This document shows, one piece after another, positions 1-51,491 of a stretch of 51,491 bases of DNA. The stretch is from Chloroflexota bacterium. GTDB lineage: Bacteria; Chloroflexota; Dehalococcoidia; Bin125. The notes beneath the pieces were generated by a model. That model made no database searches, was not told where the DNA came from, and saw only the letters and a list, made by a program, of their open reading frames with translations. The stretch covers positions 1 to 51,491 of the forward strand of contig VXQZ01000034.1 of assembly GCA_009838735.1 (NCBI GenBank). Direction: 5' to 3'. The first letter of the stretch is position 1. Each line of letters starts with the position of its first letter. The translations under genes were made by a program, and so were the position numbers.

Positions 1-167
1 AAGCACATCTGCGCTTACGTTTTTTATTCGGTTGTGGTGGGCTCGGATATTTTTTTAAGAGTCTGGGGTTGGGGTTGGGCATGGGGCGCTCCGTTCACTG
101 AGAGGTACATATGTTCTGTGTATGGTATGCGGATTGGAGACGGTCGTGGATGCGCGGATGTGGCGCC

Positions 168-222
168 GTTGATGGAGATCGCGGGCTGGGCCCCGCGTCA
201 AGCGCGGGGCATCGGAGGGGGA
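168..222 (+). repeat. 55-bp direct repeat with hairpin, copy 1
   Basis: This copy matches 277-331 at 50 of 55 positions. Its core is a hairpin with arms ccccgcg and cgcgggg around the loop tcaag. One pair of differences between the copies is compensatory: the loop-closing pair is G-C here and A-T in copy 2. This points to selection or spread as a folded element. Confidence 0.8.
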
Positions 223-276
223 GGGGGTATCGGGAAGCAGAGTGGGGCTGCTCGTGGGAAGTGCGGGCTGTGGGCT

Positions 277-331
277 GTTGATGGCGATCGCGGTCTGGGC
301 CCCGCATCGAGTGCGGGGCATCGGAGGGGGA
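277..331 (+). repeat. 55-bp direct repeat with hairpin, copy 2
   Basis: Second copy of the 168-222 element, with arms ccccgca and tgcgggg around tcgag. The same hairpin with loop tcaag occurs inside another repeat at 1384-1402. Confidence 0.8.
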
Positions 332-372
332 GATGGCGCGGATAGAGGGAGGATTTGCGGGATGGGTCGGAG

Positions 373-411
373 GGCCCTCACCCTAACCCTCTCCCTCGGG
401 GAGAGGGGATC
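373..411 (+). repeat. CCCTCACCCT palindromic repeat (family A)
   Basis: The pattern is a ccctcaccctaa lead followed by a palindrome of ctctccct type and its complement. Related copies lie at 1369-1425, 8049-8087, 33939-33974 (minus), 34023-34063 and 48935-48975, all between genes. Translations give spurious Pro/Arg/Glu-rich peptides seen in many automatic annotations. Confidence 0.85.
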
Positions 412-436
412 GAATGGGAGGGGGCAGTGTGTTTGG

Positions 437-1201
437 CTAGGACACGATTGCTTCGGCGAGGGGTTCGGGGGCGTCGGACTCGAGGTTGTGGCCGCCCGCG
501 ATCTCGATCAACTCGGCGTTTCCGAGGAGGGTGCGGTACTGGTCGGCGACGGTGGGTGGGACGACGGTGTCGTCGGCGCCTCGGATGACCTTTGTGGGGG
601 TGTTGACGTTGGGCAGGAGGTGGGGGAGGGTCTGGCTGTAGAGGAAGGGTTTCCAGGCGGTGCGGGCGGTCATTTCTCGGTTGGCGTCCCAGGCGACGAG
701 CTGGTCGGTTGAGACTTCCTCGCCATAGAGGGCGGTGAAGTTGGCGGGGTCGGCGAAGCAGGACTTGACGTAGTCGGCGTGGGCCTCGAGGAACTGATCG
801 CGGATTTCGCCGTCTTCGGGCTGCAGACCGACGGCGTTGACGAGGACGAGGCCGCTGAGGCGGGACTGGTTGGCGGTGGCCATCTCGGCGGCGATGTAGC
901 CGCCGAAGCCGAGGCCGACCACGGTGACATCGCCGACGCCGAGTTCGTCGAGCAACAGGGAGCAGATGGCGGCGAGGTCGCGGACGCTGCGCATCCAGTC
1001 GCCGCGCTCGGTGCCGTCCCAGCCGGGCAGGGTGGGCAGAATGACGTCGCGACTGCCGGAGAGGGCGTTGTGAAACTCGAGCCAACCGGGATTGCCGGTC
1101 TCGTGGTGGATGACGAGGACCGATGGACCTTCGCCGCCGCGGAGGACCTGGATGGGGAGGCCGGCGACCTCGATGGTGGACTCGGTGTAGCCGTCGGTCA
1201 T
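437..1201 (-). CDS. alpha/beta hydrolase-fold protein with Gly at the nucleophile position
   Basis: A 254-residue protein of the alpha/beta hydrolase fold. The N-terminal strand and HHETGNPG oxyanion-type loop lie near residues 27-39. The nucleophile elbow reads VVGLGFGGY, so the usual G-x-S-x-G is G96-L97-G98-F99-G100 with Gly where the catalytic Ser should be. The acid (D210/D211 in GADDTVVPP) and the His (H238 in GGHNLESD) are both present. It is therefore either a non-hydrolytic member (lyase, binding or cofactor-free oxygenase-like use of the fold) or an inactive paralogue. The start is ATG at 1201. It stands alone, and both flanks carry repeats. Substrate unknown. Confidence 0.8.
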   Translation of the reverse strand: MTDGYTESTIEVAGLPIQVLRGGEGPSVLVIHHETGNPGWLEFHNALSGSRDVILPTLPGWDGTERGDWMRSVRDLAAICSLLLDELGVGDVTVVGLGFGGYIAAEMATANQSRLSGLVLVNAVGLQPEDGEIRDQFLEAHADYVKSCFADPANFTALYGEEVSTDQLVAWDANREMTARTAWKPFLYSQTLPHLLPNVNTPTKVIRGADDTVVPPTVADQYRTLLGNAELIEIAGGHNLESDAPEPLAEAIVS

Positions 1202-1305
1202 GGTGGGGCCCTCTCTACCTCAGTTCTGCGGTTCCAGCGGCATGGTACGGCAGGGCATTTGGAAGGCCTGCGCTGGTAGGCTCGCTGCAATGGAGCGGCG
1301 GAGGG

Positions 1306-1353
1306 GAGCCCCCTCTGTCACTTCGTGACATCTCCCCCCGAAAGGGGGGAGAA
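1306..1353 (+). repeat. CCCCCTCTG double-hairpin repeat (family C)
   Basis: Two successive hairpins: tgtcac-ttc-gtgaca (1316-1330) and an 8-bp stem ctcccccc/ggggggag with loop gaaa (1332-1351). A second copy at 51107-51157 keeps both stems while changing loop sequence and the first stem, so structure is conserved over sequence. Confidence 0.75.
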
Positions 1354-1368
1354 ATGAGAAGTGTGAGA

Positions 1369-1425
1369 GCCCTCACCCTAACCCCCCGCATCAAGTGCGG
1401 GGCAAGCTCTCCCTCAGGGAGAGGG
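1369..1425 (+). repeat. family A repeat with a nested hairpin
   Basis: The element begins and ends like other family A copies. Between the ccctaac lead and the ctctccct palindrome it carries an extra hairpin, ccccgca-tcaag-tgcgggg (1384-1402). This is the same hairpin found in the 168-222 and 277-331 repeats. The composite ends just before the pepN start and creates a false N-terminal extension of that reading frame. Confidence 0.8.
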
Positions 1426-1451
1426 GACCTGATGGGCGGGAAGGTATCGAG

Positions 1452-4031
1452 ATGGCAGAGACAACTACTGACACGTTGAACGTGCTGAGCGAGGTGGAGG
1501 CTCAGGAGCGGGCGGGACGGGTTTCGGATGTTGGATACACGCTTGCTCTGAGTCTGAGCAAGGGGTCTCCGACGTATGGGGGATCGGTGCGAGTTCGGTT
1601 CAGTCTTGACGACCCGTCGGTGGGGACGTTTCTTGATTGCACGTCGAAGTCGATTGATTCGCTCTCGGTCAACGGTGCCGCGGTAGACGTGAAGCACGAG
1701 CGCAATCGGCTGTACCTGGAGGGCTCCGACCTGTCGGCCGAGAACGTGGTGGAGATTTCGTATACGAACGAGTACGACCACATTGGGGCGGGGCTGCACC
1801 AGTTCGTCGATCCGGAGGACGGAGAGGAGTACCTCTACACGCACTTCGAGCCGTACGACGCGCACCGCTTGCTGCCCTGCTTCGACCAGCCGGACATCAA
1901 GGCGTCGCTGGACCTGACCGTGACGGCGCCATCGGAGTGGGAAGTGGCGGCGAACTATCCGGTGGTGTCGTCGTCGGACGCGGGCGACGGTCGGACGACG
2001 CATGTGTTCACCGAGACGCCTCGCATTTCAACGTATCTCTATGCGTTCATTGCGGGGCCATACAAGCGTTATGAGGACACCTGGTCGGACGCGGCGGGAC
2101 AGACGTCGCTGGGCGTGCTCTGCCGCGAGTCGATCGCTCCCTACTTTGACCCCGACGAGTTTTTCGAGGTCACGCGCAACGGGTTGACTTTTTTCTCGGA
2201 GTTCTTTGATTTCCGCTACCCGTTCGACAAGTACGACCAGGTGTTTGTGCCCGAGTTCAACATGGGCGCGATGGAGAACGTGGGCTGCATCACGTTCTCG
2301 GAGCGGATGATCTTCCGCGACCCGCCGACCGAGATTCAGCGGCTGAACCGGGCCGAGGTGGTGCTGCACGAGATGGCGCACATGTGGTTCGGCGACCTGG
2401 TCACGATGCGCTGGTGGAACGACCTGTGGCTGAACGAGTCGTTCGCGACCTACATGGCTTACCTGGCGATGGAGCACGCGACTCGCTGGTCGGAGAGCGC
2501 CTGGTCGGCGTTCCATGCCCGGATGAAGGCGTGGGCGTACGAACAGGACCAGCTGCCGACGACTCACCCAATCGCCGGCGACGTGCCGGACACGGACGCG
2601 ACCTTCCTCAACTTCGACGGGATCACGTACGGCAAGGGCGCGGCGGTGCTGAAGCAGCTCGTGGCGTTCCTGGGCGCGGACGGCTTCCGCGACGGGATGC
2701 GCGACTACTTCCAGACGCACGCCTGGGGCAACACGACGCTGGCCGACTTCCTCGCGGCGCTGGAGCGCGGCTCGGGACGCGAACTGGGGCGCTGGTCAGA
2801 GGCCTGGCTGGAGACGGCCGGCGTCAACACGATTGCGCCGCAGTGGGACGTTGCTGAGGGATCGGTCAACTCGTTCACGATTCAACAGACGGCGCCGGCC
2901 GAGCATCCGACGCTGCGTCCGCACCGAACCGAGATCGCGGTCTACGACCGCTCGGACGACGGGCCGCGACTGCGTGACGCGCAGCCGGTTGATATCGACG
3001 GGGCGTCGACGGTGATCGAGGAGCTGTCGGGCGCGGCTGCGCCGGCGGCGGTGTTCCCCAATCATGACGATCACGCGTTCGCCAAGATTGCGCTGGACGA
3101 ACGGACGCTGGCGTTCGTGCAGGACGAGCTGGATCGATTCCCGGACGGCTTCCAGCGGCTGCTCCTCTGGCACACGCTGTGGGACATGGTCAGGGACCAG
3201 CAATTCTCGGCGGCGGATTATGCGGCGCTGGCGACCGACAAACTGGCCTCGGAGCGCACGCTGGAGATCGCTCAGACGGTGGCGTACAACGCGCTGCATG
3301 CGGTGAGCTCGTATCTGCCAGATGAGATGCGCCTTGCGAGTGCGGCGGGGCTCTATGGGTTCGCGCGGGAACAGCTGTTCTCGGCTACTGAGCAGGATTT
3401 CCGGATCATGTGGTCGCGGGTGATGCTCGGCGCGGCCCAGAACGTGGAGCACATCGGCGAGGCGCTGGCGTTGGTCGATGAGGGGACGGGGATTAGCGGA
3501 TTCGAACTGGATCAGGACATGCGCTGGTCGCTGGTGACCAAGGCGACAGCGTACGGGATCGCCGGCGGATTCGAACGGCTCGACGCTGAGCTAGAGCGTG
3601 ATGGATCAGACCGTGGGCGGCGGGCGGCGGAGCAGATTCGCACGTCGCGGGCCGACGCGGAGGTCAAGGCGGAAGCGTGGACGCGTTACCAGGAGGACAC
3701 CGAAGCGTCGTTGCAGATGCTGACGGCGTCGATGCACGGGTTCTGGTGGAAGCCGCAGGCGGAGTTGTTAGAGGGGTATACCGACCGATTCTTCGACGAG
3801 GTGCGGTCGGTGTTCGACAAGCGGGACAAGGAGTATGCGTCGCGCTTCTTCGGAGCGATGTATCCGGGTCAGATGGCGCCGTCCGATCACTTGATTGAGC
3901 GATCGGAGGCTCTGCTGGAAGAGTTGGGCGACGATCTGGTCATCCTGTCGCGTCCGCTACGAGAGGCGTTGGACGAGGCGAAGCGAGCTCGGGCCTGTCG
4001 GGCGTTTGCCGTCGCGCAGGATGGGAGCTGA
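1452..4031 (+). CDS. pepN: aminopeptidase N, M1 family zinc metallopeptidase
   Basis: An 859-residue M1 aminopeptidase that removes N-terminal residues from peptides in the cytoplasm. The exopeptidase motif GAMEN is at residues 272-276. The zinc site HEMAH is at 306-310, with the third ligand E329 in NESF (HExxH-x18-E). The N-terminal beta domain and long helical C-terminal domain match the roughly 850-residue actinobacterial-type enzymes. I place the start at ATG 1452, because the frame upstream is the translated repeat at 1369-1425. A GGGAAGG-like site precedes it. The gene ends 2 nt before the MOSC gene, so they are probably cotranscribed. With the peptidases at 10881 and 12277 it suggests peptide use. 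Confidence 0.93.
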   Translation: MAETTTDTLNVLSEVEAQERAGRVSDVGYTLALSLSKGSPTYGGSVRVRFSLDDPSVGTFLDCTSKSIDSLSVNGAAVDVKHERNRLYLEGSDLSAENVVEISYTNEYDHIGAGLHQFVDPEDGEEYLYTHFEPYDAHRLLPCFDQPDIKASLDLTVTAPSEWEVAANYPVVSSSDAGDGRTTHVFTETPRISTYLYAFIAGPYKRYEDTWSDAAGQTSLGVLCRESIAPYFDPDEFFEVTRNGLTFFSEFFDFRYPFDKYDQVFVPEFNMGAMENVGCITFSERMIFRDPPTEIQRLNRAEVVLHEMAHMWFGDLVTMRWWNDLWLNESFATYMAYLAMEHATRWSESAWSAFHARMKAWAYEQDQLPTTHPIAGDVPDTDATFLNFDGITYGKGAAVLKQLVAFLGADGFRDGMRDYFQTHAWGNTTLADFLAALERGSGRELGRWSEAWLETAGVNTIAPQWDVAEGSVNSFTIQQTAPAEHPTLRPHRTEIAVYDRSDDGPRLRDAQPVDIDGASTVIEELSGAAAPAAVFPNHDDHAFAKIALDERTLAFVQDELDRFPDGFQRLLLWHTLWDMVRDQQFSAADYAALATDKLASERTLEIAQTVAYNALHAVSSYLPDEMRLASAAGLYGFAREQLFSATEQDFRIMWSRVMLGAAQNVEHIGEALALVDEGTGISGFELDQDMRWSLVTKATAYGIAGGFERLDAELERDGSDRGRRAAEQIRTSRADAEVKAEAWTRYQEDTEASLQMLTASMHGFWWKPQAELLEGYTDRFFDEVRSVFDKRDKEYASRFFGAMYPGQMAPSDHLIERSEALLEELGDDLVILSRPLREALDEAKRARACRAFAVAQDGS

Positions 4032-4033
4032 TC

Positions 4034-4813
4034 ATGCACATTTCTGCCTGCTACACGTATCCCGTCAAGGGGATGACGACTCATTCGATGGCTTCGCTGG
4101 AGCTGCGGCCTGGGGAATCGGTTGTGGGGGATCGGGCGTTCATCTTTGCGTTTGGGAACGCGGAGCCTTCGGGATCGGTTGGCTGGGTGTCGAAGCGGCA
4201 GTCGGTGACGATGCTGAATACGCCGTACCTGCCCTGGATTGAGTCGGGTTGGGATCCTGAGGCTCGGGTGCTGTCGGTGACGGTCAAGGGTCAGACGAAG
4301 TCAGCGGCAGTGGACGACCAGGCTTCGCGGGTGGATCTGTCGGACTGGATGACCGACGTGGTGCTGGGCTTGCCCGAGAATCCGCTGCGCGGGCGGCCGG
4401 AGCGCGAGCCGCTGCGGCTGTTGGGTGACGGTGAGGCTCGGTTTACTGATCGGGGTCCGACGCAGATATCGCTGGGCGGACTGGCGTCGCTGGCCGACCT
4501 GTCGGAGAAGGCCGGCATGGATGTCGACATGCGACGGTTCCGGCTGAATTTCTCGGTGGACGGCGCCGACAAGTGGGGTGAGTTCGATTGGGTCGGCAAA
4601 CGGGTCCGGATTGGTGACTCGGTTGAGATCGACGTGACCGCGCCGATTCAGCGCTGCAATGCGGTCAATGCGTCGCCGACCGGCGAGGGCCGCGACATGG
4701 ACCTGATGAAGGTGCTGAATGCCGAATATGGCCACCTTGACTTCGGTGTCGAGGCGAACGTGATCGTCGGCGGCGAGGTGCGGATTGGGGACGAGATGAC
4801 GGTCGTGGCATAG
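4034..4813 (+). CDS. MOSC-domain protein
   Basis: A 259-residue protein with a MOSC N-terminal beta-barrel region (about 1-90, starting ISACYTYPVKGM) and a MOSC domain (about 125-255). The domain contains the family Cys in PIQRCNAVNASP (C208). MOSC proteins bind molybdenum cofactor or sulfur carriers (YcbX, mARC and the MoCo sulfurase C-terminus). The conserved Cys supports a sulfur- or Moco-binding role, but the substrate is not readable from sequence. It starts 2 nt after the pepN stop. There is no ferredoxin domain or aminotransferase domain. Confidence 0.85.
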   Translation: MHISACYTYPVKGMTTHSMASLELRPGESVVGDRAFIFAFGNAEPSGSVGWVSKRQSVTMLNTPYLPWIESGWDPEARVLSVTVKGQTKSAAVDDQASRVDLSDWMTDVVLGLPENPLRGRPEREPLRLLGDGEARFTDRGPTQISLGGLASLADLSEKAGMDVDMRRFRLNFSVDGADKWGEFDWVGKRVRIGDSVEIDVTAPIQRCNAVNASPTGEGRDMDLMKVLNAEYGHLDFGVEANVIVGGEVRIGDEMTVVA

Positions 4814-4838
4814 CGTCCGGAGAGGCCGCTGCATCGCG

Positions 4839-4844
4839 TACGCT
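4839..4844 (+). promoter_or_regulatory. TANNNT -10 box 7 nt from a start codon
   Basis: TACGCT followed by seven bases and then the ATG at 4852. The distance fits transcription starting at or next to the start codon, that is a leaderless mRNA. No Shine-Dalgarno sequence is seen. Similar sites occur at 8941, 8971, 23777, 34113 and 39015. Confidence 0.5.
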
Positions 4845-4851
4845 TGCGGCC

Positions 4852-5607
4852 ATGGAGCGCTTTCCGGAGCAGTCGTGGGATCCGCTGGACGAGCGGGTGA
4901 CGGCGTGGCTGGCTTCTTCCACAGTGACGGACGGGGCTCGGATTCCGTATGCGTCGAACTACGTGTTTCTGCTGGAACTGCAGCACGATGACGCGCCGGG
5001 CTTCGGCTACGCGGTGTACAAGCCGGGCAAGGGGGAGAACCCGCTGTGGGACTTCCCGCCCAATCTGTACCGGCGGGAAGTGGCGGCCTATCAGCTGTCG
5101 GCAGCGCTGAGTTGGGACCTGATTCCTCCGACGATCGAGCGGGCGGAGGGGATGGAGTACGGCGTCGGATCGCTGCAGGCGTACATCCCGACCGACTACA
5201 GCCGGACGTTCTTCGAGCTGCGCGAGCAGTACGCGGACGACATGCGCAAGTTCGCCGTGTTCGACTGGATTGCCAACAACGCCGACCGCAAGGGCGGGCA
5301 CATCCTCAAAGGGAATGGCGATCAGTTGTGGGGGATTGACAACGGACTGTCGTTTCACCAGGAAGAGAAGTTGCGGACCGTGATCTGGGATTACGCGGGC
5401 GAGTCAATCGCACCCGGTTTGATCGCGGACGTCGAGGAGTTGATTCCCCGTCTCGAGAGCGCAGGTGAAGCGGCAGCGCGACTCTCGGGACTGTTGAGCG
5501 ACGGCGAGATCGACGTGTTGCGGCGGCGTGCGGAACGGGTTGTGGAGGAAGGGCGATTGCCGGACCCGCCAACCGGTCGTCGTTCGTATCCATGGCCGCT
5601 GGTTTGA
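4852..5607 (+). CDS. SCO1664-family kinase-fold protein
   Basis: A 251-residue protein of the SCO1664 family, related to the HipA and phosphatidylinositol 3/4-kinase fold. Visible kinase-like elements are K57 in AVYKPGKGE (ATP-binding Lys), D145 in the NNADRKGGH catalytic loop and D163 in GIDNGLSFH (metal-binding Asp). In actinobacteria this family sits next to a histidine-phosphatase gene and mycothiol biosynthesis genes; none of those is here. The substrate is unknown. The gene starts 38 bp after the MOSC gene and probably has its own promoter (TACGCT 4839-4844). Confidence 0.8.
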   Translation: MERFPEQSWDPLDERVTAWLASSTVTDGARIPYASNYVFLLELQHDDAPGFGYAVYKPGKGENPLWDFPPNLYRREVAAYQLSAALSWDLIPPTIERAEGMEYGVGSLQAYIPTDYSRTFFELREQYADDMRKFAVFDWIANNADRKGGHILKGNGDQLWGIDNGLSFHQEEKLRTVIWDYAGESIAPGLIADVEELIPRLESAGEAAARLSGLLSDGEIDVLRRRAERVVEEGRLPDPPTGRRSYPWPLV

Positions 5608-5620
5608 GAGGAACGCTCAG

Positions 5621-8020
5621 ATGAGCAATCGAGCGCTGGAAGGACTGCTGGTCGTCGACCTGAGCTCCGGGTTGGGCGGGGCGTACTGCTCCAAGCTGCT
5701 GGGCGATCTGGGCGCGCGGGTCGTGGTGGTGGAGCCGTCCAATGGATCGGCCCTGCGCTCGTGGGGCGCAAAGGACCGGGCCTGGGGCGGTCCCTGGGCG
5801 CATCTCGCGGGCGGCAAGGAGTCAGCCGTTCCTGATGACGTCGAGTCGGCGCGCGGTTTGCTCTCAGGTCTGACGCGAACTGCCGACATCTTGATTCTCG
5901 ATGAGGGATCGCTGTGGCGTGCGGCGCTGCCGAGTGTGTTGCCGGAGCGGCTGATACGGATTGAGCTCTCGCCCTGGGGGTCCGAGGGACCATACGCCGG
6001 TTGGCGTGGCTCGGAGATCGCGACCTGGGCGATGGGCGGTTACATGTTCTTCACGGGCGATCCCGACGGTGCGCCGTTGATGATCCCGGGCGGACAGTCG
6101 GAGTTGCACGCCGGGGTCCACGCGGCGATTGGCGCGTTGACCGCGGTGCGGGAACGGCGGCGATCGGGTCATGGGCAGACGATTGAGGTGTCGGCGCTGG
6201 AGTCGAACCTCTCGGCGCATGCGTGGTTGATCTCGTCGTGGATCGCGAGTGGATCGGCGATGAACCGTGTGCCGCACGATTTCACCAAGACTCGGGATGG
6301 CTGGGCGCTGTTCATGCGTGCGGTGCCGAATCCCAATGTGTTCCTGCTGATCGATCAGCCGGAGCGGATGGAAACGGTTGAGATCAATGACATCGACGAC
6401 TGGCGCAAGCAGTTGGGTCAGCTGTATGTAGATGTCGAGTCGTGGGCGCAGGATTACGACGCGGAGGAAGTGGCGACGAAGGCACAGGAACTTCGGATCG
6501 CCTGTACGCCGGTGCTCGACGCGCGGGGGTTGTCGAACAATATCCAGATGGCGACTCGCGGGTGGTGGGAGTACGGCGACGACGCCGAGTGGGATGATCT
6601 GCGATTTCCCGGTCCGGCATACCTGATGTCGGCGACGCCGGCGGAGCGGCGAGGCGAAGCGCCGAGGCTCGGGCAGCACACGGCGGCGCTGACTGCGGAG
6701 TTCGCGTCGACGCCGGCTCCGACCCCGCCGCCCGCAATGGCGACGACCGATTTGCCGCTTGCGGGACTGAAAGTGGTCGAACTGACCGGCAACTGGGCGG
6801 GTCCGATCGTCGGACGCCACCTGGGCGATCTGGGCGCGGACGTGGTCAAGCTCGAGTGGGCGGCGCGTCCGGCGACGCGGGCGCTGTTCATGCCTGGTCC
6901 GACACAGGATCCGCAGAAGTATCCCTACGACCGCGCGATGTACTTCAACCTGCTCAATCGCAACAAGCGCGACCTGGTTGTTGACCTGGCGGCCGATGAG
7001 GGGAAGCAGATCTTCCTCGAGTTGATGCGCGAGGCGGACGTGTTCGTGGAGAACAACTCGGCTCGCGTGATGCCCAATCTCGGGCTCGACTACGAAACGG
7101 CGCGCCGGGAGAACCCGGGATTGATTTACGTCTCGATGTCCGGCTTCGGCGCGACCGGTCCCTGGCGAGACTGGTCGGCGTATGGCTCGAATATCGAGGC
7201 GTCGTCAGGGCTGGCATCGGTGACCGGCTACCACGCCGACCTGGTGCGCCGGACGCCGCTGTTCTACGCCGACCCGGTCTCCGGCAACCATGCGACAGTG
7301 GCGATCCTGGCCGCGCTGGAACATCGCGATTCGACGGGCGAGGGCCAGTACATCGATGTCGCGCTGAACGAGGCCGGGGCCGCGTACTTCTTCGAGGCGT
7401 TGATGGAGTACCAGACGACCCGTGAGATCCGCCGGCCGAACGGCAATCGCGATCGGCGCTTTGCCCCGCAGGGCGCGTACCGCTCAGCGGGCGAGGACTG
7501 CTGGATCGCCGTGTCGGTGCAGAGCGACGACGACTGGGTTGCGCTGTGCGACGTCATCGGGCGCAATGATCTGCTGGCTGATTTTGAGTTGTCGACGCTG
7601 GAAGGACGGACCGCTCGTCACGACGAGCTCGACGCCGCGATCGAAGCCTGGACGAGCGAACGCGAGCAGTACGAAGGTGCGTGGGATTTGCAGCGCGGCG
7701 GCGTCTCGGCGGCGCCGATCCTGGCGAACTGGCAGGTGCTGCACGACCCGCACATCCATGCCAGCAGGTTTTACCAATGGGTCGAGCATTCGGTCGTCGG
7801 TGTCTATCCATACCCCAGCTGGCCCTGGCGATTCAGCAGAACCAAGCCGTCGATCCGACGCGCTGCGCCCCGGTTTGCCGAGCACAACCACGAGGTACTG
7901 TCGGAGCTGGGCTACGACGACGAGCAGATCGCGGAGCTGTACGCGCTGGAGATCACTTCGGATGTCCCGACTGCGCCGGTCCTGATTGCAAGGAGCGGGC
8001 TGAGCTCGTCGGATGATTGA
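5621..8020 (+). CDS. two-domain family III (CaiB/BaiF) CoA-transferase, asymmetric
   Basis: A 799-residue fusion of two CaiB/BaiF domains (about 1-375 and 383-799). Family III enzymes move CoA between carboxylic acids through an aspartyl-CoA thioester (D169 in formyl-CoA transferase). In domain 2 the Asp is present (D551, YADPVSG). In domain 1 the equivalent position is E161 (QSELHAG), and the NRNKR motif, present in domain 2, is missing. One half is thus probably structural or substrate-binding. The start at ATG 5621 follows GAGAGGA with good spacing and lies 13 nt after the previous stop. The architecture matches the split pair 18075/19279 in the same order. Substrate unknown. Confidence 0.9.
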   Translation: MSNRALEGLLVVDLSSGLGGAYCSKLLGDLGARVVVVEPSNGSALRSWGAKDRAWGGPWAHLAGGKESAVPDDVESARGLLSGLTRTADILILDEGSLWRAALPSVLPERLIRIELSPWGSEGPYAGWRGSEIATWAMGGYMFFTGDPDGAPLMIPGGQSELHAGVHAAIGALTAVRERRRSGHGQTIEVSALESNLSAHAWLISSWIASGSAMNRVPHDFTKTRDGWALFMRAVPNPNVFLLIDQPERMETVEINDIDDWRKQLGQLYVDVESWAQDYDAEEVATKAQELRIACTPVLDARGLSNNIQMATRGWWEYGDDAEWDDLRFPGPAYLMSATPAERRGEAPRLGQHTAALTAEFASTPAPTPPPAMATTDLPLAGLKVVELTGNWAGPIVGRHLGDLGADVVKLEWAARPATRALFMPGPTQDPQKYPYDRAMYFNLLNRNKRDLVVDLAADEGKQIFLELMREADVFVENNSARVMPNLGLDYETARRENPGLIYVSMSGFGATGPWRDWSAYGSNIEASSGLASVTGYHADLVRRTPLFYADPVSGNHATVAILAALEHRDSTGEGQYIDVALNEAGAAYFFEALMEYQTTREIRRPNGNRDRRFAPQGAYRSAGEDCWIAVSVQSDDDWVALCDVIGRNDLLADFELSTLEGRTARHDELDAAIEAWTSEREQYEGAWDLQRGGVSAAPILANWQVLHDPHIHASRFYQWVEHSVVGVYPYPSWPWRFSRTKPSIRRAAPRFAEHNHEVLSELGYDDEQIAELYALEITSDVPTAPVLIARSGLSSSDD

Positions 8021-8048
8021 ACGCTCCGCCACCGAGCACCTGCGCGTC

Positions 8049-8087
8049 GGCCCTCACCCCAGCCCTCTCCCGGAGGGAGAGGGAGTC
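8049..8087 (+). repeat. CCCTCACCCC palindromic repeat (family A)
   Basis: Palindrome ccctctccc-gga-gggagaggg preceded by the ccctcacccc lead. It sits between the convergent ends of the CoA-transferase gene and the IMP cyclohydrolase gene. It has no T-run, so it is not a classical terminator. Confidence 0.75.
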
Positions 8088-8184
8088 ACACGCTCCCGAG
8101 GCGTCACGAGATATCGGGAAGGATTGACCTCAGGCTGCTCAGAACCGGAGCGTGTTCGTGGAGGTCTCACCTTGCGGGGATGTC

Positions 8185-8934
8185 TTACCCCGTTTGGCGC
8201 AGGACGATGCGGGATGCGCCATCGCTGATCACCTTGACTGCCAGAGCGATCCTGTTGTCCTCGTCGAGGGCGTTCCAATAGGCGTCGGCGATGTCCTCGG
8301 GTGTGCCGGGGAGCGGTAGCCAGAGCGGGTCTCCGGCGAAGGGGGGCAGCGGATTGCCGTCGTGGCGATAGGTGGTGATGCCGTATCCGAGGCCTCGCGG
8401 CGGGAACGGAAGTCGCCACACGATCCGATCTGTCTCATCGTGGTCCGCGGCGTTTGCTCTGAGGATGGCGAAGTAGAGTTCGCCGTGGCCGCGCAGATCG
8501 AGCATGGATGCGATGCGGGGGGTGTAGTTGGGAGCGTCGTCTTCCCGTTCGCGGACGGCGAGCGCGTCCTCGAAGCGGGCTGAATGCTCGATCGTTTCCT
8601 GGATGGTGCGGGTGTGATCGCCGTTGGAGACGAGATAGATGTCTGATAGCTCCAACATTGCTTCGTAGATGATGTTGGTGGGATCCGTGACCAGGGCTGG
8701 ATCTCGCGCTTCGGTACGGAGTTCCTTGTCGGCGGCTCCTCCAACGACGAAACGGCGGTTTCGGCTGTTCTCGCTGCGACCCATGATCCAGTAGATCTGG
8801 ACCCAGACGTCCGAGTCCTCCTCGGTCTCCAGTCTCCCGACGACGATGCCGCGGCCGGGATAGCTGTTCGCGAGCAGGTGCCGGCCGAAGTTCTGTTCGG
8901 CAAAGACGCGGAGTTCCTCGATCTGGCTGGTCAT
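8185..8934 (-). CDS. purO: IMP cyclohydrolase, PurO family
   Basis: A 249-residue protein of the IMP cyclohydrolase-like family (archaeal PurO and its bacterial homologues). It closes FAICAR to IMP, the last step of purine synthesis. Family signatures are YPGRGIVVG (25-33), GRSENSRNR (52-60), the NGDHT and PNYTPRI motifs, and DGNPLP near the C-terminus. In Clostridia this family occurs together with an AICAR transformylase lacking the usual cyclohydrolase domain, and such a gene is present at 39039-40208. I take ATG 8934 as start, because the longer frame runs into the divergent gene. A TACTCT box lies 6 nt upstream. Confidence 0.85.
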   Translation of the reverse strand: MTSQIEELRVFAEQNFGRHLLANSYPGRGIVVGRLETEEDSDVWVQIYWIMGRSENSRNRRFVVGGAADKELRTEARDPALVTDPTNIIYEAMLELSDIYLVSNGDHTRTIQETIEHSARFEDALAVREREDDAPNYTPRIASMLDLRGHGELYFAILRANAADHDETDRIVWRLPFPPRGLGYGITTYRHDGNPLPPFAGDPLWLPLPGTPEDIADAYWNALDEDNRIALAVKVISDGASRIVLRQTG

Positions 8935-8982
8935 GTCTTCAGAGTATCCAGCGGCAGACCGGGTGAGGGATAGACTCAGGGC
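8935..8982. promoter_or_regulatory. 48-bp divergent promoter region
   Basis: Two TANNNT boxes face away from each other: TACTCT (8941-8946, minus strand) lies 6 nt from the purO start, and TAGACT (8971-8976, plus strand) lies 6 nt from the carboxylase start. Neither start has a clear Shine-Dalgarno site. Both genes look leaderless. Confidence 0.5.
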
Positions 8983-10884
8983 ATGTCTGGCGCAGACGGG
9001 CTTCCCCGGTGTGTCCTCGTTGCCAATCGGGGCGAGATCGCCTCGCGCATCATGCGCACCTGCCGGCGTCTGGGCGTGGGCACGGTCGCGGTGTATTCCG
9101 ACGCCGACAGGTCGGCGCCGCATGTTGCGTATGCGGATCGTGCGGTGCGAATTGGTGCCGCTGCGGCCGCGGACAGCTACCTCCATATCCCGGCGTTGCT
9201 CGAAGCCGCACGATCGTCGGGGGCGGACGCAGTGCATCCCGGCTACGGATTTCTCTCCGAGCGAGCCGATTTCGCGCAGGCAGTGGTAGACGCCGGATTG
9301 ACCTGGATCGGCCCTCCGGCGTCGGCGATTGAGGAGCTAGGCGACAAGGTGTCGGCACGTCGATTGGCGATCGCCTCGGGCGTGCCGGTTGCTGAGGGTG
9401 TGGAGGAGGACGAGGGCGACGCGGCCTTGTCCTCGGCGATTGAGGAGATGGGCCTGCCGGTGATGATCAAGGCGGCGGCCGGCGGCGGCGGACGCGGCAT
9501 GCGGCTATTGAGAACCAGCGACGACGCGCCCGATGGCATCGAAGCCGCAGTGGCGGGCGCCCGTCGTGAAGCGCAGGCAGCGTTCGGCGACGGTCGACTG
9601 TTGGTCGAACGGGCAATGTCGGAAGGCAAGCACGTGGAGGTCCAGGTGCTCTTCGACGAGCATGGCAACGGCGTCCACCTGGGCGAACGCGACTGCTCGG
9701 TCCAACGCCGCCGGCAGAAAGTGATTGAAGAGTCACCCTCGCCGGCCGTTAGCGATGTCATGCGCGAGGAGCTGGGGCGTGCGGCGCTCGATGTCTGTCG
9801 AGCTGCAGGATATGTCGGGGCGGGCACGGTCGAGTTCATGCTGATGCCCGATGGTGCGTTCATGTTCCTCGAGGTCAACACCCGGTTGCAGGTCGAGCAT
9901 CCGGTCACGGAGATGCTGACCGGACTGGACCTGGTCGAACTGCAGCTTCGCGTTGCAGGTGGGGATACATTGCCCGTCACGACGGATGACATCACATCCA
10001 ATGGTCACGCGATTGAGACCAGAATCTATGCAGAAGATCCGTCGCGGGGGTACGTGCCATCAACCGGCCGGCTGCGCTGGTTCGAGGCGCTGGATGGCCG
10101 AGCGCGGCACGATGTCGGTCCCGCGACCGGCGATCTGGTCACCGCTCATTACGACCCGATGTTGGCCAAGACGATCGTTCATGCCGAGACTCGTGGCGAG
10201 GCGCTGGATCGAGCGACCGAGGCTCTGGACGCCTGGGCAATTGACGGTGTGACGACCAATCTGGGTCAGCTTGCCTCGATTCTCGAGTCGGAGGATTTCC
10301 GTGCCGGTTCGGTCGACATTGGCTGGCTGGATCGCGTTGAGTTGCAGCAGCGGGAACCCCCTGCGGCTGCGCTCGCTGCGGCCGCGGTGGCCGAGGCGCA
10401 GGCCGGCGCCTGGCGCTCGTCGGGCGAACTGGCGCGCAAGTACCTGTTGCATGGCCGGCCGCTCGAGGTTCGCGTGTCGCGGACTACCGACGGATGGTCG
10501 GCCGTTGTCGACGGCGTCGAACACGATCCCGTTGACCTGGGCCGGGACTGGACGGCGGACGTTTCGCCTCGCGGTGTGGTCGTGAGACACAACGATCAGC
10601 GGTGGGTCTTCCTGCGAGAACGCCGGCGGCGAACGGGAGCAGGTCGCAGCCGCACCGCAGGGGCGAACGTCGTTCGCGCGCCGATGCCGGGGACGATGAT
10701 CGAGGTGCTGGTGGCAGTCGGCGATGAAGTCGAGGCGGGTCAAACGCTGGCAGTCATGGAAGCGATGAAAATTGAGCACCTGTTGAGCGCCCCGAACGCG
10801 GGCGTCGTGAAGATGGTGCACACCAGCGCCGGGGCCTCGGTCGACGAGGACGCGGTGCTGATTGAATTGGGAGCGACTTCGTGA
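8983..10884 (+). CDS. acyl-CoA carboxylase alpha subunit (biotin carboxylase + biotin carrier)
   Basis: A 633-residue protein with a biotin carboxylase N-domain (VLVANRGEIASRI), an ATP-grasp domain with the Gly-rich loop AAAGGGGRGMR, the EVNTRLQVEHPVTE motif, a biotin carboxylase C-terminal domain, and a biotinyl domain. The biotin is attached at K596 in VMEAMKIEH. It carboxylates biotin with ATP and bicarbonate for a partner carboxyltransferase (acetyl-, propionyl- or methylcrotonyl-CoA). No carboxyltransferase beta subunit is in the window, so the acyl substrate cannot be fixed. The methylmalonyl-CoA epimerase at 16627 makes propionyl-CoA plausible. Its stop overlaps the next start by 4 nt. 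Confidence 0.92.
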   Translation: MSGADGLPRCVLVANRGEIASRIMRTCRRLGVGTVAVYSDADRSAPHVAYADRAVRIGAAAAADSYLHIPALLEAARSSGADAVHPGYGFLSERADFAQAVVDAGLTWIGPPASAIEELGDKVSARRLAIASGVPVAEGVEEDEGDAALSSAIEEMGLPVMIKAAAGGGGRGMRLLRTSDDAPDGIEAAVAGARREAQAAFGDGRLLVERAMSEGKHVEVQVLFDEHGNGVHLGERDCSVQRRRQKVIEESPSPAVSDVMREELGRAALDVCRAAGYVGAGTVEFMLMPDGAFMFLEVNTRLQVEHPVTEMLTGLDLVELQLRVAGGDTLPVTTDDITSNGHAIETRIYAEDPSRGYVPSTGRLRWFEALDGRARHDVGPATGDLVTAHYDPMLAKTIVHAETRGEALDRATEALDAWAIDGVTTNLGQLASILESEDFRAGSVDIGWLDRVELQQREPPAAALAAAAVAEAQAGAWRSSGELARKYLLHGRPLEVRVSRTTDGWSAVVDGVEHDPVDLGRDWTADVSPRGVVVRHNDQRWVFLRERRRRTGAGRSRTAGANVVRAPMPGTMIEVLVAVGDEVEAGQTLAVMEAMKIEHLLSAPNAGVVKMVHTSAGASVDEDAVLIELGATS

Positions 10885-12284
10885 GCGATGCGGACGTCCT
10901 GCGAGAGAGGCGGCGTCGAGTTGATTCGGAGTGGTCCGGTGTTGACTTCGACGGTCCGGTATTGATTCCGGCCAGTCTGCCGATTCCGATTGACGGGACC
11001 GATCAGTTTCATGAGTTCCATGCGCATCCGGAGTTCCAGTATCTGACCGGCGTGGCCGAACCGGGCGCGGCGCTCGCGTGGGAGCCCGATGCGGGCTGGA
11101 CGCTGTTCGCGCCGTCGCTCACGGTCGAGGACCTGGTCTGGATGTCAGCGCCTCCATCAGCCGAGGCACTGGCTGCTGAGACTGGCGTGACGAATTCCGT
11201 GGATCGAGCCGAGTTGTCCGGCTGGTTGGAGGCGCGACGAGGTCGAGGGATTGCCCTGCTGGGCTCGCGGGACATTGAGTCGCGCGCGACTGAGTACGGC
11301 GCTGAGTCGTGGTCGACGCTCGAGGCGATCGTTGACGAGGACGCAACAGACCGTTTGGGCAGAGCGCTGGCTGGGTTGCGGCGGGCCAAGGACTCGGTTG
11401 AGCTGGACCGGATGACCCGCGCGGTCGACGCGGCCGTAGCCGGCCACGTCGCGGCGCAACGGCTGGCCAGAGACGGGTTGACCGAACGGGCGCTGCAGAT
11501 TGAGATGGAGGCGGAGTTCTTCCGCCAAGGCGGGGCGCGGACCGCGTATGGCTCGATCGTCGGTTCCGGGCCGAACTCTGCGATCCTGCACGGAACGCCG
11601 GGCGAGCGGGTGATGTGGGATGGGGAGTTGGTGCTGATTGATGCAGGAGCGGAGATTGATGGTTATGCCTCGGATGTGACGCGCACGTTCCCGGTTTCCG
11701 CAGCGTTCTCCGGAATTCAACGTGATCTGTACAACGTGGTCCTGGCCGCCCAGCAGGAGGCGATTGCGGGCGCCGGTCCCGGCGTGGAGTACAAGTCCTT
11801 GCACATGCAGGCATCGGCGACGATTGCGCAGGGGTTGGTCGATGCGGGGATCCTTCGTGGATCGGTCGAAGATCTCGTCGCGTCAGACGCGCACGCGTTG
11901 TTCTTCCCGCACGGGCTCGGACACATGCTGGGTCTTTCGACCCATGACTGCGCCGGCTATCTCGAAGGGCGTGTGCCCGAGGACCGGTTCGGACTCGCCT
12001 ATCTCAGAACGGACCTGCCGCTGGCGCCGGGTTATGTCGTGACGATCGAGCCGGGCGTGTACTTCGTCCCGGCGCTGCTGAACGATCCTGAGCGGCGTGA
12101 GCGCTACGCGGAGATGGTCGATTGGGAGGTTGTCGACGGGTTGCTGGACTTCGGCGGCATCCGGATTGAGGACGACGTGATGATCACCGCGAACGGCTGC
12201 GACGTCATGAGTGACGCGCTGCCCAAGGCAGCCTCCGAGATCGAGGCGATTCGGCGTGATGCATTGGGCGCGTCGAGTGGCTGA
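10881..12284 (+). CDS. pepP: Xaa-Pro aminopeptidase (M24B)
   Basis: A 467-residue enzyme that cleaves N-terminal residues before proline. An aminopeptidase P N-domain (about 1-160) is followed by the pita-bread catalytic domain. All five metal ligands of the dinuclear centre are visible: D254 (LIDAGAE), D265 (YASDVTR), H348 (HGLGHMLG), E390 (VTIEPGV) and E430 (IRIEDD). The GTG start at 10881 overlaps the carboxylase stop (GTGA), so translation is probably coupled. It is followed by an overlapping DPP-IV-type peptidase, which makes a proline-peptide processing pair. Confidence 0.92.
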   Translation: MSDADVLRERRRRVDSEWSGVDFDGPVLIPASLPIPIDGTDQFHEFHAHPEFQYLTGVAEPGAALAWEPDAGWTLFAPSLTVEDLVWMSAPPSAEALAAETGVTNSVDRAELSGWLEARRGRGIALLGSRDIESRATEYGAESWSTLEAIVDEDATDRLGRALAGLRRAKDSVELDRMTRAVDAAVAGHVAAQRLARDGLTERALQIEMEAEFFRQGGARTAYGSIVGSGPNSAILHGTPGERVMWDGELVLIDAGAEIDGYASDVTRTFPVSAAFSGIQRDLYNVVLAAQQEAIAGAGPGVEYKSLHMQASATIAQGLVDAGILRGSVEDLVASDAHALFFPHGLGHMLGLSTHDCAGYLEGRVPEDRFGLAYLRTDLPLAPGYVVTIEPGVYFVPALLNDPERRERYAEMVDWEVVDGLLDFGGIRIEDDVMITANGCDVMSDALPKAASEIEAIRRDALGASSG

Positions 12285-14385
12285 GCGGCTGACGATCTCC
12301 GACGTCGCGACCTACCCGCGTCCGGGGATGGATGCCCCGGGGATGGTTGGCTTTACGCCCGACAGCTCGGCGGTGACCTGGCTGCACGCTGGCGAGGGCG
12401 GACTAGTCAGGTCGCTGTGGCGGATTGAGATTGAGTCAGGGGAGCGCTCGGTGATCGCCGGACCGGGCGCCGACGCGCCGATGTCACGCGAGGAGGAGTT
12501 GTTGCGCGAGCGGACTCGGACCCGCGAGCTCGGCGTCTCCTCCTATTCCTGGGCGCGCGAGTCTGAGGTTCCGCTGTTGATGATCCCCGGTCCGACCGTC
12601 CGGATTGCAGTGGACGGCGCAGCGCTCGTGGAGTTGCCGGGTAGCGAGGGCGCGCTCACTCCGACGCTGAGTCCCGACGGGACGCAACTGTCGTTCGTGC
12701 GTGGAGGCGAGCTCCTTGTCATGAGAGTGGACGGTCAGTCGGAGCCGAAGCAGTTGACCTCCGGTGCGGACGATGGCCTGACGCACGGACTCGCCGACTA
12801 CATCGCGCAGGAAGAGTTTGGCCAGCTTCGCGGTCATTGGTGGTCGAAGGACGGTCGGATCGCGTTTCTGCGCGTCGATGAGCGGCACGTCGCGCCGTAT
12901 CCGATCGTGCATCAGGGCGGCAACGACGTGGATGTTGAGACGCATCGCTATCCATTCGCCGGCGACGAGAACGCGTATGTCTCGCTCTGGGTGTTGAACG
13001 TGGAGTCCGGCGACGCACGGGAACTGCCGCTGCCCGATGAAGACGGCTATCTCGTTCGCGTCGCCTGGTGGCCCGACGGCGCCGGCGGTCAGCGGTTGGT
13101 GGCCCAATGGATTGACCGCACGCAACAACGCCTGCAACTCATTGAGTTTGACCACGAAAGTTCGCGAGTGCTGATCGATGAAGTCCAGGAACCCTGGATC
13201 AACGTGGCCGACGATGCTCGGGGCTTGAAGGATGGGACGTTCATCTGGTCCTCCGAAGCGTCGGGATTTCGCCATCTTTCCTTACGGGCCGCCGATGGAT
13301 CCGAGCTGCGTACGTTGACGCAGGGCGAGTGGATGATCGACGGCGTGATCGAAGTGGATGAGGATTCGGGCTGGATCTACGTCAACAGCACGCGTGGGTC
13401 CGCGCTGGAGCGACGGGTCGAGCGAGTTTCTCTGCACGATGGAGAGATTGAGACGCTGTCGGAGCCGGGCGGGCTCCATGGCGCGTCGTTGTCGCGCAAC
13501 GGCAAGTGGCTGGCGATGATGAGTTCGTCGCTGACCGCAGCGCCGACGATCACGCTGGTCGCGACCGACGGCTCCGAGCGGCGGACACTGTACGAATCCG
13601 ACATCTCGCTCGGTTCGATCGGGATCGGCGCTCCTGAGTTGCGCACGTTTTCGGCCGCGGACGGCACGACGCTGTATGGAGCCCTGTATCGGCCGGAGAG
13701 CGACGGCCCGCATCCGCTGCTGCTGGCGGTCTATGGCGGGCCGCACGCTCAGACCGTGCTCGACGCCTGGGGTCTGACGGTGGATCTGCGGGCTCAATAT
13801 CTGGCGCAGCAGGGCTACCTCGTGCTCAAGCTGGACAATCGGGGGATGGCCGGACGCGGGCTGGCGTTCGAAGCGCATCTGCATCGTCAGATGGGCACGA
13901 TCGAGGTGGACGACCAGTCGGATGCCGTGCAACAACTGGCCGACGAGGGTCTGATCGACATCGAGCGAGTGGGCGTCTACGGCTGGTCGTACGGCGGCTA
14001 CATGACCGTGATGTCGATGCTGCGCCGACCTGACATGTTCAAGGTGGGCGTGTCTGGCGCACCGGTCTCGGACTGGGATGGCTATGACACCGGCTACACC
14101 GAGCGCTACATGGGCACACCGCAGAACAACGCCGAGGGCTACCGCGAGGGATCGCTTCTGGCCCATGCGGACAAGCTGGAAGGTCAACTGCTGCTCATTC
14201 ACGGCGGCGTTGACGAGAACGTTCACTTCCGGCATACGGCAAGATTGATCACGGCGCTGACTGCCGCCGATCGCGACTACGATCTCTTGATGTTCCCCGA
14301 GGAACGTCACATGCCGAGAGATCAAGCAGGCCTGGAGTACCAGGAGCGTCGAGTCGCTCGATACTTCGATCGACATCTGAAGTAG
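12277..14385 (+). CDS. dipeptidyl-peptidase IV-type serine peptidase (S9B)
   Basis: A 702-residue S9 peptidase with an N-terminal beta-propeller and a C-terminal alpha/beta hydrolase domain. The propeller carries the double Glu motif typical of DPP IV (E179-E180 in AQEEFGQLRG), which binds the substrate amino terminus. The triad is S571 (GWSYGGY), D646 (GGVDENVHF) and H678 (ERHMPRD). No signal peptide is seen, so it is probably cytoplasmic. The likely start is GTG 12277, which overlaps the pepP stop by 8 nt; ATG 12259 is an alternative. With pepP it would release Xaa-Pro dipeptides. Confidence 0.88.
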   Translation: MAERLTISDVATYPRPGMDAPGMVGFTPDSSAVTWLHAGEGGLVRSLWRIEIESGERSVIAGPGADAPMSREEELLRERTRTRELGVSSYSWARESEVPLLMIPGPTVRIAVDGAALVELPGSEGALTPTLSPDGTQLSFVRGGELLVMRVDGQSEPKQLTSGADDGLTHGLADYIAQEEFGQLRGHWWSKDGRIAFLRVDERHVAPYPIVHQGGNDVDVETHRYPFAGDENAYVSLWVLNVESGDARELPLPDEDGYLVRVAWWPDGAGGQRLVAQWIDRTQQRLQLIEFDHESSRVLIDEVQEPWINVADDARGLKDGTFIWSSEASGFRHLSLRAADGSELRTLTQGEWMIDGVIEVDEDSGWIYVNSTRGSALERRVERVSLHDGEIETLSEPGGLHGASLSRNGKWLAMMSSSLTAAPTITLVATDGSERRTLYESDISLGSIGIGAPELRTFSAADGTTLYGALYRPESDGPHPLLLAVYGGPHAQTVLDAWGLTVDLRAQYLAQQGYLVLKLDNRGMAGRGLAFEAHLHRQMGTIEVDDQSDAVQQLADEGLIDIERVGVYGWSYGGYMTVMSMLRRPDMFKVGVSGAPVSDWDGYDTGYTERYMGTPQNNAEGYREGSLLAHADKLEGQLLLIHGGVDENVHFRHTARLITALTAADRDYDLLMFPEERHMPRDQAGLEYQERRVARYFDRHLK

Positions 14386-14415
14386 AGGACTTGAACGAGG
14401 GGTTTGGGGAGAACG

Positions 14416-15207
14416 ATGCCGATTCCCAGTACAGCGGCCGACGCAGCAGCGCTTCTGGGCGTGGGGGTCAGCGCCGATCGCGACACGATCCGCGATCGGT
14501 ACCGGCGGCTGGCGCGGATTTACCATCCCGACGCCAACCCCGACGACGACGCTGCCGGGACCCGCATGCTGGAGTTGAACGCGGCCATCGACTTGTTGCT
14601 GGGGGCGGACACTCCGACGATCGATCTGGACTTTGAGCCGCAGCCGCGGGAGCGGGCGCTGACTCCGCGCGAGCGTCGCCAGGATGCGCGGATTCGCTCA
14701 GCGCTCCAGCATCTGCCCTACGGCATCTATGTCGTTGGCACGGTCACGTCAGAAGGCAAGCCGAATGCGATGGTCGCCGACTGGGTGATGCAGGTATCGT
14801 TCAAACCGCGGATCCTCTGCGTATCGTTCGAGCGAGACGCGACCTCGCTGAAGAATCTGCGTGAAACACGTCAGCTCACCATCAGTCTGCTTCCGGAGTC
14901 GGGCATGGATCTGGCTGCCAAATTCCTGCAGCCAAGCGATCCATCCAAGATCGAAGGCCGATCGGCCGAGTTTGCCGCGCCGGACAAGATGCGGGGCGTG
15001 GCCTACGTTCAGCTCGAACACCCGGACCTTGAGGGCGGCGCGCCTGTGCTCGAGGACTCGCTGGCCTGGGTCGCCGCCGAGGCGCAGCAGTTCATCCCGA
15101 TCGGTGAACACATCCTGGCGCTCTGCCGGGTGTTCGACGGCGACGCGCTGCCGATCGACGAAGGGCCCCTGACCTCGCTCTATACCGGCTGGCACTATGG
15201 CGGCTAG
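14416..15207 (+). CDS. J-domain fused to a flavin-reductase-like split barrel
   Basis: A 263-residue protein. Residues about 5-60 form a DnaJ-type J-domain, with helix II basic residues (RDRYRRLARIY) and the invariant HPD at 37-39. Residues about 90-250 match the flavin reductase-like FMN-binding split barrel (GIYVVGTVTSEGKPNAMVAD, then PRILCVSFERDATSLKNLRET). J-domains recruit and stimulate Hsp70 (DnaK); the split barrel binds FMN and acts in flavin or substrate reduction. I do not know this combination as a standard family. ATG 14416 is preceded by GGGGA. The gene lies 30 bp after the S9 peptidase gene. Confidence 0.8.
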   Translation: MPIPSTAADAAALLGVGVSADRDTIRDRYRRLARIYHPDANPDDDAAGTRMLELNAAIDLLLGADTPTIDLDFEPQPRERALTPRERRQDARIRSALQHLPYGIYVVGTVTSEGKPNAMVADWVMQVSFKPRILCVSFERDATSLKNLRETRQLTISLLPESGMDLAAKFLQPSDPSKIEGRSAEFAAPDKMRGVAYVQLEHPDLEGGAPVLEDSLAWVAAEAQQFIPIGEHILALCRVFDGDALPIDEGPLTSLYTGWHYGG

Positions 15208-15337
15208 GCCGCCGACCGACTCCGTTGTAATCCGGCGGGCCGGACAGCACGCTTATCAGACGACTGCAGCCGACCGGCCTCGTGCTCGGCCTCTATTGGG
15301 CAACGGCCTACGGCCAACCACATCGCCAGAACCACCA

Positions 15338-16567
15338 ATGCGGGTGTTCGGGCGTCGGGTTCGGACATTCGAATCGTTCCGTGAGCCTGCGTTTCGCTGG
15401 TTCTTCGTCTCGACGCTGGCCCAGATGTACTCGGCGATCGGGCAAATGTTTGTCCGTACGTTTTTGATCTACGAGCTGACCGAGTCCTATGCGGCCGTGG
15501 GGCTGGCGGCACTGGTTGGGGGCGCGGTTCAGCTGGCGCTCGGACCATACGGCGGCGTGCTGGCCGATCGGTTTCCCAAGAAGTCGGTCACGCAGATATT
15601 CCAGTTCGTCGGATTTCTCAATGCATTCCTGATCGGCACGCTGGCGGTCCTGGGCATCCTTGAGTACTGGCACCTGTTGATCTCGGCGGTCTCCCAGGGA
15701 GTGCTCGTGGCGCTGATGGTGCCGGCGCGGCAGGCGATGGTCTCGGAAATCGTGTCCAAAGCGCGGATCATGAACGGCGTCGCCCTCAATACGGCGGCAA
15801 TGAACATCATGCAGTTCGCCGCTCCGTTAATCGGCGGAGCGCTGCTGGCGACCGCCGGGGCGGGCGTCACCTTCTATGCCATGGCCGGCTGTTATGCCGT
15901 GGCGATGCTGACCATGTTGCCGATTCCCAGCGTGGCTGCGCAGGCCGGTCGCGGCACCGGGGGAGTGCGCGCTGCAATCAAGGACATCAGCGATGGGTTC
16001 CGCTACATCGCGAGGCATCGTGTCTTGCGCATGATCCTGTTCCTCTCCTTCTTCGTCTCAATGCTGGGCACGCCGTTCCAGGGCCTGCTGCCCGGATTCG
16101 TGCAAGACGCGTTCGACGCCGGGCCGGCCCTGGCGGCGTTGTTCATGACCTTTTCGGCGATCGGCGCGTTCCTGGCGGCGTTGATCATCGCCTCGCTGAG
16201 GCGGAGCGGGCGCGGCAAACTGCTGATCCTGATGGGCGTGCTGCTCGGCGGCGCGACGCTGGGGATTGCGATCTCGCCCTGGTTCTGGCTCAGTCTGCCG
16301 ATCATGATCGTCATGGGCATTGGCCATTCGGGCCGGATGACGATGGCGTCGGCCCTGATCCAGGAACAGGCCGAGCCCGCCTATCGCGGCCGGACCATGT
16401 CGGTGCTGATGATGCAGTTTGCCGTCATGCAGGGCGGCGTCTTCGTGCTCGGCATCGCTGCGGAGCTGGTCGGCATCCGCCTGGCGGTGTTTGCGGTGGC
16501 CGTCGTGTTGCTGATCGTCATCGCGTTGTTCGGGACGTTCTCGCCGACGCTGCGACGGCTGCAGTAG
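15338..16567 (+). CDS. MFS transporter, exporter type (EntS-like)
   Basis: A 409-residue integral membrane protein with about 12 hydrophobic segments and an MFS motif A-like loop (GGVLADRFPKKSV). It resembles the MFS_3 group, which includes enterobactin and macrolide exporters. The substrate is not readable. Start uncertain: ATG 15338 has no good ribosome site. ATG 15197 would overlap the upstream gene and add 47 residues that look polar and unconserved. It lies 130 bp after the J-domain gene. Confidence 0.82.
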   Translation: MRVFGRRVRTFESFREPAFRWFFVSTLAQMYSAIGQMFVRTFLIYELTESYAAVGLAALVGGAVQLALGPYGGVLADRFPKKSVTQIFQFVGFLNAFLIGTLAVLGILEYWHLLISAVSQGVLVALMVPARQAMVSEIVSKARIMNGVALNTAAMNIMQFAAPLIGGALLATAGAGVTFYAMAGCYAVAMLTMLPIPSVAAQAGRGTGGVRAAIKDISDGFRYIARHRVLRMILFLSFFVSMLGTPFQGLLPGFVQDAFDAGPALAALFMTFSAIGAFLAALIIASLRRSGRGKLLILMGVLLGGATLGIAISPWFWLSLPIMIVMGIGHSGRMTMASALIQEQAEPAYRGRTMSVLMMQFAVMQGGVFVLGIAAELVGIRLAVFAVAVVLLIVIALFGTFSPTLRRLQ

Positions 16568-16626
16568 GGGTCGACTATCTTGACGCCGACGGCAAGCAGG
16601 TCCGGGGGAAGCGCCAGGAGGCGAGC

Positions 16627-17061
16627 ATGATTACCCATCTCGATCACGTCGGCATCGTTGCGCACTCGCTGGAGGAATCGTTGGCGGTGCTGGTTGACCA
16701 GCTCGGTCTTGAGCGAGACACCGAGCGCACGCCGTATCCGAAGGGCGGGTACTTCGCGCCCGAGCGGACGAAGATCTTCTTCGTCAAGGTCAACCTCGGC
16801 GAGACGCGGATTGAGATTCTGCTTCCCGAGGACAATGAGAGCGGGATCGGCCGGTTCCTCGAGCGCCGGGGGGCCGGACTGCATCATCTCGGCTACGGCT
16901 CCACCGATGTGGTCGGCGACACCAAATTGTTCATGGAACGTGGACTGAGCTACATCGACTTTGGCGGCCCGATTGACGAGATTACCGCCTCCTTCTTTCA
17001 CCCCAAGACGGCCGACGGGATCCTGACGGAGATCGTTCCCGATCGGCGGCCGCAGGCCTGA
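16627..17061 (+). CDS. methylmalonyl-CoA epimerase-like VOC protein
   Basis: A 144-residue vicinal-oxygen-chelate protein that would interconvert (S)- and (R)-methylmalonyl-CoA. Candidate metal ligands are H7 (LDHVGI), H86 or H87 (GLHHLGY) and E135 (ILTEIVP). The family-typical RIEILLPE, GRFLERRGAGLHH and FFHPKTADGIL segments are present. An AGGAGG site precedes ATG 16627. It would follow a propionyl-CoA carboxylase such as the one whose biotin subunit is at 8983. No mutase is in the window. Other VOC activities are possible. Confidence 0.85.
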   Translation: MITHLDHVGIVAHSLEESLAVLVDQLGLERDTERTPYPKGGYFAPERTKIFFVKVNLGETRIEILLPEDNESGIGRFLERRGAGLHHLGYGSTDVVGDTKLFMERGLSYIDFGGPIDEITASFFHPKTADGILTEIVPDRRPQA

Positions 17062-17098
17062 ATCAGACCCTGAGTTCGGCGACACATCCGCAGGGCTC

Positions 17099-17127
17099 GT
17101 CATGCCCGCGGCAGGCGCGGGCATGAC
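17099..17127 (+). repeat. perfect 12-bp-stem hairpin
   Basis: Arms gtcatgcccgcg and cgcgggcatgac around the loop gcagg, with no mismatch. It resembles REP-type elements and sits between the epimerase and patatin genes. There is no T-run after it. It may end the upstream transcript or be a mobile palindrome. Confidence 0.75.
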
Positions 17128-17189
17128 GGTTCGCGTTGTCGGAACGCGTTGTGCGAGAGTGCAGAGACGGAGGGCGGCAAGCAGTTCCG

Positions 17190-18071
17190 ATGACGCTGAG
17201 CTTGCGGGGATTCGAAGAGCGGCGGCTGGCGCTGGTGTTGAGCGGTGGCGGCGCGTCCGGAATCGTGCAAGTGCCGTTCCTGGAGGAACTGATCCGCCGC
17301 CAGATTCGACCCGACATGATCGTGGGATCTTCAGTCGGCGCCGTCAACGGGGCATTCCTCGCCTTCCACCCCGACAACATCGAGGGGCTGGCCGATCTCT
17401 GGATTGCACTGCGGGACACGCGGCTGTGGCACCGCAACCTGCTGCGGATCACGAGGAACCTGTTGACCCGTGGTACGTCGGTCTACTCAAATCGGTTCCT
17501 GCGAGACCTGTTCAGCCAACATGTCACAATCGACGAAATTGCGGCAGCGGAGATTCCCCTGCACATCGTCACGACCAGCCTCTCCAGCGGCCGCAAGCAC
17601 GTGATGAACAAGGGGCAACTCCTGGCCTCGGTGATGGCCTCGGTCGCTGTGCCCGGTCTGTTTCCGCCAGTCCGGCTCGACGGCGACTGGTGCGTTGACG
17701 GCGGCCTGTCATCGGGCCTCGACCTCGAGACCGCGATCCTCCAGGGAGCAACACATACGATTGCGGTCGATCTCGGCGTCCATCCCTCGCCGTATCAGCC
17801 ACGCGGCCTCGTGGATTTGCTGGCTCGCTCGATGGAGATTGCCGTGCAGGAGCGGACGAAAGCGGAGATCGATCAGTTTGGTTCGCTCGTGCCGACCGTG
17901 GTCTGGCGACCCGGCCTGCGAGCGTTGTCATTCGGCTCGTTCGGAGACGTCACGGAGCTTTACGCTGCGGCGAAGGAGCTCGCGCCCGTGATGATTGATC
18001 AGGCTCTCGACACACAGGGCAACTGGAAGCCTGGCGTCTACGAAGGCGTCGTGCCTCTGGCGAAGGCGTAG
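17190..18071 (+). CDS. patatin-like phospholipase / acyl hydrolase
   Basis: A 293-residue patatin-domain protein that hydrolyses acyl esters with a Ser-Asp dyad. The oxyanion loop is SGGGASG, the nucleophile S48 lies in GSSVG, and the Asp is D170 in VDGGL. No signal peptide or membrane segment is seen. ATG 17190 follows GGAGGG; the frame could start at 17136, but those residues derive from the hairpin flank. It ends 3 nt before the CoA-transferase subunit gene, so the two may be cotranscribed. Confidence 0.87.
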   Translation: MTLSLRGFEERRLALVLSGGGASGIVQVPFLEELIRRQIRPDMIVGSSVGAVNGAFLAFHPDNIEGLADLWIALRDTRLWHRNLLRITRNLLTRGTSVYSNRFLRDLFSQHVTIDEIAAAEIPLHIVTTSLSSGRKHVMNKGQLLASVMASVAVPGLFPPVRLDGDWCVDGGLSSGLDLETAILQGATHTIAVDLGVHPSPYQPRGLVDLLARSMEIAVQERTKAEIDQFGSLVPTVVWRPGLRALSFGSFGDVTELYAAAKELAPVMIDQALDTQGNWKPGVYEGVVPLAKA

Positions 18072-18074
18072 TCG

Positions 18075-19286
18075 GTGAGTGGGCCAAGCGGCATGTCGGG
18101 CCTGCGTGTGCTCGATCTCAGCGACAACGTGTCTGGCGCGTACGCGGCCCGACTGCTGGCCACAGCCGGCGCACAGGTGACGCTGGTCGAGCCGACAGCC
18201 GGCTCCGCGTTGCGATCCCGTCCGCCGCTGCTTACCTCGCTTGAACCGAAGCGCAGCGCCGCATTCGAGTACTTGTCGGCCTGGAAGCGAGGAGTGGCGC
18301 TGGACTGGTCAACCGACGCCGGATGGAGCGCACTCGAAAGACTGCTCGACCACTCGGATGTCGTCATCACGACTTTGTCAGCCGATCAAGCGTTGGCGTT
18401 CGATCGCCGAGCAAGATCGGGCCGTCCTGCGCTGATTCATGTAGCTGCGACCTCGTATGGGCTGTCCGGTCCCTGGGCTGGTTGGCGGTCGTCGGACCTG
18501 ACGGACTGGGCCGCGAGCGGTTACCTCTACATCACCGGCGACCCGCTCCGTGAGCCCCTGCAAGGCGCGGGTCCATGGGCCTCGTATGTCGCGGGCATCG
18601 CGTCGGCGATCGGCGCGATGGCCGCGTTGCACGCGCGGCGCTCCAACGGGCGGGGACAACTGGTCGATGTCGGAGCGATGGAGGTGATGGCCTCGGCCCA
18701 CCAGTGGAGCCTCGTCATGTGGTCGCACCAGGGACGGATCAAGCACCGCGCCAACAACCGCCACGCCGAGGCGCATCACCCGGTCTCGCTGATGCAGGTC
18801 CAGGACGGCTGGGTCTGCATCGCCGCGCCGACGCAGGCGCAATGGGTGAACCTCTGCGTCGCGCTCGACTTGCCGGAGATGGCGGACGATCCGCGGTTCG
18901 CCACGGCCGGGCTGCGCTTTGACGTGGCAGAAGAGATCGACGGCCGATTCGCGCCGTTTCTGATGGCTCGCAACCGAACAGAGGTGGTTGAGTACCTGCA
19001 AGGGTTCCACGTGCCCGCAAGCGCTGTGCTGTCGATGGACGAAATGCTCAAAGACCCACAGTTGCAGGCGCGCGCCTTCTGGGCCTATCCCGAACCATTG
19101 GGCGAAGGCGTCAAGATGCCCGGCGTGCCATTTGTCCTGCCTTCATCGCCGGACAACTTCAACAGCGCGCCCCGTCTCGGAGCAGATACTGCGCAAGCAC
19201 TTGGTGAGGCCGGCATGGCCGAGGACGAGATCGCGGCTCTGGTTGAAGAAGCCGTGGTCGCGAAGGCTGGGGGTGATCATGACTGA
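18075..19286 (+). CDS. CaiB/BaiF CoA-transferase subunit lacking the catalytic Asp
   Basis: A 403-residue single CaiB/BaiF domain. In the segment where family III enzymes carry the catalytic Asp, this protein reads GPWASYVAG, with S170 at the Asp position. The nucleotide-loop motif NxNKR is also lost (SAWKRG). It closely parallels domain 1 of the 5621 fusion (GGY/SGY, then TGDP). Its stop overlaps the next gene, which keeps the Asp. I infer that it is the non-catalytic subunit of a heteromer. The start is GTG 18075, or possibly ATG 18093. Confidence 0.87.
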   Translation: MSGPSGMSGLRVLDLSDNVSGAYAARLLATAGAQVTLVEPTAGSALRSRPPLLTSLEPKRSAAFEYLSAWKRGVALDWSTDAGWSALERLLDHSDVVITTLSADQALAFDRRARSGRPALIHVAATSYGLSGPWAGWRSSDLTDWAASGYLYITGDPLREPLQGAGPWASYVAGIASAIGAMAALHARRSNGRGQLVDVGAMEVMASAHQWSLVMWSHQGRIKHRANNRHAEAHHPVSLMQVQDGWVCIAAPTQAQWVNLCVALDLPEMADDPRFATAGLRFDVAEEIDGRFAPFLMARNRTEVVEYLQGFHVPASAVLSMDEMLKDPQLQARAFWAYPEPLGEGVKMPGVPFVLPSSPDNFNSAPRLGADTAQALGEAGMAEDEIAALVEEAVVAKAGGDHD

Positions 19287-20613
19287 GGGCATGCTCTCCG
19301 GTCTGCGCGTCGTTGAGTTTGGCTATGCCTGGGCTGGTCCCCTGGTGGGCCGGACACTTGGCGATCTGGGCGCAGACGTGATCAAGCTCGAACAGGACAA
19401 CGCGCGCGGCGGCCATCTGCCGAACGACCCGGCGCTGCGCGCCGCGCTCGACGACTGGCGTCGAGGCGAAGCCGTCGAGCCGACCTTGCGCGCATCGGTG
19501 TATCCCGAAGGAGAGCCCGAACCGGAGCCCTGGAACAGGTCTGGCATCTTCAACAAGCACAATCGAAACAAGCGCGGTCTCTGCGCCGACCTGAAGACAG
19601 ACTCGGGCAAACGCATCTGGCGACGACTGGTTGAGCGCACCGACGTGATCGTCGACAACTTCAGCCCGCGCGGATCGAAGAGTCTCGGAATCGATTACGA
19701 AACGGTCAGCCGGTGGAATCCCCGGATCATCTCGGTCTCGTGCACGGGATACGGGCATACGGGTCCGTTCCGGCAACGTGTCTCCTATGGACCGGTGCTG
19801 GAGGCGCACGCCGGCACAGCCTCGGCGACCGGTTACGCCGGGGACGGACCGATGAAGATGGGTCACGCCTTTCCCGATCCAATCGGCGGACTGCACGGAT
19901 CGTTCGCGGTACTGGCAGCACTCTGGGAGCGCGAGGAAACCGGTCGCGGCTGCTTCGTCGATCTGTCGCAGTTGCAAACCAATGCCGCGATCGCCGGCGA
20001 TCTGATCCTCGAGACCTCAGTACAGGGGCAGGCGCCCAGGCGCGGGAATCGATCCAGAAGCTCCGCACCGCAGGGCGTCTATCGCTGCCGCGACGAGAGC
20101 CCCGACGCCCGCGATTCAATGGACATGTGGATCGCTATCACGATTGAAGATGACGCAGCATGGTCGCGATTTCGACAGGTTGCTAAAGATGACCGACTCA
20201 ACGATCAGCGATTCCAGACGCTGGAGGGACGCGTCGAGTCTCACAACGAGATTGACGACCTGATCAGTGAATGGACCCGCAATCAGGACCGGTTTGCACT
20301 CGCAGCGCGACTGCAAGCCGCGGAGATTGCGGCATTGCCAGTGATGACCAACGGCGACCTGGTCGAGTCCGAGCATCTGCGCGAGCGGGGATTCATCGTC
20401 GAGTGGGACCAACCGGGCGTCGGCGTCTATGAGTACGGCGGATTCCCGATTCACTTCAGCGACTGGGGACCTGCGGAGATGCGACCGGCGCCACTCCTGG
20501 GCGGAGACAACCGGCAGATCTGCGAAGAGCTGGGCTTCTCCGCCAGCGAGATCGACGAGTTCATCGCCGATGGCACGCTGGTCGACACGCCGCCCGTTGG
20601 CGCCAGCCGCTGA
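19279..20613 (+). CDS. CaiB/BaiF CoA-transferase catalytic subunit
   Basis: A 444-residue CaiB/BaiF protein with the catalytic Asp at D200 (FPDPIGG) and an intact NRNKRGL motif. The N-terminus LSGLRVVEFGYAWAGPLVG is typical. ATG 19279 overlaps the stop of the Asp-less partner by 8 nt, so the two are made together. The order (Asp-less first, catalytic second) is the same as the domain order in the fused proteins at 5621 and 24483. It ends 3 nt from the convergent thioredoxin reductase gene. Confidence 0.9.
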   Translation: MTEGMLSGLRVVEFGYAWAGPLVGRTLGDLGADVIKLEQDNARGGHLPNDPALRAALDDWRRGEAVEPTLRASVYPEGEPEPEPWNRSGIFNKHNRNKRGLCADLKTDSGKRIWRRLVERTDVIVDNFSPRGSKSLGIDYETVSRWNPRIISVSCTGYGHTGPFRQRVSYGPVLEAHAGTASATGYAGDGPMKMGHAFPDPIGGLHGSFAVLAALWEREETGRGCFVDLSQLQTNAAIAGDLILETSVQGQAPRRGNRSRSSAPQGVYRCRDESPDARDSMDMWIAITIEDDAAWSRFRQVAKDDRLNDQRFQTLEGRVESHNEIDDLISEWTRNQDRFALAARLQAAEIAALPVMTNGDLVESEHLRERGFIVEWDQPGVGVYEYGGFPIHFSDWGPAEMRPAPLLGGDNRQICEELGFSASEIDEFIADGTLVDTPPVGASR

Positions 20614-20616
20614 ACG

Positions 20617-21816
20617 CTATTCGTCCGTCGACGGCGTGCGGATGTGTTGACGGGCTCGGAGAAACTCGCGAGCCATCATCAATGCGGTGATGCCCTCTCC
20701 GACGGCGGCGCCAAGTTGTTTGGTTGATCCAGCTCGTGCGTCGCCTGCCGCGTAAATCGATTCGACGCTGGTCTGAAAGCGCTGATCGGTCGCAATGAAC
20801 CCTCGCTCGTCGAGATCCACGACACCGCGCAGGAAGTCCGTGTTCGGCTGCAAACCGATGAAGACAAAGACGCCGTCCGGCGACGATTGCACCGTTGTGC
20901 CGCTCGACTCCAGAGTCAATGCCTCAAGTTTGCCGTCCCCCTGCATTGACGTGACCGCCGTTCGGAGTGACAGCTCAATTCTCGGGTGCAATCGAACTTT
21001 GTCTTGCAGCACGGAGGAGCCGGTGAGTTCGTCGCCTCGATGGATAATGTGCAGCCGGTCGGCGAATTGTGTGAGATAGAGGCCTTCCTCCAGGGCAGAG
21101 TTGCCGCCGCCGATCACGGCGAGCTCTCTGGCGCCGGCGTAGAACGGACCATCGCAGGTGGAGCAGAAGTGGACCGAGTTGCCGATCAATTCCATCTCGC
21201 CCGGCACACCGAGCCGTCGGTAGGTGCTGCCGGGCGTGAGTATTGCTGCATGCGCGGCGACGTGATCGCCGCTCGACAGTGTGACTTCGACATCGGACGC
21301 AGCGGCAACATCGGTCGCACCGACAGCCGACAGGAGCTCGACGCCGAAGCGACGGGCCTGGGCAACGAACTTCGACATCAAGTCGTCGCCGTTGATGCCG
21401 TCGGGAAAACCGGGGTAGTTGTCGATCCGATTTGTCAGGCCAGCCTGTCCGCCCAGCGCCGAGCGCTCGATGACAACGGTGTCAATACCCTCTCGCGCGG
21501 CATAGATCGAGGCGGCTAGTCCGGCCGGGCCGCCGCCGATGATGGCGAGGTCGTAGAACTGTCGTTGGGGCCGAACCTGAACGCCCAGCGCTTGTGCAAG
21601 TTCTTCGTCGCTCGGCTCAATCAACGTGCCGCCGTCCGGCAGAATGACGGTCGGGATCGAGCGGCCGCCGTTCTGCAAGTCCTCGACGTAGGCGAGCGCG
21701 TCCGCGTCCTGGTCGATGTCGATCCAGTCGTAGTCGATTCGATGTTCGCTGAGAAACGTCTTCGAGCGGCGGCAGTCCGGGCACCAGGGTGCGCCGTAGA
21801 CCTTGAGCTCAGCCAT
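20617..21816 (-). CDS. trxB: glutaredoxin-thioredoxin reductase fusion
   Basis: A 399-residue protein. Residues 1-80 form a glutaredoxin-like domain with the active site C12-P-D-C15. Residues about 86-399 form a thioredoxin reductase flavoprotein: the FAD loop IIGGGPAGLA (92-101), the redox pair C218-x-x-C221 (FCSTCDG), an NADPH loop VIGGGNSALE and a C-terminal GDARAG FAD motif. The reductase domain could feed electrons to its own glutaredoxin domain. ATG 21816 overlaps the GNAT gene stop by 8 nt. The frame upstream is only a shadow of that gene. Confidence 0.88.
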   Translation of the reverse strand: MAELKVYGAPWCPDCRRSKTFLSEHRIDYDWIDIDQDADALAYVEDLQNGGRSIPTVILPDGGTLIEPSDEELAQALGVQVRPQRQFYDLAIIGGGPAGLAASIYAAREGIDTVVIERSALGGQAGLTNRIDNYPGFPDGINGDDLMSKFVAQARRFGVELLSAVGATDVAAASDVEVTLSSGDHVAAHAAILTPGSTYRRLGVPGEMELIGNSVHFCSTCDGPFYAGARELAVIGGGNSALEEGLYLTQFADRLHIIHRGDELTGSSVLQDKVRLHPRIELSLRTAVTSMQGDGKLEALTLESSGTTVQSSPDGVFVFIGLQPNTDFLRGVVDLDERGFIATDQRFQTSVESIYAAGDARAGSTKQLGAAVGEGITALMMAREFLRARQHIRTPSTDE

Positions 21817-22303
21817 CCGGCCCTGCTTGAGCCAGCCTGGCGATGCCATCTTCGTCGAGCCGGTAGAGCAGCCACTCCGACTCGTGCTCCATGCCCAGTT
21901 GGTGATAGAACTGGCGCGCCGGATTCCAGTCGAGCACGGAGAGGTCGAGTCGTTTCCAACCACGTTCGCTGGCAATCTCGGCGAGGGCTTGCATCAAGGC
22001 GAATCCCGCCCCGGTCCCTCTCGCTTCCTCCTTGACGAACAGGTCTTCGAGATAGAGGGCGGGAGTTCCGGTCCAGGTCGAGTAGTGCGGGAAGAACAGC
22101 GCCATCCCGAGCGGTTCGCCGTTGCGCTCGGCGATCAGGGTTTCGAAGAGTCGCTGCGGGCCAAACCCATCGCGCCGGATGCTCTCGACCGTCGCTTCGA
22201 CAATGGAGCGCGGCTCGTTCTCGAACTCCGCCAGTCCGACGATGAAGTCAAGAATCGTTTGAGCGTCATTGGGGACGGCTTCGCGAATGATGACGTCGGG
22301 CAC
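21809..22303 (-). CDS. GNAT acetyltransferase, diamine-acetyltransferase-like
   Basis: A 164-residue GNAT protein using acetyl-CoA. It shows YLEDLFVKEEARGTGAG (the acetyl-CoA-binding R/QxxGxG/A region) and SVLDWNPARQFYHQLGM, both typical of the spermidine/spermine (SSAT) and thialysine acetyltransferase group. The amine substrate is inferred from this resemblance only. It lies 11 nt after the enoyl-CoA hydratase gene and overlaps the next gene, inside a four-gene minus-strand operon. Confidence 0.83.
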   Translation of the reverse strand: MPDVIIREAVPNDAQTILDFIVGLAEFENEPRSIVEATVESIRRDGFGPQRLFETLIAERNGEPLGMALFFPHYSTWTGTPALYLEDLFVKEEARGTGAGFALMQALAEIASERGWKRLDLSVLDWNPARQFYHQLGMEHESEWLLYRLDEDGIARLAQAGPDG

Positions 22304-22314
22304 GTCGATCCCAA

Positions 22315-23109
22315 CTACTCGCCGGTGAAGATCGGCGGACGCTTTTCAATGAACGAGGCCTGCGCTTCGCGGACATCGTGCTCGGAACGGGTTGCGTGAG
22401 AGATCGCGGTGACCTCGTTGCGCAAGGCCTCTTCCAGCGTGGCGTTGAGATTTCGCTGCATCACACGCTTGGCCGCTCGAGAGGCGAGCGGCGGCCAGAA
22501 TGCGATTTCGCGAGCCATGGCGCGAGCGCTGTTCATCAGTTCCTCGTGCGGCACGCGCTGGTTGAGCAACCCGATCTGCAGCGCTTCGTCCGACTCGACG
22601 AAGCGGCTGGTCTGGACCAGTTCGACTGCTTTCGGGTAACCCACCACACGGGGCAGGAACCAGGTCATGCCGGCGTCGGGGCTGAGCGAGCGCTCGAGGA
22701 AGACAACCTTGAACCGCGCCTTCTCTGAGCCGACGCGCAGGTCGCAGGACAACGCCAGGCTCATGCCGGCACCCGCAGCCACCCCGTTGACAGCGGCGAT
22801 GGTCGGCTTGTCGAGATGGCCAAATGCGAGCGCCTGGTGGCCAACCCAACCGAGCTCATCCATCCGCTGATTTTGCGATTCACGGGGCGTTTCACCGGGA
22901 CGAGCCGTGAGGTCTGCGCCCGAGCAGAAGCCGCGACCGGCGCCGGTCACGATCACCACGCGCACATCATCGTCAGCCTGAAGCTGATTGGCAGCCTCGA
23001 CCATCTCGTTATGCAGATCGCGAGACAGCGCGTTCAGTTTCTCCGGGCGATCAAGCGTGATCGTGCCGATCTGGTCGGAGATCTTGAGGCGCAGATGTTG
23101 GAAGGTCAT
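22315..23109 (-). CDS. enoyl-CoA hydratase/isomerase family protein
   Basis: A 264-residue crotonase-fold protein. It has the oxyanion-hole segments GAGRGFCSGADL and NGVAAGAGMSLALSCD. In the second catalytic region (LSPDAGMTWFLPR) an Asp occupies the place of the hydratase Glu, as in PaaG-type isomerases. That favours isomerase or a related reaction over simple hydration. The start overlaps the tag stop by 4 nt (ATGA). Confidence 0.87.
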   Translation of the reverse strand: MTFQHLRLKISDQIGTITLDRPEKLNALSRDLHNEMVEAANQLQADDDVRVVIVTGAGRGFCSGADLTARPGETPRESQNQRMDELGWVGHQALAFGHLDKPTIAAVNGVAAGAGMSLALSCDLRVGSEKARFKVVFLERSLSPDAGMTWFLPRVVGYPKAVELVQTSRFVESDEALQIGLLNQRVPHEELMNSARAMAREIAFWPPLASRAAKRVMQRNLNATLEEALRNEVTAISHATRSEHDVREAQASFIEKRPPIFTGE

Positions 23110-23693
23110 GTGTCGCTCCGTTCGTTGAGCAGCGTATCGCGCATCTCGGCGATCTCCGGGAACCGGAAACAGCCGGCGGTGTGATCGTTGACGATGCCGA
23201 CCGCCTGCATGAAGGCGTAGCAGGTCGTCGGTCCGACGAAGCGGAAACCGCGACGCTTGAGTTCGCGCGACATCGCTCTGGACTCGTCGGTCTGTGACTG
23301 AATCTCGCCGCGCGGTTCGTTGGAAGGGTCGGCGTAGGCCCAGACGACCTCGGCCAGCGACAGGCCCTGCTGTCGAAGCAGCAGCGTGGCGTTCGCGTTC
23401 GCAATCGTCGATTCAATCTTGCCACGGTGTCGGATGATGCCTTCGTCCTGGACCAACGTCTCGACGCCGGCTTCATCGATCTCGGCGATCGCCTCGACGT
23501 CCCAGTCCAGGAAGGCGCGACGATAGCCGCCGCGGCGCAGCAGGATGGTGTGCCAGGACAGTCCAGCCTGGGCGCCCTCGAGAGTCAGCGCTTCGAACAG
23601 CGTCGATTCGTGCTCAGTCGGGACGCCCCAATCAGAATCGTGGTAGGCGATCTCATCAGGATCGTCGCCGGGCCAGTTGCATCGATCGGGCAT
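23106..23693 (-). CDS. tag: DNA-3-methyladenine glycosylase I
   Basis: A 195-residue base-excision glycosylase that removes 3-methyladenine. Zinc-snap ligands C5 and H18 are near the N-terminus, and a matching His and Cys lie in NDHTAGCFR near the C-terminus. The pocket residues E39 and W47 (LTLEGAQAGLSW) align one residue off the E. coli enzyme. I start it at ATG 23693 because the Cys-containing N-terminus begins there. It is the first gene of the operon and is divergent from coaE. Confidence 0.92.
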   Translation of the reverse strand: MPDRCNWPGDDPDEIAYHDSDWGVPTEHESTLFEALTLEGAQAGLSWHTILLRRGGYRRAFLDWDVEAIAEIDEAGVETLVQDEGIIRHRGKIESTIANANATLLLRQQGLSLAEVVWAYADPSNEPRGEIQSQTDESRAMSRELKRRGFRFVGPTTCYAFMQAVGIVNDHTAGCFRFPEIAEMRDTLLNERSDT

Positions 23694-23776
23694 CGGATTC
23701 TCGACGGGGTCTTTGGTCGTCGTTCCAACGCACAGCCTATATTCGCTGCGGCCAGAGAATGACTCCGGGTCGCGGG

Positions 23777-23782
23777 TAACCT
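23777..23782 (+). promoter_or_regulatory. TANNNT -10 box 7 nt from the coaE start
   Basis: TAACCT, seven bases, then ATG 23790. There is no Shine-Dalgarno sequence, consistent with a leaderless transcript. Confidence 0.5.
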
Positions 23783-23789
23783 GTTGCGC

Positions 23790-24395
23790 ATGGCATTCGT
23801 CTTGGGCGTCACCGGATCGATTGCTTGCGGCAAGTCGGTGCTTTGCCGACACCTGGCTAACTTTCACGGCGCCAGACACGTCGACGCCGATCGCCATGTC
23901 CACACGATGTATGAACCAGGCAAACCGGGATTCGACCGCATCGTGGCGCGGTTCGGTGACGACGTGGTGGGCGCGGATGGTTACATCGACCGCAAGGCGC
24001 TGGGCGACATCGTGTTCGGCAAGCCGGACCTGTTAGCCGCACTGCGGACGGCGATTGGTGACATCGAAGGCGAGTTCATGCGCCTGCTGCGCGAGATGAA
24101 GGACGATTCAGCTCCAATCGCCGTGTTTGAAACGGTGCGGCTGTTCGAAGGCCCCTACATGGAAATCTGCGACGCCGGTTGGCTGGTCGCCGCCGAGGAT
24201 GAACGGGCAATCGATCGGCTGATGGCTCGCAACGGCTTCACCCGCGAGGAAGCCGAGCAGCGGATGGCCTCTGCAACGCCGTGGAGAGAACGAGCGGCCA
24301 AGGCCGATCTTGTCCTACACAACAACGGATCGGTCGCGGACTTCCAGGCGGCGATTGATGCTGCCGTTGACCAGGCGCTGATGACCAGGCGCTGA
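23790..24395 (+). CDS. coaE: dephospho-CoA kinase
   Basis: A 201-residue P-loop kinase that phosphorylates dephospho-CoA in the last step of CoA synthesis. The Walker A motif is GSIACGKS (9-16). The DADRHVHTMYEPG segment matches the family DAD motif, and the RMASATPWRERAAKADLVLHNNGS region matches the CoaE C-terminal lid and core. The last residues (QALMTRR) and the stop codon fall inside a 14-bp tandem repeat (24369-24423). It fits a genome rich in CoA-transferases. Confidence 0.93.
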   Translation: MAFVLGVTGSIACGKSVLCRHLANFHGARHVDADRHVHTMYEPGKPGFDRIVARFGDDVVGADGYIDRKALGDIVFGKPDLLAALRTAIGDIEGEFMRLLREMKDDSAPIAVFETVRLFEGPYMEICDAGWLVAAEDERAIDRLMARNGFTREEAEQRMASATPWRERAAKADLVLHNNGSVADFQAAIDAAVDQALMTRR

Positions 24396-24423
24396 TGACC
24401 AGGCGCTGATGACCAGGCGCTGA
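24369..24423 (+). repeat. 14-bp tandem repeat over the coaE stop codon
   Basis: The unit gaccaggcgctgat occurs 3.9 times without a mismatch. Because 14 is not a multiple of 3, copy number sets the reading frame: the second unit supplies the TGA at 24393-24395. Gain or loss of a unit in the coding part would change the CoaE C-terminus. Confidence 0.9.
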
Positions 24424-24440
24424 GCCAACACATCAGCCGC

Positions 24441-24446
24441 TAGCCT
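24441..24446 (+). promoter_or_regulatory. TAGCCT box upstream of a CoA-transferase gene
   Basis: TAGCCT lies in the 16-bp segment 24437-24452, which matches 27179-27194 at 15 of 16 positions. Both copies precede a CaiB/BaiF start by 30-36 bp. A TANNNT -10 role with a short leader carrying a Shine-Dalgarno site is likely. Confidence 0.4.
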
Positions 24447-24482
24447 CTACTCGCACTGGATCCGCAAGCGATGGAGGCGGTT

Positions 24483-26681
24483 ATGGGCGCGCTCGACGGA
24501 CTTCGAGTCATTGATTTCGGTCAGTACATGGCCGGACCGCTGGCGGCGATGATGCTCGCCGACCATGGGGCGGACGTGATACGGGTCGATCCGCCGACGG
24601 GGCCGATGTGGGATACACCCGCGAACGCGGTCTGGAATAGAGGCAAGCGGCGCATCTCGCTCGATCTCAAGACCGCCGACGGTCGCCGCACGGCGCAGGA
24701 TCTCATCGCTTCGGCCGACGTGGTCGTCGAGAACTTCCGGCCCGGAGTCATGGATCGGCTGGGGTTGGGCGCAGAGGAGTCGACCAACGGCAACGATCGG
24801 TTGATCTATCTCTCGTTGCCAGGATTCTCTTCCGACGACGAGCGCGCGTCAGTGCCAGGCTGGGAAGGGGTCGTATCAGCGCCGGTCGGCACCTACAGCG
24901 GTTCGCTCATGAAAGATGCGCCGAAGCCGGTCTACACGGCTGTGCCTATTGCATCCTCATATGCGGCGTTCACGGGCTGCGCGGGGGTCGCAATGGCACT
25001 GGTCGCCCGCGAGCGAGACGGATTCGGACAACGAATCGAAGCGTCGCTGCACGACAGTCTGTACCAGGCGATCGGCATTCGCGGCCTGCGTTATCTCGAT
25101 CGAGAGGCTCCTCGGCCACCCGTGCCCTGGGTCGGGCCGTACGAGTGCTCCGACGGTCGCTGGGTCTTCTTCCACGCCGCCTACTCGCACTTCATCCGCC
25201 AGTTCTGCGTCTCCGCAGGCGTACCGCAGTGGTTGGACGAGCCGTGGTCGAAGGCCTCGGAGATTATGAACGACTTCTCGCTCGCCGACACGGCCCGTGC
25301 CCACTTGACCAACATCTTCCTGACCCGCACGGCGCAAGAGTGGGAAGACCTGATCAACGATGGCGGCAATGGTCCGCCGACCGTGCGATGTCTCGACTCG
25401 TCGGAATGGCTGCACGAGCCGCACCCGCGCGAGGCTGAGATCATCGTCGAACTGGACGACCCTGAACTGGGGCCGATGCTGCAACCGGGCATCCAGGTCC
25501 GCATGGGTGGAACGCCGGGTGAGATTCGAGGACCTCGCAAGGCGCTCGACGCCGACCGCGACAACATCCTCGCTGAGGTGTCAGCTTCGGCGCCGTCGGC
25601 GATACGCGCACCGGGAAATCGACTGTCGCAGGCGCTGGAGGGGATGACAGCCCTCGACCTGTGCATCATCCTCGCCGGCCCGACTTGCGGACGCACCCTG
25701 GCCGAGTATGGCGCCGATGTGGTCAAGATCGACAACCCGTCGCGCGAAAACGGGATCATGCTGCATGAGGACATCAATCGGGGCAAGCGTTCCGTGCTGC
25801 TCGATCTCAAGCGCGAAGAGGGCCGCGAGGTCTTCTTGGACCTGGCCGCGGATGTCGATGTCGTGGTCCAGAACTACCGCCTGGGCAAGGTCGGTGGTCT
25901 GGGCGTCGATTATGAGTCGGTTCGGCAGATCAATCCCGATGTGATTTACGCCTCACTGAACGCATTCGGTGAGATCGGTCCGTGGGCCGAGCGGGCCGGA
26001 TGGGAGCAGTTGGCGCAATCGGCGAGTGGCATGATGACTCGCTACGGCGACACCGAACCCACGCTGCAACCGTTCGCGATCAATGACTACGGCACCGGCA
26101 TCAACGGCGCGTTCGGCGTCGGCATGGCGCTCTATCACCGCCTGCGTACGGGCGAAGGCCAGCAGGTTTTCACCGCCCTGGCTCGGACGGCGAGCACGCT
26201 GCAGTCGAACGTGCTGCATGGCTACGAGGGCAAACACTGGGACGAGCCGGCTGGCCAGGACGCGGTCGGCGAGGGTCCGCTGCACCGCCTGTACGAAGCA
26301 TCCGATGGCTGGCTGTTCGCCGGCGCCAAGCCAGAGCAGTCGCAAGACATGCCCAGCCCGGAAGAGTTCGCGACGAAGACAGTCGCCGAGTGGGTCTCCG
26401 AGCTGACCGCGAAGGGGATCGGAGCGTCGCCGGTGGGCTCCGTCGAGGAGGCCATGACCGAGTACCGTGCCGTCACGAATGGCATGTCGGTGACTCGCGA
26501 GCACGAGGGCCGAGGCCGGGTGCGGACTAATGGTCCGTCAATCAAGATGAGCCGAACACCGGTGACAGTGGGCCGTCCGGCAATGCTTCCTGGCTCGGCA
26601 GCGGCGCATGTGCTTGGCGACCGTTCGAGCGATCTGTCCGAACTGGGAGTGGTTGTCGGTGCGGAGTCCGGCTCTGGATGA
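24483..26681 (+). CDS. two-domain family III CoA-transferase, asymmetric
   Basis: A 732-residue fusion of two CaiB/BaiF domains (about 1-375 and 380-732). Domain 2 has the catalytic Asp (D535, AINDYGTG). In domain 1 the equivalent is S158 (VPIASSYAA). Both domains keep an NRGKR motif, unlike the 5621 protein, so this is a separate lineage that lost the Asp independently or very early. ATG 24483 has a perfect GGAGG at 24473-24477 with 5-nt spacing; ATG 24471 is less likely. The stop overlaps the following small gene (ATGA). Substrate unknown. Confidence 0.9.
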   Translation: MGALDGLRVIDFGQYMAGPLAAMMLADHGADVIRVDPPTGPMWDTPANAVWNRGKRRISLDLKTADGRRTAQDLIASADVVVENFRPGVMDRLGLGAEESTNGNDRLIYLSLPGFSSDDERASVPGWEGVVSAPVGTYSGSLMKDAPKPVYTAVPIASSYAAFTGCAGVAMALVARERDGFGQRIEASLHDSLYQAIGIRGLRYLDREAPRPPVPWVGPYECSDGRWVFFHAAYSHFIRQFCVSAGVPQWLDEPWSKASEIMNDFSLADTARAHLTNIFLTRTAQEWEDLINDGGNGPPTVRCLDSSEWLHEPHPREAEIIVELDDPELGPMLQPGIQVRMGGTPGEIRGPRKALDADRDNILAEVSASAPSAIRAPGNRLSQALEGMTALDLCIILAGPTCGRTLAEYGADVVKIDNPSRENGIMLHEDINRGKRSVLLDLKREEGREVFLDLAADVDVVVQNYRLGKVGGLGVDYESVRQINPDVIYASLNAFGEIGPWAERAGWEQLAQSASGMMTRYGDTEPTLQPFAINDYGTGINGAFGVGMALYHRLRTGEGQQVFTALARTASTLQSNVLHGYEGKHWDEPAGQDAVGEGPLHRLYEASDGWLFAGAKPEQSQDMPSPEEFATKTVAEWVSELTAKGIGASPVGSVEEAMTEYRAVTNGMSVTREHEGRGRVRTNGPSIKMSRTPVTVGRPAMLPGSAAAHVLGDRSSDLSELGVVVGAESGSG

Positions 26682-26914
26682 AGGTTACGGAGCACTTCAA
26701 CAGGTCCAGGCTGGAAGAAGACAGGAAGTGGATCGAGCTGGAGTGGATTGAACAGGTCATCGCGAATCCTCTTGTCGAATCCGTACAGTCCGATGGACGA
26801 ATTCGACGATGGGGAACGGTGCCTGAGTTGAACGGTCGCTACCTCAGAGTGGTACTGTTGCCTGACGGTGAGACGGTCATGACCGCGTTCCTGGACAGAA
26901 GGTTCCGACCATGA
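26678..26914 (+). CDS. DUF4258-like small protein
   Basis: A 78-residue protein resembling DUF4258: an N-terminal TEHFNRSR segment, WIEQVIANPL, then LRVVLLPDGETVMTAFLDRRF. This fold is related to small RNase-like toxins (RelE/BrnT-like), but no activity is proven for this branch. Its ATG overlaps the CoA-transferase stop by 4 nt, and its own stop overlaps the next gene by 4 nt. Translation of all three is thus likely coupled. Confidence 0.65.
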   Translation: MKVTEHFNRSRLEEDRKWIELEWIEQVIANPLVESVQSDGRIRRWGTVPELNGRYLRVVLLPDGETVMTAFLDRRFRP

Positions 26915-27174
26915 AGGCCACCTATTTCGCCGATACAGACACACTTGTTCTTCAGTTCACCCAGAAGCTGGTCGAGGACTACGTCGACGTCGGTGTCGGC
27001 GATTTGATTGAACTCGACGCCAATGGCGAGCTGGTCAAGATCACCATCGAACATGCTGAGGGACGCAATATCCTGCCGGGTATTGAGTTCGAGAAGCTCA
27101 GAGGCGGCACGGTCGAACTTGAACAGATCGATGGCAGATGGGTTGAGTACGAGCTGGTCAAGGTAGACACCTGA
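26911..27174 (+). CDS. DUF2283 protein
   Basis: An 87-residue protein of the DUF2283 type, with the typical YFADTDTLVLQF start, VGDLIELDANGELVKITIEHA core and a short acidic tail. DUF2283 genes commonly follow DUF4258-like genes as a pair, and an antitoxin role has been suggested. It overlaps its partner by 4 nt. No DNA-binding motif is visible. Confidence 0.72.
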   Translation: MKATYFADTDTLVLQFTQKLVEDYVDVGVGDLIELDANGELVKITIEHAEGRNILPGIEFEKLRGGTVELEQIDGRWVEYELVKVDT

Positions 27175-27182
27175 GACTCCGC

Positions 27183-27188
27183 TAGCCT
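27183..27188 (+). promoter_or_regulatory. TAGCCT box upstream of a CoA-transferase gene
   Basis: Second copy of the shared 16-bp segment (27179-27194), 31 bp before ATG 27220. A GAGAGGGG ribosome site lies between. It suggests that this gene has its own promoter despite the upstream coupled genes. Confidence 0.4.
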
Positions 27189-27219
27189 CTGCTCACCCCA
27201 GACTTGAGAGGGGCTGGAC

Positions 27220-28413
27220 ATGGCCTTGGCGCTGTCGGATGTTCGGATTCTGGATCTGACCCAGTACGAGGCGGGAACCTCCTCGACCCAGGCATTAGGA
27301 TGGCTGGGCGCGCAGATCGTCAAGGTTGAACCGCCGGAGCGGGGCGAGCCGGGACGTCGGCTGGGCGCCGGCAACTCGGTCGATTCGACCTACTTCATCA
27401 CGCTGAACAACAACAAGCGGTCTCTGACCCTGGACCTCAAGTCCGACGAGGGCCGCGAGATCTTCCTCAAGCTCGTGCCCAACTTCGACATCGTGGTCGA
27501 GAACTTCACCCTAGGCACGATGGAGCGGCTGGGGATCGGCTACGACACGCTGAAGGAGCTTCATCCACAGCTCATCTATTGCACGGTCAAGGGCTTCGGC
27601 ACGACCGGTCCCTGGGCGCCGACCAAGTCGTTCGACATGGTCGCCCAGGCGGCCGGCGGCGCGATGGCGGTGACCGGCATGGCGGACGGGATGCCGCTCA
27701 AGCCGGGCCCAACGATCGGCGACACCGGCACCGGCGTGCAGGCCGCGATCGGCATGCTGGCCGCGCTCTGGCAGCGTCAACGCGACGGCGTCGGCCAGAA
27801 GGTCGAACTGTCGATGATGGAGGCCGTGACCAACTACACCCGCGTCCCGATGACCCGCCGCGAGATCTCTGGCGATCCCGCCCCGCCCTACGGCGACGGT
27901 CTGACCGCGCCCACTGGACTCTTCCCCTGCAAGCCTGGCGGACGCTCCGACTGGGTTTGGGTGGTCGTCGCCGGCGGGCGGATGCGCAAAGCGCTGATGG
28001 AGACGATCGGCCGGCCCGACCTGATCAAGCCCGATGCGACAAGAACCATCAGCCGCGACGAGGGCGACGAGATCCGTCAGGCGATTGAGGCGTGGACCAG
28101 TCAGCGGACCAAATTTGAAGTGATGGACAAGATGCGCGAAGTCGGCGTGCCGTCCGGTCCGGTGCTCGATTCCGGCGAGATCTTCGCGAACGAGCACCTC
28201 CGCGAGCGCGGCATGCTCGTGGACATCGAGCATCCGACCCGCGGGCCGATGACGCTGCTCGGCTGTCCGATTCGCCTGAGTGAGAGCCCGGCCGTCCATC
28301 GCCGGGCTCCGCTGCTCGGCGAGCACACGGCCGAAGTGCTGGCCGAGGAACTGGGGCTCGCAGCCTCAGACGTTGAGGCGTTGGCGCAGTCGGGCATCGT
28401 CTCAACCGCCTGA
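27220..28413 (+). CDS. single-domain family III CoA-transferase
   Basis: A 397-residue CaiB/BaiF protein with the catalytic Asp at D168 (TIGDTGTG) and an intact NNNKRSLTLDL motif. It is of formyl-CoA or succinyl-CoA-dependent transferase size, and should act as the usual interlocked homodimer in which both subunits are catalytic. That contrasts with the asymmetric enzymes in this window. GAGAGGGG precedes ATG 27220. Convergent with the hydrolase gene that ends at 28431. Acyl substrate unknown. Confidence 0.92.
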   Translation: MALALSDVRILDLTQYEAGTSSTQALGWLGAQIVKVEPPERGEPGRRLGAGNSVDSTYFITLNNNKRSLTLDLKSDEGREIFLKLVPNFDIVVENFTLGTMERLGIGYDTLKELHPQLIYCTVKGFGTTGPWAPTKSFDMVAQAAGGAMAVTGMADGMPLKPGPTIGDTGTGVQAAIGMLAALWQRQRDGVGQKVELSMMEAVTNYTRVPMTRREISGDPAPPYGDGLTAPTGLFPCKPGGRSDWVWVVVAGGRMRKALMETIGRPDLIKPDATRTISRDEGDEIRQAIEAWTSQRTKFEVMDKMREVGVPSGPVLDSGEIFANEHLRERGMLVDIEHPTRGPMTLLGCPIRLSESPAVHRRAPLLGEHTAEVLAEELGLAASDVEALAQSGIVSTA

Positions 28414-28430
28414 GCGCCGTTCAACCGTCT

Positions 28431-30317
28431 TCAGCGAACGGCGACGTCCCAGCGCTCGGCGCAGTTGGCTACGACGAGCTCGATGTCCTCGCTGAGGATC
28501 AGGGACTCTGACGCGAGTTGCTCTGCATCGCTTCGGACCCGTTCGAGGTATGACGCTTTGTCCCCATAGCGGGCGAGGATCTCGTCTCGGTCGAGCCATT
28601 GGGTCAGACCGACGAAGTGGCTGGTCAGGTCCTCGCCGCCGGTGTCGGGGTGACGGGGATTCCAGCCGGTGTGCAGACCGAGCGGTTGGGCCAGGTCGGG
28701 CAAGCGGAGGCCGGCGATCTCGTTCCCGTCGTCGTCGACAGCGGAGACGTAGCCCTGATACTCGGCGCCTTCGACGGGAGGCAGCGTGGACCAGTCGACG
28801 GTTCGGACTCTGGAGAGACGATCGGCGTCGGGCGTTGTCACTCGATCGCCGAGTTGCGCCAGCACCTCGTCGCGCGTTGCGGCGGTGCCATCGGCCAGGC
28901 TGGGCACACTCGACGGCGGGGGCTCGGATTCTCCGGCGGCCCAGCGATCGAGGTTGACCAGCGCGGCGCGCATCAGCGGCGACTGGTCGACGGCGTTGTG
29001 GCGGTACATGCTGCGGTCGCCGCTCAGGTAGAAGCTGTCCATCGGCTCGGCCTGCCCGGCGCCGTGCTGGGTGCAGGCCAACAGGTAGTGCCGCGAATCG
29101 GGATGCTGCGGAATGTCTTCGCCTGTGGCCGGGTCGATGTCGATCAGCGAGGCGTCGCCGCGCCAGTATTCCCAGCTCGTGTTGGTCTTGACGATCTTCG
29201 GCGTAACGCCCTGCTCATCGGAACGCTGGAGCAGGCCGTCGGTCGCGTCGGTCAAGGAGTCCTCGCGCACCACGTCGGCGAAGGGGAACTCGTGGATCGG
29301 CCCCGCGAGGAAGAGCTGCGAGGGCTGTCCGTAGCGGCGATTGAACTCGCCGCGAATGCCGCCGGCGACGTGGATGTGCATGCCGTCGAATGCTCGCTCG
29401 CTCAGCGCATCCGGGTCTCGATTCAGTCCCAGATAGAGGAGGTGGCGGAGGAAGCGGCCGCTCTGCGAGATGCCGAAGCCGTGGACGCGCTCGTAGGAGC
29501 GCTGCCATTTGCGAAGGAAGAGGGCGGCGTCGCGGAAGGCGAGCAGTCCGGTTCCGACGACCGGCGAGCGGTCGGTGGGATAGACGATCTCGTAGATCTT
29601 GCCCGGCGTAAACCCGTTCTCGAGCCAGAGGTCGAGGTCGCTTGGGACGACACCGTCGTCGGTCTGCCGCGCGAATCGCCAGCGGTCGCGAGGAATCTCG
29701 CGGGGCTCGTCGTCTTCGTAGTCGCGCTCGTACAGCCGTGCCCGTCCGTCCTCGTGCTCGGAGACCGGATAGCCGGGCTGGCCCAGGTGTTCAATCGGCA
29801 TCGAGGCCAGCGGCTCGCTGGGCCGCAGGTCGGTGATTGCTTCGCCGGAGATTGACTGGTCGTCGAGGCCCAGGGCCTCGGGCGCCTTGAAGTCGAGCAG
29901 GGTGTCCAAATCAGGAGTGTTCCACTGCCAGGCCACCGAAGCGACGCTGAATCCCTGCTGGAAGAGGAATCCGTCGCCCGGGTGCAGCGGGTCGGTGAGC
30001 GTGAACTCAGGCGGCGTGCGGTTGAGCGCACCGGGCAGCAGGCTGCGTCCGCGATTGGGCACATCGATGACCAGCGCACCATTGCCCGCAGACGGATCCT
30101 GAGGCCGGATCAGCACCAGGTCGCCGCTGAAGCGGACGCATCCATCGGTGCCGCGCGGCGCGCACTCAAGGTCGGTAATGCGCCGGTGATCGTCCAACAT
30201 CGGATTGACCGCGTAGCGCAGTCGGGCGCGGATCAACTCGAAGGGACCGTGCCCGCCAAACTCCTCCCCATCGGCATAGGGCGCCTGGTGGGAAATCTCA
30301 ATTCGTTCAACGGACAT
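28431..30317 (-). CDS. large alpha/beta hydrolase-domain protein
   Basis: A 628-residue protein of the large alpha/beta hydrolase-domain family (Abhydrolase_10 type). The nucleophile region is HGFGISQSGRFLRHL (G-x-S-x-S-G-R). The N-terminal ISHQAPYADGEEFG and VNPMLDDHRRITDLE segments are typical of the family. No signal peptide is seen. Function is known for few members. The start is ATG 30317, with GGGAGGGG-like purines on the opposite strand only, so the ribosome site is weak. Confidence 0.78.
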   Translation of the reverse strand: MSVERIEISHQAPYADGEEFGGHGPFELIRARLRYAVNPMLDDHRRITDLECAPRGTDGCVRFSGDLVLIRPQDPSAGNGALVIDVPNRGRSLLPGALNRTPPEFTLTDPLHPGDGFLFQQGFSVASVAWQWNTPDLDTLLDFKAPEALGLDDQSISGEAITDLRPSEPLASMPIEHLGQPGYPVSEHEDGRARLYERDYEDDEPREIPRDRWRFARQTDDGVVPSDLDLWLENGFTPGKIYEIVYPTDRSPVVGTGLLAFRDAALFLRKWQRSYERVHGFGISQSGRFLRHLLYLGLNRDPDALSERAFDGMHIHVAGGIRGEFNRRYGQPSQLFLAGPIHEFPFADVVREDSLTDATDGLLQRSDEQGVTPKIVKTNTSWEYWRGDASLIDIDPATGEDIPQHPDSRHYLLACTQHGAGQAEPMDSFYLSGDRSMYRHNAVDQSPLMRAALVNLDRWAAGESEPPPSSVPSLADGTAATRDEVLAQLGDRVTTPDADRLSRVRTVDWSTLPPVEGAEYQGYVSAVDDDGNEIAGLRLPDLAQPLGLHTGWNPRHPDTGGEDLTSHFVGLTQWLDRDEILARYGDKASYLERVRSDAEQLASESLILSEDIELVVANCAERWDVAVR

Positions 30318-30701
30318 GGTGGCCTCGATTCTGGGAGGGGATCTGCGTCACAGCGGGGTCAACGGCAGGGTAGGTGGTGTGTGCGCAGGTGGTTGGTTCA
30401 ATATTTTTCTCCGGGCCGCGCTGGAGAAAAAAGAGCCACGAAGTGCCGTGAAACACTGGGAATTCGCCGAATGAAGCGGTTCCCAGGTGGTTGGCTTTGG
30501 TTAGGTTTGGAAGGCCCTGGTTCGCTGAGGCCGGCCAGGTCAACCACCTGTTCTTTGGCAACGGAGATTGCGGACTTTGGCGGTTCGGCATCAGGGATTG
30601 CGTCTCTCGATCGTTGCCGGTGGTTCACTCGACCCATCGTAGAACGTCCATTCGCTTACTAGGTGAGCGGAGCTGAGGTCGCCAGCCGGGGTTGTCAAGC
30701 C
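30318..30701. repeat. gene-free region with clustered inverted repeats
   Basis: The 10-mer caggtggttg occurs at 30386-30395 and 30484-30493, and its exact complement at 30541-30550. A perfect 9-bp inverted repeat, tttttctcc (30404-30412) and ggagaaaaa (30423-30431), lies between. The T-run is on the 5' side, so this is not an intrinsic terminator on either strand. No gene is seen. The region forms one border of the lower-GC nuclease cassette and is also the upstream region of the 28431 hydrolase gene. Confidence 0.6.
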
Positions 30702-31694
30702 TCAGACATATTGCCTGGCAGTGCGTCTCAGCTTTGCGGCCAGTTTGAGGATGTCGTCCAAGTCCTCGATCGAGTGCCGCGCTTCCTGTCTGTCTGCGCC
30801 GAAGGTTCCGACGTGCTTGACGCGTCCGTTGAAATGGAACCGGCAGAGGGGTTTGCGGTTGTTGTCATCAATGAGGACGCTGGCGTAAGTCTTGCTGTCG
30901 CGGAACCTGATCCGATGCGGTTCGATAGTGCCCTGGACAATCCCCTTACAAAGCCAGAACGCTTCCTCCTCTTCAGCCGTTGTGAACACACCAGAAAAGT
31001 CCAGGTCACCCTTGGCGACTTGATCCACGACATTGCGGACCAATCGCTGCAGTGAGTCGAGTGTGGCTTCAAGCTCCGCGGAGCGCTGGGCGGAGTCTTC
31101 TATGCCGCCAAGACGAAAAAGCTCTTGCTCAAATGTCGGATCCTGCAAGATTTGCAAGAGTAGATCATCCTGATCCAACCTGGTCATGAATGACCCGGCC
31201 TCGATCCTTAGTTGCTTGCGAAACAAACGGCTCCTCGAAAGAATCGCGAGGGCATGTTCGTCGTTCTCTCGAGGCTCAGATAGCGCCAATGCCTGATAGC
31301 AACGATTGTCGATCTTATCTTCGTCATCCACGTTGGCGAAGCAAAGGTAGGTGTCGCCATCTGTGACGATCCCGGCGAATGCCCCCAAAGCGCGGGCATA
31401 CTGCAGCATCTGATTCTGGATCTTCTGGTCCAGTTGCACGCCGAGCGCCTTGCATTCCATCACGATCGCCGGCTTGCCGTTGCAAAAGAGAACATAGTCC
31501 GCCCGCCCTTTGCCGCCCCTGGGGAGAGTCACCGAGTACTCGGCCTTTACCTGCGTGGGATCCGATAAGTCATAACCCAATGCCTGGATCATTGGCCGAA
31601 TCAGAACATCTTTCGTGATTTCCTCGTTGTCCAAATCATTGCCGAACTTGTCGAGTTTGGCGCGAATGTCATTGACTGCCCGCTGAAACGTCAA
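30702..31694 (-). CDS. HsdR_N-type PD-(D/E)XK nuclease-domain protein
   Basis: A 330-residue protein. The N-terminal domain matches type I restriction HsdR_N-like proteins, with D66 (GRADYVLF) and E80-C81-K82 (VMECKAL) forming a PD-(D/E)XK nuclease core. The translocase (DEAD helicase) part of a real HsdR is absent. The C-terminal 110 residues contain an IRFRDSKTYASVLIDDN segment of unknown role, seen in stand-alone family members. The start overlaps the PIN gene stop by 4 nt. Base composition is visibly lower in GC than the flanks, suggesting transfer. A defence role is possible but not shown. Confidence 0.78.
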   Translation of the reverse strand: MTFQRAVNDIRAKLDKFGNDLDNEEITKDVLIRPMIQALGYDLSDPTQVKAEYSVTLPRGGKGRADYVLFCNGKPAIVMECKALGVQLDQKIQNQMLQYARALGAFAGIVTDGDTYLCFANVDDEDKIDNRCYQALALSEPRENDEHALAILSRSRLFRKQLRIEAGSFMTRLDQDDLLLQILQDPTFEQELFRLGGIEDSAQRSAELEATLDSLQRLVRNVVDQVAKGDLDFSGVFTTAEEEEAFWLCKGIVQGTIEPHRIRFRDSKTYASVLIDDNNRKPLCRFHFNGRVKHVGTFGADRQEARHSIEDLDDILKLAAKLRRTARQYV

Positions 31695-32173
31695 CTGGGC
31701 GCTCCTTTCTCCAACAATCTTGCGTCCGCCGCGACGAAGCGGGCCAGTCGCTGAGGGTTCAGTAGCGTGCGGCTACAGTCCAGGCCAAGTCCGCTGGCAA
31801 CACGCACCGCGTTGTAATCGTGACTCAAGAGGGGGAGTTCGTACTCAGCAGTCTGGGCAATGAGCCACAAGTCCTCTCGCTCCGCACCCCGTTCCAAGTC
31901 CAATCGCGCGCGAACCTGCACGGCTCGCGCAAACCAGAGGCGCGTGACCTCAGTCGGATTGTTCAGCAGGATGCACTGATCGACTAACTCATTGAGGCGT
32001 CGCGTCTTTTCGACGCTCCAATTGGCAGACTCCAGTTCGGCAAGGGCAAAGTAGGTCAAGGCCAACCGATTGCTCTGCAGCAATTCGCCGTAGCGAGGCG
32101 ACAGCTCATTCCCGAGACTGATCGCGATGCTGACGACATTAGTGTCGAGGGAGAGAGGGAGTTCAGTCGTCAA
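31691..32173 (-). CDS. PIN-domain nuclease (VapC-like)
   Basis: A 160-residue PIN-domain protein. The acidic metal-binding residues are visible: D10 (SLDTN), E46 (ALAELES), D101 (REDLWLIA) and D119 (LSHDYNA). PIN domains cleave RNA, and VapC toxins belong here. It overlaps the upstream hypothetical gene by 11 nt and the downstream HsdR_N-type gene by 4 nt. The upstream protein does not look like a standard VapB. Confidence 0.82.
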   Translation of the reverse strand: MTTELPLSLDTNVVSIAISLGNELSPRYGELLQSNRLALTYFALAELESANWSVEKTRRLNELVDQCILLNNPTEVTRLWFARAVQVRARLDLERGAEREDLWLIAQTAEYELPLLSHDYNAVRVASGLGLDCSRTLLNPQRLARFVAADARLLEKGAPS

Positions 32174-32630
32174 GCCGAGGTTGGCCCCTGATCACGCTCA
32201 TGTGGTGTTCGAACGCGGCGATCTCTTCTTGGCTGTCAAACAGGGCGCGAAGCAAGCTCAGGTAGTCCGGCTGTGAGTCGAGGTCGATCCCCTGCTCCAC
32301 AGCGAGCCGCCGCCAATCCCTAACCGGTCTGTCATCGCCGATTTCCGCAGGCGTCAAGGCACGGAAGGCGACAACAGTCCCTCGCGTGGCTGCTTCGGCC
32401 GGTTCGCACCGCACTCGCAACTCAGCGTCAATGGCGCTCTCGCGCATTGGCGGCAGCTGAACTGACTCCGCCAATTCAAAGACCTGGGAATCCTTGCCGT
32501 AGCACTCGACCTTGAGTTGGCGTCTGCGTCCACCTCCGGCGAGGAGGGTTGCTCGTCCGAACAGCACGCGCACCGCGCCTGCGTCATCTGGCGCAGGTTG
32601 CGCAGACTGGTAGACGGTTTGCTGGACCAT
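32163..32630 (-). CDS. hypothetical protein, first gene of nuclease cassette
   Basis: A 155-residue protein I do not recognise. The N-terminal half looks like beta strands (VRVLFGRATLLAGGGRRR, then LKVECYGKDSQVFEL). The C-terminal half is helical and acidic (LLRALFDSQEEIAAFEHH). AGGAAG precedes ATG 32630. By position it could be the antitoxin or sensor partner of the PIN protein, but there is no DNA-binding motif. It starts 37 nt after the amidohydrolase stop on the same strand. Confidence 0.65.
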   Translation of the reverse strand: MVQQTVYQSAQPAPDDAGAVRVLFGRATLLAGGGRRRQLKVECYGKDSQVFELAESVQLPPMRESAIDAELRVRCEPAEAATRGTVVAFRALTPAEIGDDRPVRDWRRLAVEQGIDLDSQPDYLSLLRALFDSQEEIAAFEHHMSVIRGQPRLDD

Positions 32631-32667
32631 CAGACCTGCTTCCTGTTCGGCCGTTCCTTCTCCAAAA

Positions 32668-33801
32668 CTACTTCAGGCCCCAGACTTTCTGGGCGTTGCC
32701 TCCGACGATCTTCTGGGCGTCTTCGACCGAGTCGGTGGCGTCGAAGACGTCCCAGAGGGATTGCTGGGTGTAGCCGACGGCGCTCTCGGGGTGGGGATAG
32801 TCGGAGCCCCAGAGGACCTTGTCGACCCCGATCAGGTCGAGCTGGCGCAGGCCGCTGGGATCTTCGATGAAGGTGGCGTAGCAGTTCTCGAACCAGTAGT
32901 GGCTGGGCGGCTTGGCCAGCTTGGGCGTCATCTCGCTCTCGAACGAGGCGTAGACCTTGTCGCAATCGAAGAGCGCGCTCGGCACCCAGGAGATGCCGCC
33001 CTCGGTGAAGACGACGCGGATTCCGGGGTTGCGCTCGAAGATGCCGGCGAAGGCGAGCAGCGCGAAGAGCCGGCGGAAGGGCTGGAACGCGACGACGATC
33101 GTGGTGGCCAGGCCGCCCTGACCGCGAGCGTCGAACGTCTCGCCGACATGGAAGCTGAGCGGCAGGCCGGCCTCGCCGATCGCCTTCCACATCGGTTCGA
33201 GGGCGCGGGCGTTGTAGTACACCTTGGCGTGCGGCGGCGGCAGCGAGGGCATCAGGACGCCCTTGAAGCCGAGCGCCTTGATCTTCTGCAGCTCGTCCTC
33301 GGTCCGGTCCGGGTCCCAGTAGTTGAGCAGCGCCAGACCGTGCAGTTTGTCGGGGTACTCGGCGCAGAAGTCGGCCAGCATCTCGTTGTAGGCGTCCATG
33401 CAGGCCTGGATGTAGTCGAAGTCCTTGTTGCGGATCACACCCAGCATGCGCTGGGGGAAGAGGATTTCCTGGTCGACGCCTTCGCGCGAAATCTCTTCGA
33501 CGCGGATGCCGGCGTCCCACATCCCCGAACGGCCTTCGATCATCTCGCTGGGCATGGCCGGGTTGTCGGTCGTCTCGCCGTCGATCTCCATGTGGAAACC
33601 GCGCTCGTTGAAGACGCCGCGCGGGGCGCGGTCTCGGTACTTCGCGGGCATGCGGTCGATGAACTCGCCGGTTTCCAGCCAGTGACTGTCGGCCGAGATC
33701 ACTGTGGTGCCGGCCGGCAGCGGACGGGTGGTCTCGGGCAGTTCGCGCTGGTTCGGCCAGGGCAGTGGGCTCGTGCTGATGCTGCTCAGGGTCGTGGTCA
33801 T
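32668..33801 (-). CDS. amidohydrolase, ACMSD-like
   Basis: A 377-residue amidohydrolase_2 protein (ACMSD / gamma-resorcylate decarboxylase group). The metal motif is D38-S-H40 (ISADSHW), with further ligands expected at the His in LSFHVGE and the Asp in WGSDYPHPES. Members are metal-dependent decarboxylases or hydrolases of aromatic and related acids. SAR202-like genomes carry many paralogues. The substrate is not assignable. A TATCCT box at 33838-33843 on the minus strand could be its -10. Confidence 0.85.
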   Translation of the reverse strand: MTTTLSSISTSPLPWPNQRELPETTRPLPAGTTVISADSHWLETGEFIDRMPAKYRDRAPRGVFNERGFHMEIDGETTDNPAMPSEMIEGRSGMWDAGIRVEEISREGVDQEILFPQRMLGVIRNKDFDYIQACMDAYNEMLADFCAEYPDKLHGLALLNYWDPDRTEDELQKIKALGFKGVLMPSLPPPHAKVYYNARALEPMWKAIGEAGLPLSFHVGETFDARGQGGLATTIVVAFQPFRRLFALLAFAGIFERNPGIRVVFTEGGISWVPSALFDCDKVYASFESEMTPKLAKPPSHYWFENCYATFIEDPSGLRQLDLIGVDKVLWGSDYPHPESAVGYTQQSLWDVFDATDSVEDAQKIVGGNAQKVWGLK

Positions 33802-33938
33802 GTGGCGTCTCTCGGTCTGCGTCGGTCGTTGGCGATCAGGATAGTGCGTGCGGGTTCGAGGATATCGGCAGGATTCCCGCCTGCGCCCAATGTCGACAGC
33901 TTCCAGAGAAGATCCGTGCGGCGACTCCGTCGGGCAAC

Positions 33939-33974
33939 CTCCCTCTCCCGTTGGGAGAGGGCCGGGGTGAGGGT
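33939..33974 (-). repeat. family A palindromic repeat, minus orientation
   Basis: Palindrome ccctctccc-gtt-gggagaggg (33941-33961) followed by the complement of the ccctcaccc lead. It lies 48 bp from an oppositely oriented copy at 34023. Confidence 0.75.
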
Positions 33975-34022
33975 CTGGCCGCCGCCAGCCCTCTGGTCGT
34001 CGTCCCTACTCGGCAGCAGCGC

Positions 34023-34063
34023 GGCCCTCACCCTAACCCTCTCCCTCAGGGAGAGGGGACCGG
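34023..34063 (+). repeat. family A palindromic repeat, plus orientation
   Basis: Nearly identical to 48935-48975, including the trailing gagaggggaccgg. It pairs head to tail with 33939-33974 and could form a large cruciform or transcript hairpin with it. Confidence 0.8.
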
Positions 34064-34112
34064 AAGGGCATCGGTGTGGCGATCGGCTCAAGGGGAGCAT
34101 CTGCATTGGGGG

Positions 34113-34118
34113 TAGCCT
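34113..34118 (+). promoter_or_regulatory. TANNNT -10 box 7 nt from the MFS start
   Basis: TAGCCT, seven bases, then ATG 34126. No ribosome site is seen. This is a leaderless arrangement. Confidence 0.5.
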
Positions 34119-34125
34119 GCGGGCT

Positions 34126-35412
34126 ATGGCTGTTGAGGCGAGGACGTATGAGTCCCGCGGTCTGAGGCGTTGGCGGATTAGCCGGTTCTACTACGGCTGG
34201 TATGTGCTGTTCGGCATGGTTGTGGCGCTGATCGTGGCCGAGGGCGTGACGATTGGCTCGCTGAGCGCATACACCGTGCCGCTCGAGAATCACTTCGGCT
34301 GGTCGCGGGCTCAAGTCTCGATGGGCTTCTCGGTTACGGTCGGGACGATCGGACTGTTTGCGCCGTTCATCGGCCGCTTGATCGATGTCGTGGGGCCCCG
34401 GCGGTTGATGCTGATTGGCGCGCCGCTCTGCGCGGCGGCCTTCGTCCTACTGGCCTTCATGACCCAACTCTGGCAGTGGTACGTCTACCTCGGCATATCG
34501 TCGCTGGCGCTGGGGCTCATCGCGTACATCCCGGCGCAGGCGCTGGCGGTGCGCTGGTTCGACCAGCGCCGAGCGGTCGCGCTGAGCATCATTGGCGCCT
34601 CGGTCTGGATGGGGCAACTGGTGATGCTGCCCCTGGTCCAGATCATCATCTCCAGGCTGGGATGGGAAGACGCGTTCGTCTACTCAGCGATGTTGATCGT
34701 GGGCGCGTACATCGTTGCCTTCATCTTCGTCCGCGATCAGCCGAGGGCGACGGAACACGACGCTCCGATGACCGGGGCTTCCACGAGCTCGCCCGCTACG
34801 CCGATCGCACTGAGCGGATTGACCATCGGCCAGACCATGCGCACCCCCTTGTTCTGGGCGCTGGTGGTTGGCCTCATGCTGCTGTACTTCGTGGTGTTCG
34901 GCTGGCTGTCGCAGGGCGTGCCCTACTACCGATCGGTCGGCTTCTCCGACGCCTGGTCGGCCCAGATTGTCTCGTTGACCGCCGGCGGCGCCGTGATCTG
35001 GCTGCTGACGGCAGGTTCGCAACTGGAGCGGTTCCGCCGGCCCGAGCGGATCGCCGCGGTGGGAGCCCTGTTCGTGTGCGGATCGCTGCTGGTGCTGTAC
35101 GCGACCGGCGGCGACATTCCAGGCGTCAGCATCGCGGTGGTGCTGTACATCGTCGGCTTCGCGGCGACGCCTCCGCTGGAGGCGTTGATGCTGTCCCGCG
35201 CCTTCGGATTGAAGAACTTCGCCACGATTATGGGCACGGCGTTTCTCTTCCAGACGATCGCGATCGTCTTCTCGCCGATCATCGCCGGCAGCATCTATGA
35301 CCGCGACGGCAGTTATGACCTGGTGCTGATCATCTACGCGATCTGCGTGGCGGCGAGTTGCCTGGTGTTCCTGATCGCGAGCCGGCTGCCGCAGCCGTTC
35401 CAGCGAACGTAG
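34126..35412 (+). CDS. MFS transporter, monocarboxylate/OFA-like
   Basis: A 428-residue transporter with 12 predicted hydrophobic segments. The start YYGWYVLFGMVVALIVAEG and the FIGRLIDVVGPRRLMLIG motif A loop resemble the oxalate/formate-antiporter and monocarboxylate transporter group. It would move small organic acids, which suits neighbouring genes for organic-acid metabolism. The open frame extends far upstream across the amidohydrolase gene, but only the part from ATG 34126 is the gene. Confidence 0.85.
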   Translation: MAVEARTYESRGLRRWRISRFYYGWYVLFGMVVALIVAEGVTIGSLSAYTVPLENHFGWSRAQVSMGFSVTVGTIGLFAPFIGRLIDVVGPRRLMLIGAPLCAAAFVLLAFMTQLWQWYVYLGISSLALGLIAYIPAQALAVRWFDQRRAVALSIIGASVWMGQLVMLPLVQIIISRLGWEDAFVYSAMLIVGAYIVAFIFVRDQPRATEHDAPMTGASTSSPATPIALSGLTIGQTMRTPLFWALVVGLMLLYFVVFGWLSQGVPYYRSVGFSDAWSAQIVSLTAGGAVIWLLTAGSQLERFRRPERIAAVGALFVCGSLLVLYATGGDIPGVSIAVVLYIVGFAATPPLEALMLSRAFGLKNFATIMGTAFLFQTIAIVFSPIIAGSIYDRDGSYDLVLIIYAICVAASCLVFLIASRLPQPFQRT

Positions 35413-35417
35413 GGCGG

Positions 35418-35504
35418 TCAGGTGACGAGCAGGATGACCAGGGCGATGACAGCGACAGTGAGGAAGATGGCGTCGGGAAGGATGCTGGAGCGTCGCGAGT
35501 TCAT
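35418..35504 (-). CDS. 28-residue single-span membrane peptide
   Basis: A short reading frame starting with a basic head (MNSRRSSILPDA), then a hydrophobic span (IFLTVAVIALVILLVT) to the stop. The topology (positive N-terminus, one span, no tail) fits small membrane proteins. A TTGACA lies about 20 nt upstream on the minus strand. It lies convergent with the MFS gene, 5 bp from its stop. No homologue is recognised; chance occurrence is possible. Confidence 0.4.
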   Translation of the reverse strand: MNSRRSSILPDAIFLTVAVIALVILLVT

Positions 35505-35629
35505 GTCATTCAACGAATCTGTATGTCAAGTGCGGCTCGGTGATGCGAGATCGAGAGTACGCCGACAGGATCGGCGCTGATCGGCTTCGGTGTAAGGAGT
35601 GTTAGGGGAGCGTCAACAGGGGAAGTGTG

Positions 35630-35707
<78 letters not shown>

Positions 35708-35731
35708 ACCGATTCAGCTTACTACCAGCCC

Positions 35732-36871
35732 TTACCAATTCGTGAAGGAGCCGTCGCGGCGCTTGAGCATCGGCGCGTAGCCAACGCCCGGTTCTGGATA
35801 TCCGGATGCAGCTTCCGCGTCGAATGTGATACCCCAGCCGGGCTGGTCGGTGGGCAGGGCGTGTCCACGCTCGAACGGCGCCTGCTGTGGGAAGACGTCC
35901 TGCAGGTTCGTGCCGGGCTCTTTGGCCATTTCGAGCACTCCGGCGTTGGCGGCGGCAAGCGTCAGGTGCGCGCCGGCCGCCGACGACACAGGTCCGAGCG
36001 GATTGTGGGGGACGATCTGGATGTGATGCGTTTCGGCCCAGCGACCGATCTTGAGCGCTTCAGTGAAGCCGCCGACCAGGCAGAGGTCGATTCTCGCGTA
36101 GTCAATCAGTTCCTCTTCGATCGCCGTCGCGAAGCCCCACTTGGTGAACCACTGCTCACCGGCGGCGAGCGGGACGCTGGTGCGCTCGCGCAGGCGTCGG
36201 TACGACTCAGGGCGCTCGGAGCGCAAGGCGTCTTCGATGAAGTAGGGGTTCACGTCTTCGACCGCGCGACAGTAGCGAAGCGCGTCGGGCAGGTCGATGC
36301 GGGTGTGGACATCGACGCAGAGTTCGAGCTCGGGTCCGAAGTGCGATCGGACCGCCTCAATGGCGCGGACGGACTTGCGCACCGCGTCGGACGGGTCGAA
36401 GGCTTCGCTGGTCGTCCCGCTGAAGCCCCAGCGGGCAAACCGCCAACCGTCGGCGACTGTGCGCTCGATGTCGTCGATGAGCTGGGCCGGGTCGTCCTCG
36501 CCCTCGTTGTGCGGATAGCAATGAATGCGGTTGCGGACGAGTCCACCAATCAGGTTGTAGACCGGCTGGCCGAGGAGCTTGCCCTTGAGATCCCAGAGTG
36601 CGAGGTCGATCGCGGAGATGGCGGCGCAATTGATCCGGTCGGCGGGGAAGAACGAGGCGCGGGCCATCAGTTGCCAGAGATGCTCGGTGCGCATCGGATC
36701 TTCGCCGACGACCAATTCGGAGAACCGCTCGATGGCGGCGGCGATCGGCTTCTCTTGCCAGCTCAAGCCTGACTCGCCAACGCCGAAGGTTCCGTCGTCG
36801 GCGGTGACAGTGACGAACAGATGGGGTCGCCAGGACATGATCGGGTAGACGTCGATGCTGGCGATCTTCAC
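35732..36871 (-). CDS. enolase-superfamily acid-sugar dehydratase (galactonate dehydratase-like)
   Basis: A 379-residue mandelate racemase/muconate lactonizing family protein. Metal ligands are D187, E213 and E239. The acid/base residues are H189 (VDVHTR) and H289 (IVPHNPLGP). The KxK motif of the racemase group is absent (RFARWGF). This pattern matches galactonate dehydratase-type enzymes, which remove water from aldonic acids. The exact sugar acid is unknown. I start it at GTG 36871, which has GGGAG upstream; the longer GTG 36892 start would use bases of a palindromic repeat. Confidence 0.85.
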
Positions 36872-36888
36872 GGGCTGCTCCCACTTCG

Positions 36889-36977
36889 TCACTCCAGCGA
36901 ATGCTGGAATCTTGAACCATTCTGGCCGCGTCCGCCGGGAAGCAGCCGAGATTCCCGCCGGCGCGGGAATGTCGGAA
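36889..36977 (+). repeat. two adjacent palindromes (actccagc and attcccgc types)
   Basis: The first hairpin has arms actccagc and gctggaat with loop gaat (36891-36910, one mismatch). The second has arms attcccgc and gcgggaat with loop cggc (36951-36970). Paired elements of this kind are common intergenic repeats. A degenerate half of the second type is at 33871-33888. Confidence 0.75.
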
Positions 36978-36997
36978 CCGAGGTGGGCTTCGTCGCT

Positions 36998-37222
36998 CTA
37001 GCGGCGATCCTCGCGGCCGTCGTAGATGGGTTCGTTGAGGTAAACGTCGCCGTTGCGGATTTTGAGATTGAACAGACATTTGGGATCGGTGCAGACCCAG
37101 GCCTTGAAGTGCACCGCTGCTCCCTGGCCGCCGAAGTCGGAGAGCGGAACCAGGACGCCCTGTTCGCATTGCGCACACCGAGGAAATCCGCCTTGAATCA
37201 CATCCAGAGCATCGCTCGCCAT
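36998..37222 (-). CDS. small four-Cys zinc-ribbon-like protein
   Basis: A 74-residue protein with two Cys pairs, PRCAQCEQG and VCTDPKCLFN, about 26 residues apart. That spacing suits one zinc ribbon or treble clef. The C-terminus LKIRNGDVYLNEPIYDG is distinctive. ATG 37222 has GGGAG upstream. No function is known to me. Possibly a metal-stabilised binding protein. Confidence 0.65.
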   Translation of the reverse strand: MASDALDVIQGGFPRCAQCEQGVLVPLSDFGGQGAAVHFKAWVCTDPKCLFNLKIRNGDVYLNEPIYDGREDRR

Positions 37223-37361
37223 CGCCCCGCAACTCCCTTGGGCCACGCCCGCTCGCCGGCATCCACAGCACAGTCCCGCTCAGCAGCGGCCCACGATGTC
37301 CAGTTCGTATGTTAGCGGCCTCACACTGGCATTCGCCAACAAGTCGGTCGCGCTCGGCCGA

Positions 37362-39008
37362 TCAGTCGGCCGCGTGCAGGTCCTCGACTCGCCATTGCTC
37401 ACGGTGGAGGAGGTAGTACTCGTACGCGTCGGCGAGGGCGAGCCACGACGCTTCAATCACGTCGGGTGAGGCGCCGACGGTCGCCCAGGTGCGTTTGCCG
37501 TCGGTCGACTCAATCAATGCCCTGGTCTGGGCTTCGGTGCCGGAGTCGGCGTCAATGATGCGCACCTTGTAGTCGAGCAGTGACACTGCCTTGAGTTCGG
37601 GGTAGGCCAGTTCCAGTCCCTTGCGGGCCGCCCGATCGAGCGCGTTGACCGGTCCGTTGCCATCGGCGGTGGTGTGGAAGAGTTCGTCATCGACGCGGAT
37701 CTTGGTCGTCGCCTCGGCCATCATCAGCGACTCGTCGCCGCCGCCGTTGGCGGATCGAGCCGGACCGGGCCGGCGGCGCTCGATGACGAGGAAGTCGTCC
37801 AGTTCGAACGGCGCCAGATAGTCGGGTCGCGAGCGCAGCGCGAGCAGCTCGAACGAGGCGTCGGCCGCCTCGTACTGGAAGCCGCGCGACTCCATCTGCT
37901 TGACTCGCCCGAGCAGTTCGGTCGTTTCCTCCGGAGTGAGCGGGAGATCGTGACCGCGTTCCTCGAGCTTGAACTGGATGTTGCGCCGCCCCGAGAGTTC
38001 CGAAACCAGCACACGGCGGTCGTTGCCGACGTCGGCGGGCTCGATGTGTTGATAGTGGGCGGGGTCTTTGACCACGGCAGCGACGTGATAGCCGGCTTTG
38101 TGAGCGAAGGCAGACGCGCCGACGTACGGAGACAGACCATTGAGCGGCAGGTTGGCAAGTTCGGCAATGAAGCGTGAGGCTGTGGTGATCTCCTGGAGCT
38201 GATGGTCGTCGACGACGCGGAGTCCCATCTTGAGCTGCAGATTGGGGATGATCGAGGAGAGGTTGGCGTTGCCGCAACGCTCGCCGTAGCCGTTGAGGCA
38301 GCCCTGGACCTGGGTGACGCCGGCCTGAACGGCGGCGAGGGAGTTGGCAACTGCGAGGTCGCAGTCGTTATGGGTGTGAATGCCGAGGTTGGCCTCGGGT
38401 AGTACGTCCCGAACCGCCTTGATTGCGCTGCTCACCTCGTCCGTCATCGCGCCGCCATTGGTATCGCAAAGGATGAGATACTTCGCGCCCGATCGGTAAG
38501 CGGTGCTGACCACGTTGAGGGTGTAATCCGGATCCTGCTTGAAGCCGTCAAAGAAGTGCTCGGCATCGAAGTGGACTTCGCGCCCGATCGAGGCCATGTA
38601 CTCGACCGATTCGCGCACCATGGAGAGGTTCTCCTCTCGCGACGTGTTGAGCACCGTCTTGACCTGGGACGCGATCGCTTTGCCGACAAAGGTGACCACC
38701 GGCGTCTCAGCCTCGCGCAAGGCGACGATGTTGAAATCGGTCTCGACATCGGAGCCAGGCTTGCGCGTGCCGCCGAAGGCGACCAGCCTGGCACGCTCCA
38801 GGGGCTGCGCTTTCATCCGCTCGAAGAACTGCTTGTCCTTCTCGTTGGAGCCGGGGAACCCCCCCTCGACGTAGTGCATCCCGATCGAATCCAGACGCCG
38901 CGCGACCGTGATCTTGTCCTGCAGCGAGAAGGCAATGCCCTCCATTTGCGATCCGTCGCGGAGCAAGGTGTCGTAGAGAGCGATCGGAGAGTCGGTGAAG
39001 GTGGACAT
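37362..39008 (-). CDS. cimA: citramalate synthase
   Basis: A 548-residue HMGL-like enzyme of the alpha-isopropylmalate synthase family with a C-terminal regulatory LeuA dimer domain. It condenses pyruvate and acetyl-CoA to (R)-citramalate, the threonine-independent entry to isoleucine. Motifs are LYDTLLRDGSQ (metal and substrate), HTHNDCDLAVANSL, and NGYGERCGNANL. The YVEGGFPGSNEKD segment is typical of the CimA group rather than LeuA. The C-terminal domain (about 420-530) probably mediates feedback by isoleucine. A TAACCT box is 6 nt upstream of the start. Confidence 0.9.
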   Translation of the reverse strand: MSTFTDSPIALYDTLLRDGSQMEGIAFSLQDKITVARRLDSIGMHYVEGGFPGSNEKDKQFFERMKAQPLERARLVAFGGTRKPGSDVETDFNIVALREAETPVVTFVGKAIASQVKTVLNTSREENLSMVRESVEYMASIGREVHFDAEHFFDGFKQDPDYTLNVVSTAYRSGAKYLILCDTNGGAMTDEVSSAIKAVRDVLPEANLGIHTHNDCDLAVANSLAAVQAGVTQVQGCLNGYGERCGNANLSSIIPNLQLKMGLRVVDDHQLQEITTASRFIAELANLPLNGLSPYVGASAFAHKAGYHVAAVVKDPAHYQHIEPADVGNDRRVLVSELSGRRNIQFKLEERGHDLPLTPEETTELLGRVKQMESRGFQYEAADASFELLALRSRPDYLAPFELDDFLVIERRRPGPARSANGGGDESLMMAEATTKIRVDDELFHTTADGNGPVNALDRAARKGLELAYPELKAVSLLDYKVRIIDADSGTEAQTRALIESTDGKRTWATVGASPDVIEASWLALADAYEYYLLHREQWRVEDLHAAD

Positions 39009-39014
39009 GAAATG

Positions 39015-39020
39015 AGGTTA
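39015..39020 (-). promoter_or_regulatory. TANNNT -10 box 6 nt from the cimA start
   Basis: On the minus strand TAACCT is followed by catttc and ATG 39008. No Shine-Dalgarno site is seen. The cimA mRNA is probably leaderless even though upstream genes run in the same direction. Confidence 0.5.
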
Positions 39021-39038
39021 CAACTGATCATTCACGGA

Positions 39039-40208
39039 TCAATGACGGAACAGCCGCTGGCCTGTTAGCGCCATGACGATGCCGTACTGGTTGCAGGCGT
39101 CGGTCGTGTCCGCGTCGGCGATTGATCCACCCGGCTGCAGGATGTGAGTGACTGCCGAGGCCTGGGCGCGGTCGACGTTGTCGCGAAAGGGCATGAACGC
39201 GTCGTGACTGAGAACGGTCTGGAATTGTCCAATCCAGTCGCGGCGTTCATCTGCGGATAGCGGGCCGGACCAGTTGACGATCTGAGACTGGAGCCGTTCA
39301 CGCTCGGGCTCGGAGAGTTCGTTCCAGGCGATGTACTGCTCGCGACCGGCGAAGCGGTCGGGCCTCTTGAGCGACGAGTCAAACTCCAGGCTGAGCACGC
39401 GGTCGTGCTGTTGCAGGATCCAACGGTCGGCCTTGCCGCAAGCAAGACGTGAGCAGTGAATTCGCGACTGCTGTCCCGCACCCAGGCCGATCACCTGCCC
39501 GTCGGCAGCGAGGCAGACCGAATTGGATTGCGTGTAGCGCAGCGCAATGGTGGCGATCATCAGATCACGGCAGACATCGGCGGGGAAGTCCGTCAGTTCG
39601 GTCACGGGATTGCCGAAGATAGAGCTATCAATGAGCTTGCGGTCCAGCGGCTGCTCGAGCCGGATGCCGAAGTGATCACGAGACTCAACCGGCGGCGTGT
39701 CTGCATCGAGATCGGCCTGGAGGATCAGATAGCGTCCGCCCTTCTTACGTTGCAGGATCTCGAGCGCTGCCGGCTCATAGCCAGGCGCGATGATGCCGTC
39801 GGAGACCTCACGCCGGAGGAAGCGAGCCAGCGACTCATCGACCACGTCGGAAACGGCGGCGAAATCGCCATATGCGCTGACCAGGTCTCCGCCTCGGGCC
39901 CGAACGTATGCGGAGGCGACGGGCGACAGTTCCAGGTTCTGTACTTCATACGCGCCAGCCAGCCGATCACCGATTGGCAGTCCGATCGCCGCGCCGGCAG
40001 GCGAGACATGCTTGAATGACGCGGCGGCGGGCAGATCGAGTGCGTCGCGCAGCTCAAGTACGAGATTCCACGAACTCAGGGCGTCGAGCAGGTTGATATA
40101 TCCCGGCTGGCCGTTGAGAACTTCGAACGGCCACTCGGTGATGGCTGCCGCCGTTGCCGGGGCCTGATGCGGGTTGATGCCGTAGCGCAGCGGGATCGGA
40201 TCGGACAT
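39039..40208 (-). CDS. purH: stand-alone AICAR transformylase (PurH without IMP cyclohydrolase domain)
   Basis: A 389-residue protein equal to the C-terminal AICARFT part of PurH. It transfers formyl from 10-formyl-THF to AICAR, giving FAICAR. The catalytic Lys-His pair is K66-H67 in SFKHVSPAGAA, which corresponds to K266-H267 of human ATIC, so about 200 N-terminal residues (the MGS/cyclohydrolase domain) are absent. The start MSDPIPLRYGINPHQAPA aligns with the domain boundary. This is a natural short form, not a truncation. The missing step is supplied by the PurO-family gene at 8185. Confidence 0.9.
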   Translation of the reverse strand: MSDPIPLRYGINPHQAPATAAAITEWPFEVLNGQPGYINLLDALSSWNLVLELRDALDLPAAASFKHVSPAGAAIGLPIGDRLAGAYEVQNLELSPVASAYVRARGGDLVSAYGDFAAVSDVVDESLARFLRREVSDGIIAPGYEPAALEILQRKKGGRYLILQADLDADTPPVESRDHFGIRLEQPLDRKLIDSSIFGNPVTELTDFPADVCRDLMIATIALRYTQSNSVCLAADGQVIGLGAGQQSRIHCSRLACGKADRWILQQHDRVLSLEFDSSLKRPDRFAGREQYIAWNELSEPERERLQSQIVNWSGPLSADERRDWIGQFQTVLSHDAFMPFRDNVDRAQASAVTHILQPGGSIADADTTDACNQYGIVMALTGQRLFRH

Positions 40209-40227
40209 GGTTGTCGGTCGACTCGGT

Positions 40228-41109
40228 TCAGCCCACCAGGTCCTGCAGGGCCGAATCGATATCGGTGAAGCGGAAGCGATAGCCCAGATCGAGTGTGCGT
40301 GTGGGTAGGATCCGCTGGGATGCGAGCAAGACGCTGGCGCCCTCCCCGAGCATCAGCTTCAGCGCGACCGGCGGCACCGGCATCAGCGCCGGACGCCGAA
40401 CGGCGCGTCCCAGGGCGCTTGAGAACTGGTTGTTGCGAACCGGATTGGGGGCCGTCAGGTTGATCGCACCTTCGACGTAGTTCTCTTCCAGGGCATACAG
40501 CAATCCGCCGACGACATCGTCGATGTGCACCCAGCTCCACCAGGCGCGACCGAGCCCAATCGGTCCACCGAGTCCCAGCTTGAACGGCATTAGCAGGCGC
40601 GGCAACGCGCCGCCGTCGGTCGACATGATGATGCCAATCCGGGCAGCAACCGTTCGCACGCCCGAGGCCTTCGCCTCTGCTTCCCAATCGACGCAGAGTT
40701 GGGCCAGGAAATCATTGCCGGGTGGTGCCGATTCGGTCGATTCCCGTTCAACGATGTTGCCGTAGTAGCCGATCGCAGAGGCGCTGATCAGGACGCCCGG
40801 CTTCTCGCCGGCTTCCTGAATCGCCTGCACCACCTGGCGGGTGGTGTCGATCCGGCTGTCGCGCAACGCCGACTTGCGAGCGCTGGTCCAACGCTGGTCC
40901 ACGATTCCCTCGCCGGCCAGATTGACCACGCCGGCGGCGCCGGAGACGGCGTCGGCGAGTCCGTCCCAGCCGGTCCAGTTGACTCCGGACAACGCCAGGT
41001 GAGCACGCGGATTGCGGGACACCGCGGTGACGCTGACACCTCGCTGCCGAAGCTGGGCGATGAGAGCAGTCCCGACGAGACCGCTTGCGCCGGTGATGAC
41101 TACATGCAT
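40228..41109 (-). CDS. TIGR01777-family SDR epimerase-like protein
   Basis: A 293-residue extended SDR of the TIGR01777 (YfcH) family. The NAD(P)-binding motif is GASGLVG (7-13), followed by VNLAGEGIVDQRW and SASAIGYYG (the Ser and Tyr catalytic region), then SWVHIDDV. The biochemical role of this family is unknown; in some bacteria it is linked to cell division or envelope. It lies 19 nt before the AICAR transformylase gene. Confidence 0.88.
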   Translation of the reverse strand: MHVVITGASGLVGTALIAQLRQRGVSVTAVSRNPRAHLALSGVNWTGWDGLADAVSGAAGVVNLAGEGIVDQRWTSARKSALRDSRIDTTRQVVQAIQEAGEKPGVLISASAIGYYGNIVERESTESAPPGNDFLAQLCVDWEAEAKASGVRTVAARIGIIMSTDGGALPRLLMPFKLGLGGPIGLGRAWWSWVHIDDVVGGLLYALEENYVEGAINLTAPNPVRNNQFSSALGRAVRRPALMPVPPVALKLMLGEGASVLLASQRILPTRTLDLGYRFRFTDIDSALQDLVG

Positions 41110-41148
41110 GTACTGGCTCCCGTCATCGCTTCCAGAGCGCTGCCGCCG

Positions 41149-41685
41149 CTAGCCGCCCATGTTGGGCCGGACCGGATCGAGTCCGTGCATCCCGCGGATC
41201 AGGTTGATCTCACCGCGATGACCGTTGAGGTGGGTGCAGAGATGCAGCGTGATCGATTGACCGAGGGTCTCGGTGGCTTCGCCCAGCTTCACTTCGCGCG
41301 AGAGATCATTGTCGCTGAGCGAGTCGAGGAAGGCGTGCGTCGACTCGTTGACCGCGTCCTGATAAGCCCAGAACGCGTCCATGTCGCCGATCGCGACGGC
41401 TGAGGCCTCTTCAGTCGACTGTCCGGTGCCGAAGCCGCGCTCGGGCAGCCCGGTCTTCTCGGCCCAGTTGCCCTCGCGCCAGAGTTCCTGCTTGCCCTGC
41501 CAGGCGCCCTGGACCAGCAGGTCTTCGACGCGGGCCGCATGCCAGAGCACCCAGGCGACCGAGTGCGATTCGCCGTCGGGGACGAAGTGCAACTGCTCCG
41601 GCGTTTGTCCGCTGCGGGCGTCGCGGAAACCGCCATGAATGAAGCTGAGCATGTCTTTGATGTAGCCAACGGCGGAGCTGCTCAT
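41149..41685 (-). CDS. DinB-family metal-binding protein
   Basis: A 178-residue four-helix DinB-like protein. The metal-binding His triad is H49 (LWHAARVED) with H152 and H156 (CTHLNGHRGE). The family includes bacillithiol or mycothiol S-transferases and stress proteins; the exact thiol or substrate is not readable. Its start overlaps the upstream gene by 4 nt. Confidence 0.85.
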   Translation of the reverse strand: MSSSAVGYIKDMLSFIHGGFRDARSGQTPEQLHFVPDGESHSVAWVLWHAARVEDLLVQGAWQGKQELWREGNWAEKTGLPERGFGTGQSTEEASAVAIGDMDAFWAYQDAVNESTHAFLDSLSDNDLSREVKLGEATETLGQSITLHLCTHLNGHRGEINLIRGMHGLDPVRPNMGG

Positions 41686-42251
41686 GTTGTGGGTCCCTTC
41701 GCAGGTTCGTCCGAGTCGTCGTCCTGTGCTTCAGGATCAGACTGCGGTCCATCGGACTGAACGTCGGTGTCGGCGAGCAGGTCTTCGAGCTGCTGCATGA
41801 TCTTCGGATCGAGCGCCGCGCCTTCGTCGTCGGTGTGATCGTCGGCCGGTTCGGCCTCCATCTCGAGCGCGTCGCCCTCGAACCCGAACGCTCGGGACAG
41901 TTCCTGCGCCACCCGTGGATCAAGGCCGCCCGCCTCGGCCAGACGCTGGGCCAGCTCGCGCAGCTGATCCTCGCTGACGCCCATCGAGGTCAGGGTCTCG
42001 CGGACCAGTCGCTGCACTTCCGCGTGGTCCTGGCGGATCAGGGCGTCGGCTAGTTCGAGCTGCGTTTCAATGGCCCGAAATCCGATCCGGCGCTGTGCTT
42101 CATCGCGCTGCAGCAGCGTCGACATCAGCCTGGTGAACAAGGTGGTCGTCCGGGCGATGCGCATCCGGTCGTCGGGATGCTCGGGAAAGTCGCCGGTCAC
42201 GGAGACCTCGAAGCCGGTGTTCTTGTCCCTGGCGACGTACTGCTCGGTCAT
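41682..42251 (-). CDS. hypothetical protein with acidic tail
   Basis: A 189-residue protein I do not recognise. The N-terminus (VARDKNTGFEVSVTGDF) is followed by helical segments rich in Gln, Glu and Arg (about 30-125). A long acidic, Asp/Pro-rich disordered tail (about 135-189) completes it. There is no signal peptide or membrane span. The position between a hydrolase and a DinB gene, with a 4-nt overlap to DinB, suggests cotranscription. Confidence 0.7.
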   Translation of the reverse strand: MTEQYVARDKNTGFEVSVTGDFPEHPDDRMRIARTTTLFTRLMSTLLQRDEAQRRIGFRAIETQLELADALIRQDHAEVQRLVRETLTSMGVSEDQLRELAQRLAEAGGLDPRVAQELSRAFGFEGDALEMEAEPADDHTDDEGAALDPKIMQQLEDLLADTDVQSDGPQSDPEAQDDDSDEPAKGPTT

Positions 42252-42260
42252 GACTCGATG

Positions 42261-43226
42261 TTACGCCCGTTTGTCCCGCGACGCCGCGAGCAGGAAGTCC
42301 GACACCGCGTCGATGAAGCCCGGCGTGTTCTGCGAGTGAACGTTGTGTCCACAATCCGGTACTTCGACGAGCCGGGCATTGGGCAGGTCATCGACGAATC
42401 GTTCGGCTGCGTCGGCTTCGAGAATGTTGCTCGACTCGCCGCGCACGAGCAGCGTGGGTCCATCGAACTGGTGGAAGCCGTCGGCGACGTCGCGCCGGTC
42501 GGCCGCCGGGCGGCGGAAGCCGGGATCGTGCAGGATGCGGTCGGACTTGGACACGTACTTGCCGTCGGAGCGATAGACGAGGTTGTAGCGGGCGGTTCGC
42601 TCCATGTGCTCTCGCGAGCGGAACGGGTCGTAGGCCGCGACGCGGTCGATGAACTCGTCGAGATGTTCGAACTCGACATTGCGCACGACGAAGTTGCGAA
42701 TCGCCTGCGCGCCCCGCTGTGAAACCTCCGGGCCGACATCGACGAGGACCACGGCGCGGGGCAGCGACGGTTCGCGCGCGGTCAGGCGCATCGTAACCAT
42801 GCCGCCCATCGAATGGCCCATGACGATCGGATGATCAATGCCGTCTTCGTGGATCAACTGGAGCGCGTCGGAGGCCATCTGATCCGGGCCGTAGTCGGCG
42901 TCGCGAGCCCATTCGGAGTCGCCGTGTCCGCGCTGGTCGGGCGCGATGATGTGGAAGCGGTCGGCCAGGTGGAGCGCGACCAGATCCCAGCTGTGCGCCG
43001 ACTGGTTGCCGCCGTGCAACAGGAGGATCGTCGGGTTCGTCGGTTCGCCCCATTCGAGCAGGTGCAGCCGGAGGTGGTTGATCACCTTATTGCGGGAGAC
43101 GTAGCGAATCTGGTCGGCGTGGGTGATGCCGAGGTCGGCGGCCGATTCGCAGAGCGAAGCGAACTCGTCGGTTCCGGTCAGATCGACAGCGTCAACGGTG
43201 GGAGCGAAGGTATTGAGGTAGGGCAC
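42261..43226 (-). CDS. alpha/beta hydrolase
   Basis: A 321-residue canonical alpha/beta hydrolase. It shows LLLHGGNQSAHSW (oxyanion), DQRGHGDS, the nucleophile S139 in MGHSMGGMV and the His in DCGHNVHSQ. The acid is probably the Glu or Asp near residue 265 (VRGESSNIL). It has a complete elbow, in contrast to the 437-1201 protein. The start is GTG 43226 with a weak ribosome site. Substrate unknown (ester, lactone or C-C hydrolase). Confidence 0.88.
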   Translation of the reverse strand: MPYLNTFAPTVDAVDLTGTDEFASLCESAADLGITHADQIRYVSRNKVINHLRLHLLEWGEPTNPTILLLHGGNQSAHSWDLVALHLADRFHIIAPDQRGHGDSEWARDADYGPDQMASDALQLIHEDGIDHPIVMGHSMGGMVTMRLTAREPSLPRAVVLVDVGPEVSQRGAQAIRNFVVRNVEFEHLDEFIDRVAAYDPFRSREHMERTARYNLVYRSDGKYVSKSDRILHDPGFRRPAADRRDVADGFHQFDGPTLLVRGESSNILEADAAERFVDDLPNARLVEVPDCGHNVHSQNTPGFIDAVSDFLLAASRDKRA

Positions 43227-43329
43227 TGGCAGGATTTCTCGGGCTGTGCTGTACGTACTGAGGCAGTCTATCGCGGGAGGTGGCTAGCCTAGTTTCAGTC
43301 AGCGCAAGCAACGAAACTGGAAGTGAATC

Positions 43330-44202
43330 ATGTCATTCGCGCACCCGGAGTACCTGGTCACAACGGATTGGCTGGCCGATCACCTCGAAGATGAGGACGT
43401 TCGGGTCTTCGAGTCGACGGTCTTTCTGCGTCCCCGAGACGGTGGCGGATATCGCGTCGAGTCAGGCCGGGCCGAGTACGACTCGGGACACATTCCCGGG
43501 GCCGGCTTCATCGATCTGCAGGCGGACTTCTCTGACAACAGTCAGCGGTTGCGCTTCATGATGCCGTCGGCCGCGGAGTTCGCTGCGTCGGCCGGGAGGC
43601 AGGGCATATCTGAATCGTCGAAGCTGATCCTGTACGACCGACTGGGTTCAATGTGGGCGGCGCGGCTCTGGTGGATGTTCCGGTCGATGGGCTGCACGAA
43701 CGCCGCAGTGCTCGACGGCGGTTGGCGTCGCTGGAGCGACGAAGGCCGGGCCAGCTCGACTGCGGAAGCGAGCTACGCGCCGACGACCTTCTCGCCGACT
43801 GCAGATCTGGACCGCTTTGCCGATCTCGCCGAGGTCAATGCATTTGTCGAATCTGGCGGCAGTTGCCTGATCAACGCTCTCGGCCGCGACCAGCACTCCG
43901 GCGCCGACGGAGGACGCACCTACGGCCGCGCCGGACACATTCCCGGCTCAACCAATGTGCCGGCGATGGAGCTGATCGACCCCGATACGGGCCTGTATCG
44001 CCCGTCTGATGAGCTCGCTGGCATGTTCGCCGAGGTCGCACCGGACAAGTCGCAGCGGGTCGTGACGTATTGCGGCGGCGGGATCGCGGCGTCGAACGAC
44101 GCGCTCGTGCTCAGCCTGCTGGGCTACGAGAATGTCGCCGTCTACGACGCGTCGATGTCGGAGTACGCCGCCGACGAATCGTTGCCTCTGGCGGTGGACT
44201 AG
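43330..44202 (+). CDS. thiosulfate sulfurtransferase, two rhodanese domains
   Basis: A 290-residue tandem-rhodanese protein. The C-terminal domain carries the active C248 in VTYCGGGIAAS; the N-terminal domain lacks a Cys at the matching place (LILYDRLGSMW), as is usual. It moves a sulfane sulfur from thiosulfate or mercaptopyruvate to cyanide or thiols. The CGGGIA loop is of the thiosulfate type rather than CGSGVTA. GGAAG precedes ATG 43330 and a TAGCCT box lies at 43285-43290. It overlaps the convergent gene end by 3 nt. Confidence 0.88.
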   Translation: MSFAHPEYLVTTDWLADHLEDEDVRVFESTVFLRPRDGGGYRVESGRAEYDSGHIPGAGFIDLQADFSDNSQRLRFMMPSAAEFAASAGRQGISESSKLILYDRLGSMWAARLWWMFRSMGCTNAAVLDGGWRRWSDEGRASSTAEASYAPTTFSPTADLDRFADLAEVNAFVESGGSCLINALGRDQHSGADGGRTYGRAGHIPGSTNVPAMELIDPDTGLYRPSDELAGMFAEVAPDKSQRVVTYCGGGIAASNDALVLSLLGYENVAVYDASMSEYAADESLPLAVD

Positions 44203-44978
44203 TCGTCAGGTGGGTGATCCGAGACCATGCTCACCTGGAAGCTCGCGCCACACGCCGCACACGAGGATTGACCAGGAGTCGGGAGCCGTGTCCCGCAGCG
44301 CGGACAGAACACGGCCGACAGCCTGTGCTCGGGCGGAATCGGCAAGGCGTTGTCGTGGCGCGGACGAAGTCGGTGGAGGATCGGTCGGGCAATCGTCACG
44401 GAGAGCAGCAGCACCATGACGATCCCGAAAACCCGCCAGAAATCGTCGTCGACGTTCTCGTTCCAAATGGCCGATAGCAAGAGGAGGACGGCCAGAAGAT
44501 TGAGCCCGTAGGCCAAGTAGTCGGCCCACCGGAAGCGGCCGGTCGCGCCGGTGACTGCGACCAGGCTTAGGTGCGCCGCGGCTACCGCGAACATGACCTC
44601 GGTGACGAAGGCTCGTGCCCAGTTGTCATAGTCGACGTCGGGCCGCAACCAGATGGCGTATACGACGATGCCGAAACCGACCAGGGCACAAGCGATTCCT
44701 ATCGGAGGGACTGGTCCCAGTCGGCTGCGCTCCCAGGCGAGGCCGCACGACAGTAGGATCACGCTCGCCCCGAGTGTGGCGAGGCTCGTGAGCAGCAGCT
44801 TCTCCTGGGTGTCGCCGAAATCGCTATCAAGCAGTGCGATCACGCCAATGAGGGCGCTGAGCGCCAGAGAGACCAACAGAATCCGCAGAGCCGCTCGGCG
44901 CAGAGCGCGGCGTGGGTTCTGCGACAGATCGCATGGTGTACGAAGCAGGCGCGAGCGCCAGCCGGTTGCCGGATCCAC
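44199..44978 (-). CDS. membrane protein with C-terminal zinc ribbon
   Basis: A 259-residue protein with about six hydrophobic spans between residues 25 and 200, then a cytoplasmic tail with a zinc ribbon (CPRCG and CAACG, 12 residues between pairs). The arginine-rich head (WRSRLL, RRALRRAAL) suggests a cytoplasmic N-terminus. GTG 44978 has AGGAG at 44985-44989. The longer open frame upstream is antisense to katG and not credible. No family recognised. Confidence 0.65.
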   Translation of the reverse strand: MDPATGWRSRLLRTPCDLSQNPRRALRRAALRILLVSLALSALIGVIALLDSDFGDTQEKLLLTSLATLGASVILLSCGLAWERSRLGPVPPIGIACALVGFGIVVYAIWLRPDVDYDNWARAFVTEVMFAVAAAHLSLVAVTGATGRFRWADYLAYGLNLLAVLLLLSAIWNENVDDDFWRVFGIVMVLLLSVTIARPILHRLRPRHDNALPIPPEHRLSAVFCPRCGTRLPTPGQSSCAACGASFQVSMVSDHPPDD

Positions 44979-45002
44979 ACCTGACTCCTGCCCACGGCGC
45001 TG

Positions 45003-45014
45003 CGAACCGGTTCG
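45003..45014. promoter_or_regulatory. 12-bp perfect palindrome upstream of a membrane protein gene
   Basis: cgaaccggttcg is a perfect palindrome 25 bp before the GTG at 44978, flanked by gcgctg and gcgctg. It could be an operator for that gene. No regulator is encoded nearby. Confidence 0.3.
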
Positions 45015-45127
45015 GCGCTGGGCACGGCGTGACCAACTTCGTGTGTTCCTGATGGTAGCTATGCGGCGTTGGTCGGGCGAGCGGGTCCCCGCATGAACCT
45101 GGAACTGAGAATCCCGGGACCGCCCCT

Positions 45128-47618
<2,491 letters not shown>

Positions 47619-48908
47619 TCAGGCGAGGGCCTGGTAGGTCCACCTCATGAAGCGACGGGTGATGTCGGCCATGCCGCCGGGGCGGTTGCCGTAGAGGAAG
47701 ACGTGGTTGAAGAAGCAGCCGACGAGGTCCTCAACGGGGTCGACGAAGAACCATGTGCCGGCAGCGCCGCCCCAGCCGAAGGTGCCGGGGGAGCCGGGGT
47801 AGAAGGATCGCTCGACCGACTTGCGCACGGCGTAGCCGAGGCCGAAGCCGTAGTTGGGGACGGGCAGCAGATCGATCTCGCGATCGCCCAGGTGGTCGGA
47901 GGTCATCAGCTCCACGGTCTTGCGGCCCAGGATGCGGACGCCGTCGAGCTCGCCCCCGTTGAGCAGCATCTGTGCAAACCGGGCGTAGTCGGGCGGCGTG
48001 GTCAGCATGCCTCCGAACAGGCCGTTGCCGGAGCGCAGATCTCGTGCTCGCGAGCGAACTTTTTCGGCGGTCTCAGGGCGATCGCGAGTAATGAGGTTTC
48101 CCTCTGCGTCCCAGGTGTGGTCGGTGACCAGTCGGCCCTGGTCGGCGTCGTCGCAGTAGAAGCCGGAGTCGTCCATACCGAGCGGATCGAAGACGCGCTC
48201 GCGGAAGAGTTCGTCGAGGTTCTTGCCGGTCAGCCGGGTGAGGAAGAGCGAGAGGACATCGAAATCGGAGCCGTAATTCCAGCGGTCTCCGGGATGGGCG
48301 TAGAGGGGCATGTCGGCGATGGCGAGGACCATCTCCTCGTAGCTGCGCGGCGGATCATTGATTAAGGTGTCGCCGGGCATGAAGCCCGTGCCCTGGGAGG
48401 AGCGCATGAGCAGGGGATAGTAGGCCGCCGGAAGTTTTCCGATGGCTGGCAGCCCCGAGGTCATGGTCATCAGGTCCATGATCATGATGTCGCGGCGCGC
48501 AGGTTCGGCGTTCATGGGCGGGAACGCGCCGCGCAGTCGATCGTGGGGCGGCGTTTCCATCGCCACCAACCGGTTGCCGAACTCCGGAATCCAGCGGGAA
48601 ACGGGGTCGTTGAGCTCGAAGGCATCGTCCTCGTAGAGGCTCATCAGCACGACGGCGGCGACGGGCTTGGTCTGCGAGTACATGCGGAACAGGCTGTCCA
48701 TGCCGAGCGGGGCCTCGCGTTCCACGTCGAGCCGGCCGGCGGCGTAGGCATGCACGACGTGGCCATGGCGCATGACGATGGTGACGGCGCCCGGGAGGTC
48801 GCCGGCTGCGACTGCGGCGTCGATCCTGGTTCCGATTTGGGAGAGGCGATCGGGATCGAAGCCGAGGGCGGCCGGATCTCCGGTGGGCAGCGAGTCGAGT
48901 GAACTCAA
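47619..48908 (-). CDS. serine hydrolase of the beta-lactamase fold
   Basis: A 429-residue class C beta-lactamase-fold esterase or peptidase (Beta-lactamase / EstB type). The catalytic S78-x-x-K81 is in MYSQTKPVA and the Tyr motif is WNYGSDF. The late GWGGAAGTWFF segment takes the place of the KTG-like strand. No signal peptide is seen, so a cytoplasmic esterase is more likely than a true beta-lactamase. The start is TTG 48908, supported by AAGGAG at 48915-48920 with 6-nt spacing. Confidence 0.88.
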   Translation of the reverse strand: MSSLDSLPTGDPAALGFDPDRLSQIGTRIDAAVAAGDLPGAVTIVMRHGHVVHAYAAGRLDVEREAPLGMDSLFRMYSQTKPVAAVVLMSLYEDDAFELNDPVSRWIPEFGNRLVAMETPPHDRLRGAFPPMNAEPARRDIMIMDLMTMTSGLPAIGKLPAAYYPLLMRSSQGTGFMPGDTLINDPPRSYEEMVLAIADMPLYAHPGDRWNYGSDFDVLSLFLTRLTGKNLDELFRERVFDPLGMDDSGFYCDDADQGRLVTDHTWDAEGNLITRDRPETAEKVRSRARDLRSGNGLFGGMLTTPPDYARFAQMLLNGGELDGVRILGRKTVELMTSDHLGDREIDLLPVPNYGFGLGYAVRKSVERSFYPGSPGTFGWGGAAGTWFFVDPVEDLVGCFFNHVFLYGNRPGGMADITRRFMRWTYQALA

Positions 48909-48934
48909 CGGGAGCTCCTTGCTGTCAGGTGCGG

Positions 48935-48975
48935 GGCCCTCACCCTATCCCTCTCCCTCAGGGAGAGGGGACCGG
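48935..48975 (+). repeat. family A palindromic repeat
   Basis: ccctcacccta lead, then ctctccct-ca-gggagagg and gaccgg. Almost identical to 34023-34063. It lies between the solute-binding protein and hydrolase genes. Confidence 0.8.
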
Positions 48976-49022
48976 AAGGGAGGGGGCTGGAGGCAAGAGC
49001 GGGTTGTTCTTTCGACAATCTG

Positions 49023-50993
49023 CTAGGCGTCCTTCAGCTTTTGCACGGCGAAGAGTTGTTCGTTGCCACGGGGCTGGACGGCGCCGGCGGGCCAGCGCAC
49101 ACCGGAACCAACGACGCCTGCAGTCTGGATCTCGACCAGGGGGAGCATGTAGTAGCCCAGGGTGTGTTCGATGAACAACTGGCTGATCAGCTCGCTGCGC
49201 TTGTTCGGGTCGAGCTCCAGCCTCTGGGCCCGTGCGAGCTCCGCGACCTCTTCGCTGCTCCCCAGCGTGTAGACGCCCTCCGGCAAAACGGAGATGTTGA
49301 CAGTCGTCTGGATGTCCGTTCGCTGGCCGTCGATGAACCACCAGATTCCGGGCGCGCCATCGGTCCGGCCGGCGCCCGCCTGTCGAATGCCGGCGTCGGT
49401 GAAGTACTCCGAGGCGGGGTACTCCTTGATTGTCAGACGGATGCCGATCGCCTCGAGGTCCTGCTTGACCGCGAGCGCCATATCCGGGATGCCCGGGGAG
49501 AAGCCGACGACGATGTGGAACGTGGTGTCGAAGCCGTCGGCGTAGCCGGCCTCGGCCATTAGCCCCCTGGCCCGCTCGGGATCGTAGTCGAACATCAGCC
49601 CCGCTGCCTCGATTTCATCCTCGGTCGGATAGCCGAAGGCGCTGCGGCCCGTGAACAAGGGCTGCCTCTCGGTGCCCGTCAGCAGGCCGTCGATGATCGC
49701 CTGGCGGTTGACCGCAATGTTGGCCGCTTCGCGGACGCGAATGTCGAGGAACGGATTGGGCGAGCCGTCCTCGAACAGGGGGTTGTTCAGGTTGAACCTG
49801 GGCAGCATCGTGGTGGCCGCCTGGTAGTGGATGGTGAAGTTGGGGTCGTCGATGAACCCCTCCACGTCCTTGGTCGCCAGGCCGTAGACCACGTCCAGTT
49901 CGCCTGCCTCAAGACCGGCGATCTGGGTCAGCACCTCGGGCCGGATCAGGACCTTGAGGTCCTTATGGAAGGGCACGTGTTTGACGTTGATCGGGTGGTC
50001 GAGTGGCTTGAGGTGGTCGTCGAAGCGGGTCATGACGAAGTCTGTGTCGTCGGTGTGGCTGACGAAGCGGTAGGGGCCCGTCCCCATCGGCTCGCGGTCC
50101 ATCGCCGCGTCGCCCACGTTCTCCACATGGGCCTTGGAGAAGATCGCTCCCACGGTCGAGGCGTTCGGCATCTGGTTGGAGACCCAGGCGGCATCGGGCG
50201 CGTTCAGTTCGACTCTCCAGGTGCGCTCATCGATCGCCTGGCTGCTGACCCAGTTCTGCGAGCCGAAGGAGACACGCGCGCTGGTCCAGCCGGCGGGGTG
50301 ATCGGTGGTCTCGCCGCCCTGGTGGTACTCGGCGATGTTGCCCATCCGCTCGTAGGTGAAGACCAGGTCCTCCGCAACGAGCACCGAGCCGTCGTGGAAG
50401 AGGGCGGGCATGACCTGCGCGACCATTGTGGTGTCGTCAACGAACTCGGGCGCGATCATATGCGGACGAATGGAGTTGTCGTCCGGATCGAACACGATGC
50501 CGGCGTCGTAGACGTTGCCGTGGGAGATGTAGTTGACGTGACTGCCGGAGCGGATCGGGTCGAGTCCGCCGCCGTCGCGGGCGACTGCGGTCGTGACCGT
50601 GGCGTCGAGGTCGACGTCGGCGAAGGGGGCCGGAGCGACGGCCTGTTGTTCGGCCTGTTGCTGCTCCTGCTCCTGCGCGGTCTGTTGCTGCGCCTCGGCC
50701 TGCTGGGCCTGCTGCTCGGCTTGCTGCTGCTGTTGCTGCTGCATGGCCTGCTGCTGCGCCTGTTGCTGCTGCATGGCCTGCTGTTGCTGTTGCTCCTGCA
50801 TGGCCTGCTGCTGTTGCTGGTCCTGCTGCTGGACCTGCATTGCGGCCTGCTGCTGGGCGTCGTCATCGTCGTCGCCGCAGCCGACGAGGGCCAGACCTGT
50901 GGCGCCGACGCCGGCGCGAGCGCTGGTGCGTAGCAGGGCACGCCGCGTCAGGTGCTTGCGGGACATTCGGGTCCAGTAGTTTCTTTCGGTCAT
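49023..50993 (-). CDS. Tat-exported ABC solute-binding lipoprotein (family 5) with Gln-rich linker
   Basis: A 656-residue family 5 solute-binding protein (oligopeptide, dipeptide or nickel type). Twin arginines R17-R18 precede a hydrophobic segment and the lipobox LVGC with C39. An Asp run (41-45) follows. Residues 46-118 are a Gln-rich linker (46 Gln of 73) with Ala, Met and Glu. The binding domain starts near residue 125, with the typical RGLMAEAGYADGFD region near 480. GGAG precedes ATG 50993. No permease or ATPase gene follows within the window. It probably captures peptides for the intracellular peptidases found here. Confidence 0.9.
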   Translation of the reverse strand: MTERNYWTRMSRKHLTRRALLRTSARAGVGATGLALVGCGDDDDDAQQQAAMQVQQQDQQQQQAMQEQQQQQAMQQQQAQQQAMQQQQQQQAEQQAQQAEAQQQTAQEQEQQQAEQQAVAPAPFADVDLDATVTTAVARDGGGLDPIRSGSHVNYISHGNVYDAGIVFDPDDNSIRPHMIAPEFVDDTTMVAQVMPALFHDGSVLVAEDLVFTYERMGNIAEYHQGGETTDHPAGWTSARVSFGSQNWVSSQAIDERTWRVELNAPDAAWVSNQMPNASTVGAIFSKAHVENVGDAAMDREPMGTGPYRFVSHTDDTDFVMTRFDDHLKPLDHPINVKHVPFHKDLKVLIRPEVLTQIAGLEAGELDVVYGLATKDVEGFIDDPNFTIHYQAATTMLPRFNLNNPLFEDGSPNPFLDIRVREAANIAVNRQAIIDGLLTGTERQPLFTGRSAFGYPTEDEIEAAGLMFDYDPERARGLMAEAGYADGFDTTFHIVVGFSPGIPDMALAVKQDLEAIGIRLTIKEYPASEYFTDAGIRQAGAGRTDGAPGIWWFIDGQRTDIQTTVNISVLPEGVYTLGSSEEVAELARAQRLELDPNKRSELISQLFIEHTLGYYMLPLVEIQTAGVVGSGVRWPAGAVQPRGNEQLFAVQKLKDA

Positions 50994-51106
50994 GTTGATC
51001 TCCACTCTGTTTCTCGGGGGCGAAGTGCTTCGCTGAACGGAAACAGTTCGACTCTCAGGAAGTATCGCCATTTCGGGATGGGGTTTCAACGGTGAGGCAG
51101 CCTCTC

Positions 51107-51157
51107 GGGGACCCCCCTCTGCCTGCGGCATCTCCCCCCGCTCGCGCGGGGGGAGAG
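51107..51157 (+). repeat. CCCCCTCTG double-hairpin repeat (family C), copy 2
   Basis: Hairpin 1 is tgcc-tgc-ggca (51120-51130). Hairpin 2 is ctcccccc/ggggggag with an 8-nt loop (51132-51155). Same architecture as 1306-1353 with different loops. Confidence 0.75.
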
Positions 51158-51175
51158 CGGAGATGGGAAGTGGCA

Positions 51176-51491
51176 TCAGTACCTCCCGACGTCTGGGAGG
51201 GGGATGACGACGGGGCGGTTGGGGCTGTGGGGTGTGGTGATTCTGGGCCAGTTCCGGGGTTGGCGGGGTGTGGGAGGTGAATTTTGGCGGGTTGGCGCGG
51301 ATTCGTTGTCGTTGACAGGGAATTCGTCGATTTGGTGTCCAGATTTGTCCAGATTTGTTTGGATGGGTGCGGACTCGTCCGGGTTTCGTGAGGATTGATC
51401 CGGCTCAGGCCGGGTGATTCCGCGTTTGGCCTGTTGTTCGGCTTGGCGTTGGCGGAACTCGGTGATGCATTGGGGGCAGCCGAGGACGCAT
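51176..51491 (-). CDS. possible 3' end of a Cys-motif, Pro/Asn-rich protein (cut by window edge)
   Basis: A minus-strand frame open at the window edge and closing with TGA at 51176-51178. It reads CVLGCPQCITEFRQRQAEQQAKRG, a Cys-x-x-Cys pair with a basic/Gln helix, then a polar Pro-, Asn- and Ser-rich tail. A zinc-finger C-terminus is possible. The frame may also be non-coding; the rest of the gene is outside the window. Confidence 0.3.
   Translation of the reverse strand, partial: CVLGCPQCITEFRQRQAEQQAKRGITRPEPDQSSRNPDESAPIQTNLDKSGHQIDEFPVNDNESAPTRQNSPPTPRQPRNWPRITTPHSPNRPVVIPLPDVGRY

Follow-up and report, generated by a model that had tools for sequence, protein, structure and literature searches.

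A conserved fusion of a J-domain with a flavin-reductase-like split barrel in one family of Dehalococcoidia

In a 51,491-nucleotide stretch of Chloroflexota DNA (hereafter the window), a single gene encodes one conserved two-domain protein, in which a J-domain precedes a flavin-reductase-like FMN split barrel and both domains are under strong purifying selection. The features of the gene and of its surroundings are collected in Table 1.

Table 1. Coordinates of the fusion gene, its domains and motifs, and the neighbouring genes in the window
Feature	Position	Strand	Basis or remark
Biotin carboxylase subunit, M24 aminopeptidase and DPP IV-type peptidase genes, upstream	8983..14385	+	Pfam; same order in 13 further loci of the genus
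J-domain/flavin-reductase fusion, whole CDS	14416..15207	+	Single open frame; two Pfam domains above cut-off; full-length homologues
J-domain, residues 1-66	14416..14613	+	PF00226, AlphaFold, Foldseek
Helices I, II and III of the J-domain	14434-14457, 14479-14523, 14554-14610	+	AlphaFold prediction; no helix IV
HPD motif, residues 37-39	14524..14532	+	Between helices II and III; 17/17 aligned sequences
Variable linker, residues 67-91, running into a predicted helix (84-98)	14614..14688	+	dN/dS 0.175; length differs; pLDDT < 50 at 68-78
Flavin-reductase (FMN split-barrel) domain, residues 92-263	14689..15204	+	PF01613, structural alignment
A-D-W-V-x-Q-x-S-F-x-P-R motif, residues 121-132	14776..14811	+	SxxPP position; here SxxPR
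K-x-x-G-R, residues 178-182	14947..14961	+	K178, G181 and R182 in 53/53
G-[E/D]-H motif, residues 230-232	15103..15111	+	GDH position of HpaC-type reductases, by motif
MFS transporter, glyoxalase-like and patatin-like genes, downstream	15338..18071	+	Pfam

The fusion gene and its distribution

The open frame starts with the ATG at 14416, ends with the codon at 15202-15204 followed by a stop at 15205-15207, contains no internal stop and specifies 263 amino acids. Pfam assigned residues 13-61 to DnaJ (PF00226; E 1.5e-10, 41.5 bits for a cut-off of 27.8) and residues 98-246 to Flavin_Reduct (PF01613; E 4.1e-24, 85.9 bits for a cut-off of 27). The original prediction of a J-domain and a split barrel in one unbroken frame (14416-15204), with an HPD motif at residues 37-39, was thus borne out. 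The Pfam scan gave no other domain above cut-off, and no match to a ferredoxin domain. Among NCBIfam models, the DnaJ equivalogs scored far below cut-off, as did the reductase equivalogs (StyB, HpaC, RutF, HsaB and others), of which StyB was the best with 39.8 bits for a cut-off of 200. Therefore, the protein is neither DnaJ nor one of the named reductases. The full-length AlphaFold model (mean pLDDT 81.8) showed J helices I to III, a disordered linker and the split barrel.

Selection was measured by the Nei-Gojobori method on ten members of the genus. The dN/dS ratios, approximate since dS is about 1 or more and informative mainly by the ranking of regions, were similar in the two domains, at 0.056 in the J-domain and 0.062 in the barrel, as compared to 0.175 in the linker. 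Helix II and the HPD motif together (residues 22-42) gave 0.004 and are the slowest-evolving stretch of those measured. The J-domain is thus preserved as carefully as the enzyme-like half.

The full-length fusion was found in 14 of the 15 genomes of the window genus (85-97% identity), the remaining one being an assembly in 470 contigs. At 48-52% identity, it was also found in g3 (1/1) and g5 (2/2) of the same family; the named records (L031-L046) derive from several separately titled assemblies. Homologues of the same architecture, the lack of which had been put forward as a ground for rejection, thus exist in three genera. A joining of two genes by a frameshift or a misassembly, the other such ground, has a negligible probability: the identical open frame recurs in independent assemblies from the three genera and coding constraint spans both halves. 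Chance and artefact are therefore excluded. We also considered a separate barrel made from an internal start, for which the window gene offers no in-frame ATG, GTG or TTG codon from residue 61 up to the barrel. In several relatives this stretch does contain GTG, TTG or ATG codons, and a separate barrel product is therefore possible there.

Genera g4 and g2 are each represented by one genome, and neither gave the fusion; the g2 genome is 79% complete. Within the class (393 genomes), full-length matches were confined to this one family, with the barrel alone being common. A scan of 84,980 species relied on patterns taken from the fusion family and thus covered independent fusions of unrelated sequence incompletely; among plasmids, no record covered 80% of the fusion query. 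One genome, COS3_bin_3 (g3), carries a fused (L045) and an unfused (L056) copy of the barrel.

In the window genus, the fusion is preceded by the genes for biotin carboxylase, M24 peptidase and DPP IV-type peptidase, in this order, and followed by those for the MFS, glyoxalase-like and patatin proteins. In the window, the last upstream gene stops 30 bases before the fusion ATG. Downstream, the MFS and glyoxalase-like genes are kept in 13 of 13 genus loci and the patatin-like gene in 12. This order is absent from g3, where the neighbours include an O-methyltransferase gene, and from g5, where genes for AIM24 and for a Pyr_redox_3 flavoprotein are among them. A conserved operon partner for all fusion carriers is thereby ruled out.

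Structure of the J-domain, the linker and the barrel

The complete set of J-domain helices initially proposed was recovered only in part. Helices I (residues 7-14), II (22-36) and III (45/47-62/65) were predicted, and the usual helix IV was absent from both the full-length and the J-only AlphaFold models, its place being taken by the low-confidence linker. The HPD motif is unchanged in all 17 fusion proteins. It is followed by an A in the window genus; the corresponding residue of E. coli DnaJ is an R. The net charge of helix II is +4 in the window genus and 0 in g3, whereas one of the g5 sequences has +1 and the other -1, so that a strongly basic helix II is limited to the window genus. When the J-domain was modelled and searched separately from the barrel, its closest Foldseek match was the DnaK-bound J-domain 5nro_B (rmsd 0.9 A over 52 columns), and the J-domain of ERdj5/DNAJC10 was among the other matches, with E-values of at least 0.01 as expected for 68 residues. 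The class A/B features of DnaJ (G/F region, zinc finger, C-terminal substrate-binding domains) were not found in the fusion protein.

These data bear on whether the J-domain still works with DnaK. The absence of helix IV and, for g3 and g5, the weak charge of helix II would suit a J-domain that had lost this function and become a DnaK-independent docking or structural element. However, the invariance of HPD and the very slow evolution of helix II and HPD argue against such a loss, which we regard as quite improbable. From what is known of the family, DnaK would be engaged through the HPD motif. The linker bears on another alternative, a redox- or flavin-gated co-chaperone in which the barrel, according to its flavin occupancy or redox state, would expose or hide the J-domain and thereby switch DnaK recruitment. 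Tethering of a redox-cofactor domain to a J-domain via a variable linker is consistent with gating of this kind, and DnaJ-Fer offers a precedent for a J-domain with a redox domain (PMC3564930). On the other hand, a linker that is variable and of low confidence speaks against a fixed interface. Gating is possible, as both domains share one chain, but it is the least supported of the readings and we consider it quite unlikely.

For the barrel, residues 92-261 of the AlphaFold model were used in a DALI-type structural comparison with VIA-align. The barrel matched two-component flavin reductases, with Z 20.3 for CtcQ (8ct0; 1.9 A over 141 residues), 19.4 for ThdF (9fd5) and 18.2 for the Thermus protein 1wgb, which is also the closest by sequence. 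In the first motif, D122, W123, Q126, F129 and P131 are present in 53 of 53 barrels, and S128 and R132 in 52. Therefore, at the position of SxxPP, the named motif of these reductases besides GDH (PMC13040415), the S and the first P are retained and the second P is replaced by R in 52 of the 53 sequences. The K-x-x-G-R motif, common to the fusion and its unfused orthologues (L047-L082), possibly contacts a ligand or a partner; it sits in an inserted segment of about 13 residues for which the profile alignment shows no counterpart in 1wgb. At the third motif, G230 and H232 are found in 53/53, with a middle residue that is D in 39 sequences and E in 14, the latter being the 14 genus members. The histidine of GDH is an NADH contact in ThdF (PMC11795597). 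By analogy with the family, the barrel is a putative binder of flavin and NAD(P)H and a putative dimer.

PhdC, a protein of reductase fold, acts as a maturase for prenylated FMN (PMC13040415). Replacement of SxxPP by SxxPR, together with an insertion whose K, G and R are unchanged in the subfamily, could accordingly point to a barrel serving as a scaffold or flavin maturase, to which the J-domain would add DnaK for flavin delivery. However, PhdC has neither SxxPP nor GDH (PMC13040415), whereas the fusion barrel retains G-[DE]-H, and the unfused kin adjoin luciferase-like monooxygenases. This makes a maturase improbable in our view.

Unfused relatives, origin of the fusion and cellular inventory

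The unfused Dehalococcoidia orthologue belongs to the same reductase subfamily, with 38-54% identity to the fusion barrel, and is widespread in the class. No J-domain gene was found near it in 36 loci with flanks of up to 8 kb on each side, and a J-domain gene beside an unfused reductase is thus rejected as the source of the fusion. A luciferase-like monooxygenase gene directly adjoins the reductase, on either strand, in 16 of the 36 loci; at L063, the neighbour scores 121 bits to PF00296. An orthologue of this monooxygenase (49-55% identity) occurs in 5/5 tested genomes of the fusion family (f1), unlinked to the fusion; in the window genome (G000), it lies at C10:118132-119151. A family of about 180 residues without Pfam match recurs near 13 unfused reductases (for instance L049:7368-7904).

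Several of these observations concern a purely cis use of the J-domain, by which DnaK would be brought to fold or flavin-load its own barrel with no other client. It is favoured by the flexible linker that holds both domains in a single chain, and by the lack of a partner gene common to the three genera. Nevertheless, the unfused orthologue is widespread without a J-domain, indicating that the barrel generally needs none, and we hold exclusive cis use to be unlikely.

The J-domain of the fusion shares 46-57% identity with that of a different protein of G017, a member of the same family (L027), as compared to 22-40% with the other J-domains of the window genome. That G017 protein (L027:790-1791, identical to L097) carries an unrelated C-terminal region without Pfam match after a J-domain of this subfamily. 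Joined to the barrel in one case and to this region in the other, the subfamily has two C-terminal partners so far. G017 yielded no fusion and no barrel copy, although it retains the luciferase-like monooxygenase. Outside the family, 151 Chloroflexota genomes yielded only J matches of generic length, so that the subfamily has been seen in this family alone. A tree of the barrels does not unite the 17 fused ones in one clade; however, an AU test does not reject such a clade (p 0.11), and the tree is therefore compatible with either one or several fusion events.

The window genome (G000, 3.15 Mb assembly) encodes 65 luciferase-like monooxygenases (PF00296) as compared to four PF01613 reductases. 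Large expansions of flavin monooxygenases have been reported in SAR202 Chloroflexota (PMC6946804), so the count of 65 is by itself not new. The same genome encodes one full-length DnaK and four J-proteins, including the fusion. The gene of a second J-protein (149 residues, J-domain and basic tail; L093:13217-14795, contig C31) lies directly 3′ of a gene for a WrbA/FMN_red-type flavoprotein, itself directly 3′ of a PTPS/QueD-like gene. Of eight other genomes of the genus that were checked, seven share this order, the eighth giving no flavoprotein match.

Proposed function and comparison with known J-domain systems

J-proteins set where Hsp70 works. Because it has an HPD-bearing J-domain without the other domains of DnaJ, the fusion protein can be assigned to class C. 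Our preferred reading, put forward tentatively, is that of a specialised class C J-protein whose barrel docks a flavin-dependent partner, so that DnaK folds or maintains a flavoprotein. The barrel would hold flavin and NAD(P)H and, dimerising like its relatives, would display two J-domains. It would dock on a partner that depends on flavin, the likeliest candidate being a luciferase-like monooxygenase consuming reduced flavin. The J-domain would then engage the only full-length DnaK of the cell and stimulate its ATPase at the docking site, and DnaK would fold or maintain the barrel, the partner, or both.

This docking role for the barrel is suggested by the retention of the fusion across the genus and in g3 and g5 with an unchanged HPD, by a J-domain as constrained as the barrel and resembling DnaK-bound 5nro, and by a cell having one full-length DnaK for four J-proteins. 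The likeness of the barrel to two-component flavin reductases, including G-[DE]-H, points in the same direction, as do the monooxygenase beside unfused kin, its orthologue in all f1 genomes tested, the excess of PF00296 over PF01613 proteins and the placement of the second J-protein gene of the genus directly after a flavoprotein gene. Of the two mechanisms initially proposed, recruitment of DnaK to a flavoprotein partner is thus supported indirectly, by the monooxygenase next to unfused orthologues and by the constraint on the J-domain. The choice of a luciferase-like monooxygenase as the flavin user is drawn from the neighbours of the unfused kin. Against the docking reading stand the lack of linkage between monooxygenase and fusion gene in fusion genomes, the presence of the monooxygenase in G017 where no barrel copy was found, the weak helix II charge outside the genus, the A after HPD and a gene context that varies by genus. 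A more ambitious version, in our opinion unlikely, is a dedicated flavoprotein chaperone line coupling flavin reduction or loading to DnaK recruitment, such that flavin or redox state would time the delivery of DnaK to luciferase-like monooxygenases.

Whatever the reading, the fusion is a compact model in which to examine whether flavin loading or redox state can govern chaperone recruitment. Found in an uncultured Chloroflexota family, it connects such recruitment to flavin enzymes in a way that is open to testing, and it bears on the folding and supply of flavin-dependent monooxygenases in a genome that encodes dozens of them.

In keeping with the original statement, no characterised protein combining a J-domain with a flavin reductase was found in the literature searched, where no paper brought together J-domain, flavin reductase and fusion; papers mentioning a flavin reductase and a DnaJ domain once each are, by their titles and abstracts, on other subjects. 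Like other class C J-domain proteins, the fusion associates an HPD-bearing J-domain with a domain able to set the target, although a PF01613 barrel in this targeting role was not found described in the same literature. HpaC-type short-chain reductases (ThdF, CtcQ, PheA2, Thermus 1wgb) share the split barrel, at Z 17-20, and G-[DE]-H; in contrast, they have no J-domain and carry SxxPP where the fusion has SxxPR, and 1wgb is without the K-x-x-G-R insertion. The unfused orthologues likewise differ by having no J-domain, either in the gene or in the fetched flanks. Closer in architecture is DnaJ-Fer, a J-domain with a ferredoxin found in Viridiplantae and Thaumarchaeota (PMC3564930), which also joins a J-domain to a redox-cofactor domain in a lineage-restricted manner, but with a ferredoxin instead of a flavin barrel, in other lineages and with a partner domain of separate origin. 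ERdj5/DNAJC10 (PDB 3apq, 5ayl) similarly combines a J-domain with redox domains, of the thioredoxin type, but it uses thiol chemistry and belongs to the eukaryotic ER. Overall, the fusion represents a new, lineage-restricted and strongly selected domain combination, for which the known precedents are the J-domains joined to redox domains in DnaJ-Fer and ERdj5.
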